The notes beneath the pieces are model-generated. The model saw nothing but the letters and a program-made list of their open reading frames with translations. It searched no databases and was not told the DNA's origin. A stretch of 64,000 nucleotides of DNA from Bacteroidota bacterium (lineage in GTDB: Bacteria; Bacteroidota; Bacteroidia; JAHEXY01), in NCBI GenBank assembly GCA_023251875.1, contig JAHEXY010000007.1, positions 62,001-126,000 on the forward strand. The letters are read 5' to 3'. The stretch's first letter is position 1. Each line of letters starts with the position of its first letter. Below, in pieces: positions 1 to 64,000 of the stretch. Made by a program: the position numbers and the translations under genes.

Positions 1-1453
1 CATTTGTAAGTACAGGAACATCCTTTTTTAGTTCAGTACAAGTTTCAAGAGAAGCATAACTTTCAGCACCATCAGGATAATAAGCCGTAATCATATAACA
101 ATATTCAACACCGGGGACTAAACCAATACCATTATTATCATCTGAAAAAGTAGTAGTATTTATTCCGGATACGCTTCCTACAAAAGAATAACCGGTATAT
201 CCAGGCACACCAATTTCGCAACTATCAGGAATAAACCCATAATAACCATTTTTTCGATAAATATTATACCCAATTGCTTCACTACATGCGCTTGCATCCC
301 AAGTAAGTTTTACTGAATTACCAAGTGGACTTGTTAAAGGATTTTTAGGTGATGGACCTACCACATTTATTTCTAAACTATGCAAAGCAACCAATTGTAA
401 TTGTTCATTATCATCTTCTGCTTTAAATACTATTTGATAGGGCTGTTTGCGCACATGAGAACATGCGGTTTGCCATTCGAAGGGAGAAGTAACTGTTCCT
501 TTTCCGGTTATAGGCTGGGTAAAACTTGCCGGACTATTGCTTATTTCAAGAGGTCCTCCTGTAGCAGTTAAAGTAAGACCATCGTTATTAGGATCAGTAG
601 CTGTAACATCAAAATTTATGAGAGTACCGGCATCAACGCATATTTGATCTGGAGCATCTATTAATGGAGGATCATTATCAATATCTGCAACAGTGATTTG
701 CATATCTCTTATTAAAGATCCAATTACTGCTCCATGCCTCCATTCTGTAATTAATATGGCAACATTGTATTCGCCTATTTTATTAGGAGTATCCCAAATT
801 AAATCTCCTGTAATTGCATCAATAGAAATTGAAGAAGTAGCCGTAGGGTAAGTATAATTTGGAATATTATTGCCCGATTCTCCTTTACATGGAATCAATT
901 CATACGATAAACTATCTCCATCAATATCATAAGCACTGGGATTATGAATAAATAATTTATATAAAGCGGCATTATCAATTGGGGGATTTAATAAAATGGG
1001 AGAATTATTATATCCCAAAAATGGATTGATTTCTAAAACACTTTCAATATAAAATGGTGTATTTACTGAATTAGGAATATTTACAATCCCATCATCGCGA
1101 TTGGGATCTTCAACCGAAATAGTATAATTAGCGTTACCGGGATAAGTATGGGTTCCCAAATATATATTTTTTTGAATATTATTGCCCAAATCTTCTCCCG
1201 AAGGAATACCGGTAAATGTACTAGGAGGGCCGTTGGTTCTTTGAATAGTATCAGAAGATCCATCTCCCCATTTCACTTCTAATTCTTCTCTATCTGCGGG
1301 AGCATTTTCTTTTGTATAAGTAGTAACTGTTATTTGATAGGTTAATCCTGAAACATGTGTATACGTGATCTCTCCGGCTCTGTTGTGTGTTGCCCAAACT
1401 GCATTTGAAAATAAAACTGCGAGAATTAATATGGTAAAAATAATTCTATTCAT
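1..1453 (-). CDS. Large secreted surface protein, Fn3/cadherin-like (partial, 3' end outside window)
   Basis: This minus-strand reading frame is open from an ATG at 1453 to the window edge (about 484 codons) with no stop, so the C-terminus is missing. It begins with a signal peptide (MNRIIFTILILAVLFSNAVW) followed by THNRAGEITYTHVSG. That opening is characteristic of the big Bacteroidota surface proteins that usually end in a gliding-motility/T9SS C-terminal domain. A cadherin-like segment with DIDGDSLSYEL and DPNNDGLTL signatures follows, then a fibronectin-III-like domain (VKLTWDASAC, YNIYRKNGYYG) near the window edge. The role is probably adhesion or gliding. The sorting domain itself is not visible, so secretion by T9SS is inferred. 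Confidence 0.8.
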   Translation of the reverse strand, partial: MNRIIFTILILAVLFSNAVWATHNRAGEITYTHVSGLTYQITVTTYTKENAPADREELEVKWGDGSSDTIQRTNGPPSTFTGIPSGEDLGNNIQKNIYLGTHTYPGNANYTISVEDPNRDDGIVNIPNSVNTPFYIESVLEINPFLGYNNSPILLNPPIDNAALYKLFIHNPSAYDIDGDSLSYELIPCKGESGNNIPNYTYPTATSSISIDAITGDLIWDTPNKIGEYNVAILITEWRHGAVIGSLIRDMQITVADIDNDPPLIDAPDQICVDAGTLINFDVTATDPNNDGLTLTATGGPLEISNSPASFTQPITGKGTVTSPFEWQTACSHVRKQPYQIVFKAEDDNEQLQLVALHSLEINVVGPSPKNPLTSPLGNSVKLTWDASACSEAIGYNIYRKNGYYGFIPDSCEIGVPGYTGYSFVGSVSGINTTTFSDDNNGIGLVPGVEYCYMITAYYPDGAESYASLETCTELKKDVPVLTN

Positions 1454-1640
1454 TTTTTATAATACAGAAATTTATTAGACAGGATTATTAAATTATAGTT
1501 TAATGCTTCTTTCTTAAAAAGGCCAAGATAAACAAGATAATAAAATTATGGAATTAAGCCAATTTATATCGTTACCAACATTTTGTTTAGAATTGTACAG
1601 CCGTGGACTTCACTCAGCCTGACTTCATAAATTCAGCAAA

Positions 1641-3875
1641 TTATTTTAACTTCTCCTCCAGCGCCCCATCATAGCCTTTCTTAAACTCACTTACTTTCCC
1701 AAACGATTCATCATCAATGAAAATTTCACCATCTGTTACTTCACCAAGATTGGTAAACTCAACATCAAATTCAGTAAGTGCATCAAGAAATTGATCGAGT
1801 TTTTCTTCACTTATGCTAACCACAATTCTGCTTTGAGATTCTCCAAACAAGAAAGCATCCTTACGAATTTCGGCATCGGTAGAAATACTAAAGCCCAAAT
1901 TACCGGGCATAGCAGATTCTAATAGCGTAATGAATAAACCCCCATCCGATACATCATGCGCTGAAGAAATTAATCCTTTTTTAATAAGAGATAAAACCGC
2001 TTGTTGTACTTGTGATTCTTCTTCTAGGTCAAAATAAGGAGCAGGAGATAATTTTGTTTTATGATAAGACGAAAGATATTGCGAAGAAGCAATATCATTT
2101 CTGGCTTGGCCAATTAAAAAGATTAAATCAAATTTTTCTTTGAAATTTAAAGTCATTTGATGGTTTTTATCTTCAATAATGCCCACCATGCCAATTGTAG
2201 GAGTTGGATAAACAGGTTCCGCTACACCAGCTTTTGCTGTTTGGTTGTAGAAACTCACATTACCTCCGGTAACAGGCGTATTGAATTTTCTACAAGCATT
2301 GCCCATTCCTTTAATAGCTCCCACAAATTGCCAATACACTTCGGGGTTATAAGGGTTCCCGAAATTTAAACAATTGGTAATGCCAATCGGTTCTCCACCG
2401 GAACAAACAATATTTCTTGCAGCTTCCGAAACAGCAATGGCAGCACCAACTTCAGGATCTGAAAAAACGTAGCGCGAATTGCAATCAACAGACAATGCCA
2501 ATGCTTTATTTGTTCCTTTTAAATTTACAACACCGGCATCAGAAGGATGATTGGTGGTTTTGTTTATGGTTCCTACCATTGAATCATATTGCTCATATAC
2601 CCAACGCTTAGAAGCAATATTCACATGCAAAGCCAAATGCATGGCTACTTCTTTTAAATTTGTTGGTTCTTGTATTTGATCAATCGTAAATTTTTGTGCT
2701 TCCTTGTAATAAGCCGGTTCTTTCACTTCTCTATCGTATTGAGGCGCTCCTCCACCTAAAACCAAATCATCTGCCGGTACATCAGCCACCAATTCTCCAT
2801 CCATAAAAAATTGTACCCGCTCCGTATTGGTTACTTCTCCAATTTGCTCGCAATTCAAATCCCATTTATCAAAAATTTGTTGTACTTCTTTTTCACGGCC
2901 CTTTTCAACCACAATCAACATGCGTTCTTGTGATTCAGAAAGTAGAATTTCAAATGGTTTCATGCCGGCTTGTCGCGTTGGTACTTTATTCAAATCTATT
3001 TTCATTCCGTGCTTACCGCGTGCCGACATTTCTGTAGTTGAACAAGTAATACCTGCCGCTCCCATATCTTGTATACCCACAACCGCACCTGTTTTGATTA
3101 CTTCAAGCGTAGCTTCTAACAATAATTTTTCTTGAAAAGGATCTCCTACTTGCACTGCAGGAATTTTTTCTGATGAAGCTTCGGTAATATCTTCAGAAGC
3201 AAAAGTAGCTCCGTGTATACCATCTTTACCCGTTGCAGAACCTACAATGTAAACAGGGTTCCCAACTCCTTTAGAAGTAGCAGATGCCATTTCTCCAATT
3301 TTAAGAATACCCACCGACATAGCATTTACCAATGGATTTTCATTGTAGCAATCTTCAAAATAAACTTCACCGGCTACAATAGGTACACCAAATGCATTAC
3401 CATAATCCCCAATACCTTTTACAACACCTTTTACCAACCATTTTGTTTTAGCTAAATCAATATTACCAAAACGCAAAGAATTTAATTGCGCAATGGGACG
3501 AGCTCCCATAGTAAAAATATCACGATTAATACCTCCTACTCCTGTAGCCGCACCTTGGTAAGGCTCAATGGCAGATGGGTGATTGTGTGATTCTATTTTA
3601 AAGCAAACCGCTAGGCCATTTCCAATATCCATTAAGCCTGCATTTTCTTCTCCGGCTTCTACTAACATTCTTCCTCCTTTGCGAGGCAATGTTTTTAATA
3701 GTTTAATTGAATTTTTATAGCTGCAATGCTCACTCCACATCACAGAAAAAATACTGAGCTCAGTAAAATTAGGGGTACGGCCTAATATTTCTTTGATGCG
3801 TTCAAATTCCGGTTCGGTTAAACCTAACTTTTTAGCGGTATCGAATGTTGGTGCTTTTTCGAGAGTTGTTGTCAT
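1641..3875 (-). CDS. purL: Phosphoribosylformylglycinamidine synthase subunit PurL (small type)
   Basis: PurL makes FGAM from FGAR, ATP and ammonia in step four of purine synthesis. At 744 residues this is the small PurL, which needs separate PurQ (glutaminase) and PurS partners; neither is in the window. Signatures include WSEHCSYK near residue 50, [20 protein letters not shown] near 95-115, [16 protein letters not shown], and the second AIRS-like half with GGGAPQYD and [10 protein letters not shown]. The start codon lies 5 bp after the stop of the DUF5615 gene, so purL may be transcribed with that toxin-like pair. No purine riboswitch is visible upstream. Confidence 0.97.
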
Positions 3876-3880
3876 AGGCT

Positions 3881-4249
3881 TTATTTTTTAATAGGGAGTT
3901 TTCTAATCCTTATAGTAAACGTTTCAATTATTACAACAGAACCTTGCATCAAAGGATTTTCTATAGAATCCCAATTTTCAATTAATAGATTAAAGAAAAT
4001 TTGAGCATTAATTTTATGAATTCTAAAAATAACAACTGAGGGTCTTTCTTTTCCTGAAATTGCAAGTAATTGTCCGAAATCTAAATCATGAGTTAGAATT
4101 ACTTCATCATTTTCATTAGCCATTGATAGAATCTCAGAATCTTGCGCTTTTTCTCTTTTTAGTAAGGCAACATGTCGGTAAGTGTGGCCATGCTTTTTTA
4201 GCATTTCACCCAATTGAGCTGGCGTATTAACATCAATAAGAAATTTCAT
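3881..4249 (-). CDS. DUF5615 PIN-like protein (toxin-like)
   Basis: The 122-residue protein begins [20 protein letters not shown] and continues with HDLDFGQLL. This is the pattern of DUF5615 PIN-like proteins, in which acidic residues (the D of LIDVN and the HDxDF) would form the nuclease site. Members are usually paired with a DUF433 protein, as here: the upstream DUF433 stop codon is 1 bp before this start. By analogy with PIN toxins it may be an RNase controlled by that partner; activity is inferred, not shown. The very short spacing to purL (5 bp) suggests a common transcript. Confidence 0.8.
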
Positions 4250-4250
4250 T

Positions 4251-4496
4251 TTAAGATGCTTTCTTAAGAGGTATATACGTGTCTTGCATAATCATTGAAG
4301 AAAATGCCAAGGCTTGTAGTATGTCTTCTTTTTCGAGATTAGGAAAAGTTTCAATAAGACTTTCAATACTTATACCTGTAGATAAATAATCTAATATGGA
4401 AGACACAGGCATTCTCATTCCTCTAACGCAGGGCTTTCCAAAACATATGTCAGGATCAATGGTAATTCTTGGATAATCTGGGTGCTGATATATCAT
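4251..4496 (-). CDS. DUF433 antitoxin-like protein
   Basis: This 81-residue protein has the classic DUF433 layout: ITIDPDICFGKPCVRGMRM, then a winged-helix-like segment (SSILDYLSTGISIESLIETF) and a C-terminal helix (LEKEDILQALAF). DUF433 proteins are widely found with DUF5615 or PIN partners and are thought to act as DNA-binding antitoxins. It is the first gene of a putative DUF433-DUF5615-purL unit. The upstream 54 bp to the next gene hold no convincing TAnnTTTG box, so the promoter is unclear. Confidence 0.85.
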   Translation of the reverse strand: MIYQHPDYPRITIDPDICFGKPCVRGMRMPVSSILDYLSTGISIESLIETFPNLEKEDILQALAFSSMIMQDTYIPLKKAS

Positions 4497-4550
4497 TGGT
4501 ATGTATTTGAAATATTATGTAAAAATAGGTAAATAAATAATATTCTCCAT

Positions 4551-5432
4551 CTAAAGTGGAGGCAATCCAACGGTCTCTCTTCTTTTGTTTAGATTCTCCG
4601 GATCTTCAATATCCCATAGATCCATTTCGCCAGTTTCTTTATTTAATTTATACTGGGTCCCATACAATTGTTTTTTACCTTGTCGCATCAGTATCCGATC
4701 TTTTAGATATGCTAAATATTGAGAGCTTGCTTTTCCTTCTGATACGGCAACTTCCATAATTGGATAATATTTTTCCTGAGCAGGAAGTGCCGCATGTTGA
4801 ATAACAGCCCATAATACAGTATTCCCTTTTTCTCCAACTTCGTTTACACTTAGCCAACCATATTTAGTTAGTATTTCTTGAATGATAACTAAATCAACTG
4901 AATCTTGATTTATCATATCGGAAATATGATTTTTAAATTCTTGTGATTCTCTACCAAATTTCTCTTCCATATATTCCATTTGAGTGCGACATTTTTGATC
5001 GTCATCGAAAATTTTTGAAAGTACTTTAGCAAGAGAGTCGTTATAAATTTCATGAGTAGGATTTACGATTGATTGTAATTCGTCCCATCGTTTGTCGGTA
5101 TGTAAAGAATTAAAATTAGGCTCGGTCAATAACAAATAACTATTTAAATATTTTGTTTTATTTGCTAATCGAAAGAGCTGAAAAAATGCGGAATCATTTA
5201 CACCAACTATAGTCCAGGCAATGGCAGCTTTGTATCTATCTTCTAGCACACCTTTTCCGCCTAATGCAATAAATGCTTTGGTATATTCGGCAGTTGAATT
5301 TTTATAATCCTTTTGTGAGAAATAGTAGTTAGCTTTTTGAATGAGGGAATCGTATGCTTCACTTTGAGCAAAACTTGAGCTTGCAATTAATGAAACTAGG
5401 GCCACATTGAAAATATATTTTTTAATTCTCAT
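4551..5432 (-). CDS. Secreted DUF6624-like protein with TPR-like N-terminus
   Basis: About 293 residues. I chose the ATG at 5432 over an upstream one at 5462 because it starts directly with a signal peptide (MRIKKYIFNVALVSLIASSS, then FAQ). The N-terminal half has a TPR-like helix pair (IQKANYYFSQKDYKNSTAEY). The C-terminal half has LWAVIQHAALPAQEKYYPIM and YLKDRILMRQGKKQLYGTQY, which I recognise as the DUF6624 pattern. Function is unknown; it is probably periplasmic or surface-exposed. A dispersed repeat (5442-5478) sits immediately upstream and could supply its promoter. Confidence 0.7.
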   Translation of the reverse strand: MRIKKYIFNVALVSLIASSSFAQSEAYDSLIQKANYYFSQKDYKNSTAEYTKAFIALGGKGVLEDRYKAAIAWTIVGVNDSAFFQLFRLANKTKYLNSYLLLTEPNFNSLHTDKRWDELQSIVNPTHEIYNDSLAKVLSKIFDDDQKCRTQMEYMEEKFGRESQEFKNHISDMINQDSVDLVIIQEILTKYGWLSVNEVGEKGNTVLWAVIQHAALPAQEKYYPIMEVAVSEGKASSQYLAYLKDRILMRQGKKQLYGTQYKLNKETGEMDLWDIEDPENLNKRRETVGLPPL

Positions 5433-5441
5433 AATTTTTTT

Positions 5442-5478
5442 GCCACAAAGGCACAAGGACACGAAGATTCACAAAGCA
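5442..5478. repeat. Dispersed CACAAAG-type repeat
   Basis: The sequence tgccacaaaggcacaagg followed by acacgaagattcacaaag matches the repeat arms seen at 27456-27550. Read on the minus strand it gives TTTGTG/CTTTGTGG runs just ahead of the DUF6624 start at 5432, resembling -33 TTTG and -7 TTTG elements. Confidence 0.6.
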
Positions 5479-5508
5479 TTTACATATTTAAATAGCACAG
5501 TCCAAGTT

Positions 5509-5538
5509 CCCTCTCCTTCGGAGAGGGCTAGGGAGAGG
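5509..5538. repeat. Dispersed GGAGAGGG palindromic repeat, copy 1
   Basis: CCCTCTCC-TTC-GGAGAGGG forms a perfect 8-bp hairpin followed by the tail CTAGGGAGAGG. The element ends 2 bp from the stop codon of the minus-strand amidohydrolase gene, so it could also act as part of its transcript end. The same element occurs at 17071, 56389 (inside valS) and 58388. Confidence 0.8.
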
Positions 5539-5540
5539 TA

Positions 5541-6836
5541 TTATTTTATCTGATACTTCTCCTTATACTTTTCATACAAAGCCTTCTGATTATTATTCAA
5601 ATCAATTAGATTTCCTTTTATAAAAGCAAACTCTACGTTGTTTGATTTCATATCAAGCGCATCTCCTGTAGAAACAAAAAGCGTAGCATCTTTGCCTTCT
5701 TCTAAAGAGCCTGTTGTTGAATCAATGCCTAAAATTTTAGCACTATTTAAAGTGATTGACATAAGCGCTTCTTCTTTTGTGAGTCCGTATGCAGCAGCCG
5801 TACCTGCCGTAAAGGGAAGATTTCTTTCTCCCATTTGTTCCATAGGGCCTTCGTAGCTTAAGCAAAACAAAATTCCTGCCTTTTGAAGAAGTGCCGGTTG
5901 TTTATAAGGTAAATCTACATCATCTTCTGCTCTTGCCGGTAAAGCATGAATGCGACTTAGTATAACAGGAATATTATTTTCTTTTAATGCATCAGCTACA
6001 GTATATGCCTCATCTCCTCCCACAACAACCATGTGTGGAATAGAAAACCTTTTTGCAAAAGTAATGGCTTCCAAAATTCTTTTAGAACCATCAACATGAA
6101 TGTATAAGTTTTCTTTGCCCAAAAAAATATTTTTCATGGCATCTAATTTTAAATCTGTTTTAGCAGGTTTATCCGTCTTGCTATACGCTTGTGCAGAAGT
6201 AAAAAAATCTGTTAAGCTTTGTAATTGTTTTTCGTACTGCTCATTCTTTTTTGTTTCTCCCGATCTATCATCATCGCCTGAGGTAAATTGCAATTGTGGC
6301 CAATTCATGTGAACACCATCCTCAATTTTATAAGCTGCATCTTCCCAGTTCCAGCCATTGAGCATCATAATAGATGAAGTTCCTGAGATTAAGCCTGAAC
6401 GTGGTGTGCATTGCACCAGTAAAACTCCATTTGTACGAACAGTAGGAATAATTTTTGAATCGGTATTGTATGCAATCAAAGCCCTTGCATTGGGGTTAAT
6501 AGAGCCCACCTCTTCCTCGTCACGCGTAGCACGTACTTCGCCAATTTCTACTAAGCCTAATGAAGAATTGGGTGCAATAATTCCAGGATATATTTGTTTT
6601 CCATAAGCATTAAAAACCGTATCGTATTCCGATTTATTTAAACGAATTTTAGTAGCGTCAGCAATAAGAATAAGCTTACCATCTTTAAAACCTATAGCAG
6701 AATTTTCAATTACATCTCCATTTCCTATATGAGCAGTACCGTTTAAAATAAGAATGGATTTATTTTGGGTATAGCCCACTCCTATATGGATAAATAAAAT
6801 TAAAATGAATATGATTTTTTTAGTAATGGATGTCAT
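5541..6836 (-). CDS. Amidohydrolase-superfamily protein, probably without metal ligands
   Basis: The 431-residue protein has a signal peptide (MTSITKKIIFILILFIHIGV) and the overall layout of imidazolonepropionase-like amidohydrolases: a small beta-sandwich start (ILNGTAHIGNGDVIENSAIG), the strand before the metal site (KQIYPGIIAPNSSLGLVEIG), and the C-terminal LTKEEALMSITLNSAKILGI and GSLEEGKDATLFV. At the first metal site the usual HxH is absent: active relatives read PGxIDxHxH, here PGIIAPNSSL. The late catalytic HxSD is not evident either. It may be a periplasmic pseudoenzyme or a subunit of an active paralogue elsewhere. Confidence is high for the superfamily and low for catalysis. Confidence 0.82.
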   Translation of the reverse strand: MTSITKKIIFILILFIHIGVGYTQNKSILILNGTAHIGNGDVIENSAIGFKDGKLILIADATKIRLNKSEYDTVFNAYGKQIYPGIIAPNSSLGLVEIGEVRATRDEEEVGSINPNARALIAYNTDSKIIPTVRTNGVLLVQCTPRSGLISGTSSIMMLNGWNWEDAAYKIEDGVHMNWPQLQFTSGDDDRSGETKKNEQYEKQLQSLTDFFTSAQAYSKTDKPAKTDLKLDAMKNIFLGKENLYIHVDGSKRILEAITFAKRFSIPHMVVVGGDEAYTVADALKENNIPVILSRIHALPARAEDDVDLPYKQPALLQKAGILFCLSYEGPMEQMGERNLPFTAGTAAAYGLTKEEALMSITLNSAKILGIDSTTGSLEEGKDATLFVSTGDALDMKSNNVEFAFIKGNLIDLNNNQKALYEKYKEKYQIK

Positions 6837-6890
6837 GGAGTATTGTTTTTTCTAAAATTACCAAAACATAAGCAAGGGGCAAAATAAGTT

Positions 6891-7280
6891 TTATTCAGAA
6901 AAAAATTCATGTAAAGCACCAAAGTATACTTCATTCCAGCCTTCTACAATATCATTGAAATCAAGATCAGGAATATTATTATGTTTTAATTCTACAGAAG
7001 TACCATTTCCCTTTTCATGCAATAGAATGGTAACAATGGATGCCGATGATTCATCTAGTTCGTTTCCAAAGTACCATTGTTGCACAATCTTTTTACCTTC
7101 TACGAATTCTAGGTTTTTCCCTACAATGCTTCCTTCCCATAAACTAAATTCAGAACCGGGTTCAGTGCTCATTTCAGCTTCTTCTCCCGACCATAATTTA
7201 ATTGCAGTGGGGTTAGTAAGTGCATTATATACTTCTACAGGAGGTGCAGGAATAACATAGTATTTTTTGAAATCTTTCAT
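6891..7280 (-). CDS. SRPBCC / AHSA1-like (START-fold) protein
   Basis: About 129 residues from the ATG at 7280 (MKDFKKYYVIPAPPVEVYNA); an earlier ATG at 7289 adds only three residues. The segment ALTNPTAIKLWSGEEAEMST, followed by GSEFSLWEGSIVG, LEFVEGKKIVQQW and the C-terminal IVEGWNEVYFGALHEF, is typical of AHSA1/SRPBCC ligand-binding proteins. These are cytoplasmic hydrophobic-pocket proteins of unclear substrate. No partner gene is evident. It diverges from the glycosyltransferase operon starting at 7386. Confidence 0.85.
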   Translation of the reverse strand: MKDFKKYYVIPAPPVEVYNALTNPTAIKLWSGEEAEMSTEPGSEFSLWEGSIVGKNLEFVEGKKIVQQWYFGNELDESSASIVTILLHEKGNGTSVELKHNNIPDLDFNDIVEGWNEVYFGALHEFFSE

Positions 7281-7355
7281 ACAAAACAATTTATGGATAA
7301 TAATATTCTAAAAACATTTGAAGATACTAAGTATTATGAGTTCCCCAATAATTTT

Positions 7356-7363
7356 TATGTTTG
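7356..7363 (+). promoter_or_regulatory. Candidate -7 box for polysaccharide genes
   Basis: TATGTTTG matches the Bacteroidota -7 consensus TAnnTTTG and sits 22 bp before the glycosyltransferase ATG at 7386, a sensible position for a short leader. The -33 element is not clear. Confidence 0.5.
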
Positions 7364-7385
7364 TAGTATTAATGAAGCAAGATAA

Positions 7386-8423
7386 ATGAGAAAACTTTTA
7401 TTAGTGGGAAGCGCAAGCATCAATACCTATCAGTATGATGAATTGATAAAAGGATACTTTGATGAAGTACTCTTGCTTTCTGATCAAAAAAGTAAAGATT
7501 ATACAATAAATTCCATTGCCTTAAATTTTTCGCTTCGCAATCCCATAACAGCTTACCAAACTATATCCCAAATAAAAAAAATAATTTCAGATTTTAAACC
7601 ATCTATTATTCATATTCAACAAGCCAACGTATATGCTTTTTATACGTTATTAGCTGCCAAATCCTTTAATACGCCAAAAGTACTTACACTATGGGGAAGT
7701 GATATTTTGGTAATCCCTCATAAAAGTTTTTTACTTAAAAAATTAGTTCAGTACAATTTATTGCATGCGGATGCGATTACTTCTAATTCAAAATACGTTG
7801 CAACTGAAATGCAAAAACTAATTCCCCAAAAAAAAGTAGATTTAACCCTTGCTAATTTGGGCGTTGAAATTACTCCTCAACTAATAAAAAAAGAAAACAT
7901 AGTTTATTCGAATCGCTTGCACAATAAATTGTATAGAATAGATCAGGTAATTATGGGGTTTAAAAAATTTGTTGAAGAAACTGAAAATGCCAGTTGGAAA
8001 CTTATTATTGCAGGCCAGGGAACAGAAACTGAAAACCTAAAACAATTAGCTGTTCAATTAAACTTAAGTTCAAAAATTGAATTTGTAGGGTGGCAAAACA
8101 AAGAACAAAATATTGCCAATTATGCAAAGGCTAAAATATTTATTTCCATTCCTACAAGCGATTCAACTCCCACAAGTTTGTTAGAGGCTATGGCTTATGG
8201 TTGTATCCCGGTTGTTTCCAATTTACCATCCATTGCTTTATGGATAGAAAACAACAAAAATGGAATAATGATAGATGATTTAAATAGCAATTATTTAAAA
8301 CAAGCATTGCAATTAAATATCAATGAAGTTGGAGAATTAAATAAAAAAATTATTGTAGAAAAAGCTTCAAAAGAAGTTAATCGAAAAAAATTTCTAAGTT
8401 TATACGATAGGCTTTTATTATAA
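7386..8423 (+). CDS. Glycosyltransferase family 4 protein
   Basis: The 345-residue protein has a GT-B layout. The N-terminal acceptor domain contains FKPSIIHIQQANVYAFYTLL and VLTLWGSDILVIP; the C-terminal donor domain contains WKLIIAGQGTETENLKQLA, IEFVGWQNKEQNIANYAKA and the GT4 nucleotide-sugar loop PTSDSTPTSLLEAMAYGCIP. It would transfer a sugar from a nucleotide donor to a growing surface glycan. It is the first of three co-directional genes (glycosyltransferase, O-antigen ligase, glycosyltransferase) separated by 24 bp and an overlap. Donor and acceptor cannot be read from the sequence. Confidence 0.9.
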   Translation: MRKLLLVGSASINTYQYDELIKGYFDEVLLLSDQKSKDYTINSIALNFSLRNPITAYQTISQIKKIISDFKPSIIHIQQANVYAFYTLLAAKSFNTPKVLTLWGSDILVIPHKSFLLKKLVQYNLLHADAITSNSKYVATEMQKLIPQKKVDLTLANLGVEITPQLIKKENIVYSNRLHNKLYRIDQVIMGFKKFVEETENASWKLIIAGQGTETENLKQLAVQLNLSSKIEFVGWQNKEQNIANYAKAKIFISIPTSDSTPTSLLEAMAYGCIPVVSNLPSIALWIENNKNGIMIDDLNSNYLKQALQLNINEVGELNKKIIVEKASKEVNRKKFLSLYDRLLL

Positions 8424-8447
8424 ATAATTAAGCATTACTAAATAGAA

Positions 8448-9803
8448 ATGACAAAATATTTTCAATTAATAAATAATAATGCCTCCAACATATTTTTGTT
8501 TCTTATTTCTTTTACATTTCCCCTAGGTATTTATTTCTTTCCTATTCAAACACCGCTTCTTTTAATAAATGGCTTCCACCTTGTTTTGTATTTCTCTTTA
8601 ATTTATTTAAAAGTGAGCAAACAAATAAAATTATTTATTGGAAAATCAACACGCTATTATTTAATTCTATTGGCGGTTTGGCTTCTCTATGGCTTTTGCG
8701 GTTTACTTTGGGCCAAAGAAATCAAACCCGTTCTACAAGACATGTTTGGTTTAATAAACGCTATTGGTATTTTAATAGCACTTCAATCATTATTGGTACT
8801 TAATAATTTTCGAATAAAACCTTTTATTCAAGGTTGGTTTACCGCTCTTGCTGTTGTTGGAATAATTGGACTATTAGAAACAGAAACAGCTTATCACTTA
8901 GATAAGGATTGGATTGCCGTTATTATGAAACTACCCATAGGACATTCCATTCGCTACGTGCCTATAGCCACATTTGGCAACCCCAATAATTACGCAGTGT
9001 ATTTAATTTTTTCATTGCCATTGCTACTGATGTTGAGAAATACCACAACAGCCATTTCTGCAAAATGGATTTCTTTATTATGTATGTTATGGATTATTCT
9101 TTTAACGCAAAGCCGACTAGGCATTTTTTCATTCCTTTTACTTTTAGTAATAAGTCTATTTATGTTAAAAGACATTGACATTGCTTTTATTAAAAAGCAA
9201 ATTCATCCATTAGTAAACCTTTATATTCCCATTATTTTAGTTGCCCTACTAATTATTGCCTTATTTAACTGGCCGTTTCTCCAGCATCTTTCATTCTCAT
9301 CTTATTTTTATACAAACAATAATGTAGCAAATTCTGATCAAACAAGAGTTGGCTTGATACAAGCAGGGTTAGAGATGTTTGTTGCTTCTCATGGCCTAGG
9401 AGTAGGAGGAGGAAATTTCCCCTATTATATAAATCAACATCTCGTATCTATTGATACGTATGGTTCTTGTAACCCTCATAATTGGCCCATTGAAGTTTTG
9501 AGTCAATATGGCATAGGAATATTTACATTGCTTGCTACATTTGCAATATATATTATCAACCAATACATACAACTATTAAACCGTTTCAAAAATAAAGGGA
9601 TATTTAAATTTGTAACTTGTGGCATATTATTGGGCATAGGATATCTTATTATGAGCATTGATCCCAGTAATTTTATGAGATTACCCATGAATTGGATACT
9701 GCTATCGATGATAGTGACTTTAGTAGATTGCCTACATGAAAATGCAAGTGAATTTTATGACCAAAACAATATGCCATCTCACATCGGTTCACCAGTACAA
9801 TGA
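8448..9803 (+). CDS. O-antigen ligase / polymerase family membrane protein
   Basis: This 451-residue polytopic membrane protein has about a dozen hydrophobic segments. It carries the Wzy_C-type core: FGNPNNYAVYLIFSLPLLLM, then LLTQSRLGIFSFLLLLVISL. A large periplasmic loop contains DQTRVGLIQAGLEMF, GLGVGGGNF and CNPHNWPIEVLSQYGIG, a pattern typical of O-antigen ligases and polymerases, where conserved Arg and His act in glycan transfer. Its end overlaps the next glycosyltransferase gene by about 47 bp. Whether it ligates to lipid A or polymerises repeat units cannot be decided. Confidence 0.9.
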   Translation: MTKYFQLINNNASNIFLFLISFTFPLGIYFFPIQTPLLLINGFHLVLYFSLIYLKVSKQIKLFIGKSTRYYLILLAVWLLYGFCGLLWAKEIKPVLQDMFGLINAIGILIALQSLLVLNNFRIKPFIQGWFTALAVVGIIGLLETETAYHLDKDWIAVIMKLPIGHSIRYVPIATFGNPNNYAVYLIFSLPLLLMLRNTTTAISAKWISLLCMLWIILLTQSRLGIFSFLLLLVISLFMLKDIDIAFIKKQIHPLVNLYIPIILVALLIIALFNWPFLQHLSFSSYFYTNNNVANSDQTRVGLIQAGLEMFVASHGLGVGGGNFPYYINQHLVSIDTYGSCNPHNWPIEVLSQYGIGIFTLLATFAIYIINQYIQLLNRFKNKGIFKFVTCGILLGIGYLIMSIDPSNFMRLPMNWILLSMIVTLVDCLHENASEFYDQNNMPSHIGSPVQ

Positions 9804-10857
9804 TACTCGAATTTTTCACAAAGAATGTGTTTCACTTGCCAGGTACGGATACCCTACTTATTTAATTTCATTAGGTTGCGAAACTAAAAAAGTTGATGGG
9901 GTAAATGTTATTAGTTCAGGACCAAAATTCAGTTCAAAATTTAAGCGCATGACACAAGGTGTGTATTCCGTTTATAAAAAAGCAATTGAAATAAATGCAG
10001 ATGTGTATCACTTTCATGATCCAGAACTTTTATTTGTTGGATGGTTATTGAAGCAAAAAGGCAAAAAAGTAATTTACGATGTTCATGAAGATGTTCCCAG
10101 ACAAATTTTGAGTAAACCATGGATCTGGAAACCTATTCAAACATCTGTTTCTATTGGAACAGAAAAAATAGAAAATTTTATTGCATCCAAATTAAGTGGC
10201 ATTATTACCGCAACGTCTACAATTGCAAATCGATTTTCTCAAATAAATAAAAATACAATTGCTATTAATAATTACCCTTTACTTGAAGAATTACAAACCA
10301 ATACTATTTGGGAAAACAAAAAAAATGAAATTTGTTATATTGGAGGTATTTCGATTGTTAGAGGAATTGTAGAACTTAATAAAGCCATTGCCTTTAATAC
10401 AACTATTAAATTAAATTTAGTAGGAAATTTTCAACCGCCCTCTCTAGCAAAAGAATTAGAACCTCATTTATTTTGGAAACAAATAAACTATTTGGGATTT
10501 GTTGATCGAAAAAAAATAGCAGAAATATTAGCTGTTTCCAAAGTTGGAATGGTTACACTCCATCCTATTATTAATTATTTAGATGCCCATCCCATTAAAA
10601 TGTTCGAATACATGTCGGCAGGCATTCCTGTAATAGCATCCAATTTCCCTTTATGGAAAAGTATTGTTGAAGGGAATCAATGTGGAATATGTATAAATCC
10701 AATGAATCCAAAAGAAATTGCAGATGCAATAACTTACTTACTGGCGCATGACAAAGAAGCTGAACAAATGGGGAAAAACGGAAGAAAAGCCATTGAAGAA
10801 AAATTCAATTGGGAAATGGAAGAACAAAAGCTAATCGCTTTTTATCAAAATCTCTAA
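9757..10857 (+). CDS. Glycosyltransferase family 4 protein
   Basis: About 366 residues from the ATG at 9757, which leads straight into MTKTICHLTSVHQYNDTRIF, the standard N-terminus of this subfamily. An upstream ATG at 9736 would overlap the O-antigen ligase further and adds nothing conserved. Other marks are VYHFHDPELLFVGWLLK, KVIYDVHEDVPRQI and the donor-side HPIKMFEYMSAGIPVIASNF. It probably acts on the same surface glycan as its two upstream neighbours. Its stop overlaps by 4 bp, tail to tail, with the antibiotic-monooxygenase-like gene. Confidence 0.9.
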   Translation: MTKTICHLTSVHQYNDTRIFHKECVSLARYGYPTYLISLGCETKKVDGVNVISSGPKFSSKFKRMTQGVYSVYKKAIEINADVYHFHDPELLFVGWLLKQKGKKVIYDVHEDVPRQILSKPWIWKPIQTSVSIGTEKIENFIASKLSGIITATSTIANRFSQINKNTIAINNYPLLEELQTNTIWENKKNEICYIGGISIVRGIVELNKAIAFNTTIKLNLVGNFQPPSLAKELEPHLFWKQINYLGFVDRKKIAEILAVSKVGMVTLHPIINYLDAHPIKMFEYMSAGIPVIASNFPLWKSIVEGNQCGICINPMNPKEIADAITYLLAHDKEAEQMGKNGRKAIEEKFNWEMEEQKLIAFYQNL

Positions 10858-11144
10858 GTAATAATATTCTGTACACTCCAAGTCTCGGCCTTTTCAGCAA
10901 ACAGAATTTTAGTTTTTGCCCAAGTAGTTTTAAATAATTCTGAATGTCTGTACTTTTCTAAATGTTCTTCACTTTCCCAATGGCTATAGGTAAAAAAAAT
11001 GGTGGGTTTTTGAATATCATTAAGTAATTCTACATACTTGCAACCTTCAAAATTTCTAATTTTGTCTTTTGTTGTTAAAAAAATCTGCTTAAAGTTGTCT
11101 AATTCTTCCGCTCTAAAGCTCATTTTTACTATTCTTACTATCAT
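10854..11144 (-). CDS. Antibiotic biosynthesis monooxygenase (ABM) domain protein
   Basis: The 96-residue single-domain protein has the ferredoxin-like ABM pattern: MIVRIVKMSFRAEELDNFKQ, then FEGCKYVELLNDI, TIFFTYSHWESEEHLEKYRH and a C-terminal FAEKAETW. Family members include small quinone or heme-degrading monooxygenases, but many are uncharacterised. The substrate is unknown here. It is convergent with the glycosyltransferase and shares 4 bp with it. Confidence 0.88.
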   Translation of the reverse strand: MIVRIVKMSFRAEELDNFKQIFLTTKDKIRNFEGCKYVELLNDIQKPTIFFTYSHWESEEHLEKYRHSELFKTTWAKTKILFAEKAETWSVQNIIT

Positions 11145-11162
11145 ATTCTTATTCTAAAATTG

Positions 11163-11170
11163 TACCTTTG
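11163..11170 (+). promoter_or_regulatory. Candidate -7 box for the M49 peptidase gene
   Basis: TACCTTTG fits TAnnTTTG. It lies 110 bp upstream of the start at 11281, so the leader would contain the AT-rich repeat at 11243-11278. Confidence 0.4.
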
Positions 11171-11242
11171 CAACTCAATTAATCGAAAAGATTTTAAAGA
11201 TTGAAAAGAATCTAAACCTGTTCTAAAAATATAGAGGGTAAC

Positions 11243-11278
11243 AATTTTTCAATTTTAAATCTTCCAATTTTCAATTTC
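11243..11278. repeat. ATTTTCAATTTT-type simple repeat upstream of M49 gene
   Basis: A run of ttttcaattttaaatcttcc and attttcaatttctt ends just before the ATG at 11281. A reverse-complement version of the same motif lies after the gene at 13349-13391, so the gene is bracketed by inverted copies. Confidence 0.5.
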
Positions 11279-11280
11279 TT

Positions 11281-13347
11281 ATGAAGATATTTAAAACTTA
11301 TTATTTAGCAATTTTTTTAGTGATGCTAATTGCAGGTTGCGGATCATGCAATCACGATAAAAACAACAATCAAAATGCTTTGGATACTTTTCAGTATAAT
11401 GTTGATCGCTTTGCCGATTTAAAAGTAATTGCATTTCAAATTCCAGGATTTGATCAATTAACCTTGCCACAAAAAAAATTGGTTTATTACTTATCTCAAG
11501 CGGCTCTCTCAGGAAGAGACATTATCTGGGACCAAAACTACAAACATAATTTATGCGTACGCAGAACGCTTGAAGCAATTGTTAACTCTTACAAGGGAGA
11601 CACAGCATCATCTGATTATCAAAAATTCATGCTCTATACTAAAAGAGTTTGGTTCTCTAATGGTATTCACCATCACTATTCAACTGATAAAATTTTACCT
11701 GAATTTTCTCAGGCATATTTTAACGATTTGGTTAATAATTCAGATCTAGCAATGCTTCCCTTAAACCAAAATGAAACGGTTGATCAGTTAATTGCAAGAT
11801 TAACACCTATTATTTTTGATCCTAAAGTTGATGCTAAACGTGTTAACCAAGCCGAAAATGTTGATTTAATTGCTACCTCTGCCAATAATTTTTACGAAGG
11901 CTTAACTCAAAAAGAAGTGGAAGATTATTATGCACATCTTATTGATAAAAATGACACTACCCCTATTATGCACGGACTTAATTCTAAACTCATAAAAGAT
12001 AACGATGAGATAATGGAAAAAACCTGGAAGGTTAGAGGAATGTATGCCCAAGCCATTGAAAAAATTGTTTATTGGCTACAAAAAGCTCAGGAAATTACTG
12101 AAAATGATCAACAGAAAAAATCACTCGGTTTATTAATTGAATTTTACAAAACCGGTGATCTTAAAAAATTTGATGAATACAGCATTGAATGGGTAAAAGA
12201 TACGGCTGCAATTGTAGATGTTGTAAATGGTTTTATTGAAGTATATGGAGATCCATTAAGCATGAGAGGCACATTTGAATCAGTGGTTTCTTTTAAAGAT
12301 ATGGAGGCAACCCATCGTATTGCTGCTATTGGTTCTCAAGCCCAATGGTTCGAAGATCATAGTTCTATTATGGATCAACACAAAAAGAAAAATGTAAAAG
12401 GAATTACTGCAAAAGTTATAACTGTGGTAACCGAAAGTGGAGATGCCGCCCCAACAACACCTATTGGTGTTAACCTTCCTAACTCAGATTGGATTAGAGC
12501 AGTACATGGCTCTAAATCTGTAAACCTAGGTAATATTGTAAATGCAATTGATATGTCAACCCAAGGTGATGGACAATTAGAAGAGTTTGCCGCTTCACAA
12601 GAAGAAATAGATCGTGCAAAAGCTTATGGAGGCTTAGCCGGTAAATTACATACGGATATGCACGAGGTAATTGGCCATGCTTCAGGTCAAATTGAGGCAG
12701 GTATTGGTATGCCTAAAGAAACACTAAAAAGTTATGGATCAGCTTTAGAAGAAGGCCGAGCCGATTTAGTGGCACTGTATTATTTAATGGACCAAAAACT
12801 AGTGGATATAGGAGTAATGCCTTCTATTGAAGTGGGAAAAGCCGCTTATGATCACTATATCTTAAATGGATTAGTACTACAACTAAAACGCATTAAATTG
12901 GGAGATAATATTGAAGAAGCTCACATGCGTAACCGACAAATGATTGCTAAATGGACTTATGAGCATGGTAAAAAAGACAATGTAATTGAAAAAATAAGCA
13001 AGGATGGAAAAACCTATTTTGTAATTCATGACTATACTAAATTAAGAGAACTTTTTGGTCAATTGCTTAAAGAAGTTCAACGCATTAAATCGCAAGGCGA
13101 TTATGAAGCCGGAAAAAACTTAATTGAAGATTATGGCGTAAAAGTAGATCAGGATTTATTAAAAGAAATTCTCGACCGAGTTAGTAAATTAAATATAGCT
13201 CCCTACATTGGTTTTGTATATCCAACACTTGAAGCCGTTGAAAATAATGGAGAAATTACAGATGTAAAAGTGAATTACAATTTCAATTTCAAAGATCAAA
13301 TGCTTAAGTATGCAAAGGAATATTCTTTCTTGCCTACATACAATTAA
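11281..13347 (+). CDS. M49 family peptidase (dipeptidyl-peptidase III-like), lipoprotein
   Basis: The 688-residue protein has a lipoprotein signal with lipobox LIAGC (Cys20), so it is probably anchored in the periplasm or outer membrane. The zinc site is complete: HEVIGH at about residue 461 (M49 motif HExxGH) and EEGRAD at about residue 490 (EExxAD). The surrounding LHTDMHEVIGHASGQIE and LEEGRADLVALYYLMDQ are typical of bacterial DPP III. It would remove dipeptides from the N-terminus of oligopeptides. The length fits the family. The gene stands alone between repeats, with a candidate promoter at 11163. Confidence 0.93.
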   Translation: MKIFKTYYLAIFLVMLIAGCGSCNHDKNNNQNALDTFQYNVDRFADLKVIAFQIPGFDQLTLPQKKLVYYLSQAALSGRDIIWDQNYKHNLCVRRTLEAIVNSYKGDTASSDYQKFMLYTKRVWFSNGIHHHYSTDKILPEFSQAYFNDLVNNSDLAMLPLNQNETVDQLIARLTPIIFDPKVDAKRVNQAENVDLIATSANNFYEGLTQKEVEDYYAHLIDKNDTTPIMHGLNSKLIKDNDEIMEKTWKVRGMYAQAIEKIVYWLQKAQEITENDQQKKSLGLLIEFYKTGDLKKFDEYSIEWVKDTAAIVDVVNGFIEVYGDPLSMRGTFESVVSFKDMEATHRIAAIGSQAQWFEDHSSIMDQHKKKNVKGITAKVITVVTESGDAAPTTPIGVNLPNSDWIRAVHGSKSVNLGNIVNAIDMSTQGDGQLEEFAASQEEIDRAKAYGGLAGKLHTDMHEVIGHASGQIEAGIGMPKETLKSYGSALEEGRADLVALYYLMDQKLVDIGVMPSIEVGKAAYDHYILNGLVLQLKRIKLGDNIEEAHMRNRQMIAKWTYEHGKKDNVIEKISKDGKTYFVIHDYTKLRELFGQLLKEVQRIKSQGDYEAGKNLIEDYGVKVDQDLLKEILDRVSKLNIAPYIGFVYPTLEAVENNGEITDVKVNYNFNFKDQMLKYAKEYSFLPTYN

Positions 13348-13348
13348 G

Positions 13349-13391
13349 GGATTGAAAATTTAAAATTGAAGATTGAAAAATTGAAATTGTA
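13349..13391. repeat. Inverted copy of the AT-rich repeat after M49 gene
   Basis: The sequence ggattgaaaatttaaaattg followed by aagattgaaaaattgaaattg is close to the reverse complement of the repeat at 11243-11278. It lies directly after the M49 stop codon. Low complexity makes chance similarity possible. Confidence 0.45.
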
Positions 13392-13507
13392 AAAGCTAAT
13401 TGATAACACAAATGCCATTTTGGCGCTTTTAGGCTTTGGCATAATGCTTGTCAATAGGCTTTTCAATCAAAACTTTAAAACATTGCAACTTTATAACTTT
13501 TAAACTT

Positions 13508-15331
13508 ATGACAACCGGTAAATTAAACGTACAAGCTGAAAATATTTTCCCAATCATTAAGAAATTTTTGTATTCTGATCACGATATTTTTTTAAGAGAA
13601 TTGGTTTCTAATGCAGTAGATGCCACACAAAAATTAAAAACCTTAGCGGCTGTTGGAGAATACAAAGAAGAGTTAGGAGATACTTCAATAGAAATTTTAT
13701 TGAATAAAGATGCCAAAACGCTTACTATTAAAGATAAAGGCATTGGAATGAGTGCTGAAGAAGTAGAAAAATACATCAATCAAATTGCATTTTCAGGAGC
13801 CGAAGAATTTGTAAAAAAATACGAAACACAAGCCGCTACCAATCCCATTATTGGTCATTTTGGATTAGGTTTCTATTCTTCTTTTATGGTTGCCAATAGA
13901 GTAGAAATGCTTACCAAATCATTTAAAAAAGAAGCCAATGGCGTTAAATGGACTTGTGAGGGATCTGTTGATTTTGATTTAACTGAATACACAGAAAAAA
14001 CTACAAGAGGAACTGAACTTACCTTGTATATTGCAGAAGACTCCATTGAATTTTTAGAAGAAAGTAAAATTCAATCACTGCTCGAAAAATATTGCAAATT
14101 TTTACCGGTTGAAATTAAATTTAATGATAAAGTAATTAACAATACATCTCCTGCATGGACTAAAAAACCTGCTGACTTAAAAGATGAAGATTATAAAAGT
14201 TTTTATCACGAATTGTATCCTTATTCATTTGAAGAACCTTTATTTTGGATTCATCTTAATGTTGATTACCCTTTTAATTTAACAGGTATCTTATACTTTC
14301 CTAAAGTAAAAGACAAACTACAACTTAATAAAGAAAACAAAATTAAATTGTATTGCAATCAGGTTTTTGTAACAGATTCTGTTGAAGGTATTGTTCCTGA
14401 TTTTTTAATGTTAATGCATGGAGTAATTGATTCCCCTGATATTCCTCTCAATGTTTCCAGAAGTTATCTTCAAAGTGATAGCAACGTAAAAAAAATAAGC
14501 AGTTATATTACCCGCAAAGTAGCTGAACGCTTAGAACAACTTTTTAAACAAGACCGTAAACAATTTGAAGAAAAATGGGACGACATTAAAATTTTCATTC
14601 AATACGGTATGTTATCAGATGAAAAATTTTATGAAAAGGCCAATAAATTTGCCCTATTAAAAAATACCGAAGGCAAGTATTTTACTATAGAAGAATATGC
14701 CGAACATATAAAGCCATTACAAACCAATAAAGACAATAAATTAGTATATATCTATACCAGCAATCAAGAAGAACAATTCAGTTATATTGAAGCTTCTAAA
14801 GAAAGAGGATATGATATTTTATTATTTGATAGCGTTGTAGATAGTCATTATATAGGTCACCTTGAAAGAAAATTAGAAAATACCTCTTTTGTTCGTGTTG
14901 ATTCAAGTACTGTTGATAAATTAATCAATGCTGATGACAGCCAGCCTTCAAAATTAAGTGATGAGCAAAAAAACTTTCTTAAACCCCTTGTTGAAGCAAT
15001 TGTGCCAAAAGAAAAATTTGATGTGCTATTTGAAAGCATGAGCGAGAAAGACCAGCCAATTGTTATTACTCAAACCGAATTTATGCGCAGGATGAAAGAC
15101 ATGTCGGCCTTATCGGGCGGAGGAATGAATTTTGGCGCCATGTATGAAAAATTTAATTTAATTGTAAATACAAATCACCCCCTTATAAGTAAAATAACAC
15201 TTGAAACAGACGCTATTAAGCAAACTAACATGCTTAAGCAAGCTACTGACTTAGCATTTCTATCACAAAATTTATTAAAAGGAAAAGACCTAAACGATTT
15301 TATCAAACGATCTCTTGAATTAATCAATTAA
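13508..15331 (+). CDS. htpG: Molecular chaperone HtpG (Hsp90)
   Basis: HtpG is an ATP-dependent cytoplasmic chaperone. I start it at the ATG at 13508 (MTTGKLNVQAENIFPIIKKF); an upstream in-frame ATG at 13448 adds twenty residues with no Hsp90 character. The GHKL ATPase domain shows FLRELVSNAVDATQKL, IKDKGIGMSAEEVEKYINQ, IAFSGAEEF and IIGHFGLGFYSSFMVA. The middle domain has GILYFPKV, KLYCNQVFVTD and DSPDIPLNVSRSYLQSD. The C-terminal dimerisation region ends in FIKRSLELIN. The length of about 607 residues is normal for Bacteroidota HtpG. No CIRCE element is visible upstream. Confidence 0.97.
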   Translation: MTTGKLNVQAENIFPIIKKFLYSDHDIFLRELVSNAVDATQKLKTLAAVGEYKEELGDTSIEILLNKDAKTLTIKDKGIGMSAEEVEKYINQIAFSGAEEFVKKYETQAATNPIIGHFGLGFYSSFMVANRVEMLTKSFKKEANGVKWTCEGSVDFDLTEYTEKTTRGTELTLYIAEDSIEFLEESKIQSLLEKYCKFLPVEIKFNDKVINNTSPAWTKKPADLKDEDYKSFYHELYPYSFEEPLFWIHLNVDYPFNLTGILYFPKVKDKLQLNKENKIKLYCNQVFVTDSVEGIVPDFLMLMHGVIDSPDIPLNVSRSYLQSDSNVKKISSYITRKVAERLEQLFKQDRKQFEEKWDDIKIFIQYGMLSDEKFYEKANKFALLKNTEGKYFTIEEYAEHIKPLQTNKDNKLVYIYTSNQEEQFSYIEASKERGYDILLFDSVVDSHYIGHLERKLENTSFVRVDSSTVDKLINADDSQPSKLSDEQKNFLKPLVEAIVPKEKFDVLFESMSEKDQPIVITQTEFMRRMKDMSALSGGGMNFGAMYEKFNLIVNTNHPLISKITLETDAIKQTNMLKQATDLAFLSQNLLKGKDLNDFIKRSLELIN

Positions 15332-15350
15332 AGAGAAGGAATAGACATAC

Positions 15351-15367
15351 TAAAATAGAGTATTTTA
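15351..15367 (+). terminator. AT-rich hairpin after htpG
   Basis: TAAAATA-GAG-TATTTTA is a perfect 7-bp inverted repeat 20 bp after the htpG stop. It is short and followed by only a few T residues, so terminator function is uncertain. Confidence 0.35.
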
Positions 15368-15713
15368 TTGCTTGGCCATCTTCTTTCTACATGGCAAATA
15401 ATTGATATTTGTGATTTGTAAGTACTTGTAATAAGTATCATTGCATTAGTGTAAATCAAAATATCTAATGATTTAGTCTAGAATTTGTAATTCCGATCAC
15501 ATTATATCTAAGGTAATTTCGTTCTATGCATTTGGTGTATTCCATTTTGTATTATAAATACATACGGCATATATAATAAATAGATATGGCATTTGAATAA
15601 ATTAACACGTAATTATACACAACCATCCTTGATTTTGGTTGAATTAATTATGACCTTTGCAAAAAATTTAACCCTTAGTTTTTAATTACAAGAAATCCTA
15701 ATTTTTTAAGCCT
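15368..15713. other. AT-rich intergenic region before the DUF1972 glycosyltransferase
   Basis: No gene or RNA is apparent. It contains imperfect direct repeats (acatacggcatatat and agatatggcattt near 15563-15595). Close to the downstream gene there is a promoter-like pair: TTTTGG near 15633 and GACCTTTGC at 15652-15660, with spacing compatible with Bacteroidota -33/-7 elements. Confidence 0.4.
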
Positions 15714-16904
15714 TTGAAAAAGAAACTAGCAATTATTGGAATAAAAGGTTATCCTTATGTTTATGGTGGCTATGAAACCTTTGTAACAGAGCTTGTTCAG
15801 AGAATAAGTGATCGTTATGAAATTCATGTATACTGTCATAGGAGCCTTTTTGAAGAACGGCCTAAAATAGTAAATGGCGTTCACCTGCATTATATTCCTG
15901 CAATTGAAGGAAAATCGTTTAGTCAACTTTCACATAGCTTTTTAAGTACCATGCATGCCGTATTTACAGGTTATGATTTATGTTTATATGTAAATACAGC
16001 TAATGGCCCATTTGGATATGTTACAAGATTATTCAATATAAAATCTGCCATTAATGTTGATGGTCTTGAATGGTTAAGACCCAAATGGAAAGGCCTTGGA
16101 GCAAAATATTTTTATTGGGCATCAAAAACGGCTACTAAAGCATTTGATGTTTTAATTGCCGATTCTAGTGAAATGGCAAAAATATATGAAAATATGTTTA
16201 ATGCCCGTCCAGAATTTATTGCTTATGGCGCCAATATTAAAGAAAAAAAGACTACATCTAATATTGAACAATTTGGTATTGAAAAAGGAGAGTATTATTT
16301 AATTGTTGGCCGTTTGATTCCAGATAACAATTCAGACTTAATTGTAAAAGGATTTTTAAAAAGTGGTTCAAAGAAAAAATTGGTAATTGTAGGAGATGTT
16401 CCCTATAAAGATGCCTATGCCGAAAAAATAAAAAGCTATGCTTGTGAAAATGTAATTTTTACAGGATATGTAACCAGTGGTGATTTATTGTATGATTTAT
16501 ATGCAAATAGCTATTGTTATTTACATGGCCATGAATACGGAGGAACAAATCCTACTTTATTAAAAGCATTGGCATATAAATGTGCAATACTTGCTTTGGA
16601 TACTGTTTTTAGTCAAGAAGTTTTATTGGGAAGAAAACACGGTGTGTACTTTCAAAAAAGTGAAAACTCAGTAGCTGCTCAAATTAGATTAATGGATCGT
16701 TTGCCTTTAATGACACAACGTTTAAAAAGTATAGCTCAAAATAGAATTAGAGAAAACTATACTTGGGAAAAAATTGCTGATCAGTATGACAATATGTTTC
16801 AACAAATGTTAGGAGGCAAAACTGTACCGGAAGTGGTATTGTATCCATCAAAGCAAAATAATCTTTTGCCTAACTCAGGTGAGTTTATTAGTACAGCAAA
16901 ATAA
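15714..16904 (+). CDS. DUF1972 / GT4 glycosyltransferase (rhamnosyltransferase-like)
   Basis: The 396-residue protein starts at a TTG codon at 15714 (KKKLAIIGIKGYPYVYGGYE); no ATG is available before this conserved segment. The N-terminal DUF1972 pattern (GIKGYPYVYGGYETFVTEL) and FNIKSAINVDGLEWLRPKWK are diagnostic. The donor domain has YYLIVGRLIPDNNSDLIVKG and HGHEYGGTNPTLLKALAYKC. It probably transfers a deoxyhexose such as rhamnose to a lipid-linked or surface glycan. The gene stands alone, away from the 7386-10857 block. The last 30 residues are unlike the family core. Confidence 0.92.
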   Translation: MKKKLAIIGIKGYPYVYGGYETFVTELVQRISDRYEIHVYCHRSLFEERPKIVNGVHLHYIPAIEGKSFSQLSHSFLSTMHAVFTGYDLCLYVNTANGPFGYVTRLFNIKSAINVDGLEWLRPKWKGLGAKYFYWASKTATKAFDVLIADSSEMAKIYENMFNARPEFIAYGANIKEKKTTSNIEQFGIEKGEYYLIVGRLIPDNNSDLIVKGFLKSGSKKKLVIVGDVPYKDAYAEKIKSYACENVIFTGYVTSGDLLYDLYANSYCYLHGHEYGGTNPTLLKALAYKCAILALDTVFSQEVLLGRKHGVYFQKSENSVAAQIRLMDRLPLMTQRLKSIAQNRIRENYTWEKIADQYDNMFQQMLGGKTVPEVVLYPSKQNNLLPNSGEFISTAK

Positions 16905-16931
16905 TTATACATTAGACTTCTTGCGTTAGTG

Positions 16932-17018
16932 AAAGATTGCTTCGCTATTGCTCACAATGGCGCCCTTAAATTACCCGTCATTACGAGTTCCACATTTTCG
17001 TGGAATGAAGTAATCTCA
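16932..17018. repeat. Dispersed GATTGCTTC / GAAGTAATC inverted repeat element
   Basis: The left part (agattgcttcgctattgctc, then acaatggcg) and the right part (cgtcattacgag ... gaatgaagtaatct) are imperfect inverted copies of the dispersed element common in Bacteroidota genomes. A small inner hairpin TTCCAC...GTGGAA lies in the right half. It sits between convergent genes and may serve as a transcript end. Confidence 0.6.
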
Positions 17019-17070
17019 TCATTATACGACTTACAAAAGAGGTCTATTAGATTATAAAATTTCAAACTGT

Positions 17071-17094
17071 CCCTTTCTTTTGGAGAGGGATAGG
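17071..17094. repeat. Dispersed GGAGAGGG palindromic repeat, copy 2 (truncated)
   Basis: CCCTTTCTTTTGGAGAGGGA followed by TAGG is a degenerate, shortened copy of the element at 5509. As at 5509, it ends next to the stop codon of a minus-strand gene, 1 bp from the acyl-CoA dehydrogenase stop. Confidence 0.65.
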
Positions 17095-17095
17095 C

Positions 17096-18274
17096 TTACG
17101 AAAAAGCATTAATACCTGTAACATCCATTCCTGTTATTAGTAAATGAATATCATGAGTTCCTTCGTAAGTAACTACAGATTCCAAATTCATCATGTGACG
17201 CATGATTGAATATTCTCCTGTAATACCCATTGCGCCTAAAATTTGTCTTGCCTCACGTGCTATTTTCATAGCCATTTCAATATTATTTCTTTTAGCCATC
17301 GAAATTTGAGCTGGAGTGGCCCTATCTTCATTTTTTAATACTCCTAATCGCCATGATAAAAGTTGAGCCTTAGTAATCTCAGTAATCATTTCAGCCAATT
17401 TTTTTTGAGTTAATTGAAATGAGGCAATGGGTTTCCCAAATTGAATTCGCTCTTTTGAATACCTTAAAGCTGTATCGTAACAATCCATTGCAGCACCAAT
17501 TGCTCCCCATGAAATACCATAACGTGCAGAATTTAAACAACTCAAGGGCCCTTTTAATCCTTTTATGTTAGGAAACACATTCTCTTTCGGAATTTTTACA
17601 TTCTGGAAAATTAATTCACCTGTTGCCGATGCTCTTAAAGACCATTTATTATGCGTTTCAGGAGTGGAAAAACCTTGCATTCCTCTTTCTACAACCATTC
17701 CACGAATATCTCCATTTTCATCTTTTGCCCATACCACAGCAATATCTGCGAAAGGAGCATTAGAAATCCACATTTTAGCGCCATTCAACAAATAATGATC
17801 GCCTTTATCTTTAATATTGCTGATCATTCCCGAAGGGTTTGAACCATGATCCGGTTCTGTAAGCCCAAAGCAACCCATAAATGAGCCACTGGCTAATTGG
17901 GGTAAATATTTTTTTTTCTGTTCTTCACTTCCAAATTTATAAATAGGAAACATAACCAACGAACTTTGAACCGAAGCAGTAGATCGTATTCCCGAATCAC
18001 CTCTTTCTAATTCTTGCATGATTAATCCATAAGAAATTTGATCAAGTCCCGCCCCACCATATTGGGCAGGAATATAAGGGCCAAAGCCTCCAATCTCAGC
18101 CAACCCTTTTAATAATTGTTTAGGAAAAACTGCTTTCTGACAAGCATCTTCAATAACAGGAGACACTTCTCTTTTAACCCATTCTCTTGCAGAATTTCGT
18201 ATTAACTTTTGTTCATCCGTTAATAGTTCATCCACTAAGTAATAATCCGGTGCTTGAAATTTATCACTAGCCAT
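17096..18274 (-). CDS. Acyl-CoA dehydrogenase, glutaryl-CoA dehydrogenase type
   Basis: The 392-residue FAD enzyme has the glutaryl-CoA dehydrogenase signatures GCFGLTEPDHGSNPSGM, NGAKMWISNAPFADIAVVWA and WSLRASATGELIFQNVKIP. The C-terminal ESVVTYEGTHDIHLLITG carries the catalytic glutamate. GCDH oxidises and decarboxylates glutaryl-CoA to crotonyl-CoA in lysine and tryptophan breakdown. Among acyl-CoA dehydrogenases the TEPDHGSNP string and length favour this subtype, but substrate is inferred. A candidate promoter (TACATTTG) lies about 38 bp upstream. Confidence 0.9.
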   Translation of the reverse strand: MASDKFQAPDYYLVDELLTDEQKLIRNSAREWVKREVSPVIEDACQKAVFPKQLLKGLAEIGGFGPYIPAQYGGAGLDQISYGLIMQELERGDSGIRSTASVQSSLVMFPIYKFGSEEQKKKYLPQLASGSFMGCFGLTEPDHGSNPSGMISNIKDKGDHYLLNGAKMWISNAPFADIAVVWAKDENGDIRGMVVERGMQGFSTPETHNKWSLRASATGELIFQNVKIPKENVFPNIKGLKGPLSCLNSARYGISWGAIGAAMDCYDTALRYSKERIQFGKPIASFQLTQKKLAEMITEITKAQLLSWRLGVLKNEDRATPAQISMAKRNNIEMAMKIAREARQILGAMGITGEYSIMRHMMNLESVVTYEGTHDIHLLITGMDVTGINAFS

Positions 18275-18311
18275 ATGGTCTTTTTCTTTTAATTAAAAAA
18301 TGAATCTAAAA

Positions 18312-18319
18312 CAAATGTA
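18312..18319 (-). promoter_or_regulatory. Candidate -7 box for acyl-CoA dehydrogenase gene
   Basis: On the minus strand the sequence reads TACATTTG, matching TAnnTTTG, 38 bp upstream of the start at 18274. Confidence 0.45.
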
Positions 18320-18394
18320 CTTATCTTTTAAAATAAATTTATTAATACCTTTACGTTTTTATCTTCAAATACAAAAATCAAACAAATTTATTTT

Positions 18395-19243
18395 ATGACT
18401 AAGAAAATTACGCTATCATTCTTTTTTATTGCAATTGCCTTTATTTCATTTAATATTTTTAACCATGCAAATTCATATACCTCGGGTGCTCCATCAGGAA
18501 TGTGTGCTTCTCCATCCGATGGTGGACTAACTTGTGCTGCATGTCATGGAGGTTCTGCTCAAAACAAAATCGGATGGATTACTTCAGATGTGCCATCTTC
18601 TGGTTATGTTCCTGGGCAAACCTATACCATTACTGCTACAGCAAGTTTAACAGGAATAAGTAAATTTGGCTTTGAACTTACTCCGCAAGACGGATCTGGC
18701 AATTTAATGGGAACAATGGCTGTAACGAATAGTAATGAACAACAATTATTGAGTAGCGGCAAATATCTTACGCATACTACCGCGGGAACAGCTGGTACAA
18801 ACAATTCAAAAACATGGTCTTTTAATTGGACTGCTCCAATTAAAGGAAGCGGAAGCCTTACATTTTATGGAACTTTTCTTGCAGCAAATGGCAATTTTGG
18901 AACTGATGGAGACTCGGTATATGCTTCTACTCTTTCTCTTAGCGAAGACGTTTCAACCGGTATTTCCAATCTAAAAAATTCAACAAATAATATTAGTATT
19001 TTTCCTAATCCAATAAATGCTGCATTTAGTATTACCTACGAAAATGAAAAAAGTAGCCCTATTGTTATAGAGCTTGTTGATCTTTCAGGAAAAACAATTT
19101 ATAAATTGGTCGATGCAAATAGAAAATCCGGAAAAAACATAGAATACCTCCATTTACCTAATCAAGCTAGTTCTGGAGTTTATTTTATAAAATTAAGCAA
19201 TGGAAGTTCATCTTACTTGAACAAAGTAATGCTTAACAAATAA
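18395..19243 (+). CDS. T9SS type A protein with CxxCH motif (choice-of-anchor V-like), paralogue 1
   Basis: The 282-residue secreted protein has an N-terminal signal peptide (MTKKITLSFFFIAIAFISFN) and a short cysteine-rich segment GGLTCAACHGGSAQ with a c-type heme-like CxxCH (CAACH). A Reelin/choice-of-anchor-like beta domain follows (SGYVPGQTYTITATASLTGI, then FGFELTPQDGSG and TWSFNWTAPIKGSGSLTFYG). The end is a T9SS type A sorting domain (ISIFPNPINAAFSITYE ... SGVYFIKLSNGSSSYLNKVM). It is probably exported to the surface. The CxxCH could bind heme if matured. It is 34 bp upstream of a close paralogue, so the two are probably co-transcribed. Confidence 0.85.
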   Translation: MTKKITLSFFFIAIAFISFNIFNHANSYTSGAPSGMCASPSDGGLTCAACHGGSAQNKIGWITSDVPSSGYVPGQTYTITATASLTGISKFGFELTPQDGSGNLMGTMAVTNSNEQQLLSSGKYLTHTTAGTAGTNNSKTWSFNWTAPIKGSGSLTFYGTFLAANGNFGTDGDSVYASTLSLSEDVSTGISNLKNSTNNISIFPNPINAAFSITYENEKSSPIVIELVDLSGKTIYKLVDANRKSGKNIEYLHLPNQASSGVYFIKLSNGSSSYLNKVMLNK

Positions 19244-19277
19244 AACTAACAAATTATCATTTTATTAATTATTCCGT

Positions 19278-20123
19278 ATGAAAAAGAAAATTATCTTTTT
19301 TGTCTTTGTAACTGTACTTGTTACCGCTCTAACACATTCGTTTAATAATGCAACCAGTAATGCATCGGGAGCTCCTGCCGCAAAAACAGGATCTCCCGGA
19401 GATGGATCTACATGTAAAGATTGCCATTCGGGAAGTAGTGTTACAGCACAAACAGGATGGATAACTTCAGATATTCCATCTAGTGGATATGTTCCTGGCT
19501 CAACTTATACTATTACTGCAACCGCAACAGTTAGCAACATTACTAAATTTGGTTTCGAAATTTCTCCACAAAATAGTAGTGGAACAGTATTGGGAACAAT
19601 GATGTGTACAAATTCAACAGAAACAAAATTAATTTCTACTAATAAATATATTACACATAAATCTGCCGGCACTACCGCCACCAATGGTTCTAAAACATGG
19701 TCGTTTAGTTGGACAGCTCCAACAAAAGGCAGCGGAGATGTTACTTTCTATGGCGCATTTTTAGCTGCTAATGCTAATGGAGATGATTCCGGAGATAAAG
19801 TACATACCTCAACACTTACAGTAAGTGAAGAGGTAACTACAACTATTGCAGAAATGAATAACACGATACATAATGTTAATGTTTATCCCAATCCAATACA
19901 TAATGAATTCTCTGTATTTTATAGTTTAGAAAAATCAGAAAAAATAAGCATTCAATTGCTTGATATAAATGGAAGAATTGTAAGCCCATTTATAGAAGCA
20001 ACTAGAACAAGTGGAGAGCATACAGAAAATTTTTACTTGAATAATTCTATTAACATTGGAATTTATTTCCTTAAAATTTATACTGAACAAAGCTCTTATA
20101 TGCAAAAAGTACTTGTTATATAA
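19278..20123 (+). CDS. T9SS type A protein with CxxCH motif (choice-of-anchor V-like), paralogue 2
   Basis: The 281-residue paralogue of the preceding gene has the same order: signal peptide (MKKKIIFFVFVTVLVTALTH), DGSTCKDCHSGSSV with CxxCH (CKDCH), the beta domain (SGYVPGSTYTITATATVSNI, TWSFSWTAPTKGSGDVTFYG) and a T9SS tail (VNVYPNPIHNEFSVFYSLE ... GIYFLKIYTEQSSYMQKVLV). It lacks the extra Cys (GMC) present before CxxCH in the first copy. Strong similarity, position and shared direction indicate a tandem duplication. The function is not known. Confidence 0.85.
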   Translation: MKKKIIFFVFVTVLVTALTHSFNNATSNASGAPAAKTGSPGDGSTCKDCHSGSSVTAQTGWITSDIPSSGYVPGSTYTITATATVSNITKFGFEISPQNSSGTVLGTMMCTNSTETKLISTNKYITHKSAGTTATNGSKTWSFSWTAPTKGSGDVTFYGAFLAANANGDDSGDKVHTSTLTVSEEVTTTIAEMNNTIHNVNVYPNPIHNEFSVFYSLEKSEKISIQLLDINGRIVSPFIEATRTSGEHTENFYLNNSINIGIYFLKIYTEQSSYMQKVLVI

Positions 20124-20144
20124 AGCAAGCCACTTTATTTTTTG

Positions 20145-20152
20145 TATTTTTG
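20145..20152 (+). promoter_or_regulatory. Candidate -7 box for aminotransferase gene
   Basis: TATTTTTG fits TAnnTTTG and lies 24 bp before the ATG at 20177. A TTTATT-rich segment precedes it. Confidence 0.45.
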
Positions 20153-20176
20153 CATGAATTTTAAATTACCTTATTC

Positions 20177-21472
20177 ATGCAGTCAACAACTATTACAGAG
20201 GAGAGGGATCTTGTTTTATCAGAAATGGCCGAAACCTTAATTGGTTCAGAAATAATTAAGCTGGCTGCAGAAGTAAAACTATTGATTGACAAAGGAGAAA
20301 AAATTCACAATTTAACCATTGGAGATTTTGATCCGGCTGTTTTTCCTATTCCTGAAGAACTAGAAAGTGAAATTATAGAAGCTTATAAAGCAGGGCATAC
20401 CAATTATCCTGCAGCAAATGGAATTGGAGAACTTCGCAAAGCCGTATCAAAATTCTTAACCTCTAATGAAGGACTTGAATACCATGCCGATCAAATATTA
20501 ATTGCAGCCGGTTCTCGCCCATTAATATATGCTACTTACCGTACTATTTTAGATCGAGGAGATAAAGTAATTTTTCCTGTGCCTTCATGGAATAACAATC
20601 ATTACTGTCATCTTACAGATGCCGAGCAAATTATTGTTGAAACAAAACCCGAAAATAATTTTATGCCTAGTGCGCAAGATTTGGCTCCTTTTGTAAAAGA
20701 CGCAACCATGATTGCTTTGTGCTCACCTCTTAATCCAACGGGCACAACATTTACCCGAGAAGGATTAGCTGAAATATGTGATTTAATCTTGGAAGAAAAT
20801 AATAGACGATCTCCGGGAGAAAAACCATTGTACTTAATGTACGACCAAATATATTGGGCACTTACTTATGGCAATACGCATCATGCCAATCCAATTATAT
20901 TAAGGCCAGAAATGCGAAATTATACCATTTGCATAGACGGTATTTCCAAATCATTTGCGGCTACAGGTGTACGAGTAGGATGGGCATTTGGCCCTGATCG
21001 TATCATCAATAAAATGAAAGCCATTCTTTCACATGTTGGAGCTTGGTCACCTAAAGCGGAACAAGTTGCTACTGCTAAATTTTTAGAAGAAACCGAAGCG
21101 GTTAATACCTATTTAGTAAGTATTAGAGAACAACTTAGCGAAAGATTGAGTACCATTTACAACGGCATACAACAATTAAAAAAAGAAGGATTTAATGTTG
21201 ATTCAATTGCCCCCCAAGCTGCCATTTATTTAACCGTAAAATTTAGTTTGCATAATTATAAAACAGCAGAAGGAAAAATTCTTAATACTACTGAAGATAT
21301 TACCAAATATTTATTGCAAGAAGCTAAATTAGCCATTGTTCCATTTTATGCTTTTGGAGCTTCGAAAGAATCTCCTTGGTATCGTTTATCGGTAGGAACA
21401 GTTGCTATGAAAGAAATTGACTCCTTGTTTCATGACCTAAGAGTGGCCTTATCAAAACTTTCAAAAGATTAG
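20177..21472 (+). CDS. Class I/II pyridoxal-phosphate aminotransferase
   Basis: This 431-residue fold-type I aminotransferase shows HTNYPAANGIGELRKAVSKF (substrate-binding start), LCSPLNPTGTTFTREGLAEI (conserved NPTG), YLMYDQIYWALTYG (the Asp/Tyr that contact PLP) and the PLP-lysine segment DGISKSFAATGVRVGWAFGP. The C-terminal YRLSVGTVAMKEI carries the substrate-carboxylate Arg. The closest general type is aspartate aminotransferase, but substrate specificity cannot be read. It is followed by the mannose-1-phosphate guanylyltransferase gene after 23 bp, suggesting co-transcription, possibly for amino-sugar or general amino-acid supply. Confidence 0.9.
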   Translation: MQSTTITEERDLVLSEMAETLIGSEIIKLAAEVKLLIDKGEKIHNLTIGDFDPAVFPIPEELESEIIEAYKAGHTNYPAANGIGELRKAVSKFLTSNEGLEYHADQILIAAGSRPLIYATYRTILDRGDKVIFPVPSWNNNHYCHLTDAEQIIVETKPENNFMPSAQDLAPFVKDATMIALCSPLNPTGTTFTREGLAEICDLILEENNRRSPGEKPLYLMYDQIYWALTYGNTHHANPIILRPEMRNYTICIDGISKSFAATGVRVGWAFGPDRIINKMKAILSHVGAWSPKAEQVATAKFLEETEAVNTYLVSIREQLSERLSTIYNGIQQLKKEGFNVDSIAPQAAIYLTVKFSLHNYKTAEGKILNTTEDITKYLLQEAKLAIVPFYAFGASKESPWYRLSVGTVAMKEIDSLFHDLRVALSKLSKD

Positions 21473-21495
21473 AAAATAATCTACATTGCTTAATT

Positions 21496-22599
21496 ATGGC
21501 AAATAAACTCAACAAAGATTTTTATTGTGTTATTATGGCTGGTGGCATTGGAAGCCGTTTTTGGCCCATGAGCAAAACAGCTAAACCCAAACAGTTTTTA
21601 GATATTTTAGGTATTGGTAAAACCTTATTACAGCTTACTTATGAACGCACCTTATCTGTTTGTATACCTGAAAATATTGTTGTAGTTACTCATAAATCGT
21701 ACAAAGAACTAGTGCATGCTCAATTACCTCAATTAAGTGAAAGTCAATTATTGTATGAACCTGTTAGAAAAAATACAGCTCCTTGTATTGCCTATGCCAG
21801 TTATAAAATAGCAGCACTTAACCCCAATGCCTGTATAGTAGTTGCTCCTGCAGATCATTTGATTACAAAGGAAGACGAGTACACTCAAATTTTATTAGCG
21901 GCATTAGAGGCAAGTCAACAAGAAGATTGTTTAATTACGCTTGGTATTACACCGCATAGACCCAATACGGGTTATGGCTATATTCAAGTTAATGATGAAG
22001 TAGCATTGTACAGCAATAAACAAATAAAAAAAATAAAAACATTTACAGAAAAACCAGATCTGGAAATGGCTAAATTTTTTCTGGCCAGTGGAGATTTTTT
22101 CTGGAATTCCGGAATTTTTATTTGGTCGGTAAAAAGCATTTTAAAAGCCTTTGAAACTTATTTGCCCGATATTAATGCCATGTTTAAAGAAGGGCAAGAT
22201 GTGTATAATACAGCTGGCGAAACAGAATTTATTAATAATGTTTACGCAGGCTGTAAAAACATTTCTGTTGATTACGGCATAATGGAAAAAGCTAAAAATG
22301 CCTATGTACTGTGTGCTAATTTTGGTTGGTCAGATTTGGGAACATGGGGCGCATTGTATGAGCAGGCCACTAAAAATGGAGATGGCAATCATCTTACCGG
22401 AAAAAATGTTATGCTTTATAAAAGCAAAAATAATATTATTAATGTGCCTCATGATAAATTGGTTGTTCTTCACGGGCTTAACAATTTCATAGTAGTTGAA
22501 TCAAATAATATTCTTCTTATTTGCCCTAAAGATGAAGAGCAGGAGATAAAGCAATTTGTAAATGATGTTAAAGCTGAAAAGGGAGAGAAGTATATTTAG
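21496..22599 (+). CDS. manC: Mannose-1-phosphate guanylyltransferase
   Basis: The 367-residue protein makes GDP-mannose from mannose-1-phosphate and GTP. The nucleotidyltransferase signature is clear: VIMAGGIGSRFWPMSKTAKP followed by KQFLDILG. VAPADHLI, TGYGYIQV, FTEKPDLEMAKFFLASGDFF and SVDYGIMEKAKNAYVL, then WSDLGTWGALYE, are also diagnostic. It has no C-terminal cupin isomerase domain, so it is the single-function type. The product would feed the mannose- or fucose-containing surface glycans implied by the glycosyltransferases in this window. It is convergent with the adenylation/ACP operon. Confidence 0.95.
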   Translation: MANKLNKDFYCVIMAGGIGSRFWPMSKTAKPKQFLDILGIGKTLLQLTYERTLSVCIPENIVVVTHKSYKELVHAQLPQLSESQLLYEPVRKNTAPCIAYASYKIAALNPNACIVVAPADHLITKEDEYTQILLAALEASQQEDCLITLGITPHRPNTGYGYIQVNDEVALYSNKQIKKIKTFTEKPDLEMAKFFLASGDFFWNSGIFIWSVKSILKAFETYLPDINAMFKEGQDVYNTAGETEFINNVYAGCKNISVDYGIMEKAKNAYVLCANFGWSDLGTWGALYEQATKNGDGNHLTGKNVMLYKSKNNIINVPHDKLVVLHGLNNFIVVESNNILLICPKDEEQEIKQFVNDVKAEKGEKYI

Positions 22600-22610
22600 G
22601 ATTATTTTAT

Positions 22611-22665
22611 GATGCTTCGACTACGCTGTACAAGAAGTTATCCTAAGCGGGGAGTTGAAGTATCT
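22611..22665. repeat. Dispersed GCTTCGACTnCGCT inverted element
   Basis: Left part gatgcttcgactacgctgta (22611-22630) and right part ttatcctaagcggggagttg, then aagtatctg (to 22665), are the two orientations of the common Bacteroidota element GTCATnnTGAGCGGAGTCGAAGnATC. They form an imperfect hairpin between convergent genes. A further, cleaner copy is inside the adenylation gene at 25361-25387. Confidence 0.65.
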
Positions 22666-22666
22666 G

Positions 22667-23488
22667 CTACCGTCCCAAAAACTCTTTCACAATATTTTTT
22701 ACAAAAACCTTAAAGCTAAATTTATATACATTCCTTCCTTCATTATTTTGCAAATCATTGTGAATAATATCATAAGTCTTTTCCAAATCAATAACATTAA
22801 ATGCAACGGTATTAAATTTATACTGCTCAATAGCATTTTGTTTAATAAATTCAGGCAAAAGAGGATTCACAACATTTACATATCCCAAGCGTTTGCCATA
22901 AATGTAATATTCTCGCCAATTTGTGTTGCCGTCTACATCGGTATAATTAATTAAATATTTTTTCCAGTAACGGTATTTTACCTTTGCTAATTCTTCAACA
23001 TGATGCGTAAAAGTAAGCGTGTTCATTAAATCAATATCTATAGAAAGTTTTTTTGCTTTATTTTGTTTAAGAAATGTAAATGGAGAATCGGCTCCAAACG
23101 AACTTTTGTTATTTAGGCTGAGTAAATAATTTGTATGTTTACCCCAAACAAGAAACGAGTGCAATGGATTTTTGGTACGTTTAAAATCCCCCCTTTTAAA
23201 GGCCGCCAATGCCAATGACCCCGTTGTTTTAGGTTGCGTATTCCGAATATCAAATGAAGATCCTGATTTTAAATTAAAATTAAAGGCATGAAAAAGAAGT
23301 GTTCCTTCTTGGCCTACTATTTCTTGTAGTTTATCAATAAACAACTTAGGACTAAAAATGCCTTCATGCTTTTGAGTAATATAAGCAAAACGAATAATAT
23401 TAGAACTTACCACAACAATATCCCCTTTTTGAATATTGAGCTTACTTGGTATTTCTAAATAAGGTATGTAGTTTTTTATTCTTGGCAT
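22667..23488 (-). CDS. AAC(3)-family N-acyltransferase
   Basis: The 273-residue protein has the fold signatures of the aminoglycoside 3-N-acetyltransferase family: KGDIVVVSSNI, FIDKLQEIVGQEGTLLFHAF, RNTQPKTTGSLALAAFKRGD, KRTKNPLHSFLVWGK and FGADSPFTFLKQ. The HP/NPLHS and SP segments are the usual active-site landmarks. Many members are not resistance enzymes and act on amino sugars in surface glycan synthesis. Here it is the last gene of a tight operon with an adenylation enzyme, an ACP and a GNAT protein, with 9 bp to the GNAT gene. An acyl or aminoacyl transfer to an amino sugar is therefore the favoured inference. Confidence 0.85.
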   Translation of the reverse strand: MPRIKNYIPYLEIPSKLNIQKGDIVVVSSNIIRFAYITQKHEGIFSPKLFIDKLQEIVGQEGTLLFHAFNFNLKSGSSFDIRNTQPKTTGSLALAAFKRGDFKRTKNPLHSFLVWGKHTNYLLSLNNKSSFGADSPFTFLKQNKAKKLSIDIDLMNTLTFTHHVEELAKVKYRYWKKYLINYTDVDGNTNWREYYIYGKRLGYVNVVNPLLPEFIKQNAIEQYKFNTVAFNVIDLEKTYDIIHNDLQNNEGRNVYKFSFKVFVKNIVKEFLGR

Positions 23489-23497
23489 AGCATTCTT

Positions 23498-23980
23498 TTA
23501 CATGAACTTTCTTAATTGTATCAGCTCATGTGCAAATCCATTTTTTTTCCAAAATATTTCAGCTTCAGGATTAATGGCAGCTACTTGCACTTCAATAGAA
23601 GTGATGTTCTGCAAACTAAACCATTCATACAGTTTTTCATTTATACCTTTACCGATATTCATATCTCTGTATTCATCACAAATAAAAAAATGAGTAATGG
23701 AGCCAATTTTATTTGAACCTAAATATTCAGGTAAAAATTTTAGTATTCCACAACCGAACCCAACAACTTTACTTTCTTTAATGGCAACCACTACTGTTGA
23801 ATATTTACCTAAAGTATTTTTAATTGATTGCACCCATATTTTTTCACCATTTTCTATTAATGGCAATTGTAATTTTTTTGGTTTTAAATATTCATGTAAA
23901 TCAAAAAAAAGTTTTTCTGTTTGATTAAGAAAATCAAGATCCTGAATAGTAAGATTTTTTATTTCAATATTACTTTGCAT
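23498..23980 (-). CDS. GNAT family N-acetyltransferase
   Basis: The 160-residue single GNAT domain shows the acyl-CoA loop in HFFICDEYRDMNIGKGINEK (R/Q-x-x-G-x-G type) and the C-terminal IEVQVAAINPEAEIFWKKNG followed by F. It would transfer an acyl group from CoA or, given its neighbours, from the ACP. Its ATG shares one base with the ACP stop (TAATG), which suggests translational coupling. Substrate is unknown. Confidence 0.88.
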   Translation of the reverse strand: MQSNIEIKNLTIQDLDFLNQTEKLFFDLHEYLKPKKLQLPLIENGEKIWVQSIKNTLGKYSTVVVAIKESKVVGFGCGILKFLPEYLGSNKIGSITHFFICDEYRDMNIGKGINEKLYEWFSLQNITSIEVQVAAINPEAEIFWKKNGFAHELIQLRKFM

Positions 23981-24267
23981 TAATTTTTAACAGCCGATTT
24001 TAGACTTAACTGAGTAAGGCCTAACAGGGTGGTAAAAGACCCGGGAGCTTCATTTTCAAAATCAATTTCAAGTTGAAATTCTTTTTCAATAAGAGCAACC
24101 AGTTCAATAAACTGCATCGAGTCAAGGATTCCGGTTTGCACCAAATTAAAATCAGGAAGCAAATATTTTTCCATAAATCCAATTCGTTTAAATCGAACAT
24201 CTAATTGCTCAATAATAAATTTCTTCATTTCACTTTCTGTAATTTTTTCAATTGTGTCGGGGTGCAT
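23980..24267 (-). CDS. Acyl carrier protein (stand-alone carrier)
   Basis: The 95-residue carrier has the phosphopantetheine site QTGILDSMQFIELVALIEKE with Ser50 in the D-S-M motif. Acidic helices on both sides are typical (EKEFQLEIDFENEAPGSF). Placed between an adenylation enzyme (13 bp upstream) and a GNAT gene (1-bp overlap), it is the likely acceptor of the activated amino acid, as DltC is for DltA, rather than a fatty-acid ACP. A phosphopantetheinyl transferase would have to come from elsewhere. Confidence 0.88.
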   Translation of the reverse strand: MHPDTIEKITESEMKKFIIEQLDVRFKRIGFMEKYLLPDFNLVQTGILDSMQFIELVALIEKEFQLEIDFENEAPGSFTTLLGLTQLSLKSAVKN

Positions 24268-24280
24268 AACATGGCTTGTT

Positions 24281-25864
24281 TTAAGGGACTATTTGTAATA
24301 ATTTTTGTTTATCTATTTTTCCATTTACTGTTAAAGGTATTTCATCTAGCCATATAAATTTTTCAGGAACCATGTATTTAGGCAAATATTTATGGCAATG
24401 CTCTTTTATTTTTTCATCATTTTCAATGATGCTTGATAAAAAGCAAACAATAAAAGTAACAAGATATTTTCTATTTACATTTTTATTTGTGACAACAATT
24501 GTATAAACAGATTCATTTTGAATGAATTTCTTTATGCATTCATTTATTTCATTCAGTTCAATTCTGTGTCCTTGTATTTTAATTTGATCATCTTTTCGTC
24601 CTAAAAAATGTATATTTTTATTTTCGTCTTCTTTTACAATATCCCCAGTTCTATACCAAATAGCATCACCTTTTTGTGGAATTTGAGTTAAAACTGATTT
24701 TGTTTTTTCATCATCATTTAAATAGCCATTAAAAACTTGTTCTCCACTTATGCAAAGTTCGCCTTCAGTTCCAGTTTCTACTATTTTTTTATTTTCATCT
24801 ATAATGCAATATTGGTGCGTTTCAAAAACTTTACCAATAGGAACGTTCTCGTTTTCCGCTTCTGTATCTGAATTTAAAATATAAGAGGTACAATTAACTG
24901 TAACCTCTGTTGGCCCATATAAATTTATAATGCTTGAATTTGGGGCAGCTTCATTCCATTTTTTTGTAGCAGTTAATGTTAAAGCTTCTGCACTAAAAAA
25001 AGAATGATGAAGCAATGGAAAATGATTGGATTTTAATAAACGCATTTGGTTCATTATTGTAATAACCGATGGAACAGAATACCAAATACTCAGTTTTTTT
25101 TCTTTAATAAATTGTGCCGGGGCAAAAATTTGTTCTTCTGGAATAACACATAAGCAAGCGCCTGTAGACCAACTGACAAACATATCATGCACACTAGGGT
25201 CGAATGTGAGTTCAAAGAATTGTGAAAATCTATCGCTTGAAGAAAATGAAAATTGAGAAAGAATACAATCTATATATGCGTATGTATTAGTATGTGTAAT
25301 CGGTACTCCTTTGGGTATGCCAGTACTTCCAGAAGTAAAAAGCAAATATGCATACTCAGTTGTCATGATGAGCGGAGTCGAAGCATCTTTAATAAATTCT
25401 AGTTCATCATTTTTATAATTGAAAGTGTGTTGTTTAAATTTTTCATGAAGAATGGAATCTTTTTTTTCTGTTTCGGGAAGAAGAATGGTTAAGTTTTTTG
25501 ATTTAAAATGCAACAACAAATCTTCTAAATATTTTACACATTCATCTCCAACAACAATTATTTCTGCCTCTGAAATTTCGAGCATTTTAATGGAACGCTC
25601 CACTGGATTTTTTATAGTCAGGGGCATATAAGCCTTGCCTGCTTTTAAAATGCCTAATACTCCTGCATAGCTGGTAATGCTTCTTTGCGTAAGCAAAGCA
25701 ATAAATGGCGAAGCAAAATTAAAATTGCAAAGAACATTTTTAATGGCTTCTGCTTTTTCTGATAGGGTTTGATAAGAATAGATGGTATCTCCAATTTCTA
25801 GTGCAGTATGATTAGGATATTTTTGTACTGAAGAATCGAAATACGAATTAAGAAAGGGAAGCAT
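24281..25864 (-). CDS. Stand-alone amino-acid adenylation enzyme (NRPS A-domain / DltA-like)
   Basis: This 527-residue enzyme is a complete A domain: core A3 LLFTSGSTGIPKGVPITHTN, A4 FDPSVHDMF, A5 NLYGPTEVTVN, A7 WYRTGDIVKED, A8 LGRKDDQIKIQGHRIELNEI and A10 TVNGKIDKQKL with the catalytic Lys. The Asp of FDPS corresponds to the residue that holds the alpha-amine, which supports an amino-acid substrate. By hand alignment the pocket reads roughly D-P-H-Y-F-S-L-V-N, which I cannot assign to a known amino acid. There are no C, PCP or TE domains; the carrier is the next gene. Residues about 160-168 (DASTPLIMT) coincide with a dispersed DNA repeat. Confidence 0.93.
   Translation of the reverse strand: MLPFLNSYFDSSVQKYPNHTALEIGDTIYSYQTLSEKAEAIKNVLCNFNFASPFIALLTQRSITSYAGVLGILKAGKAYMPLTIKNPVERSIKMLEISEAEIIVVGDECVKYLEDLLLHFKSKNLTILLPETEKKDSILHEKFKQHTFNYKNDELEFIKDASTPLIMTTEYAYLLFTSGSTGIPKGVPITHTNTYAYIDCILSQFSFSSSDRFSQFFELTFDPSVHDMFVSWSTGACLCVIPEEQIFAPAQFIKEKKLSIWYSVPSVITIMNQMRLLKSNHFPLLHHSFFSAEALTLTATKKWNEAAPNSSIINLYGPTEVTVNCTSYILNSDTEAENENVPIGKVFETHQYCIIDENKKIVETGTEGELCISGEQVFNGYLNDDEKTKSVLTQIPQKGDAIWYRTGDIVKEDENKNIHFLGRKDDQIKIQGHRIELNEINECIKKFIQNESVYTIVVTNKNVNRKYLVTFIVCFLSSIIENDEKIKEHCHKYLPKYMVPEKFIWLDEIPLTVNGKIDKQKLLQIVP
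25361..25387. repeat. Dispersed GAGCGGAGTCGAAGC repeat inside the adenylation gene
   Basis: The sequence tgtcatgatgagcggagtcg followed by aagcatc is a near-consensus copy of a Bacteroidota intergenic element. It encodes the peptide DASTPLIMT in frame, shortly before core motif A3. It matches both halves of the intergenic element at 22611-22665. Confidence 0.7.
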
Positions 25865-25868
25865 AAAA

Positions 25869-26276
25869 TTAGGCTTGAGCTTCGCTGATTAATTTGGAAA
25901 CAATTATGATAAAATCACGCATTTCGGCATGCATTTGCTGAACGTCTTGTAAAGTAAATTCTACAAAAGCATCATAATCGCCTTTGGTTCTATTGCCAAA
26001 TGCATTTCGTAAAGCCATTCCATAAGAAGAATCAACTTTATTAGATTTAATAAATTCTTTATTAAACCATCCTATTAGTTGGCTATGTTTTGAAGTTTCA
26101 AATTTGTGCTGCAATCCTAATGCTGTAAGAGCATAATACATTCCATAATAAATTCTATTTACTGCAATTGTTAATTGCTTATTGTTGATAAGAAAATCAA
26201 CTATTTCAATTGAGTCGTTTGCTTGTTTTAAACGATATGCTATTAAGGCTTTTCTATCTTGCTCGTCTGTAATCAT
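25869..26276 (-). CDS. HEPN domain protein (COG1895/UPF0332 type)
   Basis: The 135-residue all-helical protein has a HEPN pattern: YRLKQANDSIEIVDFLI, NRIYYGMYYALTALGLQHKF, KHSQLIGWFNKEFIKSN and NRTKGDYDAFVEFT. This resembles the UPF0332 branch rather than HepT/DUF86. No Rx4-6H RNase motif is visible, so RNase activity is doubtful. It overlaps the upstream MNT gene by 4 bp (ATGA), the usual MNT-HEPN arrangement, and its stop is only 4 bp before the adenylation gene, making it part of that operon by spacing. Confidence 0.85.
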   Translation of the reverse strand: MITDEQDRKALIAYRLKQANDSIEIVDFLINNKQLTIAVNRIYYGMYYALTALGLQHKFETSKHSQLIGWFNKEFIKSNKVDSSYGMALRNAFGNRTKGDYDAFVEFTLQDVQQMHAEMRDFIIIVSKLISEAQA

Positions 26277-26599
26277 GCGTGAATACCATTGTTAATTGCA
26301 TTTACAAATATTGGTTGCTTAGCTCTTAAAGTATGCATTTCGGGTTCGCTAAGTAAATGTGTATCGGTAATTATATCATATTTTAAATCGATAGAATAAC
26401 ATAAGTCCGAGATTTCTCTCTCTGTTTTCCAATCGGGTTTTTGTTTAAGAATAATTAAAATATCATAATCCGAATCTGATTTTGCGTTTCCATTGGCTTG
26501 CGATCCAAATAAGATAACATCTTTAATATTTGTATCATATTTCGATTGAAGAAGATATTTTAAATCTCCTAACATAATTTTTAAATTATTACTATTCAT
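26273..26599 (-). CDS. MNT-type nucleotidyltransferase (minimal nucleotidyltransferase)
   Basis: The 108-residue protein has the complete nucleotidyltransferase motif G-S-x10-D-x-D: GSQANGNAKSDSDYD, with Gly32, Ser33, Asp44 and Asp46. A third acidic position lies in SIDLKYDIITD. Such MNT proteins act with a HEPN partner in toxin-antitoxin or phage-defence modules; some transfer AMP onto the HEPN protein. It is the first gene of the six-gene minus-strand set ending at 22667. Confidence 0.9.
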   Translation of the reverse strand: MNSNNLKIMLGDLKYLLQSKYDTNIKDVILFGSQANGNAKSDSDYDILIILKQKPDWKTEREISDLCYSIDLKYDIITDTHLLSEPEMHTLRAKQPIFVNAINNGIHA

Positions 26600-26694
26600 C
26601 TTGAAAATTTTTATTCATCTAAAGGTAATAAAGTAAACACTAATTAACCAAAAGCTTAGCGTAGTAAAAGTCTAGGCTTTCAAAAAACTTGTTA

Positions 26695-26702
26695 TACTTT
26701 TG
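26695..26702 (+). promoter_or_regulatory. Candidate -7 box for the FISUMP lipoprotein gene
   Basis: TACTTTTG fits TAnnTTTG and lies 41 bp before the ATG at 26744. A TTTC/TTG stretch lies about 20 bp upstream. Confidence 0.45.
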
Positions 26703-26743
26703 CCTAAACAAATAGTATTTAGAGGCATCATAAAATAAAAAAC

Positions 26744-27415
26744 ATGAAGAATTTTAAAACAATCATCGCATTAATGGGAGTTTGTATGCTTTTATTTTCT
26801 TGTGGAAACAATGCACAAATAAATGAGAGCGGAAATAATTTGGAAGAAATAAAAATAGGCACACAAACTTGGGCAACAAAAAATTTAGATGTAAGTACTT
26901 TTAAAAATGGAGATGCAATACCAGAGGCGAAAACGAATGAAGAATGGATAGCAGCCGGTGACTCAGACAAACCCGCATGTTGTTATTATAATAACGATCT
27001 TGAAAATGGAAAAAAATATGGCAAGCTGTATAACTGGTATGCAGTAAACGACCCAAGAGGATTAGCGCCAAAAGGTTGGCATGTACCTACTGATGCTGAA
27101 TGGAAAACGCTAATTGATTACTTAGGAGGGGAACAGGTTGCGGGTACAAAAATGAAAAACACAAGTGGGTGGAATGAATGGAATGGAAAAACTGGCAATG
27201 GAACTAACCAAAGTGGACTTTCAGTTTCTCCTGGCGGTTACCGTTTTGATAGCGGGGTATTCCATTCCATTGGTTTCGCAAGTATTTGGTGGACCTCTTC
27301 AGAGAGTGGGACTGGCAGTGCTTTGGCCAGCGTCATTAACTATAGTGATGGCAGTGCACACAAGGGTAATAACCTTAAGAGTTTCGGCTTCTCTGTCTGC
27401 TGTCTGAGGGATTGA
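26744..27415 (+). CDS. FISUMP-domain lipoprotein
   Basis: The 223-residue protein has a lipobox LLFSC and the Fibrobacter major paralogous (FISUMP) domain: EEIKIGTQTWATKNLDVSTF, then YGKLYNWYAVNDPRGLAPKG, WHVPTDAEWKTLIDYLGG, GLSVSPGGYR and the C-terminal IWWTSSESG and GFSVCCLRD. The C-lectin-like fold is surface-anchored; function is unknown. The last motif usually reads GFSVRCVRD, so CC in place of RC is unusual. It has its own candidate promoter and stands alone. Confidence 0.9.
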   Translation: MKNFKTIIALMGVCMLLFSCGNNAQINESGNNLEEIKIGTQTWATKNLDVSTFKNGDAIPEAKTNEEWIAAGDSDKPACCYYNNDLENGKKYGKLYNWYAVNDPRGLAPKGWHVPTDAEWKTLIDYLGGEQVAGTKMKNTSGWNEWNGKTGNGTNQSGLSVSPGGYRFDSGVFHSIGFASIWWTSSESGTGSALASVINYSDGSAHKGNNLKSFGFSVCCLRD

Positions 27416-27455
27416 TCATTTTTCTATTTGAAAATATTTTATGAATACAATTTTT

Positions 27456-27550
27456 ACCACAAAGAACACGAAGAAAATACACGCAATTGCGCAAAGAAGA
27501 AATTTTCTTTGTGACCTTTGCGAAAAACTTTGTGCTCTTTGCGGTTAAAA
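27456..27550. repeat. Dispersed CACAAAG-type inverted repeat
   Basis: Left arm accacaaagaacacgaagaa and right arm ctttgtgctctttgcggt form an imperfect long hairpin, with an internal attttctttgtgacctttgc. It is the fuller version of the element at 5442-5478. It follows the FISUMP gene and precedes the trpS promoter, so it may end the upstream transcript. Confidence 0.6.
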
Positions 27551-27621
27551 AGAAAAATTTAAACAAACTTTAAATCACATTTAGGGTAGTAGATTACAGA
27601 AAATGATATTTTAAAAATCAA

Positions 27622-27629
27622 TATCTTTG
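27622..27629 (+). promoter_or_regulatory. Candidate -7 box for trpS
   Basis: TATCTTTG matches TAnnTTTG. Transcription would start near 27635, so the trpS leader would consist almost entirely of the hairpin at 27641-27684. Confidence 0.5.
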
Positions 27630-27640
27630 CAAGAAATTTT

Positions 27641-27684
27641 GTTGGTTTTTTGTTGTAAGATTTTTCTAACAACCAACAACCAAC
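27641..27684 (+). promoter_or_regulatory. Leader hairpin directly before trpS start
   Basis: Arm gttggttttttgttgt (27641-27656) pairs with acaaccaacaaccaac (27669-27684) at 14 of 16 positions, and a further AGA/TCT inner stem closes a TTTT loop. It ends 9 bp before the ATG. It could influence translation; it does not look like a T-box, which needs a specifier loop and antiterminator. Confidence 0.5.
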
Positions 27685-27693
27685 AACGAAATT

Positions 27694-28683
27694 ATGTCAA
27701 GAATCTTAACCGGCATACAAAGTACAAACATTCCCCACCTTGGAAATATTCTGGGGGCTATTATCCCTGCTCTTGAATTAGCAAAGGATGCTAAAAACGA
27801 TTCCTATTTTTTTATTGCCGATTTACATTCTTTAATCAATATTAAGGATGCCGAATTTCGTAAACACAGCACTTATGGTGTAGCTGCTGCTTGGTTAGCA
27901 TTTGGTTTAGATGTTAATAAAAGTGTATTCTATCGCCAGTCGGATATTACTGAAGTGTGTGAATTAACTTGGTATTTAAACTGCTTTGCACCTTACCCAA
28001 TGTTGGCTAATGCACATTCTTTTAAAGAAAAATCAGAACATTTGGCCGATGTAAATGTGGGGCTTTTTGACTATCCTGTTTTAATGGCTGCTGATATTAT
28101 CTTATTTAATGTTAATTACGTTCCTGTTGGCAAAGATCAGCAACAACACCTAGAAATAACGCGTGATATTGCAGGCATTTTTAATAGAACCTATGGAGAA
28201 ACATTTGTAATACCGGAAGCCAAGATTGACGAACGTGTAATGCTAGTGCCAGGTACTGATGGCCGCAAAATGAGTAAATCGTACAATAATTTCATTAATA
28301 TATTTTTGCCTGAAAAAGAATTAAAAAAACAGGTAATGTCTATTATTACAGATAGCACCCCTCTTGAGCAACCTAAAAACCCGGATACTTGCAATGTGTT
28401 TAAGCTTTATGAGCTAATTGCTAGTACAGAACAAAAAGAAGATCTCAGAAAAAAATACCTGGCCGGTAATTTTGGTTATGGCCATGCCAAACAAGCTTTG
28501 TTAGAGCTTATTTTAAATAAATACAAAGCAGAGCGAGAAAAATATGATTATTATATGAACCATATAAATGAATTGGAAAACATGCTTTATATAGGCGCTA
28601 ATAAAGCAAAAATAGTTGCTAGAGCAGTTCTTCAAAAAGTTAGAGCCAAGTTGGGCTATATTAATTCTTCGTTAAATCAATAA
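27694..28683 (+). CDS. trpS: Tryptophanyl-tRNA synthetase
   Basis: The 329-residue class I synthetase charges tRNA-Trp. It begins MSRILTGIQSTNIPHLGNIL (HIGH-like motif PHLGN), has the tryptophan-pocket segments SYFFIADLHSL and YPVLMAADIILFNVNYVPVG followed by KDQQQHLEITRDIA, and the KMSKS loop in GRKMSKSYNN. The length is normal. A candidate promoter and leader hairpin lie immediately upstream. Confidence 0.97.
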   Translation: MSRILTGIQSTNIPHLGNILGAIIPALELAKDAKNDSYFFIADLHSLINIKDAEFRKHSTYGVAAAWLAFGLDVNKSVFYRQSDITEVCELTWYLNCFAPYPMLANAHSFKEKSEHLADVNVGLFDYPVLMAADIILFNVNYVPVGKDQQQHLEITRDIAGIFNRTYGETFVIPEAKIDERVMLVPGTDGRKMSKSYNNFINIFLPEKELKKQVMSIITDSTPLEQPKNPDTCNVFKLYELIASTEQKEDLRKKYLAGNFGYGHAKQALLELILNKYKAEREKYDYYMNHINELENMLYIGANKAKIVARAVLQKVRAKLGYINSSLNQ

Positions 28684-28711
28684 TGATGTAGTAATTTTTC
28701 AAAAAAATTTC

Positions 28712-28719
28712 TACCTTTG
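28712..28719 (+). promoter_or_regulatory. Candidate -7 box for lamin-tail protein gene
   Basis: TACCTTTG fits TAnnTTTG, 37 bp before the ATG at 28757, between trpS and this gene. Confidence 0.5.
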
Positions 28720-28756
28720 CAGCCGAAAAATTCTTCTGAATTACCAAAAAACATCC

Positions 28757-29710
28757 ATGTTTATGAAAAACTTTTTATTCTTGTGCGCTCTACTATTGCT
28801 AGGGTATACCAATGTTAAATCTCAATGTACTGATCTATTTATTTCCGAATACGTAGAAGGATGGAGTGATAATCGAACACTTGAAATTTACAATCCAACA
28901 AACAAAGCTATTGATTTATCAGGTTATGCGCTTTCTAGATATTCAAATGGAGCTACAACAGGCACTACTCCTGTTCCTTTAGCAGGTTCTTTAGGCGCTT
29001 ATAAAACCTACGTGGTTGAAGTAGACTTACGTGATACTGCAGGATCAGGCAATACGGCCCCTGTATGGGAAGAACTTCAAGCTTATGCTGATACTTTTAT
29101 TTGCCCCGATTATAATGCAAACTCTACTATGTATTTTAATGGTAATGATGCTATGGTTTTAGAAAAAACAAATGCTACTCTTGTTGATATTTTTGGTAAA
29201 GTGGGAGAAGATCCGGATCCAGGAAAAACAGGCGGTGGCTGGACAGATACTTATCCTTATAACGATGTAACGTTAGGAACTGTTTTAACATCTGATCATA
29301 CTTTAATTAGAAAACATACCATTAAACAAGGAGTAAGCACAAATCCCAGCTATTTTAATGCATTAACGGAATGGGATACTTTACCTGCAAATACATTTGA
29401 CAGCTTAGGTGCACATACTTGCGATTGCTATACCGGAGCAGCCTCTGTTAAAGAAGTAAAGTATAATGATAACGTTTTCTTTTTCCCAAATCCTAGTCTT
29501 TTTGGAAAAACAATAAATGTTAAAGCTACTTCGGTAATTGAATGTGCTGAAATATACAATGCATCAGGTGAATTGGTTTGCAAAAGAAAGAATAGTGCTA
29601 AAAGAGGAGAAATGCAAGTTGATCTTAGCGGTATCAAGCCAAGTATTTATTTTGTAAGAGTTGTTTTTGATAATAAGCGTTCTGTTATTAGAGAATTAAG
29701 CATTCATTAA
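28757..29710 (+). CDS. Secreted lamin-tail-domain (LTD) protein with T9SS type A tail
   Basis: The 317-residue protein has a signal peptide (MKNFLFLCALLLLGYTNVKS, from the in-frame ATG at 28763; the earlier ATG at 28757 is equally possible). The lamin-tail fold shows in LFISEYVEGWSDNRTLEIYN, then NKAIDLSGYALSRYSNG and GNDAMVLEKTNATLVDIFGK. The end is a T9SS sorting domain (NVFFFPNPSLFGKTINVKA ... SIYFVRVVFDNKRSVIRELS). LTD domains in bacteria often accompany secreted nucleases. A clear intrinsic terminator follows, so it is separate from the receptor operon downstream. Confidence 0.9.
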   Translation: MFMKNFLFLCALLLLGYTNVKSQCTDLFISEYVEGWSDNRTLEIYNPTNKAIDLSGYALSRYSNGATTGTTPVPLAGSLGAYKTYVVEVDLRDTAGSGNTAPVWEELQAYADTFICPDYNANSTMYFNGNDAMVLEKTNATLVDIFGKVGEDPDPGKTGGGWTDTYPYNDVTLGTVLTSDHTLIRKHTIKQGVSTNPSYFNALTEWDTLPANTFDSLGAHTCDCYTGAASVKEVKYNDNVFFFPNPSLFGKTINVKATSVIECAEIYNASGELVCKRKNSAKRGEMQVDLSGIKPSIYFVRVVFDNKRSVIRELSIH

Positions 29711-29729
29711 TTTCTAATCTTGAAAAAAT

Positions 29730-29768
29730 AAAAAGCCCGTTTAGATTCATAAACTTAACGGGCTTTTT
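29730..29768 (+). terminator. Intrinsic terminator after the lamin-tail gene
   Basis: aaaaagcccgtt (29730-29741) and aacgggcttttt (29757-29768) form a perfect 12-bp stem with a 15-nt loop ending in a T run. The A/T tails make it work in either direction, but only the plus-strand gene ends here. Confidence 0.9.
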
Positions 29769-29822
29769 TACTAAATACCCCTGCACTAAAATTTAACAAA
29801 CTCAATTTTATATTTTCATTGT

Positions 29823-32573
29823 ATGACAACCAAATTGGTTTCTTTAATTGCATTTATTCTCTTTTTATCTTCCTTTTCCTATTCCCAAAATTTATACATA
29901 AAAGGAAACATTAAAGATGCTGTTACCGGAGAAACACTTATTGGAGCTGCTGTTTCCGTTGGTGCAAATCAAGGAGCCGCAACAGATATAGATGGAAATT
30001 ATGCTATACAAGTAACTGAGGGTAAATATACGCTTACCGTTACGTATGTTGGCTATGAGAAAAAAGAAAAACAAGTTGAAGTAAAAGGAAAATCTTTGAT
30101 TGAAAATTTTACTTTAAGTACTACAACATTAACAGAAGTTGAAGTTGTGGCAGATGTTGCCCGTTCAAGAGAAACACCTGTTGCTTTTAGTACAGTTTCT
30201 GCAGCCAAGGTTGAAGAACAATTGGCCTCACGTGATATACCCATGATTTTAAATACAACTCCAGGTGTTTATGCTACTCAACAAGGTGGTGGAGACGGGG
30301 ATTCAAGAATTAATATTCGTGGTTTTAGTCAACGTAACGTAGCTGTTATGTTAGACGGTATTCCGGTAAATGATATGGAAAACGGTTGGGTATACTGGTC
30401 AAATTGGTTTGGATTGGACTTGGTTCAACGCAATATTCAAGTACAAAGAGGATTAGGTGCATCAAAATTAGCAATACCCTCAATTGGTGGTACCATTAAT
30501 ATTTTAAGCAAAGGCATTGATTCAAAAAGATTTTTAAAAGCAAGTGAAGAACTTGGTTCTGATGGATTAACCAGAACAAGTATTGGATTTAATAGCGGTA
30601 GATTAAAAAATGGATGGGGCATTACACTTGCCGGTTCTTATAAAAGAGGAAACGGTTGGGTGGATGAATGTTATACAAATATGTGGTTTTATTTTTTCAA
30701 AGTAGAAAAGCAATGGTTAAATCATACTACAACCCTTTCAGGAATGGGAGCTCCTCAATCGCATGGACAAAGTCCGTATCGACAATCTATAGCTACCTAT
30801 AGCAAAGATTATGCTGCTAAATTAGGCATAGATACCACAGGGCTTACGGATCATGGCTATAGATTTAACCCACATTGGGGATATTTAGACAGGTATACAC
30901 TTTCTGATAATGGAGACACGGTTCATGGAACAAATGAACCCTTAGTAGAAACCATCAATTATTTTCATAAACCACAGTTTAGCCTAAGAGATTTCTGGAC
31001 ATTAAGCGATAAAGTATACATTTCTAATGTTGCCTATCTATCCATTGGAAATGGAGGAGGAACAAAATTAAGCAACAGCAGCGTACCTTATGATGCTAAT
31101 GGACAAATAGATTTTCAATCTCTTTATAATTCCAATGCTTATGGTCCATTTTCAATTGATAATGTATATAGCTCAACTGAACATAAATCAGGTTCCGTAA
31201 TAAGAAGCAGTTGCAACAATCATTTTTGGTATGGTTTACTTTCAACCCTCCAATACAACATTAGTGAAAAACTAGCTTTATCAGGAGGACTTGATTTAAG
31301 AAGCTATCGAGGACAGCACTTTCAAAAAGTATATGATCTTTTGGGTGGAGATTATTATATCGATTCAAATGACAAAACTACTTATGATGTTTACAACCCT
31401 CAATCAGTTGTAAGAAAAGAAGGGGATACAATTGGTTACCATTATGATGGACTTGTTAAATGGGTCGGCACTTTTGCTCAGCTAGAATTTAAATCGGGCA
31501 AATGGAGTACATTTTTAGATGTATCGGGAGCCTATAGTTTTTTTAAACGAATCGATTATTATAAAAAAATGGATATTGTTTTAACCGATACTACCCTTTC
31601 TCAAGTTTTAGGATATAACGATACCGTAACTTATAATGGCACTGAATATACTGTTCATTCTTCAGAAGCAAAGCATACTGAAACGGCTTGGAAATCAATA
31701 CCAAGTTTTACTGTAAAAGGCGGAGCAAATTACAATATCAATGATCATCATAATGTATTTATGAACCTTGGATACATTTCAAAAGCTCCTATGTTTAAAA
31801 ATATTTATGATAGTAATAATAAATTATTTAGAGACATTAAAAACGAACAAATAAAAGCTCTTGAACTTGGCTATAGTGTTAATTATAAAAAAATCACCAT
31901 TAACTTAAATTCTTATTATACCATTTGGAACAATAAACCTCTCGATAATGGTTTGTCACTTACTATTGATGGAGAAACCTATACAGCAAACGTAAATGGA
32001 ATGAGTGCAGTACATAAAGGTGCTGAAATAGAATTTGCTTATCAAATTTTGAAAAAATTACAATGGGAAGGTTTGATATCAATTGGAGATTGGAGATGGA
32101 ATTCTTCCAGCACTGCATATATATATGACGATCAACTCAATTTAATAGACTCTGTAGAATTTGATGCTAAAGGCGTTCATGTGGGTGATGCAGCACAAAG
32201 CCAATATGCCACCAATCTTAGATTTGAAATTATTAAAGGACTATACATTAAAGCACAGTTCACCTATTTTGCCAGATACTATGCTGATTTCAATCCCTTT
32301 TCTTTAACCGGAGCTGATGCAGGCCATGAATCATGGATGATGCCTAATTATTATACAATTGATGCATTTGCCGGATTTAAGTTTAAAATGATTGGCTGTA
32401 CATGGGATTTCAAGATTAATGTCTTAAATTTGCTGAATCAAATGTATATATCTGATGCAACCAATAACGATACATACATTAGTCCCAGCTATTCTGACTT
32501 TGATGCAAAATCAGCTAGTGCATTCTTTGGAATGGGTCGCAGATTTACAACCTCTTTAACCGTTTCTTTTTAA
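29823..32573 (+). CDS. TonB-dependent outer-membrane receptor with CarboxypepD-regulatory domain
   Basis: The 916-residue protein has a signal peptide (MTTKLVSLIAFILFLSSFSY, then SQ), a carboxypeptidase-regulatory-like domain (IKGNIKDAVTGETLIGAAVS and TDIDGNYAIQV), and a TonB plug (SRETPVAFSTVSAAKVEEQL, LDGIPVNDMENGWVYWSNWF, GTINILSKG). A 22-stranded-type barrel follows, ending in the aromatic FFGMGRRFTTSLTVSF. It would import a large substrate across the outer membrane. No SusD partner follows. The next gene, after 21 bp, is a secreted OB-fold/PLD protein, so nucleic-acid or phosphodiester products are a plausible substrate. Confidence 0.93.
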   Translation: MTTKLVSLIAFILFLSSFSYSQNLYIKGNIKDAVTGETLIGAAVSVGANQGAATDIDGNYAIQVTEGKYTLTVTYVGYEKKEKQVEVKGKSLIENFTLSTTTLTEVEVVADVARSRETPVAFSTVSAAKVEEQLASRDIPMILNTTPGVYATQQGGGDGDSRINIRGFSQRNVAVMLDGIPVNDMENGWVYWSNWFGLDLVQRNIQVQRGLGASKLAIPSIGGTINILSKGIDSKRFLKASEELGSDGLTRTSIGFNSGRLKNGWGITLAGSYKRGNGWVDECYTNMWFYFFKVEKQWLNHTTTLSGMGAPQSHGQSPYRQSIATYSKDYAAKLGIDTTGLTDHGYRFNPHWGYLDRYTLSDNGDTVHGTNEPLVETINYFHKPQFSLRDFWTLSDKVYISNVAYLSIGNGGGTKLSNSSVPYDANGQIDFQSLYNSNAYGPFSIDNVYSSTEHKSGSVIRSSCNNHFWYGLLSTLQYNISEKLALSGGLDLRSYRGQHFQKVYDLLGGDYYIDSNDKTTYDVYNPQSVVRKEGDTIGYHYDGLVKWVGTFAQLEFKSGKWSTFLDVSGAYSFFKRIDYYKKMDIVLTDTTLSQVLGYNDTVTYNGTEYTVHSSEAKHTETAWKSIPSFTVKGGANYNINDHHNVFMNLGYISKAPMFKNIYDSNNKLFRDIKNEQIKALELGYSVNYKKITINLNSYYTIWNNKPLDNGLSLTIDGETYTANVNGMSAVHKGAEIEFAYQILKKLQWEGLISIGDWRWNSSSTAYIYDDQLNLIDSVEFDAKGVHVGDAAQSQYATNLRFEIIKGLYIKAQFTYFARYYADFNPFSLTGADAGHESWMMPNYYTIDAFAGFKFKMIGCTWDFKINVLNLLNQMYISDATNNDTYISPSYSDFDAKSASAFFGMGRRFTTSLTVSF

Positions 32574-32594
32574 TCAATACTTAATATTTATCTT

Positions 32595-34796
32595 ATGAGA
32601 AAATTAATTTTACTTTTTACATGTATTATTTCCATTTTAACTAGTAAGGCACAAACCATTTTAGATGCCAGAGGTAAAGGTGCGGGAGCAACGGTAACCA
32701 TTACCGGTGTAGTTATGAATGGTGACGAAATAGGTACCATTCGTTTTGTTCAAGATAATACCGGAGCACTTTCAGTATACAGTTCAACTCTTAGTAATAC
32801 CGATCGCGGAGACAATGTTACCGTTACCGGAACACTTGTAGATTATTCAGGGTTATTGGAAATGAATCCTGTAAGTACACTTACGGTTAATTCAACAGGA
32901 AATACACTTCCCACTGCCGTAGTATTAACTCCTGGTCAAATTGGTGAATCTTATGAATCACAATTGGTACAATTTAACAATGTAACTTTTACCACACCGG
33001 GTACTCCATTTGCAGCCAATACTGATTTTACTTTTACAGATGGAAATACTACGGGTATCGTGTATTTAAAAACAGGTAGTAAATTAATTGGAACCATTGT
33101 TCCAACAGGTTCTGTAAACCTTATCGGTTTTGTATCGGAATACAGTACTAAATATGAAATAGTTCCGCGTGACACGAATGATATTGTTATGAATAGTGCC
33201 CTTTTTTATACATCAAGCGATGCACTTACAAATTTATCCACTTCAGGTTTTGATATCAATTGGACTACCAATAAAGCATCTGATGCATTTATTAAATACG
33301 GGCATACAAAAAATTTAGAATTAGGAGTACTTGCAGGAACAACCAATTCAACTGCACAAAAAGTTACCATTACAGGAGCTAAACCTTCAGAAATATTTTA
33401 TGCACAAACATTTTCAGTAAATGGAACAGATACTGCTGCCTCTACTATTAAAACATATATTACTCAATCTACTTCATCAGGTAAAATGCAAGTTTATTTT
33501 ACCAAATCAGTTGATAATACTTTGTCGTCAGGAACAAATGCTGTTACGATAGATAATTTAGCAGACGATACATTAATTGCCTATATCGGAAGAGCAAAAG
33601 AATCATTAGATATTGCTATTTACAATATGCAAGCTACAAGTAGCTTGGCTGATATTGCTGCCGCTCTTAATACAGCCTATTCAAATGGGGTTAAAGTTAG
33701 AGTGGTGTATGATGCAAGTACTACCAATAGCGGAATTAGTGATTTGAATTCTTCTATTCCCAAATTAATTAGCAATAACCCAACAGGTATTATGCACAAT
33801 AAATTTATGATTGTTGATGCACGTTCGGTTGATGGCGACCAACCTTTAGTATGGACAGGTTCTTGCAATTGGTCAGATGACAATATTAACACTGATGCTA
33901 ACAACATTATTATTATACAAGATCAAAGTTTAGCCTTAAACTACAAATTAGAATTTGAAGAAATGTGGGGAGATACAGGAATGACGCCTAATGCATCAAA
34001 AGCTAAATTTGGCTACAACAAAGAAGATAACACCGCTCATAATTTTATTATTGGCGGCAAACAAGTTGAGCAATATTTTAGCCCATCTGATAATGCAAAT
34101 GGAGCTATTTTAGATGCGATAGCCAATACAAATGATCAATTATTTATTGCAACAATGGCAATTACCAGGACAGATATTGGATATGCTATTGATGATGCTG
34201 TTCAAGCTGGCGTTGAAACGTATTGCATGGTTAATTCAGAAGGAGAATGTAATGCAACTGTTGTTTCTATTTTAAAGTCAGATATTGGTGATCACCTTGT
34301 GTTTTATAGCGAAACAGGTATTTTACACCATAAATACATGATTTCAGATCCTAATAATACATCCTCTGATCCTTTAGTTTTAACAGGGTCTCATAATTGG
34401 AGCAGTGCAGCAAATGGAGATAACGATGAAAACACTTTAGTTATTCATGATGCTACCATTGCCAATATTTATTTACAAGAATACATGTTGCGTTACAACA
34501 CAAATTGGGTTCCAGGTTCCGGAATTGAAGAAGTGGGCAATACTTTTGAAAATATGACCGCTTATCCAAACCCAGCAGATAATTATGTTCATTTAGCTTT
34601 TAACTTAAGCAATGCTAAAAATGTAAATATTAAGGTTGTTGACATGTTAGGAAAAGTAATTTCAACTGAAAACTATATAGGAACTGTAGGCGTAAACATG
34701 ATTACATTAAATACAAATACTATTTCAAAAGGATTGTATCAATTAGTATTGAGTACCGGAGCTTCTGAAAAGAGCTTAAAAGTAATAGTTCAATAA
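32595..34796 (+). CDS. Secreted OB-fold / phospholipase D-like protein with T9SS tail
   Basis: The 733-residue protein begins with a signal peptide (MRKLILLFTCIISILTSKAQ) and an OB-fold nucleic-acid-binding-like domain (VTITGVVMNGDEIGTIRFVQ, then DNTGALSVYSS) at about residues 25-195. A Fn3-like linker follows. Two PLD half-sites come next, with HxK(x4)D in MHNKFMIVDA (about residue 400) and LHHKYMISDP (about 577), each followed by WTGSCNWSDDN or LTGSHNWSSA. The end is a T9SS type A domain (MTAYPNPADNYVHLAF ... GLYQLVLSTGASEKSLKVI). Both catalytic motifs are intact. The PLD fold covers nucleases and phospholipases; the OB fold favours a secreted nuclease. Confidence 0.9.
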   Translation: MRKLILLFTCIISILTSKAQTILDARGKGAGATVTITGVVMNGDEIGTIRFVQDNTGALSVYSSTLSNTDRGDNVTVTGTLVDYSGLLEMNPVSTLTVNSTGNTLPTAVVLTPGQIGESYESQLVQFNNVTFTTPGTPFAANTDFTFTDGNTTGIVYLKTGSKLIGTIVPTGSVNLIGFVSEYSTKYEIVPRDTNDIVMNSALFYTSSDALTNLSTSGFDINWTTNKASDAFIKYGHTKNLELGVLAGTTNSTAQKVTITGAKPSEIFYAQTFSVNGTDTAASTIKTYITQSTSSGKMQVYFTKSVDNTLSSGTNAVTIDNLADDTLIAYIGRAKESLDIAIYNMQATSSLADIAAALNTAYSNGVKVRVVYDASTTNSGISDLNSSIPKLISNNPTGIMHNKFMIVDARSVDGDQPLVWTGSCNWSDDNINTDANNIIIIQDQSLALNYKLEFEEMWGDTGMTPNASKAKFGYNKEDNTAHNFIIGGKQVEQYFSPSDNANGAILDAIANTNDQLFIATMAITRTDIGYAIDDAVQAGVETYCMVNSEGECNATVVSILKSDIGDHLVFYSETGILHHKYMISDPNNTSSDPLVLTGSHNWSSAANGDNDENTLVIHDATIANIYLQEYMLRYNTNWVPGSGIEEVGNTFENMTAYPNPADNYVHLAFNLSNAKNVNIKVVDMLGKVISTENYIGTVGVNMITLNTNTISKGLYQLVLSTGASEKSLKVIVQ

Positions 34797-34815
34797 ATTA
34801 CATCAAGCCTTAATT

Positions 34816-34849
34816 AGCTTTGGCAAAGTTTTACAACTTTGCCAAAGCT
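34816..34849. terminator. Perfect hairpin after the PLD gene
   Basis: AGCTTTGGCAAAGTT and AACTTTGCCAAAGCT form a perfect 15-bp stem with a TTAC loop, 19 bp after the stop. No T run follows directly. It may stabilise the 3' end ahead of the true terminator at 34862. Confidence 0.6.
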
Positions 34850-34861
34850 ATAGATTATAAA

Positions 34862-34913
34862 AAAATAAAATCTCGCATTTGAGTTCATGCTCTTATTCGG
34901 GGTTTTATTTTTT
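34862..34913 (+). terminator. Intrinsic terminator of the receptor/PLD operon
   Basis: AAAATAAAATCTCG (34862-34875) pairs with CGGGGTTTTATTTT (34898-34911) with two G-T wobbles, followed by more T residues. Confidence 0.7.
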
Positions 34914-34959
34914 GACCCTATACCCAAAATTAGGTATTGTATACAGAAGCTTGTTATAG

Positions 34960-34967
34960 TACATTTG
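34960..34967 (+). promoter_or_regulatory. Candidate -7 box for feoAB
   Basis: TACATTTG fits TAnnTTTG, with ATTG about 20 bp upstream as a possible -33. It lies inside the extension created by a further-upstream in-frame ATG at 34937, which argues for the feoA start at 34985. Confidence 0.5.
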
Positions 34968-34984
34968 AGTTAAATTATTTATTC

Positions 34985-35212
34985 ATGACTCCACAAAATT
35001 TATCTCAATTGCCATTAGGAGTATCAGCCACAATCGTTTCTGTTGATGAGAATTTTTTGTCGCTCAAACTTATGGAAATGGGCTGTATTCCCGGAGAAAT
35101 TGTAAAAATAAGTAAAGTAGCCCCAATGGGAGATCCTATTACCATATCTGTTGCTAATTACTCCTTAAGCATGCGTAAAAAAGAAGCCGAAGGTATTGTA
35201 GTGATGTGTTGA
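34985..35212 (+). CDS. feoA: Ferrous iron transport protein A
   Basis: About 75 residues from the ATG at 34985 (MTPQNLSQLPLGVSATIVSV). The SH3-like FeoA domain is complete: LKLMEMGCIPGEIVKISKVA, then PMGDPITISVANYSLSMRKK and a C-terminal EAEGIVV. An in-frame ATG at 34937 would include the promoter-like box and a non-conserved stretch. It is a small cytoplasmic partner of FeoB, encoded 10 bp downstream. Confidence 0.93.
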   Translation: MTPQNLSQLPLGVSATIVSVDENFLSLKLMEMGCIPGEIVKISKVAPMGDPITISVANYSLSMRKKEAEGIVVMC

Positions 35213-35222
35213 ATATTTTGAT

Positions 35223-37373
35223 GTGAGCCAAATCCCAAATCCCAAAGTTGCTCTTATTGGTAATCCTAATAGCGGAAAATCAACTTTATTTAATGCCCTT
35301 ACGGGTCTCAATCAAAAAACCGGAAACTTACCAGGTGTTACCGTAGAACAAAAAACAGGGTTCACTAAAATTCCCCAAGATCCAAGTATAGAAATACAAA
35401 CCCAAATTATAGATTTACCCGGCACCTATAGCCTTTATCCAAAATCGGCTGATGAAGAAATCGCTTTTAAGGTTTTATGTGACCCTGCTAACCCATTGCA
35501 CCCCGATATTGTAGTAATAGTGGTTGATGCAGCCAATTTAAAACGAAGTTTATTACTCGCCACCCAAATTATAGATCTCAAAATTCCAGCCCTACTGGCT
35601 CTAAATATGGTTGATACACTTAAAGCTAAAGGTTGTATTATTAATATTGAATTACTATCACAAAAAATAGGCATTCCTGTTATTCCATTAAATTCAAGAA
35701 AAAAAGAGGGTGTAGAAGACTTAAAAAAAGTAATTGGCGATACAATAAAAAATATTGAATTAAAAAATCAAGCGAGCGAAGCCCCTGCTTTTAGAAAAGA
35801 ATGGGGAGAAGCCACGCCATTAATTAAAGATATTCGTTCAGTAGTTTTTACACATAGTGATTATTCTGCTTTTCAAGTGGCTTGCAATGTTGATAAAATT
35901 TCTTTTTTTGATCAGCATCCCGAAAAAAAGAAAGCAATTAAATTTGTTTTACAAAAGCACCAGCCAAATATTCGTGATTTACAAGGCAAAGAAACCATTC
36001 AACGTTATCAAGCCATTACCGTTTTAATAAAAGAAGTAAGTACCTATAACAATAAAATATCAGTTCAATTAAGTCAAAAATTAGATGCTGTTTTCACACA
36101 TAAATTTTATGGCTATTTGGTTTTCTTGGCAATTTTATTTCTCATATTTCAATCGGTCTTTTCATTGGCACAATATCCCATGGACTTTATTGAAGGAGTT
36201 TTTGCTAAACTAAGTTCTTTTACAAACACTCATATGCCCACGGGCATGTTAAACAATTTAATTTCACAGGGAATTATTCCCGGTATTTCAGGTATTGTAG
36301 TATTTGTTCCTCAAATAGCCTTGTTATTTACATTTATTGCCATACTTGAGGATACAGGATATATGGCTCGTGTAAGTTTTATTATGGACAAACCCATGCG
36401 AAAATTTGGCTTGAATGGCCGTTCTATTATTCCCATTATTAGTAGTACGGCTTGCGCAGTACCTTCCATCATGTCTACCCGAACCATAAGCAATTGGAAA
36501 GAAAGAATGATTACCATTATGGTTGCCCCACTAATGAGCTGTTCAGCGCGATTGCCTGTTTATATTCTGCTAATTTCTTTGGTGATTCCAAGCAAAATGA
36601 TTTTTGGCATATTGAGTTTACAGGGTTTAGTAATGATGAGTTTGTATTTAATAGGATTTATAGCTGCAATGGGCGTTGCCTGGATAATGAAGCATCTCTT
36701 AAAATCAAAAGAACAAAGTTTTTTTGTAATGGAAATGCCGGATTACAAATTGCCCGATTGGAAAACCATTGCCATTACTATTTTTGATAAGGTAAAAATG
36801 TTTGTATTAGAAGCGGGCAAAATAATTTTAGCCATTTCAATAATACTGTGGGTACTATCATCATTTGCTCCGAATAATGCTTTTGAAAAAATTGATGAAA
36901 AATATAAAGCTGCTGAATATGCAAGTACTTCACCAAATGAATTAATGGCTAAAATTCAATCAGAAAAATTAGAAAATTCTTATGTAGGCATACTGGGGCA
37001 AAAAATAGAGCCTGTAATTGCACCCTTAGGATTCAACTGGAAAGTAGGTATTGCATTGATTACTTCCTTTGCTGCAAGAGAAGTTTTTGTTGGCACCATG
37101 AGTACCATATATAGCATTGGAAAAAGTCAAGATCAATTATCGCTACAAGAAAAAATGCGTGAAGATGTAAATCCGCAAACAGGCAAGACCTATTATACTT
37201 TAGCCGTAGGAGTTTCGCTTCTGCTCTTTTATGTTTTTGCAATGCAATGCATGAGCACACTTGCTATTGTATTTAGAGAAACAAAACACTGGAAATGGCC
37301 TTTGATTCAATTTGTGTATATGACAGGTCTTGCTTATACAATAAGCTTTATTGCATTTCATTTTTTGAAGTAA
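35223..37373 (+). CDS. feoB: Ferrous iron transporter B
   Basis: The 716-residue inner-membrane Fe(II) transporter has an N-terminal G-protein domain (G1 GNPNSGKSTLFNALTG, G3 DLPGTYSL, G4 NMVD). A long membrane region follows, with GISGIVVFVPQIALLFTFIA and the FeoB signatures EDTGYMARVSFIMDKPMRKF, GLNGRSIIPIISSTACAVPS and MVAPLMSCSARLPVY, which repeat as AAREVFVGTMSTIYS near the end. It starts with GTG at 35223; the ATG two bases earlier is out of frame and meets a stop at once. It is in an operon with feoA. Confidence 0.97.
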   Translation: MSQIPNPKVALIGNPNSGKSTLFNALTGLNQKTGNLPGVTVEQKTGFTKIPQDPSIEIQTQIIDLPGTYSLYPKSADEEIAFKVLCDPANPLHPDIVVIVVDAANLKRSLLLATQIIDLKIPALLALNMVDTLKAKGCIINIELLSQKIGIPVIPLNSRKKEGVEDLKKVIGDTIKNIELKNQASEAPAFRKEWGEATPLIKDIRSVVFTHSDYSAFQVACNVDKISFFDQHPEKKKAIKFVLQKHQPNIRDLQGKETIQRYQAITVLIKEVSTYNNKISVQLSQKLDAVFTHKFYGYLVFLAILFLIFQSVFSLAQYPMDFIEGVFAKLSSFTNTHMPTGMLNNLISQGIIPGISGIVVFVPQIALLFTFIAILEDTGYMARVSFIMDKPMRKFGLNGRSIIPIISSTACAVPSIMSTRTISNWKERMITIMVAPLMSCSARLPVYILLISLVIPSKMIFGILSLQGLVMMSLYLIGFIAAMGVAWIMKHLLKSKEQSFFVMEMPDYKLPDWKTIAITIFDKVKMFVLEAGKIILAISIILWVLSSFAPNNAFEKIDEKYKAAEYASTSPNELMAKIQSEKLENSYVGILGQKIEPVIAPLGFNWKVGIALITSFAAREVFVGTMSTIYSIGKSQDQLSLQEKMREDVNPQTGKTYYTLAVGVSLLLFYVFAMQCMSTLAIVFRETKHWKWPLIQFVYMTGLAYTISFIAFHFLK

Positions 37374-37428
37374 ATTTATAGATACGAATTGCACACAAAT
37401 AATTCATGTAATTCGTGTTTTATATATG

Positions 37429-40400
37429 CTATTTAATCACCACTACTTTTTTAGTAATACTTTCATCATTGGTTTTTACTTTCACAAAATAAGTTCCGCT
37501 TGCAAGATTTGATATATTCATACTATAATGTCTTACCCCTGTCACATGTTCTTCATTTGCAATTGCACGAATTTCTTTACCCATAAAATCTATTAAATAA
37601 ATTTGTAAACTTGAATGTGTGACTAAGCTAACGTCTAAGAAAATATCATTTGAAGACGGATTGGGATAAATATTTACAAAAGAATTGTGTTTCTGAATAT
37701 TTTTTAAATTTACAATATTGCCATTATTATCATCTAAGTGAATGCCATAAAAACCTGTTGTGGTACCAACCAAAATAGAGCCGGAGGCAAGGTCATTAAT
37801 TATTTCGCCAGGGAGCCCTCTATAAACTCTTGTTAGCGTATCTTTAAATGCATCATAAACAAATATTTCTCTGCCTACGGCAACATAAATACTATCAGAA
37901 TAATTGTTATTCAAAGCTATGGAGGTAATGTGATCGCTATCATTTAATAGAGGTATGTTTTGAAAAGAAATTCCCCCATCATCCGTGTACATAAAAGCAT
38001 TGCAGGTATTGCTTGATGCTCCTACATATAAATTTCCTGAGTGGTTTGGTTTGGCAGCAAGCGCAGTAATGGGCATATTTGTTACCGTGTTATCGTTTGG
38101 GCATTTGGGCCCATCTGCAACTTTTACCCAAGTTTGTCCAAGATTAGTTGATTTCCATAGGGATCCTGCGCCATCAGCCAAGCCACTACCCATAAAAACA
38201 CTGGTATCTACAGTGCCGTACGCAACCGCTATTTCATTTCCCCCTTCCGGAATAGATAATACATTTGACCAGTTATATCCCCCGTCTGTAGAACGCCACA
38301 AACTGCCGGCATAATCAGTATTGTCTCCTTTTAGTGCTAATACTATATTAGCATTCACAAAAACAATATCCGTTAATGGTACGGCATTAGGGTATCCAAA
38401 TGGGTTAATAGTTGCAAAACCATTAGGTCCTGACATGCTTACATATAAAGCACCTAAATTCCCACATACCACATGTTGTGAATTTAAAGGATCAATTGCA
38501 ACTGCGGTATAAATATTTGTAGTGTCTACAGAACTAACCGGAAATTGACCATAGGGCGCATGCCATTTATCAATATATTTAATGGATGTATCAGTATAAG
38601 CTGTTGTATATGCTAATCCCGATTGGGTAGCTAAATAAAAAACAGATTTATCATTTGTTTTTGCAATTTGAATAATTTTAGAAGCGGCAAGGCCTTCACT
38701 TTTTGATTTAATAACGTTACCATTTAATCCGGATGTATTATAATAAATACAACCACCCATTAAACGTATAATATAATCAGGATTACTTGGTAAAATAGCT
38801 TTTACTTCTAATGCACTGGCATTAATATTTTCCCAGGTTGTTCCTAAATCTTTTGAATACGTTCCATTTGCTAAAAGCAATATTCCATTATTCCCGGAAA
38901 TGTTGGTTGCCCAGGTTGAACTGTAATCAACATCGGTTAATTCAAAATTCAAATGGCCACCAATATTTATCCAATTCAAACCTCCATTAAAAGAAACATA
39001 AATTTGTGAACTATCGTTATCGTCAATTCCTGAAATAAAAACGGTATCAGCACTGGTATTTACAGGTGGAATAAAAACTTTTTCGATGCCACTCAATCCC
39101 AATGGTAAAGTAATTTTTACCACTGTATTGGTATTGTCACATCTGTATAAATTGCCTTGTGTTTGTGGAGTATTTCCCAATGTATCGGCAATAACATAAA
39201 AAGGAAAACCACTTGCCGTGTTGCTAGCAGAAATCCATAATGCCTCTGGTCTGTTATTAGTTGCGGAAATCCATTTTTTAAGACTAATTACTTTTTTAGG
39301 AAAATAAATATCGGTATCCTGCATAATAACATAATTACCTAAAAGAGAATATAAATAATAATCCGTGAGACCTATATTTTTTACTCCATAAGCATTTTCA
39401 TATTGCCAGTTATCTGCTATCTCATCATCTAATGCAGTATTCCAATGCCCTGTATCGCCATTATGAAAATTGATGACAGATGCATTTAGTGAACCTTGGT
39501 TTTGATTTGTATAAACAGCTACCCATCCTTTTGAATTTGTTAAAACACGCATGGCACGGCCGCCCCAGCCACGATGCCCACAATCATATTCTAATGAATC
39601 ATAAGGAAAAGAGGGGATCCATGTTTTTCCGGTATCGTCAGAAAAAAATAATGATTGTGGTGTTTCTACCGCAATAAATAAGCGATTATTAATAGTAGAA
39701 AACGTAAAGTCTAATCCAACTGCCCCATATATTCCAAGATTGGGGGTTTGTATGCTATCAGGGATAACACAATTGCTGCTATCATAGGGGTAATCAATGG
39801 CAATAATAGTGAAGGTATCTGAGGTTAAGCTATTATATGTATAAACCAATTGGTAAGTACCTGTTGTGCTTATGTTAATTTGCTCTGCAATACCAATACC
39901 CTTATTAAAATAAGCTTTTTTATTTGTTATATTAGATATGGTTGTTCCGCTGATTTGTTGTACAGCAGCATAACCGCTACTAAAAGTAGTATCAATTTCC
40001 CCATTGGCATTTAGAGCAAAAATATATTTAGAAAAAAAAGAATCTGTATAAACAGTATCATACATTTCATCCCAACACTTTAATGTGGTTGCAGAAGCCC
40101 CTCCATTGGTATAAGGGTTATTTACAACAGTTATTGTTTTTATAGCAGAAGTTATAAGTCCAGCTGAAGAACATCTAATTTGATAAGTGCCTGTAGTATT
40201 TACGTATGCTAATTGAATAGAAGCTTTTCCTTTTGAGAATGCAACTGTTGAAGTACCCAATAATGTATCAGGACCAACCGCTTCCAGCTTTACATTTCCA
40301 TTATAGTTTTGATCCGTTGTACCTGCACTATCCACGGCATTGGCTTTAACATATATGGGAACACCTATATAATATGCATCTTCTTCATTAATTATAGTAA

Positions 40401-40503
40401 TGCTAACTTTGGTTGCTTGTGAAAAAGTTTGAATATGCAATACAAGTACCAACAAAATGCCAATAAAAAAAGAGCTGAATATTTTAGATAAAAATTGAAG
40501 CAT
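37429..40503 (-). CDS. Giant secreted Asp-box propeller protein, T9SS type A (paralogue 3)
   Basis: The 1024-residue protein has a signal peptide and an N-terminal Ig-like region (VSITIINEEDAYYIGVPIYV, GNVKLEAVGPDTLLG, TGTYQIRCSSAGLI) of about 220 residues. A long beta-propeller follows, rich in Asp-box turns (FFSDDTGKTW, LWRSTDGGYNW, LWKSTNLGQTW, MYTDDGGISF), then a T9SS tail (VNIYPNPSSNDIFLDVS ... SGTYFVKVKTNDESITKKVV). Conserved blocks such as FYLATQSGLAYTTAYTD and KWHAPYGQFP are shared with the two upstream genes. No sialidase active-site set is evident. It is the third gene of a tandem array, 37 bp after its neighbour. Confidence 0.88.
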   Translation of the reverse strand: MLQFLSKIFSSFFIGILLVLVLHIQTFSQATKVSITIINEEDAYYIGVPIYVKANAVDSAGTTDQNYNGNVKLEAVGPDTLLGTSTVAFSKGKASIQLAYVNTTGTYQIRCSSAGLITSAIKTITVVNNPYTNGGASATTLKCWDEMYDTVYTDSFFSKYIFALNANGEIDTTFSSGYAAVQQISGTTISNITNKKAYFNKGIGIAEQINISTTGTYQLVYTYNSLTSDTFTIIAIDYPYDSSNCVIPDSIQTPNLGIYGAVGLDFTFSTINNRLFIAVETPQSLFFSDDTGKTWIPSFPYDSLEYDCGHRGWGGRAMRVLTNSKGWVAVYTNQNQGSLNASVINFHNGDTGHWNTALDDEIADNWQYENAYGVKNIGLTDYYLYSLLGNYVIMQDTDIYFPKKVISLKKWISATNNRPEALWISASNTASGFPFYVIADTLGNTPQTQGNLYRCDNTNTVVKITLPLGLSGIEKVFIPPVNTSADTVFISGIDDNDSSQIYVSFNGGLNWINIGGHLNFELTDVDYSSTWATNISGNNGILLLANGTYSKDLGTTWENINASALEVKAILPSNPDYIIRLMGGCIYYNTSGLNGNVIKSKSEGLAASKIIQIAKTNDKSVFYLATQSGLAYTTAYTDTSIKYIDKWHAPYGQFPVSSVDTTNIYTAVAIDPLNSQHVVCGNLGALYVSMSGPNGFATINPFGYPNAVPLTDIVFVNANIVLALKGDNTDYAGSLWRSTDGGYNWSNVLSIPEGGNEIAVAYGTVDTSVFMGSGLADGAGSLWKSTNLGQTWVKVADGPKCPNDNTVTNMPITALAAKPNHSGNLYVGASSNTCNAFMYTDDGGISFQNIPLLNDSDHITSIALNNNYSDSIYVAVGREIFVYDAFKDTLTRVYRGLPGEIINDLASGSILVGTTTGFYGIHLDDNNGNIVNLKNIQKHNSFVNIYPNPSSNDIFLDVSLVTHSSLQIYLIDFMGKEIRAIANEEHVTGVRHYSMNISNLASGTYFVKVKTNDESITKKVVVIK

Positions 40504-40540
40504 TTTATACCATTTGTATTTATAAATTAGTTTAAACAGG

Positions 40541-43500
40541 TTACTTAGAAATCAATATTTTTTTATTTATAATTTCATTATCACCTATAACCCGAATGAA
40601 ATAAGTGCCCGAAACAAGATTATTGCAATCAACATTAAGTTGCATTGTTTCTTGTTCTGTTTTTCCTTTGTAAATAGTTTTTATATTTCTACCAAGCACA
40701 TCTAATAAATTAATTTGCATGTCATTTTTTTGCTGACTACTATTTACTTCAATTGTAAAAGAATATGAAGAAGGATTAGGATAAAGCAGTACCCTATTTG
40801 TTACAACGGAAACTTTATCAATTCCAACAATGTCTATAGTTTTGTCTCCATCTACACCATAAAAACCGGTTGTTGAACCAACAAGAATAGAACCATGTGC
40901 AAGCTCATACATAATTTCTCCCGGCAAACCGGTAAATATAACTTGGCCACTATCTGTACTGGGGTTGTAATCAAATATTTGTTTACGATTACCAACATAT
41001 ACATTTGTATCCGGATTTTCTAAATCAACAGAAACGGTAGAAAACGCACCCTCTCCTAATAAATCAGTATAATGATATGTTATGCCTCCATCATAGGAAA
41101 CTACAAAGGCATTATCAGTATTATGTCCTGAAGCAATATATAAAGTATCCGTTCCCCTTGGATCAACTGCAATATCGAAAATGGGCATTGAATCAATGGT
41201 AATATCTGTTATACTAGTAGGGCCGGCATGAATACCCATCCATGTTAAGCCCAAATCTGTCGATTTCCATAATATCCCTGCCCTATCACTTGATGCAAGT
41301 GATTTAGCAAAACCTGAACCGGCATATAATACCGTATCAGTTGCACTTATTCCCATGGCAAGGACATTTCCTGAATAAAATCCAGCAGGACTAACATTGG
41401 TCCAGTTTAAGCCACCATCAACAGTGCGCCAAATATTACCCCAATCGCTATTATTATCTCCTTCCGATATTCGTCCTGTTACAGCTAAGGCAATATCTGA
41501 ATCAACAAATAAAATATCTCTCACATACATATAAAGGCCAAAGCCAGTTACATTAACATATTGAAAGCCATTGTAGCCCGTAAAGCTTACATTAAAATTA
41601 TTTGCACCGCCCGCAATAACATGTAAAGAGTCATATGGATCAATTACAACTGCAAATATGCCATCAGAATCATTAACTGATGCTATTGGAAATTCTCCAT
41701 AAGGAGCATGCCATTTATCAAAAGCAGAAACTAGGGTGTCTAAATAGGCTGTGGTATATGCTAAGCCCGATCGAGTAGCTAGATAAAAAACAGATTTATT
41801 GCTTGTTCGGGCTATCTTATTTATCTGAATTGCTTCTAGCCCATAATTATCAGCTATGCTGAATGTGCCACTTAGTCCGCTTGTACTAATTTCCACCCCT
41901 TTATTTTTACTTGCTAAAACTATATTTTGATCATAAATAGAAACACTTGCGGCACTATACTGGCTATTAAAGATTATTTCCCAAGTATCTCCTAAATCTT
42001 TAGAAATAGCCTTGCCTTGTAAAATAAGAATCATATTCCCCAATGAGCTTGAACTATAATCTAAATCACTTATAGAACTTGAATAAGGGTCAAGAGCCCA
42101 AGAAATATCTTGCCAGTTTATACCTTTATCGTATGATCGATATGTTTTTTGCGTGAAAGTTAAATTGGAGTTTATTATTCTTCCGGAAATAAAAACGGTA
42201 TCCCCTGTATTTCCTAATGGAGATGTAAATACTTCAGAAATTCCACTTAAACCTGAGGGAAGAGATATCGAAGTAAATAATGATCCATCAAAATAATATA
42301 ACTTACCACTTATGTTATCACCCATATCGCCTGTAGTATCAACAATAATATAAAATGGATAACTACTAGAATTATTTGCCGGGGCTATTCTCGCAATACT
42401 GTTTGTTAATGGAAAACTTCCTAAATAAAGAGATGCGTCAATTATATTTTTAATGCCTGAAGAATCACGGATAACAATTGTATTAGTAAGCACAGAATAC
42501 ATATAATAGTCGGTAAGGCCAATGCCTCTTGGAGTCTGCATCCCATAGCCAAGATCCATCATCATATTTTGATCTGAAGCTGTTTGCCAGCTGCCACTAT
42601 CTCCATTATGAAAACTAACTTCTGTAGATTTTAAACTTCCTAATTCTTGCTCGGTATACGCAGATACCCATCCTTTGTTATTTGTTAAAACTTTGTGTCC
42701 TCCCCCTCCCCATCCCGAATTTCCACAATTAAATTCGAGTGAATCTACCGGAAAAGCGGCTTCCCATGTTTTAGCCGTATCATCAGAATAAAACAATGAT
42801 GCAGGTGCTCGTACCCCTGCAAATAATCTGCCATTGGGGCTAAAAGTAAGATCGATACAAGTCCCACTATATAATCCTAAATTACTTCTGCTACCTACGG
42901 TTGTTGTATCACAAGTGCTTGATGTGGTATCTGTACTTGTGGTAGATGTGCCAACAAATACGGTTGAAGTATCTTTTATTAAAGAGCCGGAACTGCATAC
43001 AATTTGATTCGCTCCTGTAGCTGTTAAGGAAAGGCTACTAAATAAAGCAACACCTTTAGTGAAATTTTTATTTGTAACTCCCGTAAGAGAACCCGATCCA
43101 ATAATACTAAGGCTTACCGATGCATTACAAGTAGTATCAATTTTATTTGAGCTGTTTGCAGCAATCACATATCGAAATAAAAAATCATCTGTTGCAATAG
43201 TATCTTGAGAGTGTTTATTAATAAATTTTAATACTGAAGATGAATTGGAGAATGAAAAATAATCAAACATTTTAATTGAGATAGTGTCTGCCGATAAGCT
43301 TCCGGAAGAAAATTTAATTACATAATTGCCGGAAGTGTTAAATGATAGATCTGTAAATTCAGCAATGCCACCAAGAAAAAAAACTGAGAATGGCCCACTA
43401 AATGTTCCGGGGCCGCTAATTACGCTTACAATTGCAGAATTTGTATTGCCATAAGTGTCATCAATATTATTGTCAATATCTCTTGCCGATAGCCTTACGT

Positions 43501-43636
43501 AAAATGGAATTTTAGAAGGAAAGGAATCTCCAGAAGCAACATAATCAACCTGTAAATGGGTTGCTGTACCTGCTTTAAGGTTTAGTATAAATAGCAATTG
43601 ACTTGCAATTATTGAAATTAAAATAGAGCGTGTCAT
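40541..43636 (-). CDS. Giant secreted Asp-box propeller protein, T9SS type A (paralogue 2)
   Basis: The 1031-residue paralogue has the same architecture: signal peptide (MTRSILISIIASQLLFILNL), an Ig-like N-terminus (HLQVDYVASGDSFPSKIPFY) with a second related Ig module, then the propeller with NLGLYSGTCIDLTFSPNGRL, LFYSDDTAKTWEAAFPVDSL, NIWRTVDGGLNWTNVSPAGF and ILWKSTDLGLTWMGI, and a T9SS tail (VLLYPNPSSYSFTIEVN ... SGTYFIRVIGDNEIINKKIL). A run of Thr/Ser (TSTTSTDTTSSTCDTTTVG) links the Ig part to the propeller. Probably surface-exposed or released; ligand unknown. Confidence 0.88.
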   Translation of the reverse strand: MTRSILISIIASQLLFILNLKAGTATHLQVDYVASGDSFPSKIPFYVRLSARDIDNNIDDTYGNTNSAIVSVISGPGTFSGPFSVFFLGGIAEFTDLSFNTSGNYVIKFSSGSLSADTISIKMFDYFSFSNSSSVLKFINKHSQDTIATDDFLFRYVIAANSSNKIDTTCNASVSLSIIGSGSLTGVTNKNFTKGVALFSSLSLTATGANQIVCSSGSLIKDTSTVFVGTSTTSTDTTSSTCDTTTVGSRSNLGLYSGTCIDLTFSPNGRLFAGVRAPASLFYSDDTAKTWEAAFPVDSLEFNCGNSGWGGGGHKVLTNNKGWVSAYTEQELGSLKSTEVSFHNGDSGSWQTASDQNMMMDLGYGMQTPRGIGLTDYYMYSVLTNTIVIRDSSGIKNIIDASLYLGSFPLTNSIARIAPANNSSSYPFYIIVDTTGDMGDNISGKLYYFDGSLFTSISLPSGLSGISEVFTSPLGNTGDTVFISGRIINSNLTFTQKTYRSYDKGINWQDISWALDPYSSSISDLDYSSSSLGNMILILQGKAISKDLGDTWEIIFNSQYSAASVSIYDQNIVLASKNKGVEISTSGLSGTFSIADNYGLEAIQINKIARTSNKSVFYLATRSGLAYTTAYLDTLVSAFDKWHAPYGEFPIASVNDSDGIFAVVIDPYDSLHVIAGGANNFNVSFTGYNGFQYVNVTGFGLYMYVRDILFVDSDIALAVTGRISEGDNNSDWGNIWRTVDGGLNWTNVSPAGFYSGNVLAMGISATDTVLYAGSGFAKSLASSDRAGILWKSTDLGLTWMGIHAGPTSITDITIDSMPIFDIAVDPRGTDTLYIASGHNTDNAFVVSYDGGITYHYTDLLGEGAFSTVSVDLENPDTNVYVGNRKQIFDYNPSTDSGQVIFTGLPGEIMYELAHGSILVGSTTGFYGVDGDKTIDIVGIDKVSVVTNRVLLYPNPSSYSFTIEVNSSQQKNDMQINLLDVLGRNIKTIYKGKTEQETMQLNVDCNNLVSGTYFIRVIGDNEIINKKILISK

Positions 43637-43687
43637 ATAAATGATTCTTGGGTTTATCTCACTTATACTAGATACAATGACAAAAGG

Positions 43688-46144
43688 TTACATTTTAGAA
43701 ATAATAATTTTTTGGCTATGATTTATTTGAGAATTTTTAATGTGTAAATAGTAAATACCATTTGATAATTGAGCGGTATCAAATTCTAAGATATTTTCAT
43801 TTGAATAAGGGGCATTGTATGCTTGTAGGACGGTTCTTCCCATTACATCATATACTGTAATTTTTAATTTTTCAGAAGACGTTAATCCATTTACTTGAAT
43901 ACATGCCCTATTGGTAATTGGGTTGGGATAAATAGTTACAACAATATCCTTATTGGATGATATAGATGGTATTGAAGTAATAAGCACATCGTCTCCATCA
44001 ATACCATAAAACCCAGTAGTTGTACCCACAAGTATAGACCCAATGGCTAAGTCTTGGATAAGATCTCCTGGAAGGCCTGTATAAATAAGACTTGCCGAAT
44101 CAAGAGCCGGATTATAGAAATATAATTTTCTATTGATCCCCACGTATACAATTGAATCTATATGGGAAGGATCTATTTCAACTGCAAATGGAGTTTCTTG
44201 AGATAGGGGATTTATATATTGATACGTAAGCCCCCCGTCTGTTGATTTGGCAAATGCCCTAGTAGGATCATAACCGGCAGTAATATACAATGTATCTTTT
44301 CCTCTTGGATCAACTGCAATGTCGTTAATAACCAATCCGGTAATAGATGGATCGCTCACATCAGTAGGGCCTTGATTTACTTGTGTCCATGTTAAGCCAA
44401 GGTCCGTAGATTTCCAAATAAACCCCTTTTCAATATTACTGCATCCCGATCCTACATAAATTACGGTATCCGTTTTGCCATATCCTACAGCAACTGTACT
44501 AGAGGTTCCAAAACCTGATGGAGACACATTTGCCCATGAATCACCACCATTTGTAGATCTCCATATATCTCCATTACCAGCATATTGATCTTTAAAAGTA
44601 CCTGTTACTGCTACCACAATAGTACTATTAACAAATTCAATATCTTTTGTTCTTATAGCCCCTACATCATAATTAGTAGGATTTACAGCATTAAACCCAT
44701 TAAGACCGGTATGACTTACAAAAAAACCTCCCGACCATGCGGCAATTACATGTGCTGAATCAGCAGGATCAACAGCAACGGCTGTAATTCCTCCAATAAC
44801 ATCTGTATTACTAATAGGAAAAACACCATTAGGACTTAGCCATTTATTAACACCTGTAATTGTTTTATCAAGATATTTTGTTGTATAAGCTAAACCCGAT
44901 TGAGTGGCTAAATAGAATTCTGTTTCATTTGTATTACGAGCAATTTTCCAAACAAATGAAGCATCAAATCCAGCACAAGGTTGTTGCACTAATGGTCCAT
45001 TACAACCGGTTGTACTTACATATACACCTGGAGTACTCGATCCTACAAAAAAACTGGTATCACTTGGGTGCATAGTTAAAGCTACTGAATAAATATTTCC
45101 TGTACTTTGAGGTATGGGTGCAGTAGCAATCCAAGTACTTCCCATATCTTTTGAAATATATGCCAAGCCATTCACCAAAAGCAAGCCATTACTCAAAGGC
45201 ATTTGCACAGTCCAATTAGGATTGTATGTTGCATGTGCAATATAATCAGAAAGGCTATTGGTGCTAGGTGAAATATTTGTCCAAGAGGCTCCCGCATTTG
45301 ATGAGCGATACAGTTTCATTTTTCCGGTACTAGTATACCCATTTACAAAAATGGTGTCACCGGTACTTTGCCCGGGATGTGTAAATACTTTTGAAACAGA
45401 AGAAAGGGCTGATGGTAATGTAATTTTTGTAAAAATACTGCCATCGTATTTATATAAATTTCCATGAAATGTAGCAGTAGTTGTAGAGTCTATTACCACA
45501 TAAAAAGGATAGCCCGAAGCTGTATTTGCAATTGCAATACTTCTTAAATAAAAGGCAGAATCAACGCCTGAAATTCTAGAAGTAATATCAATAACATCTG
45601 AGGAGTCTGTTGCATTTGTATCAATTTTAACAATATAATTTTGTAACAATACGTATAAATAATAATCTGATAGGCCAATTGCACTAACGGATTTATTTGC
45701 GTAACCTAACTGTGAAAGCATATAGCCATCCATAGCAGTACGCCAAGTTCCGGTATCTCCATTGGTAAAACTAATTTGTGCAGCAGAAAGCCCCCCAACA
45801 GAAGCCGTTCTTGATGCAACCCAACCTTTTGTATTGGTAAATACACTTATTCCACCACCGCCCCAGCCTCTGGTATCACAATCATAATCAAGAGAATCGT
45901 TCGAAAAAGCATGATACCATGTTTTAGCACTATCATCTGAAATATATAATGAAGAGGGCGCTGTACAAGTAGCCAATAATCTCCCCTTAGTAGTAAAAGC
46001 CATATCAATGGCTAAACCGCCATAAATACCTAAATTTTTGCCTTTACCCACCATTATCGTATCACAAGTTTGGGTAAATGCATTCGTTTTAATTAATAAG
46101 CATAGTAATAGAAAACAAGTGGTGTATCGTAAAAAATAAGGCAT
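43688..46144 (-). CDS. Giant secreted Asp-box propeller protein, T9SS type A (paralogue 1, no Ig domain)
   Basis: The 818-residue first gene of the array lacks the Ig-like N-terminus and goes from the signal peptide straight to the propeller (CDTIMVGKGKNLGIYGGLAI, then DMAFTTKGRLL). It keeps the shared blocks SLYISDDSAKTWYHAFSNDS, DTRGWGGGGISVFTNTKGWV, DIWRSTNGGDSWANVSPSGF and FIWKSTDLGLTWTQV. A T9SS tail closes it (VTIYPNPITNRACIQVNGL ... NGIYYLHIKNSQINHSQKII). Intergenic gaps in the array are 51 and 37 bp, consistent with one transcript. It is the likely ancestral or minimal form, to which the other two added Ig modules. Confidence 0.88.
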   Translation of the reverse strand: MPYFLRYTTCFLLLCLLIKTNAFTQTCDTIMVGKGKNLGIYGGLAIDMAFTTKGRLLATCTAPSSLYISDDSAKTWYHAFSNDSLDYDCDTRGWGGGGISVFTNTKGWVASRTASVGGLSAAQISFTNGDTGTWRTAMDGYMLSQLGYANKSVSAIGLSDYYLYVLLQNYIVKIDTNATDSSDVIDITSRISGVDSAFYLRSIAIANTASGYPFYVVIDSTTTATFHGNLYKYDGSIFTKITLPSALSSVSKVFTHPGQSTGDTIFVNGYTSTGKMKLYRSSNAGASWTNISPSTNSLSDYIAHATYNPNWTVQMPLSNGLLLVNGLAYISKDMGSTWIATAPIPQSTGNIYSVALTMHPSDTSFFVGSSTPGVYVSTTGCNGPLVQQPCAGFDASFVWKIARNTNETEFYLATQSGLAYTTKYLDKTITGVNKWLSPNGVFPISNTDVIGGITAVAVDPADSAHVIAAWSGGFFVSHTGLNGFNAVNPTNYDVGAIRTKDIEFVNSTIVVAVTGTFKDQYAGNGDIWRSTNGGDSWANVSPSGFGTSSTVAVGYGKTDTVIYVGSGCSNIEKGFIWKSTDLGLTWTQVNQGPTDVSDPSITGLVINDIAVDPRGKDTLYITAGYDPTRAFAKSTDGGLTYQYINPLSQETPFAVEIDPSHIDSIVYVGINRKLYFYNPALDSASLIYTGLPGDLIQDLAIGSILVGTTTGFYGIDGDDVLITSIPSISSNKDIVVTIYPNPITNRACIQVNGLTSSEKLKITVYDVMGRTVLQAYNAPYSNENILEFDTAQLSNGIYYLHIKNSQINHSQKIIISKM

Positions 46145-46306
46145 GATTTCTTTATTATATAGATACTTGTACGCTTTTTTAGGAGAAAGGTTGCAGAATA
46201 GAAGTCTAATTTAGGTATGCCATAAGTTATTATGGTTGCGATATAAGATTTTACTGTATGTTTTTTAGAGAATATGTGAATTTTTAAAATAGGAACCCCA
46301 GCTTAT

Positions 46307-47620
46307 TTATTTTGAGATTTCAATTTTCACTTTTTTATTCTTAATTTTTTCGTTGCGCACGAGACTTTCTACTTGCTTGATTTTCTCTCTTTTTATTGCA
46401 GCATAAGCTGAATGATCGAGTACTTCAATTAATCCTAATTCGTCTTTTTGCAGTTTCCCTTTTTGCAATAGCATACCCACAATGTCCATTTTATTGATTT
46501 TATCTTTTTTTCCGGCCGATAGATAAAGTGTATCCCAATCGGAATTTGCAGGCAATGTATTTTTAGATGGTAATGTTTCTATTTCCGGATTTTCTTTGAT
46601 AAACGGGGGAATATGATCTCCAACTGCAAGTAATAAATACGAAACACCTTGAGCATTCATACGAGCAGTACGACCATTACGATGTATAAAAGCATTTTCA
46701 GTTGTGGGTAATTGATAATGTATCACTATTTCTATTTCAGGAATATCGAGTCCGCGAGAGGCAAGGTCGGTTGTGATTAATATGCGATGGCTTCCGTTTC
46801 TAAATTTTATCAAGGCTCGTTCTCTGTCATCTTGATCCATGCCGCCATGAAAAATACCGTGATCCAAACCTTTTGCAAAAAGCAAACTGCTTATTCTTTC
46901 AACAGCATCGCGATGATTACAAAATATAAGTGTAGGCTTGTTTCCTAGTTTACAAACAAGAGAAAAAAGCGCATCCAGTTTGTCTTTATTTTCTGCTTTA
47001 ACTTGTTTTAATTTTAAGCCATCTGTTTTGGTTGGGCTGGCATCTAAAAAATTAAGTTCAAGAGGATTAATTACTCCCGTAAATTCCGGTATAATGGGCA
47101 TATTGGTGGCTGAAGTTAACATGCGTTTGTTTACATTTTTTAGCCTCTGAATAATGTATGACATCTCTTCTTGAAAGCCGAACTCTAATGCTTTATCAAA
47201 TTCATCAAGTATTAAAGTGTGAATGGTATTGGTATCAAAACTAATTTTGCGAATATGGTAAGCTATCCTACCCGGAGTACCAACAAGAACTGTTGGAGCC
47301 TGATTAAAATTATTTCTTTCTATTTTAGTTGAGTGGCCGCCATAACAACAATTTACTTTAAAACCGGTTTGCATTTGCTTAAATACCTGTTCTATTTGTA
47401 TGCCTAACTCACGAGAAGGAACAAGAATTAACGCTTGAACACCTACTTTTTCCTTACTTAAAGTGTTTAAAAGCGGCAATAAAAATCCCAATGTTTTTCC
47501 CGAGCCGGTAGGTGAGAGTAGAATAACATCATTTGATTTTTTACATGCTTCTATTGAAGCCAATTGCATTTGGTTTAAAGCCGTAATCTTTAAATTTTCG
47601 AGTGTTTTATGTGTATTCAT
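46307..47620 (-). CDS. DEAD-box RNA helicase, DbpA-like
   Basis: The 437-residue protein has the two RecA domains of DEAD-box helicases: Q-motif region ITALNQMQLASIEACK, Walker A LSPTGSGKTLGFLLP, VLVGTPGRIAYHI, motif II LILDEFDKALEFGF (D-E-F-D rather than DEAD), SAT in MLTSATNM, and LASRGLDIPEIEIVIHYQLP with FIHRNGRTAR. The C-terminus (WDTLYLSAGKKDKINKMDIV, then LGLIEVLDHSAYAAIKREKI) matches the DbpA RNA-binding domain, which targets 23S rRNA hairpin 92 in known DbpA. A role in large-subunit assembly is therefore likely. It follows the Pif1-like gene by 12 bp. Confidence 0.9.
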   Translation of the reverse strand: MNTHKTLENLKITALNQMQLASIEACKKSNDVILLSPTGSGKTLGFLLPLLNTLSKEKVGVQALILVPSRELGIQIEQVFKQMQTGFKVNCCYGGHSTKIERNNFNQAPTVLVGTPGRIAYHIRKISFDTNTIHTLILDEFDKALEFGFQEEMSYIIQRLKNVNKRMLTSATNMPIIPEFTGVINPLELNFLDASPTKTDGLKLKQVKAENKDKLDALFSLVCKLGNKPTLIFCNHRDAVERISSLLFAKGLDHGIFHGGMDQDDRERALIKFRNGSHRILITTDLASRGLDIPEIEIVIHYQLPTTENAFIHRNGRTARMNAQGVSYLLLAVGDHIPPFIKENPEIETLPSKNTLPANSDWDTLYLSAGKKDKINKMDIVGMLLQKGKLQKDELGLIEVLDHSAYAAIKREKIKQVESLVRNEKIKNKKVKIEISK

Positions 47621-47632
47621 CTTGTGTAATAT

Positions 47633-49957
47633 TTAGACTTCAACCTTTTGTGGTTCCTTCGAAAAAAAATCGGCAAGGGCAAAACGAATGTCGGAATAAG
47701 TATACTCATCACCAAGTATATTTTTAATAGCACTCAGTTTAAAACTATCAATTGATTTTGCTGCGGCAATAATGTGTTTTATTTTTTCTTTGTTTACAAA
47801 TTGAAGAGCATCTAATTCTCCTTTGGTAATATATTGTGCTAAATGACCTTCTACAGTAGTAATTGCAAGTGTGCGTTCTTTTGCGATTTCTTCAATGGTT
47901 TTACCTTTTTTAAACAACTGAAAACTCATTGTTTTGGTATCTATTATTTCTCCTTTATCATCAGTAATTTTTTCTTTTTTCTTTCTTTCACCTCTAATGC
48001 GTTTTGGTTTTTGTATTTTACCAAAATCTTTGCTCGCATTTATTTTTGTAGTTAATGCCGCATTAATTTGATCGATACGAGATTGATCATTAATAATAGA
48101 GCTTATAGATTGTTTTGTAAATTCCTTTTTGCAAAGCATTACATCTGTTAATACTATAGCTTTTTGCATTCGTTTTACTTGCTCATAGCATAAGGTTTCA
48201 AGCTCAAGTAATTCTTTTAAATACGTTTTAATTTGACTTTCTGATTTTAGCAAAACAATATGCGAAATAATGGTAGCAGATATCTTTTTAAACAGAGGTA
48301 TAAAATAATTAGAAGCTGCTTTAACACGACTGTCTAGCAATTCTAAATAGCCATTCTCTTTTTGATTTAAAATAGCATTGAGTTGCATCAAAAATTTATC
48401 TGCATGAGGTTTTATTTCACTCAATTTATTTTTTTGATCAATGGCCCATTGTTTGTGTTGTTGCTTTGCAGATTTTTTTTCGTCTTTATCATACGTTTCT
48501 ATATGATGGAAAAAATGATTGAGCAATGCATTAAAATTAAAACAGTTTGAAATATAGTCAAGCAAGAATTTGTTTTCTTCTTTCTCCACCATCGTTTTTA
48601 AATCATCTTGTTCCGATTTTGTTTTTGAATACTCTCTTACCTTTACATCTTGTTCAATGTTTTGAAAATTAATTCTTGAGCTCAATACTAAACCTTGTAA
48701 ACTTCGTAAACGAGATAGGGCTACATAAATTTGCCCGGGAGCAAATGCATCACCAATATCAATAATGGCTTTATCAAAAGTGAGTCCTTGGCTTTTGTGC
48801 ACGGTAATGGCCCAAGCCAGTTTTATAGGATATTGCGTAAACGTTCCATTTATTTTTTCTTCAATTTCATTTGTTGTTTCACTCAAAGTATATTTTATGT
48901 TTTCCCATCGGTAAGCTTCAACCGTAATGGGAGCAACAGCATCTTCAAATTTCACTTGAATTTCATCGTTGGTAATGGCAGAAATAACACCAATTTTTCC
49001 ATTAAAAAAACGCTGCGCACCCGTTGGGTCATTTTTTACAAACATAATTTGCGAACCCAATTTTAATTCCATTGTTTTTTCAACGGGATAGGCGTATTCA
49101 CTAAATTCATCTTCAACTGTGGCGTTAAAAAAATAAGATTTACTCTTGATATTTTGTAAATATTCTTTGTTTAGTTTGTCGGCTTTGTAATTGTGTGTGG
49201 TAAGCGTAATGTAGTTTTGATTATTTTCTGCTTTAAATCCGGGTTTGTAATAATTATTCAGCAAAGCAACATCATCTTCAGTAATACAATTGTTACGCAG
49301 GTTATTGAGTAGGGCAATAAAAGTATTATCCGCCTGACGGTATATTTTTTCTAATTCAATATATAATGGTTTTTCTTGCTGCAAAACCCAAGCATCAAAA
49401 AAGTAAATGCTGTTGTAATGTTCTTTTAATATTTCCCATTCATCATTTTTTACTACTGGAGGTAATTGCAATAAATCGCCAATAAATAAAACCTGAACGC
49501 CTCCGAAAGGTTTGTTATTTTGCCGCCTAATATAACGGAGTGTTGTATCAATGGCATCTAATAAATCGGCACGCAACATACTCACTTCGTCAATAATTAA
49601 AAGCTCTAATTCTCTTAGTAAATTACGTTTAGTACTACTCATTTGCATATTACGAATAAGTAAAGCCGGAGTAGTAATTTTAAATTGCTGATTGGTTGAA
49701 AAAGAATTTTGATTAACCGGAATAAAATTTCCAAAGGGTAATTGAAAAAGAGAATGAATGGTAACACCGCCTGCATTAATAGCAGCAATACCGGTAGGCG
49801 CAACAATTACTGCTTTTTTATGCGTTTGTTGAATAATGTTTCTAAGAAAAGTTGTTTTCCCGGTTCCTGCTTTACCGGTTAAAAAAATATTTTTTTGAGT
49901 ATGGTTAATAAATTTTGAAGCAAGGGCAGTAGGATCTGTTTCGTTTGAATTGTACAT
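47633..49957 (-). CDS. Pif1-like (superfamily 1B) DNA helicase with C-terminal HTH
   Basis: The 774-residue protein begins with a P-loop (NIFLTGKAGTGKTTFLRNII) followed by VIVAPTGIAAINAGGVTIHS, LLIIDEVSMLRADLLDAID, VLFIGDLLQLPPVV and late motifs AWAITVHKSQGLTFDKAIID and GQIYVALSRLRSLQGLVLSS. These are Pif1/RecD2-type helicase motifs. The C-terminal 100 residues hold an RQC-like helix-turn-helix (SFQLFKKGKTIEEIAKERTL, then TTVEGHLAQYI). Pif1 helicases unwind G-quadruplex DNA and stalled forks. A G-rich heptamer tandem repeat lies 85-190 bp upstream of its start. Confidence 0.92.
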   Translation of the reverse strand: MYNSNETDPTALASKFINHTQKNIFLTGKAGTGKTTFLRNIIQQTHKKAVIVAPTGIAAINAGGVTIHSLFQLPFGNFIPVNQNSFSTNQQFKITTPALLIRNMQMSSTKRNLLRELELLIIDEVSMLRADLLDAIDTTLRYIRRQNNKPFGGVQVLFIGDLLQLPPVVKNDEWEILKEHYNSIYFFDAWVLQQEKPLYIELEKIYRQADNTFIALLNNLRNNCITEDDVALLNNYYKPGFKAENNQNYITLTTHNYKADKLNKEYLQNIKSKSYFFNATVEDEFSEYAYPVEKTMELKLGSQIMFVKNDPTGAQRFFNGKIGVISAITNDEIQVKFEDAVAPITVEAYRWENIKYTLSETTNEIEEKINGTFTQYPIKLAWAITVHKSQGLTFDKAIIDIGDAFAPGQIYVALSRLRSLQGLVLSSRINFQNIEQDVKVREYSKTKSEQDDLKTMVEKEENKFLLDYISNCFNFNALLNHFFHHIETYDKDEKKSAKQQHKQWAIDQKNKLSEIKPHADKFLMQLNAILNQKENGYLELLDSRVKAASNYFIPLFKKISATIISHIVLLKSESQIKTYLKELLELETLCYEQVKRMQKAIVLTDVMLCKKEFTKQSISSIINDQSRIDQINAALTTKINASKDFGKIQKPKRIRGERKKKEKITDDKGEIIDTKTMSFQLFKKGKTIEEIAKERTLAITTVEGHLAQYITKGELDALQFVNKEKIKHIIAAAKSIDSFKLSAIKNILGDEYTYSDIRFALADFFSKEPQKVEV

Positions 49958-50042
49958 AAGTAAAGTGCTAATTTTTCGTTTACAAAGGTATCAAATAAGA
50001 GTCTACTCCAAGAAATCTTTTAGACACGAATTTCAGGAAGCT
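49958..50042. other. Upstream region of the Pif1-like gene
   Basis: This is a short stretch between the helicase start and the heptamer repeat. I see no TAnnTTTG box on the minus strand, so the promoter may lie within or beyond the repeat. Together with the repeat and the terminator downstream it fills the 335-bp gap to the lipoprotein gene. Confidence 0.3.
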
Positions 50043-50147
50043 GGGAGACGGGAGTCGGGAGCTGGGAGTCGGGAGTCGGGAGACGGGAGACGGGAGACGG
50101 GAGACGGGAGTCGGGAGTCGGGAGACGGGAGACGGGAGACGGAAGAA
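50043..50147. repeat. G-rich heptamer tandem repeat (GGGAGAC / GGGAGTC), quadruplex-forming potential
   Basis: Fourteen consecutive 7-bp units from 50043 to 50140 each begin GGG and end AGAC, AGTC or once AGCT, followed by one decayed unit (GGAAGAA). The order of AGAC and AGTC units is mixed, as in a variable-number tandem repeat. Fourteen G3 tracts with constant 4-nt loops on the plus strand fit the G-quadruplex pattern G3N1-7. It lies upstream of the minus-strand Pif1-like helicase gene. Confidence 0.95.
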
Positions 50148-50161
50148 TTTTAAACAAGCGA

Positions 50162-50196
50162 AACCGCCTTGCTTAATTAAATAAACAAAGGCGGTT
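50162..50196 (-). terminator. Hairpin downstream of the lipocalin-like lipoprotein gene
   Basis: AACCGCCTT (50162-50170) and AAGGCGGTT (50188-50196) form a perfect 9-bp GC-containing stem. On the minus strand it is followed by a T-containing stretch. It is about 100 bp past the lipoprotein stop and before the heptamer repeat. Confidence 0.5.
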
Positions 50197-50292
50197 GAAG
50201 TACATGGCAATCTTGTTTCTTTGTTTGTGTTTAGTTTTTTAAGATTGTCATTCCATTTCTGAATGGTATACTTCTTTCGCAAAAAACAAATA

Positions 50293-50724
50293 TTACTTTG
50301 TTAATTCATAAGTTTCGCCTTGGTCGTCATAAAATTTTAAACTACTTGTTGTAAGTGTTGTGATATAAGCCGTCATGGTATCATTGGTTGAATATTGTAC
50401 CCATAATGAATCATGACCGGAATTTAACCAACCCCAATTTCCTGTTTCGGTATAGGGAACATCCATACCCATATACTTGCCGTTAAAATCATAAACAATA
50501 GTTGAATTGCTAGAAAAAGTAACATAATAGGTGAAACTATCATACAGATAATCTAAGTAATCATAAGTGGTTCCTCCGGTGAGTTTCCATTTTGCTTCTA
50601 TTGAAGCTTGTGTAGAAGTATTATTATTGTTTGTAGAAGTTGAAGTATTGCTATCTTTTTTACAGCTTGATAAAAATAGCGCAGCTAAAACGAGAGTGAT
50701 GAGTAATAAATTTAATTTTTTCAT
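50293..50724 (-). CDS. Lipocalin-like lipoprotein
   Basis: The 143-residue protein has a lipobox (FLSSCKKDS), a low-complexity Asn/Thr/Ser linker (STSTNNNNTST), then a small beta-rich domain (IEAKWKLTGGTTYDYLDYLY, TYYVTFSSNSTIVYDFNGKY, TETGNWGWLNSGHDSLWVQY and a final SSLKFYDDQGETYELTK). This is the usual pattern of Bacteroidota lipocalin-like lipoproteins. Its upstream 75 bp closely match those of the lipoprotein gene starting at 53471, suggesting joint control. Confidence 0.8.
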   Translation of the reverse strand: MKKLNLLLITLVLAALFLSSCKKDSNTSTSTNNNNTSTQASIEAKWKLTGGTTYDYLDYLYDSFTYYVTFSSNSTIVYDFNGKYMGMDVPYTETGNWGWLNSGHDSLWVQYSTNDTMTAYITTLTTSSLKFYDDQGETYELTK

Positions 50725-50727
50725 TTC

Positions 50728-50798
50728 GTTTAATTTTTTAAGATTAATTAATTTGTTTTTGTATGAAATACAACAAGACTTAAAAGTGTAACCACTGG
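50728..50798 (-). promoter_or_regulatory. Shared lipoprotein upstream element, copy 1
   Basis: On the minus strand a block with GTGGTTACA, then AGTCTTGTTGTATT, then ACAAATTAATTAATCTTA precedes the ATG. The same blocks in the same order and nearly the same spacing occur at 53473-53546. GGTTACA with a TATT box about 16 bp downstream could be an alternative-sigma promoter; the rest would be a conserved 5' leader. Confidence 0.6.
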
Positions 50799-50803
50799 AT
50801 TTT

Positions 50804-52972
50804 TTATTGTTTAATTAATTTATAAGTAAGACATTTTTTCTTATTGGATAGCTTTATAAGATAAAAGCCCTTTGATAAGGATGCAATATTTATTGTACTG
50901 GAATTTTCATTAATTGATAAAGAAGAAATTATTCTCTCTCCTTCTGCACTATATATATCTGCTAAATATTTTTCATTTGCAGCATCAATTACTATATAGT
51001 CATTTGCGGGATTGGGAGAGATTAGAGCTTGGGGGGTATTTCTGAAAAACTTTGAAATATTGCTTGTGGTTTTTGTGGTATCATATAAAATAAGGCCATT
51101 CTCATTATATCCACTAAATCCATATCCGTATGAGCCAAGCCACTTATTATTATAGTTATCTATATAAACACATGTTAACCAATCGCTTTGAACACCTGAA
51201 TTGCTAATATCAAAAAGTTCCCAATTGGTTCCATCAAATTTTGCTAAGCCTCCACCATTGGTAGCTATCCATTTATTATTTTGTTTGTCTATTGCAATTC
51301 CAGATATATTTAAATTGGATAAATTTGAATTGGATGTGTCATAAGTTGTCCAATTGTTTTGATAAAAATAACTAAGGCCATGTCCTTCATAATTTCCATA
51401 AAACCTATCGTAACCTGAGCCTATCCAAAGACCATTGTTTTTATCTATGGTTACGTAGCTTATGTAATCTGAACAAATCCCGGAATTTGATTTATTATAT
51501 ACAGTCCAATTAACATTATCAAATTTTACTAAGCCTCCACCATTAGTACCAAGCCATTTTATACCGTTCGTATCTATATAAATTGAATTTATATCATCAC
51601 TAGGCAAATTAGAATTACTAGTAGTATAAGACGTCCATATATATCCATCAAAACTCACTAGTCCACCAAATCTTGCTCCAATCCATAAAACTCCATTACT
51701 ATCAAACGCTAACGCTTGAACCATACCTCCTGGATAATCACTAAAGAATGTCCAATTTTTACCGTCATACTTTGATAGTCCCGAAAGTGATCCGCACCAA
51801 AGATTACCTGTTTTATCTAAAACAAGTGCACAAATAAAAGACACATTAGTTTGTGCAGAAGAGAAGGTGGTCCAAATAGAATCGGCATAACTAGAAATCG
51901 AGTTATTGCCAAACCATATTTTCTTGCTACTATCAACAACAACTGAAAAGCCGAAATTATCAGAAATATTGCATTGTGACAATATCAGAGGATTACAACT
52001 TGTATCATCCAATATCATTAGAGGTTCGGAGTTTAGTCCCAACCATTTTCTTGAATATTTATCAATTGCTACTCCTCTAATATCATTAACTTTTAAATTG
52101 GTATTTGTAGTGTCATAGAATATTGTATTACCTTGATAACTCTTTATTAAACCATATTTGGAAGTACCAATCCAAGCAATTGAATCTTGAAAAGTTATTG
52201 ATGACAAATACCAACTTCCGTTTGGCCAATACAAGTAGTCCGACCAAATGTTTCCATCAAATTTTGAAATTCCATATCCATCTTTTTCAACATAAATATT
52301 TCCATATAAATCGCCAGTTAATAACTCCGGATACGACATTGGTTCAATATTTATCCATAATTGACTGCCTTGTTCATACTTGTATATCCCATTAGTAGCC
52401 GCTATCCAAATATTATCATTCTTATCAATATAAATTTCCGATATGCTATATGATGAAGTATTAAAATTAGTTATGGCATATGATGTCCAAATTGTGTCAT
52501 TGTATTTATAAATAGAATCACTTAAAGCTATCCATTTGTTTCCCTTACTATCTATTTCCACATCTTTAATATCATTACATCCATTTCCCAAACAACCATT
52601 ATTAACATCAATATTTAATGGAGAATTATTTTTATCATATGATGTCCAGCTATTACCATCAAAACTTACAATACCCATATTAAAAACAATAGCCCATATA
52701 TTTTTCTTTTTATCTACCATTATTTTTGAAATTATGTTTCCTGTAATGGCAGAATTAGATCTATCATAGGCTTGTAAAACGTTTCCATTAATATCTGTTA
52801 AAAAAACTCCGTCCTCCGTCCCTATCCAAACACTATCATTTTGAAAAGCGATGCTGTTAGCAGGAGAAGATCTTGCAAAATTTATCCATTGGGGATTTTG
52901 TGCTGCAATTTTTTCACTTTCAAATAATGAGAAAAAAAGTATTATTGCAATAAAAAAGCAAATAGATTTCAT
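50804..52972 (-). CDS. Secreted two-component-regulator-propeller-like protein, T9SS type A
   Basis: About 722 residues from the ATG at 52972 (MKSICFFIAIILFFSLFESE, a signal peptide). An in-frame ATG at 53071 would overlap the neighbouring lipoprotein gene and put 33 non-signal residues in front. It consists of about a dozen repeats of the type KWLGTNGGGLVKFDNVNWTV and NNLWIATNGG-like blades, as in the periplasmic propellers of hybrid sensors, but without kinase or membrane segments. It ends in a T9SS domain (ALISPNPANDYIVIDAA ... KGFYLIKLSNKKKCLTYKLI). Surface location and ligand binding are inferred. Confidence 0.88.
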   Translation of the reverse strand: MKSICFFIAIILFFSLFESEKIAAQNPQWINFARSSPANSIAFQNDSVWIGTEDGVFLTDINGNVLQAYDRSNSAITGNIISKIMVDKKKNIWAIVFNMGIVSFDGNSWTSYDKNNSPLNIDVNNGCLGNGCNDIKDVEIDSKGNKWIALSDSIYKYNDTIWTSYAITNFNTSSYSISEIYIDKNDNIWIAATNGIYKYEQGSQLWINIEPMSYPELLTGDLYGNIYVEKDGYGISKFDGNIWSDYLYWPNGSWYLSSITFQDSIAWIGTSKYGLIKSYQGNTIFYDTTNTNLKVNDIRGVAIDKYSRKWLGLNSEPLMILDDTSCNPLILSQCNISDNFGFSVVVDSSKKIWFGNNSISSYADSIWTTFSSAQTNVSFICALVLDKTGNLWCGSLSGLSKYDGKNWTFFSDYPGGMVQALAFDSNGVLWIGARFGGLVSFDGYIWTSYTTSNSNLPSDDINSIYIDTNGIKWLGTNGGGLVKFDNVNWTVYNKSNSGICSDYISYVTIDKNNGLWIGSGYDRFYGNYEGHGLSYFYQNNWTTYDTSNSNLSNLNISGIAIDKQNNKWIATNGGGLAKFDGTNWELFDISNSGVQSDWLTCVYIDNYNNKWLGSYGYGFSGYNENGLILYDTTKTTSNISKFFRNTPQALISPNPANDYIVIDAANEKYLADIYSAEGERIISSLSINENSSTINIASLSKGFYLIKLSNKKKCLTYKLIKQ

Positions 52973-53012
52973 ACAAGATTTTTTGAGGTTGCTGAATATA
53001 GAAAAATAATTG

Positions 53013-53471
53013 CTACAATTTTGCAGTAAACGTTCCACTTGTAATATTACCCAAGCTTGTTTCTGCTTCAAAAGTTCCTTTTACAACATCAGAGGTAATT
53101 GAAGTAATTGTGATGGATCCATTTTCTGTATATTCATAATCACCAGCAGTATTATAGTAGGCTACTTTATACGAATCCCACATACTTGTTATATCATGTT
53201 TTCCTGTAGTGGCACTTGATGGCATTCCAAAACCTATTACACTTCCATCACTTGCTGTTCCATTAATGGTAATAGTTCCATAATAACTAGATTCATAAAC
53301 TGAAGCTGCACTCCAACTCACGCCATCAACCGTAGCGGTAATTGATTCTGTAACTGTAGTTGTTGTATTGGTGTTTGTGTTTGTATCTGTTGTTTCTTCA
53401 TCTTTTTTGCAACTGCTAAAAAAAATTGTACTAGATACTAATAGCATTAAAATTATTTTGTAGGTTTTCAT
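53013..53471 (-). CDS. DUF6252-like lipoprotein
   Basis: The 152-residue protein has a lipobox (FFSSCKKDE), a Thr/Asn linker (TDTNTNTNTTTTVTES) and a beta-rich domain starting ITATVDGVSWSAASVYESSY, followed by ITINGTASDGSVIGFGMP and a C-terminal SDVVKGTFEAETSLGNIT. The VDGxxWxA start and VKGTFxA end resemble DUF6252 proteins; function is unknown. It shares its upstream sequence with the lipocalin-like lipoprotein gene at 50724, though the proteins themselves differ. Confidence 0.72.
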   Translation of the reverse strand: MKTYKIILMLLVSSTIFFSSCKKDEETTDTNTNTNTTTTVTESITATVDGVSWSAASVYESSYYGTITINGTASDGSVIGFGMPSSATTGKHDITSMWDSYKVAYYNTAGDYEYTENGSITITSITSDVVKGTFEAETSLGNITSGTFTAKL

Positions 53472-53472
53472 T

Positions 53473-53546
53473 TTGTTAAAAATTTAAAGATTAATTGATT
53501 TGTTTTTTGCCTGTAATACAACAAGACTAAAATTTGTAACCACTAG
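53473..53546 (-). promoter_or_regulatory. Shared lipoprotein upstream element, copy 2
   Basis: On the minus strand it contains GTGGTTACA, AGTCTTGTTGTATT and ACAAATCAATTAATCTT in the same order as 50728-50798. By eye roughly four fifths of the aligned bases agree, far more than the coding regions that follow. Confidence 0.6.
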
Positions 53547-53615
53547 TTTTAAATATTATTTTCAAAGTTTTTGATAAAGACCTACCTTAGCAGAAAATAA
53601 TTAGTCCTTTATTAC

Positions 53616-54503
53616 ATGGAGAATATAGCCACTTGCCCCGTTTGTGAAAGCATTTCTTTTACTGAAGAAATAAAGTGTAAAGATTATTTGGTTTCTAAAC
53701 AAGATTTTTCTGTTTGCCAATGTAAGTCGTGTGGATTTAAATTTACCAACCCTAGGCCAATGGCTAAAGATTTAGGCCAGTATTATGAATCTGATGAATA
53801 TATTTCTCATTCCAATACTCAAAAAAGTATGCTTGATAAAATATATCAGGTAGTTCGAAAATATACTATCAGCAAAAAAGTAAACTTGATAAACTCCTTA
53901 AGTAAAAAAGGTAATATACTAGACATCGGTTGCGGAACAGGAGAATTTTTAAATGCATGTAAACAAAACGGCTGGCAAGTAACCGGAATAGAACCGGGAA
54001 ATAAAGCCAGAACATTTGCTATTAAACAATATAGTTTGCAAGTAGGAGAAGAAAGCGATCTTACCACTTTGACTAAAAATTCATTTGATGTGATTACCCT
54101 TTGGCACGTATTGGAACATGTGCCCAATTTAAATGAAAGAATAAAAGAAATCAAAAGCCTATTAAAAAAAGATGGAGTTTTGCTAATTGCAGTCCCCAAT
54201 GCTGCTGCTTGGGATGCACAACACTATAAACAACATTGGGCTGCTTATGATGTACCCAGGCATTTGTATCACTTCAGCCCTACTACTATTCAAAAACTTT
54301 TTGCAATGCATCAATTTTTATTATCACAACAATTACCCATGAAATTTGATTCTTTTTATGTGAGTTTGCTAAGTGAAAAATACATGCATGGTACATCAAA
54401 CTATATTGCGGCTTTTATAAAAGGCTTACGATCGAATATAAATGCAATGAGTACCGGAAATTACTCAAGCCTTATTTATGTTTTTAGAAATATTGAGATA
54501 TAG
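53616..54503 (+). CDS. Class I SAM-dependent methyltransferase with N-terminal zinc ribbon
   Basis: The 295-residue protein starts with a four-Cys zinc ribbon (ATCPVCESISF ... VCQCKSCGFKFTNPRP). The SAM-binding core follows: NILDIGCGTGEFLNACKQNG (motif I), VTGIEPGNKA, FDVITLWHVLEHVPNLNERI and GVLLIAVPN. The segment HYKQHWAAYDVPRHLYHFSP is typical of methyltransferases found in polysaccharide and natural-product loci. Substrate is unknown; a sugar is plausible. It diverges from the lipoprotein gene upstream and is not in an operon with valS. Confidence 0.9.
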   Translation: MENIATCPVCESISFTEEIKCKDYLVSKQDFSVCQCKSCGFKFTNPRPMAKDLGQYYESDEYISHSNTQKSMLDKIYQVVRKYTISKKVNLINSLSKKGNILDIGCGTGEFLNACKQNGWQVTGIEPGNKARTFAIKQYSLQVGEESDLTTLTKNSFDVITLWHVLEHVPNLNERIKEIKSLLKKDGVLLIAVPNAAAWDAQHYKQHWAAYDVPRHLYHFSPTTIQKLFAMHQFLLSQQLPMKFDSFYVSLLSEKYMHGTSNYIAAFIKGLRSNINAMSTGNYSSLIYVFRNIEI

Positions 54504-54568
54504 AAACAAATCCGATTATCAAAAAAAAATTGATCATTATTAGCTCTTTCTCTTATACTATTTAAAAT

Positions 54569-54576
54569 TACCTTTG
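54569..54576 (+). promoter_or_regulatory. Candidate -7 box for valS
   Basis: TACCTTTG fits TAnnTTTG, 27 bp before the ATG at 54604. Confidence 0.5.
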
Positions 54577-54603
54577 TAGTCTTAATTATTAAGCCCAATT
54601 ATT

Positions 54604-57249
54604 ATGGAAATAGCAACAAAATACGATCCATCGCAAGTAGAAAATAAATGGTACCAGTATTGGATGAACAATGGATTTTTTCGTTCAGTGCCCGATCAGC
54701 GCGAACCCTATACTATTGTAATACCACCACCTAATGTTACGGGAGTATTGCACATGGGGCATATGCTTAACAATACCATTCAAGATGTATTGATTCGCAG
54801 AGCTCGAATGTTAGGTAAAAATGCATGCTGGGTTCCGGGAACAGATCATGCTTCCATTGCTACAGAAGCAAAAGTAGTGGCTATGCTTAAAGAAAAAGGA
54901 ATCAATAAAAAAGATTTAAGCAGAGATGAATTTATAAAATATGCTTGGGAATGGAAAGAAAAATATGGTGGCATTATTTTAGAACAACTAAAAAAATTAG
55001 GCGCAAGTTGCGATTGGGATCGTACTCGTTTTACAATGGAAGACAATTTGAGCGAAGCAGTAGTAGATGTATTTATTGATTTATATAATAAGGGCCATAT
55101 ATACCGAGGCTACAGAATGGTAAACTGGGATCCACAAGGATTAACTGTAGTTTCCGATGAAGAAGTAATTCATAAAGAAGTTAATGCTAAACTTTATTAT
55201 ATAAAATATCAAATTGCTGATGGTGATGAATGGATAACTGTTGCAACGCAAAGGCCTGAAACAATAATGGGTGATACTGCCGTTTGCGTTAATCCTGCGG
55301 ATGAAAGGTATAAGCATTTACATGGCAAAAAGGTAATTATTCCTCTGGTAAATCGTTCTGTAAATATTATTGTTGATGAATATGTAGATATTGCCTTTGG
55401 AACCGGAGCTTTAAAAGTTACTCCTGCTCATGATAAAAATGATTATGAATTAGGTGTTAAACATAAGCTAGAAATAATTGACACTTTAACTGCAGATGGT
55501 AAATTAAGTGCAGCTGCTCAATTTTTTATTGGAGAAGATCGATTTATTGCTCGCAAAAAAATAGTAAAGCAATTAGAGGAAATGGGCCTCATTGTAAAAG
55601 TAGAAGACATTAAAAGCAATGTTGGTTTTTCTGAACGTACCGATGCGGTTATTGAACCCCGACTTTCAATGCAATGGTTTGTAAAGATGGAAGAATTGGT
55701 AAAGCCTGCTTTAGAAAATGTATTGAATGGTAACATTAATTTAATTCCTGAAAAGTTTATTAATACCTACCGCCATTGGACGGAAAATGTGCGTGATTGG
55801 TGTATTTCTCGTCAACTTTGGTGGGGACAACGCATACCTGCATGGTATTTACCTAATGGAGAGTTTACTGTTGCCAAAACAAGAAATGAAGCAATTGAAA
55901 AGTTCAAAGTTCAAGGTTTAAAGTTTAAAGTTGAGGATATAAAACAAGATGAAGATGTCGTTGATACTTGGTTTTCTGCTTGGCTTTGGCCCATTTCGGT
56001 TTTTGATGGTTTTAAAAATCCTAATAACAAAGACATTCAGTATTATTATCCTACTAACGATTTAATTACTGCTCCTGAAATTTTATTTTTCTGGGTAGTC
56101 CGTATGATTGTTGCCGGATACGAATACCGTGGAGAAAAACCTTTTACCAATGTTTATTTAACAGGTATTGTAAGAGATAAACTGGGAAGAAAAATGTCTA
56201 AATCATTAAACAATTCGCCTGATTCACTTGATTTAATTGCTAAACATGGCGCTGATGGCGTGCGAGTAGGCATGCTGTTGTGTTCACCTGCAGGTAATGA
56301 TTTACCTTTTGATGAAAGCTTGTGTGAACAAGGCAGAAATTTTTCCAATAAAATTTGGAATGCATTTCGATTGATTAAAGGTTGGACACCTCTCCCCCAA
56401 CCCCTCTCCGAAGGAGAGGGGAGAAAATCCCATAACGAAGTTGTAGTTTGTTGGTTTGAAGCTAAGTTAAATGAACAGCTAGAAATTATTAACAATTGTT
56501 ATTCTAAATACAGAATGAGTGAAGCATTAATGAACACCTATAAATTGGTATGGGATGATTTTTGTGCCTGGTATTTAGAAATGATAAAACCCGAATTTGT
56601 TGAAGGCAAATCTTTACCTATCGATAAAACAACCTATGATGCTACGGTTATTTTCTTTGAGAAATTATTGAAACTATTGCATCCTTTTATGCCCTTTATT
56701 ACGGAAGAACTTTGGCATTTAATTGCAGATAGAAAAGAAGAGGATTGCATTATTGTTGCTGAATGGCCCACCGCAAGTTTTACAAATAAATCGATATTAG
56801 AACAATTTAATATAGCTGCAGAAGTTGTTACCAATATTCGCAATACGCGTAAATCGAAAAACATTTCTCCTAAAGAAAAACTTTCACTTTATTTAAAATC
56901 AAAACCAGAAAGTGCCGACAAAAACTGGAACGAAGTAATTGCTAAGCTCGGTAACTTAAATGAATTTTCATTTACAGATGAAAAGATTGACAAAGCAATT
57001 TCATTTCGCGTAAAGAATTTTGAATTTTACATTCCCTATACCCTGCAAATTGATGCCGAAGCGGAACGCGAACGTATCACAAAAGAATTAGAATACAGCA
57101 AAGGTTTTTTAAAATCGGTACAAGCCAAATTAAGTAACGAACGTTTTGTTGCCAATGCCAAACCAGAATTGGTGGAAACCGAAAAGAAAAAATTATCCGA
57201 TGCTGAGGCTAAAATAAAAGTGTTGGAAGAAAGTCTGGCGGCTTTATAG
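54604..57249 (+). CDS. valS: Valyl-tRNA synthetase
   Basis: The 881-residue class I synthetase has HIGH in PPNVTGVLHMGHMLNNTIQD, the editing domain (VATQRPETIMGDTAVCVNPA), QDEDVVDTWFSAWLWPISVF, KMSKS in GRKMSKSLNNSPDSL, the anticodon-binding domain (FMPFITEELWHLIA), and a C-terminal coiled-coil arm (ERITKELEYSKGFLKSVQAK). Two stretches look foreign. Residues about 432-444 (KFKVQGLKFKVED) and 596-606 (PLPQPLSEGEG) are encoded by dispersed DNA repeats, both in frame and both in linker positions. The enzyme must be functional if it is the only ValRS. It is convergent with ansA. Confidence 0.97.
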   Translation: MEIATKYDPSQVENKWYQYWMNNGFFRSVPDQREPYTIVIPPPNVTGVLHMGHMLNNTIQDVLIRRARMLGKNACWVPGTDHASIATEAKVVAMLKEKGINKKDLSRDEFIKYAWEWKEKYGGIILEQLKKLGASCDWDRTRFTMEDNLSEAVVDVFIDLYNKGHIYRGYRMVNWDPQGLTVVSDEEVIHKEVNAKLYYIKYQIADGDEWITVATQRPETIMGDTAVCVNPADERYKHLHGKKVIIPLVNRSVNIIVDEYVDIAFGTGALKVTPAHDKNDYELGVKHKLEIIDTLTADGKLSAAAQFFIGEDRFIARKKIVKQLEEMGLIVKVEDIKSNVGFSERTDAVIEPRLSMQWFVKMEELVKPALENVLNGNINLIPEKFINTYRHWTENVRDWCISRQLWWGQRIPAWYLPNGEFTVAKTRNEAIEKFKVQGLKFKVEDIKQDEDVVDTWFSAWLWPISVFDGFKNPNNKDIQYYYPTNDLITAPEILFFWVVRMIVAGYEYRGEKPFTNVYLTGIVRDKLGRKMSKSLNNSPDSLDLIAKHGADGVRVGMLLCSPAGNDLPFDESLCEQGRNFSNKIWNAFRLIKGWTPLPQPLSEGEGRKSHNEVVVCWFEAKLNEQLEIINNCYSKYRMSEALMNTYKLVWDDFCAWYLEMIKPEFVEGKSLPIDKTTYDATVIFFEKLLKLLHPFMPFITEELWHLIADRKEEDCIIVAEWPTASFTNKSILEQFNIAAEVVTNIRNTRKSKNISPKEKLSLYLKSKPESADKNWNEVIAKLGNLNEFSFTDEKIDKAISFRVKNFEFYIPYTLQIDAEAERERITKELEYSKGFLKSVQAKLSNERFVANAKPELVETEKKKLSDAEAKIKVLEESLAAL
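55898..55935 (+). repeat. AAAGTTCAAGG/TTTAAAG repeat inside valS
   Basis: The sequence aaaagttcaaagttcaaggt followed by ttaaagtttaaagttgag is a stretch of imperfect 7-9-bp units (AAAGTTC, AAAGTTT), of a kind seen in Bacteroidota intergenic regions. A diverged relative lies before htpG at about 13480-13507. It encodes KFKVQGLKFKVE in frame. Confidence 0.6.
56389..56421 (+). repeat. Dispersed GGAGAGGG palindromic repeat inside valS
   Basis: CCTCTCCCCCAA followed by a perfect hairpin CCCCTCTCC-GAA-GGAGAGGGG (56401-56421) is the reverse complement of the intergenic element at 5509. In valS it encodes PLPQPLSEGEG in frame between the catalytic and anticodon-binding domains. Confidence 0.8.
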
Positions 57250-57254
57250 AAATT

Positions 57255-58280
57255 CTAGCTTAATTCTCCCCTAAGAGAAGTTTGCAACATATTTTTAATT
57301 TCTGTTACGTCAGCATAATTTCCTAATAAAAACATTAGCTTGGCAACAGCAGATTCCAGTGTCATGTCTTTGCCACTTATAATGCCTATTCTTTCAAGCA
57401 TAGCAGAGGTTTCGTATTTACCATGTTCCACACTACCGCCATTGCATTGGGTAATGTTTAGAATAATAATTCCTTTTTGAATAGCAGTTTCTAATATGCT
57501 TAAAAAACATAGATCAACAGGAGCATTACCAGCGCCATAGGTTTCTATAATTACCGCTTTTAATCCTCTAATATTTAAAATTGCACTAACATACTGTTCA
57601 GTAAAACCCGGAAATAATTTTAAAATTGCAATATTATTATCGAGTTTATTGTAAACTTTAAAAGCGTTTGTACTTTGTTTCTGAATAACAGAATGATTGA
57701 ATCTGATGTCAACTCCTGCTTCGGCAAGTATAGGATAATTCACACTTCTAAAAGCTTCAAAATCTTCGGCACTAAATTTATGCGTTCTGTTACCTCGGTA
57801 TAATTGGTATTCAAAATAAATACAAACTTCTGTAACAATAGATTGATTGTTTTGCTTAGCGGCTGCTATTTCAATTGCTGTAATTAAATTCTCTTTAGCA
57901 TCTGTTCTTAATGATTCGAGTGGAAGTTGAGATCCCGTAAGTATTACCGGTTTATTTATATTTTCTAATAAAAAACTTAATGCTGATGCAGTGTATGCCA
58001 TGGTATCTGTACCATGCAAAATTACGAAACCATCATATTCGTTATAATTTTTCTCAATAATTTTTACAGTTTCAATCCATAAATCAGGGTTCATGTTTGA
58101 AGAATCAACCGGAGTATCAAAACAATGAGTAGAAAGATGATAATCAAATTTTTGCAATTCCGGAATGAGATCTTTAATTCTCTGAAAATCCACAGGCTTT
58201 AGCGAATTGCTGTTTTTATCATGAATCATACCAATAGTACCACCGGTATAAATAATTAAAATAGATGCAGATTTATTCAT
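57255..58280 (-). CDS. ansA: Type I L-asparaginase
   Basis: The 341-residue cytoplasmic-type asparaginase hydrolyses asparagine to aspartate and ammonia. The first catalytic Thr is in ILIIYTGGTIGMIHDKN, the second in DGFVILHGTDTMAYTASALS (HGTDTM). VILTGSQLPLESLRTDAKEN and VEHGKYETSAMLERIGII are also conserved. There is no signal peptide, which favours type I. It ends 5 bp from the valS stop (convergent). Confidence 0.95.
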   Translation of the reverse strand: MNKSASILIIYTGGTIGMIHDKNSNSLKPVDFQRIKDLIPELQKFDYHLSTHCFDTPVDSSNMNPDLWIETVKIIEKNYNEYDGFVILHGTDTMAYTASALSFLLENINKPVILTGSQLPLESLRTDAKENLITAIEIAAAKQNNQSIVTEVCIYFEYQLYRGNRTHKFSAEDFEAFRSVNYPILAEAGVDIRFNHSVIQKQSTNAFKVYNKLDNNIAILKLFPGFTEQYVSAILNIRGLKAVIIETYGAGNAPVDLCFLSILETAIQKGIIILNITQCNGGSVEHGKYETSAMLERIGIISGKDMTLESAVAKLMFLLGNYADVTEIKNMLQTSLRGELS

Positions 58281-58358
58281 GATAAAAAATTCTTAAAACG
58301 AAATTACAAATGATTATGCAATAGCTATGCTAATTTATCTCAAATACTTTTTTAATTT

Positions 58359-58450
58359 TAGTGCTTTCTGAAAATTACCATTATTGTCCCTCTCTTGAGA
58401 GGGATTAAGGGAGAGGAAATAAATATTAATTTAGTTTTCAGAAAGCATTA
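58359..58450. repeat. 92-bp stem-loop with nested GGAGAGGG repeat, before a T9SS gene
   Basis: TGCTTTCTGAAAA (58362-58374) and TTTTCAGAAAGCA (58435-58447) form a perfect 13-bp terminal inverted repeat, extended three pairs outward with one wobble. The loop contains a further hairpin, CCCTCTC-TT-GAGAGGG (58388-58403), with the tail ATTAAGGGAGAGG, copy 4 of the repeat family. The structure resembles a MITE-like composite or a leader attenuator for the next gene. Confidence 0.75.
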
Positions 58451-58473
58451 AAATGAATATCAAATCTATAAAC

Positions 58474-59304
58474 ATGAAAAAACGCCTACTATTATTTTTA
58501 TTTATTATACCAGTTCTAAATTTAAAAGCACAATTTGCATTACCCAATGCAAGTTTTGAAAATTGGACTTTAGGAGAACCCGACAATTGGTTTACCAATA
58601 ACGTACAAGGAACTTTAGTTTTAGTAACGCCATCAACAGATGCTCATTTTGGAAATTATTCCATTAAAGGAGAAGTGTCAAGCTATAATGGAGGGTTTTC
58701 TCCCAACTTAGGAACGCCTTCAACCAATTTATTTCCGGTTACAACTCAATATGCTACACTTAATTTTTTTTACAAGTTTTATAAGCAGGGCAATGATTTT
58801 ATTTATATTTCTGCCATGACAGAAGATAGCACTTATTACCCCGTTGCTGTTGCTTCATACATTATTTCTGATTCCGACACCTCAAATTATATTCCCGTTG
58901 AAATACCTTTTACTATTTTTAATTCCAATACACCCATGGATATGGCATTATTAATTTTAATTGACGATAGTTCAGGCAAAGCCACTCCGGGTTCTTATTT
59001 TAAAATTGATGATATTTCTCTTGGGGGTTTTTTAAGTAATGTTAAAGAGCCTAATGTTAATAATGATATAAGAGTATTCTCTAATCCGGCTGATGCGTAC
59101 ATTTCATTTAGTCTTTCTCAAAATAATCAAGATAATGTTATCTCGCTTTTTGATATCACAGGCCAACAAGCAATAGTCCCATTTCATGCTACCAATTCTC
59201 AGGTTACTATTCCTTCTGGTAACCTGGCAAACGGAATTTATTTTTTAAATATTCAAGAAGAAAAAACGAAAACAGTGAGAAAAATTATTGTCAATCATAA
59301 TTAG
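58474..59304 (+). CDS. T9SS type A secreted protein (carbohydrate-binding-like)
   Basis: About 276 residues from the ATG at 58474, which starts a clean signal peptide (MKKRLLLFLFIIPVLNLKAQ). An ATG at 58453 is possible but adds seven residues in front. The mature part (LPNASFENWTLGEPDNWFTN, then HFGNYSIKGEVSSYNGGFSP and YFKIDDISLGGF) has the jelly-roll pattern of Bacteroidota carbohydrate-binding/PCMD-like domains. It ends in a T9SS tail (IRVFSNPADAYISFSLSQN ... NGIYFLNIQEEKTKTVRKII). Ligand unknown. The 92-bp stem-loop sits directly upstream. Confidence 0.82.
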   Translation: MKKRLLLFLFIIPVLNLKAQFALPNASFENWTLGEPDNWFTNNVQGTLVLVTPSTDAHFGNYSIKGEVSSYNGGFSPNLGTPSTNLFPVTTQYATLNFFYKFYKQGNDFIYISAMTEDSTYYPVAVASYIISDSDTSNYIPVEIPFTIFNSNTPMDMALLILIDDSSGKATPGSYFKIDDISLGGFLSNVKEPNVNNDIRVFSNPADAYISFSLSQNNQDNVISLFDITGQQAIVPFHATNSQVTIPSGNLANGIYFLNIQEEKTKTVRKIIVNHN

Positions 59305-59462
59305 GATTATCTCAATTTAATGTGGCCGTATAGCATCTATAAAGTTGCATGCTAATACACTCTGTTAAGATTAAAAACTTTGACAAAGCTGGCAAAACAA
59401 CAATAAACAATCGTTTGTTCGTTATTCTTTTAGAATACCCATCATTACATTTATGTTATTGC

Positions 59463-59470
59463 TATTTTTG
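59463..59470 (+). promoter_or_regulatory. Candidate -7 box for the EnvC-like gene
   Basis: TATTTTTG fits TAnnTTTG and lies only 6 bp before the ATG at 59476 (12 bp before the second ATG at 59482). If used, the mRNA would be leaderless or nearly so. Confidence 0.45.
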
Positions 59471-59475
59471 CATAC

Positions 59476-60699
59476 ATGAGAATGCGGTTTAAATATATTT
59501 TCTTTTTTATTGTGTTTGCTTTAACAAACACTTTTAATAGTTTCTCCCAATCAAAAGAAGAATTGGAAAAGAAAAAAAATGCTTTACAAGAAGAAATCAA
59601 CTATATCAATGAATTAAAAAAGCAAACCGACAAAAACAAAAAACTTTCTATTAATGAAGTAGCCATTCTCAATAGAAAATTAAATATTCGAGAGCAATTG
59701 ATTAATACCATTGGAAAGGAGTTGGGTAATATTGATCAGCAAATTGATGCTACCCAAGCAAATATTGAATCATTACAAAAAGATTTGGATAAGCTAAAAA
59801 CAGAATATGCTAAAATGATTTACAGTGCTTATAAAACAAGATCCTCTTATGATAAGCTCATGTTTATTATGGCTGCCGAAGATTTTAACCAAGCCTATTT
59901 AAGACTTAAATATTTACAGCAATATGCTGAATTTCGCAGAACACAAGCCAATCTCATTATTCAAACACAGCAGTCGTTGAATGAAAAATTAAATGAATTA
60001 GCTGCAAAAAAACAAAACAAAGAAAAATTATTAACCGAAAAAGAAGGGGAAAAACAAGAGCTTACTAAAGAAAAAGAAGAACAAGTAGGGGTATTGAATA
60101 ATTTAAAAGCCCAGGAGAGTGATCTTAAAAAACAATTAAAGAAAAAACAACAAGATGCTGAAAAGTTACAGAAAGCTATTGAAGATTTAATTGCAGATGA
60201 AATTAAAAAAGCCAAAGCTAAGTCAAAAAGTACCGGCATTACTAAAGGATATGAACTTACTCCTGAAGAATTACAATTATCATCATCCTTTACAAGTAAT
60301 AAAGGCAAACTACCATGGCCTTGCGAAAGAGGAGTTATTACCAGCACATTTGGAGAGCATCCTCATCCTGTTTTAGCAGGCATCAAAATAAAAAACAATG
60401 GAATTGATATTGCTACCCAAGAAGGTTCTTTAGCAAGAGCTTCTTTTGATGGAGAAGTTACCGGAGTTATTTCTATACCGGGATCCGGAAAAGCCATTAT
60501 TATTAAACATGGAGATTACCGAACCGTATATTCAAATCTTGATGAAGTTTACGTGAAAACCGGTGATAAGATAAAAACAAAACAATCTCTTGGTAAAATT
60601 AGTACTGATGCATCTGAATCAAAAACAGAACTTCATTTTGAAGTATGGAAATGGGATCAACTCCAAGATCCTAAACTTTGGCTTTTTTCAAAAGACTAA
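59476..60699 (+). CDS. EnvC-like murein hydrolase activator (degenerate M23 domain)
   Basis: The 407-residue protein has a signal peptide (MRFKYIFFFIVFALTNTFNS from the second ATG), then a long coiled coil (about residues 25-245, rich in Lys/Glu/Gln), then a LytM/M23 domain (GVITSTFGEHPHPVLAGIKI, NNGIDIATQEGSLARASFDG, IIIKHGDYRTVYSNL, LHFEVWK). Two zinc ligands are changed: active M23 has HxGxD, here N-N-G-I-D, and the second His near YSNL is Asn. This is the EnvC pattern, an activator of amidases rather than an enzyme, and points to a role in septal peptidoglycan splitting. Confidence 0.9.
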   Translation: MRMRFKYIFFFIVFALTNTFNSFSQSKEELEKKKNALQEEINYINELKKQTDKNKKLSINEVAILNRKLNIREQLINTIGKELGNIDQQIDATQANIESLQKDLDKLKTEYAKMIYSAYKTRSSYDKLMFIMAAEDFNQAYLRLKYLQQYAEFRRTQANLIIQTQQSLNEKLNELAAKKQNKEKLLTEKEGEKQELTKEKEEQVGVLNNLKAQESDLKKQLKKKQQDAEKLQKAIEDLIADEIKKAKAKSKSTGITKGYELTPEELQLSSSFTSNKGKLPWPCERGVITSTFGEHPHPVLAGIKIKNNGIDIATQEGSLARASFDGEVTGVISIPGSGKAIIIKHGDYRTVYSNLDEVYVKTGDKIKTKQSLGKISTDASESKTELHFEVWKWDQLQDPKLWLFSKD

Positions 60700-60919
60700 G
60701 AGAACTTCGCTCCTGATATCAATCATATATTCTTCATTATTTAGGTATTATAAATTTATTATGCTAACTTGCTTTTAGCTAAGCCCTTAATTAGAGTCAA
60801 GTAATAGAAATTGCAGATTTTCACTTTTTTATGTCGTTTTTGCTTCCCCTTCTTATTAGTATTTTTATGAATCTTTATGTCATTAATCTTAATGATGTAA
60901 AAAGCCCCCATTTAATGGA
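60700..60919. other. Intergenic region before the PKD protein, with a palindrome
   Basis: This 220-bp AT-rich stretch has no gene. It contains a perfect inverted repeat TCATTAA-TC-TTAATGA at 60880-60895, which could be a regulator site. The sequence just after it (aaaaagcccccattta) has no matching arm for a terminator. Confidence 0.35.
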
Positions 60920-61009
60920 ATGAAACGAGCATATACATTGGATATCCTAAGAGGAATGAAACATACATGCGAGTTCCATCTGACTATTAAAACAATTATT
61001 TTCAGATGA
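60920..61009 (+). CDS. Small upstream reading frame coupled to the PKD protein
   Basis: ATG at 60920 opens a 29-codon frame (MKRAYTLDILRGMKHTCEFH, then LTIKTIIFR) whose TGA stop overlaps the ATG of the giant gene at 61006 (ATGA). It could be a coupling leader peptide. The start KRAYTLDILRGM also looks like the N-terminus of membrane acyltransferases (S/TLDxLRG), so it may be a truncated remnant of such a gene. Neither is certain. Confidence 0.3.
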   Translation: MKRAYTLDILRGMKHTCEFHLTIKTIIFR

Positions 61010-64000
61010 AACATATATACATTTTTCCCTTTTTACTATTTGCTTTTATTATTGGGCAAATAAATTATTCTCATGCATCCCACACAATGGGAGCAGATTT
61101 AACTTACCAATGTTTGGGTGGAGAACAATACCAATTAACATTATCTTTTTATAGAGATTGTTCGGGAATTAATGCTCCTAGTTCGGTAAAAATTGATGTA
61201 AAATCTGCTTCATGTGGTATTAGCACATCTATTACCATGCAACCTATTGCTGGAACCGGACAAGAAATCACCCCTATTTGCCCAACCGTAAAAACTACCT
61301 GTAATGGGGGTACTTATACTGGTATTGAAGAATATGTGTATACAGGCACTTTTACTTTACCGGTTAAATGTGACGATTGGATTTTTAGTTTTGATGAATG
61401 TTGTAGAAATGCAGCTATTACAACCATTAATAATCCTACAGGTGAAGATTTATATGTTGAAGCTCACCTCGATAATTTAAATGTTACTTGCAACAGCTCT
61501 CCTTCATTTTCTAATAAACCGGTTCCTTTTGTTTGTCAAGGAAATTTATTTTGCTTCAATCATGGTGCAACTGACGTTGATGGAGACTCGCTGGTATATT
61601 CACTTACTGATCCTATGACGAGTGCTAATACCGTTGTAAATTACAATGCAGGTTATTCAACAACTAAGCCATTAAAATCAAGTCCTGCATTAACTTTTGA
61701 TTCACAAACAGGCGATTTTTGTGTAACCCCAACCCAAATAGAAGTAACTGTAATGGCCATTAAAGTTGAAGAATACCGTAATGGCATTTTAATTGGCAGT
61801 GTAATACGAGATATACAAGTAACCATAGATAATTGTAATAATGTTAACCCAAGTGTTGATGGAATAAACGGAACGGGTAAGTTTGATACTGCAGTTTGTG
61901 CAGGCACACAAATATGCTTTAATATAAATAGTACTGATCCTGATGCCAATCAAATTGTGACCATGAGCTGGAACAATGCTATTGGAGGCAATGCTTCTTT
62001 TACTACTGTAGGAAGTCCATTTCCGGTAGGCACATTTTGCTGGAAACCAAAAGCAAGTGATGCAAGTGCAACCCCTCAATGTTTTACAGTTGAAGTAAAA
62101 GATGATAATTGTCCGTATAATGGGACTCAAACCTATTCATTTTGTATTACGGTTACAGGCTTAAAGGTAGATGCAGGCAAAGACCAAAGTATTTCATGTG
62201 TAAACACTACTACACTTACAGGTACGGCTTCTGGTGGTTCTGGCAACTATACTTATTTATGGAGTAATGGAGATGCTACTAAAAGTACTACCGTTAGTGC
62301 CGGAGCTTATTTATTAAGTGTTGATGATGGTGCCGGTTGTATAGGAGACGACTCTGTAACCGTTACCTATTTTGATGCTCCTGTTGCAGATTTAAGTTTT
62401 GCAGTTGGCTGTTCTAATCCAATTGCATTTACGGATGCTACTACTATTTCAGGTGGACCAACTATTACTTCTTGGCAATGGGATTTTGGTGATGGCAATA
62501 CTTCTACCTCTCAAAATCCATCTAATAGTTATGCATTGCAGGGAACATATACGGTTTCTTTAATTGCAACTTCCAGTTTAGGATGTGCTGATACTGCTTC
62601 AAAAAATATTACTATTAATGCCATTCCTTCTGTCAATTTTAGTAATACCACTGTTTGCTTAGGATCAACAACTGATTTTACTGATCTGTCAACCCTTTCA
62701 AGTGGAAATATTACTTCATGGGCTTGGGATTTTGGAGATGTCTCGAATGACAATACACAAAACCCATCTCATTTATATGCAAGTTCTGGATTTTTTATTG
62801 TTTCACTTACCATTACAACAGATAGTGGCTGCACAGCACAAGTAACAAATTCAGTAGAAGTTTCAACATCTCCTACAACTGCATTTACTACTAATGATAT
62901 TTGTTTAAATGAAATTGCTGCATTTAACAATACCACAACAATTTCATCAGGCACCATAGGAGGATATGTTTGGGATTTTGGTGATGGAGGCTCTTCTGCT
63001 ATTCAAACACCTACACATTCCTATGCGCAATCCGGAACATATACTGTTATACTAGTTGCAGCTTCATCCGGTGGTTGTTCTGACACCGCAACACAAAATA
63101 TTGTGGTGAATGATAATCCTAGTGCTAATTTATCTGTGAGTAATGCTTGCTTGGGCTTGGCTATTCCTTTTAGCGACTTATCAACTTCACTTAATAGTAT
63201 TATTGATTGGCAATGGGGCTATTCAGGAAGTGGAGTAACTTCAACGGAACAAAGTCCAACTATTATTTTTTCTAATTCAGGAACAATGACAGCCCAGCTA
63301 ATAGTAACAGATAATAATGGTTGTAAAGATACTGCAACAGCTCCATTCTCTGTTTATGATGCACCATTAGCTGATTATAGTGTAAAAGATGTTTGTTTAA
63401 ATGATGTTTCCTCTTTTAATGATTTATCAGTTATTGCAAGTGGAAGTATTGTTTCATGGCAATGGGATTTTGGCGATGGCAATACTTCTACAAATCAAAA
63501 TTCTACTAATACTTATAGTTCAGAAAATACATATACTACCCAACTTATTGTTACTTCTGATAATGGTTGTACCGATACATTGCAACAACAAACCATTGTA
63601 AATCCACTACCGCAAGTAACTTTTAATCCTGATGTTTTTAGTGGCTGTGAAGATTTACCTGTTAATTTTATGGATTTATCTACTATTTCTACAGGAAGCT
63701 TAGTTTCTTATGCCTGGAGTTTTGGTGATGGAAATTCTTCCACTGCTATTAGCCCTATTTATACCTATGCTGATCCAGGAACTTATTCTGTAACACTTAC
63801 CGCTACTTCTGATAAAGGCTGTATAAGTACATCAACATCTACCAATCTTATTACTGTTTATCCATTACCTATTAGCGAATACTTATATTCCCCACATGAA
63901 ACATCAATTCTATTTCCTGATATTACTTTTACGGATGCTTCTACAGATGCAATAAGTTGGGCTTGGAATTTTGGAGATGGAAGTACGAGCACAGAGCAAT
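61006..64000 (+). CDS. Giant PKD-repeat surface protein (partial, 3' end outside window)
   Basis: The frame is open from ATG 61006 to the window edge (about 998 codons). It has a signal peptide (MKHIYIFPFLLFAFIIGQIN) and the surface-protein opening HTMGADLTYQCLGGEQYQLT, then CRNAAITTINNPTGEDLYVE, which I recognise from gliding-associated giant proteins. After about residue 385 it becomes a string of about seven PKD-like repeats, each with a WxxxFGDGxS signature (WQWDFGDGNTS, WAWDFGDVSND, YVWDFGDGGSS and others); the last is cut by the edge. Each complete unit has one Cys early and one in a GC(x)DT-like motif, suggesting one disulfide per repeat. It resembles the left-edge protein (1-1453) in its opening. 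Confidence 0.9.
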   Translation, partial: MKHIYIFPFLLFAFIIGQINYSHASHTMGADLTYQCLGGEQYQLTLSFYRDCSGINAPSSVKIDVKSASCGISTSITMQPIAGTGQEITPICPTVKTTCNGGTYTGIEEYVYTGTFTLPVKCDDWIFSFDECCRNAAITTINNPTGEDLYVEAHLDNLNVTCNSSPSFSNKPVPFVCQGNLFCFNHGATDVDGDSLVYSLTDPMTSANTVVNYNAGYSTTKPLKSSPALTFDSQTGDFCVTPTQIEVTVMAIKVEEYRNGILIGSVIRDIQVTIDNCNNVNPSVDGINGTGKFDTAVCAGTQICFNINSTDPDANQIVTMSWNNAIGGNASFTTVGSPFPVGTFCWKPKASDASATPQCFTVEVKDDNCPYNGTQTYSFCITVTGLKVDAGKDQSISCVNTTTLTGTASGGSGNYTYLWSNGDATKSTTVSAGAYLLSVDDGAGCIGDDSVTVTYFDAPVADLSFAVGCSNPIAFTDATTISGGPTITSWQWDFGDGNTSTSQNPSNSYALQGTYTVSLIATSSLGCADTASKNITINAIPSVNFSNTTVCLGSTTDFTDLSTLSSGNITSWAWDFGDVSNDNTQNPSHLYASSGFFIVSLTITTDSGCTAQVTNSVEVSTSPTTAFTTNDICLNEIAAFNNTTTISSGTIGGYVWDFGDGGSSAIQTPTHSYAQSGTYTVILVAASSGGCSDTATQNIVVNDNPSANLSVSNACLGLAIPFSDLSTSLNSIIDWQWGYSGSGVTSTEQSPTIIFSNSGTMTAQLIVTDNNGCKDTATAPFSVYDAPLADYSVKDVCLNDVSSFNDLSVIASGSIVSWQWDFGDGNTSTNQNSTNTYSSENTYTTQLIVTSDNGCTDTLQQQTIVNPLPQVTFNPDVFSGCEDLPVNFMDLSTISTGSLVSYAWSFGDGNSSTAISPIYTYADPGTYSVTLTATSDKGCISTSTSTNLITVYPLPISEYLYSPHETSILFPDITFTDASTDAISWAWNFGDGSTSTEQ

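Follow-up and report, generated by a model that had tools for sequence, protein, structure and literature searches.

Four adjacent genes, encoding a stand-alone adenylation protein (A), a carrier protein (ACP), a GNAT N-acyltransferase and an AAC(3)-fold acyltransferase, probably form a single module by which a small amino acid is joined to an amino sugar as its N-acyl group, the product plausibly being a variant of the linking sugar of type IX secretion or a related surface glycan. A MNT/HEPN gene pair directly preceding them would stand outside of this module. The genes are located within a 64,000-nucleotide stretch of DNA from a Bacteroidota bacterium (the window) and belong to an array of six:

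26600-26743, no strand: divergent intergenic stretch with a promoter-like match at 26620-26652
26273-26599, minus strand: MNT, minimal nucleotidyltransferase, putative antitoxin (Polbeta/NTP_transf_2; GSX10DXD)
25869-26276, minus strand: HEPN, putative class II toxin (PF05168; RX4HXY absent)
24281-25864, minus strand: A, stand-alone amino-acid adenylation protein (AMP-binding, TIGR01733)
23980-24267, minus strand: ACP, carrier protein with Ser50 as phosphopantetheine site (PP-binding; GILDSMQF)
23498-23980, minus strand: GNAT N-acyltransferase (Acetyltransf_1/7)
22667-23488, minus strand: AAC(3)-fold (Antibiotic_NAT) acyltransferase (PF02522)

The original prediction had described this region as a six-gene operon, and the six minus-strand open reading frames were recovered at the same positions and with the same spacing; Pfam and NCBIfam back every assignment, and both the GSX10DXD motif of MNT and Ser50 of ACP (ILDSM) are present in the sequence. 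The genes of MNT and HEPN overlap by 4 bases and those of ACP and GNAT by 1 base, while gaps of 4, 13, and 9 bp separate HEPN from A, A from ACP, and GNAT from AAC(3), respectively. The manC gene (21496-22599, plus strand) is indeed a convergent neighbor of the array, as had been noted, but does not recur next to the block in relatives. A scan for the Bacteroidota-type promoter TTTG-N21-TAnnTTTA with at most one mismatch yielded a single match upstream of MNT (TTTG-N21-TACCTTTA, one mismatch), which is weak evidence given a mean of 0.52 matches in shuffled sequences; none occurred inside MNT, HEPN, or A. Promoter scan and spacing are compatible with one six-gene transcript, and MNT/HEPN and the block may share a promoter. 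The GC content of the block is 30.2% compared to 33.7% for the genes of the window; this deviation, 1.4 s.d., is too small to call a recent transfer.

The distribution of the block was determined using the A protein and its profile as queries against 395 Bacteroidia genomes and named Bacteroidales MAGs. The set A-ACP-GNAT-AAC(3) was found at 14 loci, located in 12 of the 395 genomes and on two MAG contigs (PWLF01000136.1 and SLSZ01000177.1). The genes occur in this order at 12 of the 14 loci and as AAC(3)-GNAT-A-ACP in both MAGs, in one of which a frameshift splits the GNAT gene. In a thirteenth genome (G367), a gene for an alpha/alpha-toroid protein (toroid) and the beginning of A were observed at a contig edge. 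Pairwise distances of the four block proteins are correlated (r 0.72-0.84, Mantel p 0.0002), and the block has therefore been inherited as a unit. A phylum-wide search added one further relative of A (G505), which lies in a polysaccharide cluster that lacks ACP, GNAT, and AAC(3). In three genomes the block adjoins an ABC exporter. A related set, A-ACP-AAC(3)-alanine racemase, with a differing A code, is encoded within a polysaccharide cluster on a Segatella copri plasmid; when the S. copri AAC(3) was used as query in a plasmid search, the sole match was the protein itself.

In several relatives, the block is positioned at a conserved WecB-VimE-FemAB-like locus. Six genomes of one family have a block-free arrangement, S20-RadC-WecB-VimE-FemAB-like-upp, and in five further genomes of the same family toroid-A-ACP-GNAT-AAC(3) is inserted between WecB and VimE. 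Of a second family, two genomes lack the block (RadC-WecB-VimE-FemAB-like-upp), and a third one (G095) carries toroid and the four block genes with VimE on one side and the FemAB-like gene on the other. The arrangement in a genome of a third family (G030) is toroid-A-ACP-GNAT-AAC(3)-VimE. Most of the VimE-adjacent cases stem from one family (f9), with independent support from f16 and f31. The toroid is encoded in 24 of the 395 genomes, among them 11 of the 12 with the block compared to 13 of the 383 others (p 4e-14, uncorrected for phylogeny); the genome of the window is one of the 11, although toroid and block are unlinked there. In two genomes (G052 and G008) the WecB/VimE locus includes the toroid, whereas the block lies in another part of the genome. 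The VimE-like proteins contain DUF7033 and match NF053580 (UDP-diacetamido-glucuronate deacetylase VimE) with scores of 112 (G262) to 178 bits (genome of the window), which at a cut-off of 440 marks them as homologues only. In the genome of the window, the toroid gene is on contig 13, the VimE-like gene with its FemAB-like neighbor on contig 18, and the block on another contig, so that the link to the pathway is drawn here from co-occurrence.

In Porphyromonas gingivalis and Tannerella forsythia, serine or glycine is attached to a 2,3-diamino uronic acid, with VimE regarded as the deacetylase of this sugar, the linking sugar of type IX secretion, and VimA presumed to be the aminoacyl transferase (PMC7468200). 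Prevotella intermedia possesses an N-alanyl deoxyhexose as linking sugar and lacks VimA and VimE; the 2025 study states that the pathway of alanine transfer is unknown (PMC11969387). Among the genomes examined, 338 of the 374 with the sortase PorU encode VimE-like proteins compared to 5 of the 21 without (p 1e-11, uncorrected for phylogeny). It is plausible that the block product is tied to the type IX secretion linking sugar. Aminoacyl transfer at the VimE locus might, however, already be the task of the FemAB-like protein, in analogy to the presumed role of VimA; the target of the block would then be a second amine.

It is possible, if rather doubtful to us, that the N-aminoacyl sugar (e.g. 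N-alanyl or N-glycyl) is a building block of some ordinary O-antigen or capsule and has nothing to do with type IX secretion, the VimE-like locus then producing a general surface sugar. In one genome (G335) the block is indeed embedded in a nonulosonate cluster (NeuB, KDN-9-P phosphatase, DUF4910), the sets of S. copri and S. magneticus are located near genes for O-antigen polymerase or CDP-glycerol transferase, and PorU, which each of the 12 block genomes encodes, carries no information on this point, being present in 95% of the class. However, the block was inserted repeatedly, in at least two families, at the WecB-VimE-FemAB-like locus, and VimE-like genes tend to occur along with PorU, both of which speak against this reading. 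The adjacent amino-sugar and polysaccharide genes support the predicted route of a loaded amino acid via AAC(3) and/or GNAT to a likely amino-sugar acceptor.

We determined whether the MNT/HEPN pair is a part of this module. MNT matches PF18765 (44.2 bits) and also PF01909, but scored below the MntA antitoxin equivalog NF047752 (34.8 bits, cut-off 60). In a PADLOC scan of all six proteins, MNT matched PDC-S09 (66 bits) while the other five returned no match. HEPN matches PF05168 with 35.2 bits (cut-off 22); together with the adjoining GSX10DXD-containing MNT it thus qualifies as a HEPN/MNT pair. RX4HXY is absent from HEPN: the region reads ...LRNAFGNRTKGDYDAF... and contains no His, the protein having ...NRTKGDYDAF... 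and a His elsewhere (SKHSQ). Many PF05168 proteins have Asp in place of the His of RX4HXY (PMC3710099), and the motif is retained in class I HEPN/MNT modules only (PMC11586414). The pair is therefore assigned to class II. The nearest solved structures are the HEPN of a HEPN/NTase pair (9xbd/9xbc) for HEPN and chain E of 9xbd for MNT.

Within as much as 9 kb to either side, with shorter flanks for the MAG contigs, none of the 13 other block loci contained a relative of MNT or HEPN; as positive control, this neighborhood search did recover the pair of the window. The genome of the window encodes six PF05168 HEPN/MNT pairs including this one, and the other five are flanked by unrelated genes. Since the pair occurs beside the block only here, in a genome with six such pairs, it is best read as a separate toxin-antitoxin unit of class II that was captured ahead of the block, a chance neighbor outside of the pathway. 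The proposed neighborhood search for A-ACP-GNAT-AAC(3) sets thus did return such sets, at 14 loci, but the functional tie of MNT/HEPN to the pathway suggested by the original prediction did not hold up; of the two observations named as speaking against it, absence from homologous loci and separate transcription, the former was made at all 13 other loci. That the pair works within the module, for example by nucleotidylation of the carrier by MNT or by HEPN guarding the locus, would be suggested by the 4-bp gap between HEPN and A without a promoter-like match and by the distance to the downstream gene, the shortest among the six pairs; the absence from all 13 other block loci and the unrelated neighbors of the other five pairs render it very improbable.

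With respect to the substrate, the A protein scored 330.7 bits against the amino-acid adenylation model TIGR01733 (cut-off 317.4), as opposed to 277.8-281 bits against the DltA equivalog TIGR01734 (cut-off 559.85). TIGR01734 revealed no DltA equivalog in the genome of the window, and dltB and dltD are absent among the six genes and their neighbors. The Asp235-type residue and the A10 Lys (D222 and K516 in the window's A protein) are kept in all relatives; conservation of the block and of this Asp, which binds the amino group, supports the predicted role of A and ACP as an amino-acid loading pair. The pocket D-L-(H/Q)-S-x-C was found in each of the 13 Bacteroidota relatives, where the code ends in ...-K, and also in S. 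magneticus. The code of the window's A protein is D-P-H-S-F-S-L-V-N-K, and it alone among the block A proteins departs from the family pocket, at three positions (P, S, N); it likewise deviates from the AlmE-like pocket D-L-H-x-x-C-L-I-A (D-P-H-S-F-S-L-V-N). For the A4-A5 stretch of a relative, the closest structure was 4oxi (8e-32), deposited as enterobactin synthetase component F-related, which we take to be AlmE of Vibrio cholerae, followed by DltA 3e7w (2.5e-13). The A domain is thus nearer to AlmE than to DltA. AlmE activates glycine (PMC12930378), and Asp, Leu, and Cys in the DltA pocket serve D-alanine (PMC8972799). Because of the AlmE/DltA-like pocket and the alanine racemase neighboring the S. 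copri set, our guess is that the family usually acts on glycine or (D-)alanine. In the A protein of the window, specificity has probably changed in favor of a different small amino acid.

ACP barely exceeded the cut-off of the PP-binding family (21.3 vs. 20.8 bits); its phosphopantetheine DS motif (Ser50 in the window) is invariant at all 14 loci. The AlphaFold2 model of GNAT (pLDDT 93) was most similar to aminoglycoside and polyamine N-acetyltransferases in Foldseek. AAC(3) matched PF02522 above the Pfam cut-off (80.7 bits), and Foldseek analysis of its model (pLDDT 93.5) yielded YokD (2nyg, 1.2e-16), FrbF (3sma), and AAC(3) as best matches. The catalytic-type motif H162-x-x-E165 is invariant across the aligned block proteins. 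Against the aminoglycoside-resistance model NF033082, the protein scored 45.2 bits (cut-off 270). A small natural-product pathway, such as for an antibiotic of the amide or aminoacyl type against which AAC(3) would confer self-resistance, is highly unlikely: clusters of this kind often include A, ACP, and acyltransferases, and FrbF, an enzyme of phosphonate biosynthesis, has the AAC(3) fold, but condensation, tailoring, and exporter genes do not recur while amino-sugar genes do, and AAC(3) is far below the resistance equivalog.

Some loci carry a different donor loader. In one genome (G051), the locus reads toroid-ACP-FkbH-VOC-AAC(3)-VimE-FemAB-like, with an AAC(3) 44% identical to that of the window and an FkbH domain scoring 275 bits against TIGR01686. 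Another (G316) has WecB-toroid-ACP-FkbH-like, the FkbH-like assignment being read from the sequence, and in two more (G045 and G122) a formyltransferase adjoins the toroid. FkbH proteins charge carriers with glyceryl, and amino sugars receive an N-formyl group from sugar formyltransferases. As AAC(3) and ACP are kept when the loader changes, we infer that AAC(3) is an ACP-dependent N-acyltransferase. GNAT occurs only alongside an A-type loader, which suggests a role specific to the amino acid. According to the favored pathway, A would form aminoacyl-AMP and load the aminoacyl group onto the phosphopantetheine arm at Ser50 of ACP, as family and motifs indicate, and the AAC(3)-fold protein would move it to a sugar amine. 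GNAT could carry out a second, amino-acid-specific N-acylation or help with the transfer. The acceptor amine would most likely be freed by the VimE-like deacetylase, hence the plausible product, a linking-sugar variant or related surface glycan. More speculatively, and well short of conviction, we propose an interchangeable slot for N-acylation of the linking sugar, in which the amine freed by the VimE-like protein would receive a new acyl group from any one of three cassettes, namely an aminoacyl group from A-ACP-GNAT-AAC(3), a glyceryl group from FkbH-ACP-AAC(3), or a formyl group from a formyltransferase. AAC(3) would then be a new type of aminoacyl-ACP-dependent sugar N-acyltransferase. 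If true, cassette swapping would account for linking sugars that differ between species.

To our knowledge, the route by which amino acids reach the tethering sugars of type IX secretion is known in outline only, and in two species, and a search of an open-access library returned no description of an A-ACP-AAC(3) glycan pathway. The block provides a concrete candidate for the amino-acid transfer, with a carrier-loaded amino acid and an AAC(3) transferase, and its relatives represent a natural acyl-swap experiment. The link to the VimE-like locus, the FkbH and formyltransferase swaps, and the AlmE-nearer A domain go beyond the original prediction. The findings also caution against taking AAC(3)-family genes in Bacteroidota for aminoglycoside resistance.

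Among known systems, the MNT/HEPN pair resembles type VII HEPN/MNT toxin-antitoxins in gene order (MNT, then HEPN), GSX10DXD, PF05168, and gene overlap, but differs in lacking RX4HXY (class II) and in not reaching the MntA equivalog. The AAC(3) protein shares fold and HxxE with the Antibiotic_NAT enzymes YokD, FrbF, and AAC(3); in contrast, it is far from every aminoglycoside-resistance equivalog and its genomic partner is an ACP. As in the Wbp/Vim pathway (PMC7468200), the relatives' locus joins a WecB/WbpI-type epimerase, a VimE-like deacetylase, and a FemAB-like protein, and the amino acid of the proposed product would likewise end on a sugar amine. In that pathway, however, the presumed transferase of the amino acid is VimA and no A/ACP is known; the VimE-like proteins fall short of the cut-off of the VimE equivalog, and their gene is unlinked to the block in the window's genome. 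The logic of A plus carrier is common to the block and DltA/DltC in teichoic acid D-alanylation, and the D-alanine pocket residues Asp, Leu, and Cys (PMC8972799) also occur in the relatives, whereas the window's A protein lacks Leu and Cys and is far below the TIGR01734 cut-off, and the block is devoid of DltB/DltD. AlmE/AlmF(/AlmG) of V. cholerae, which transfer glycine to lipid A, likewise comprise a stand-alone A protein and a carrier, and the relatives' A proteins have the pocket residues of AlmE (D-L-H-..-C-..-I-A), from which that of the window differs by P, S, and N. Instead of an AlmG-type acyltransferase, the block has AAC(3) and GNAT, and its acceptor is probably an amino sugar rather than lipid A. 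The block is thus likely a new variant of carrier-based aminoacylation as represented by AlmE/F and DltA/C, with AAC(3) as the probable sugar N-acyltransferase.

Elsewhere in the window, the stretches 7386-10857 and 15714-16904 encode glycosyltransferases as well as a Wzy_C protein that resembles O-antigen ligases. A tandem pair of related proteins with a CxxCH motif follows at 18395-20123; judged from sequence, their C-terminal tail looks like a putative T9SS sorting domain. At 47633-49957, a PIF1-like helicase bearing a C-terminal HTH_40 domain adjoins a DbpA-type DEAD-box helicase.

Among the relatives, the block (adenylation protein A, carrier protein ACP, GNAT and AAC(3)) is enclosed by a nonulosonate cluster in G335 (L064, 5333-14879), which encodes:
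a cytidylyltransferase-NeuB-SAF fusion of 560 aa
a KDN-9-P phosphatase
a DUF4910 protein adjoining AAC(3)
On the Bacteroidales MAG contig PWLF01000136.1 (L026), a frameshift at 4857-5381 splits the GNAT of the block, and this gene is intact in the sister contig (L027).

Related sets occur on two named plasmids. In Segatella copri (NZ_CP085933.1; L143, 5947-9845), an O-antigen-type cluster contains A-ACP-AAC(3)-alanine racemase, a candidate set for N-alanyl sugar synthesis in Prevotellaceae. The non-Bacteroidota plasmid pDMC1 of Solidesulfovibrio magneticus (L141, 6992-10562) carries A-ACP-hypothetical-AAC(3); its A protein has the same pocket code as the A family of the block, and Tyr occupies the conserved His position of its AAC(3).

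PF00551 formyltransferase-family proteins immediately adjoin the gene of the alpha/alpha-toroid protein in G045 (L157, 8591-9364) and G122 (L159, 6606-7403), both genomes without the block. An FkbH-ACP module is located in the neighbourhood of the toroid and VimE-like deacetylase genes in G051 (L156, 6113-12713), where a VOC protein and AAC(3) come after it, and in G316 (L158, 7144-11210). This module is probably a glyceryl counterpart to the aminoacyl block.
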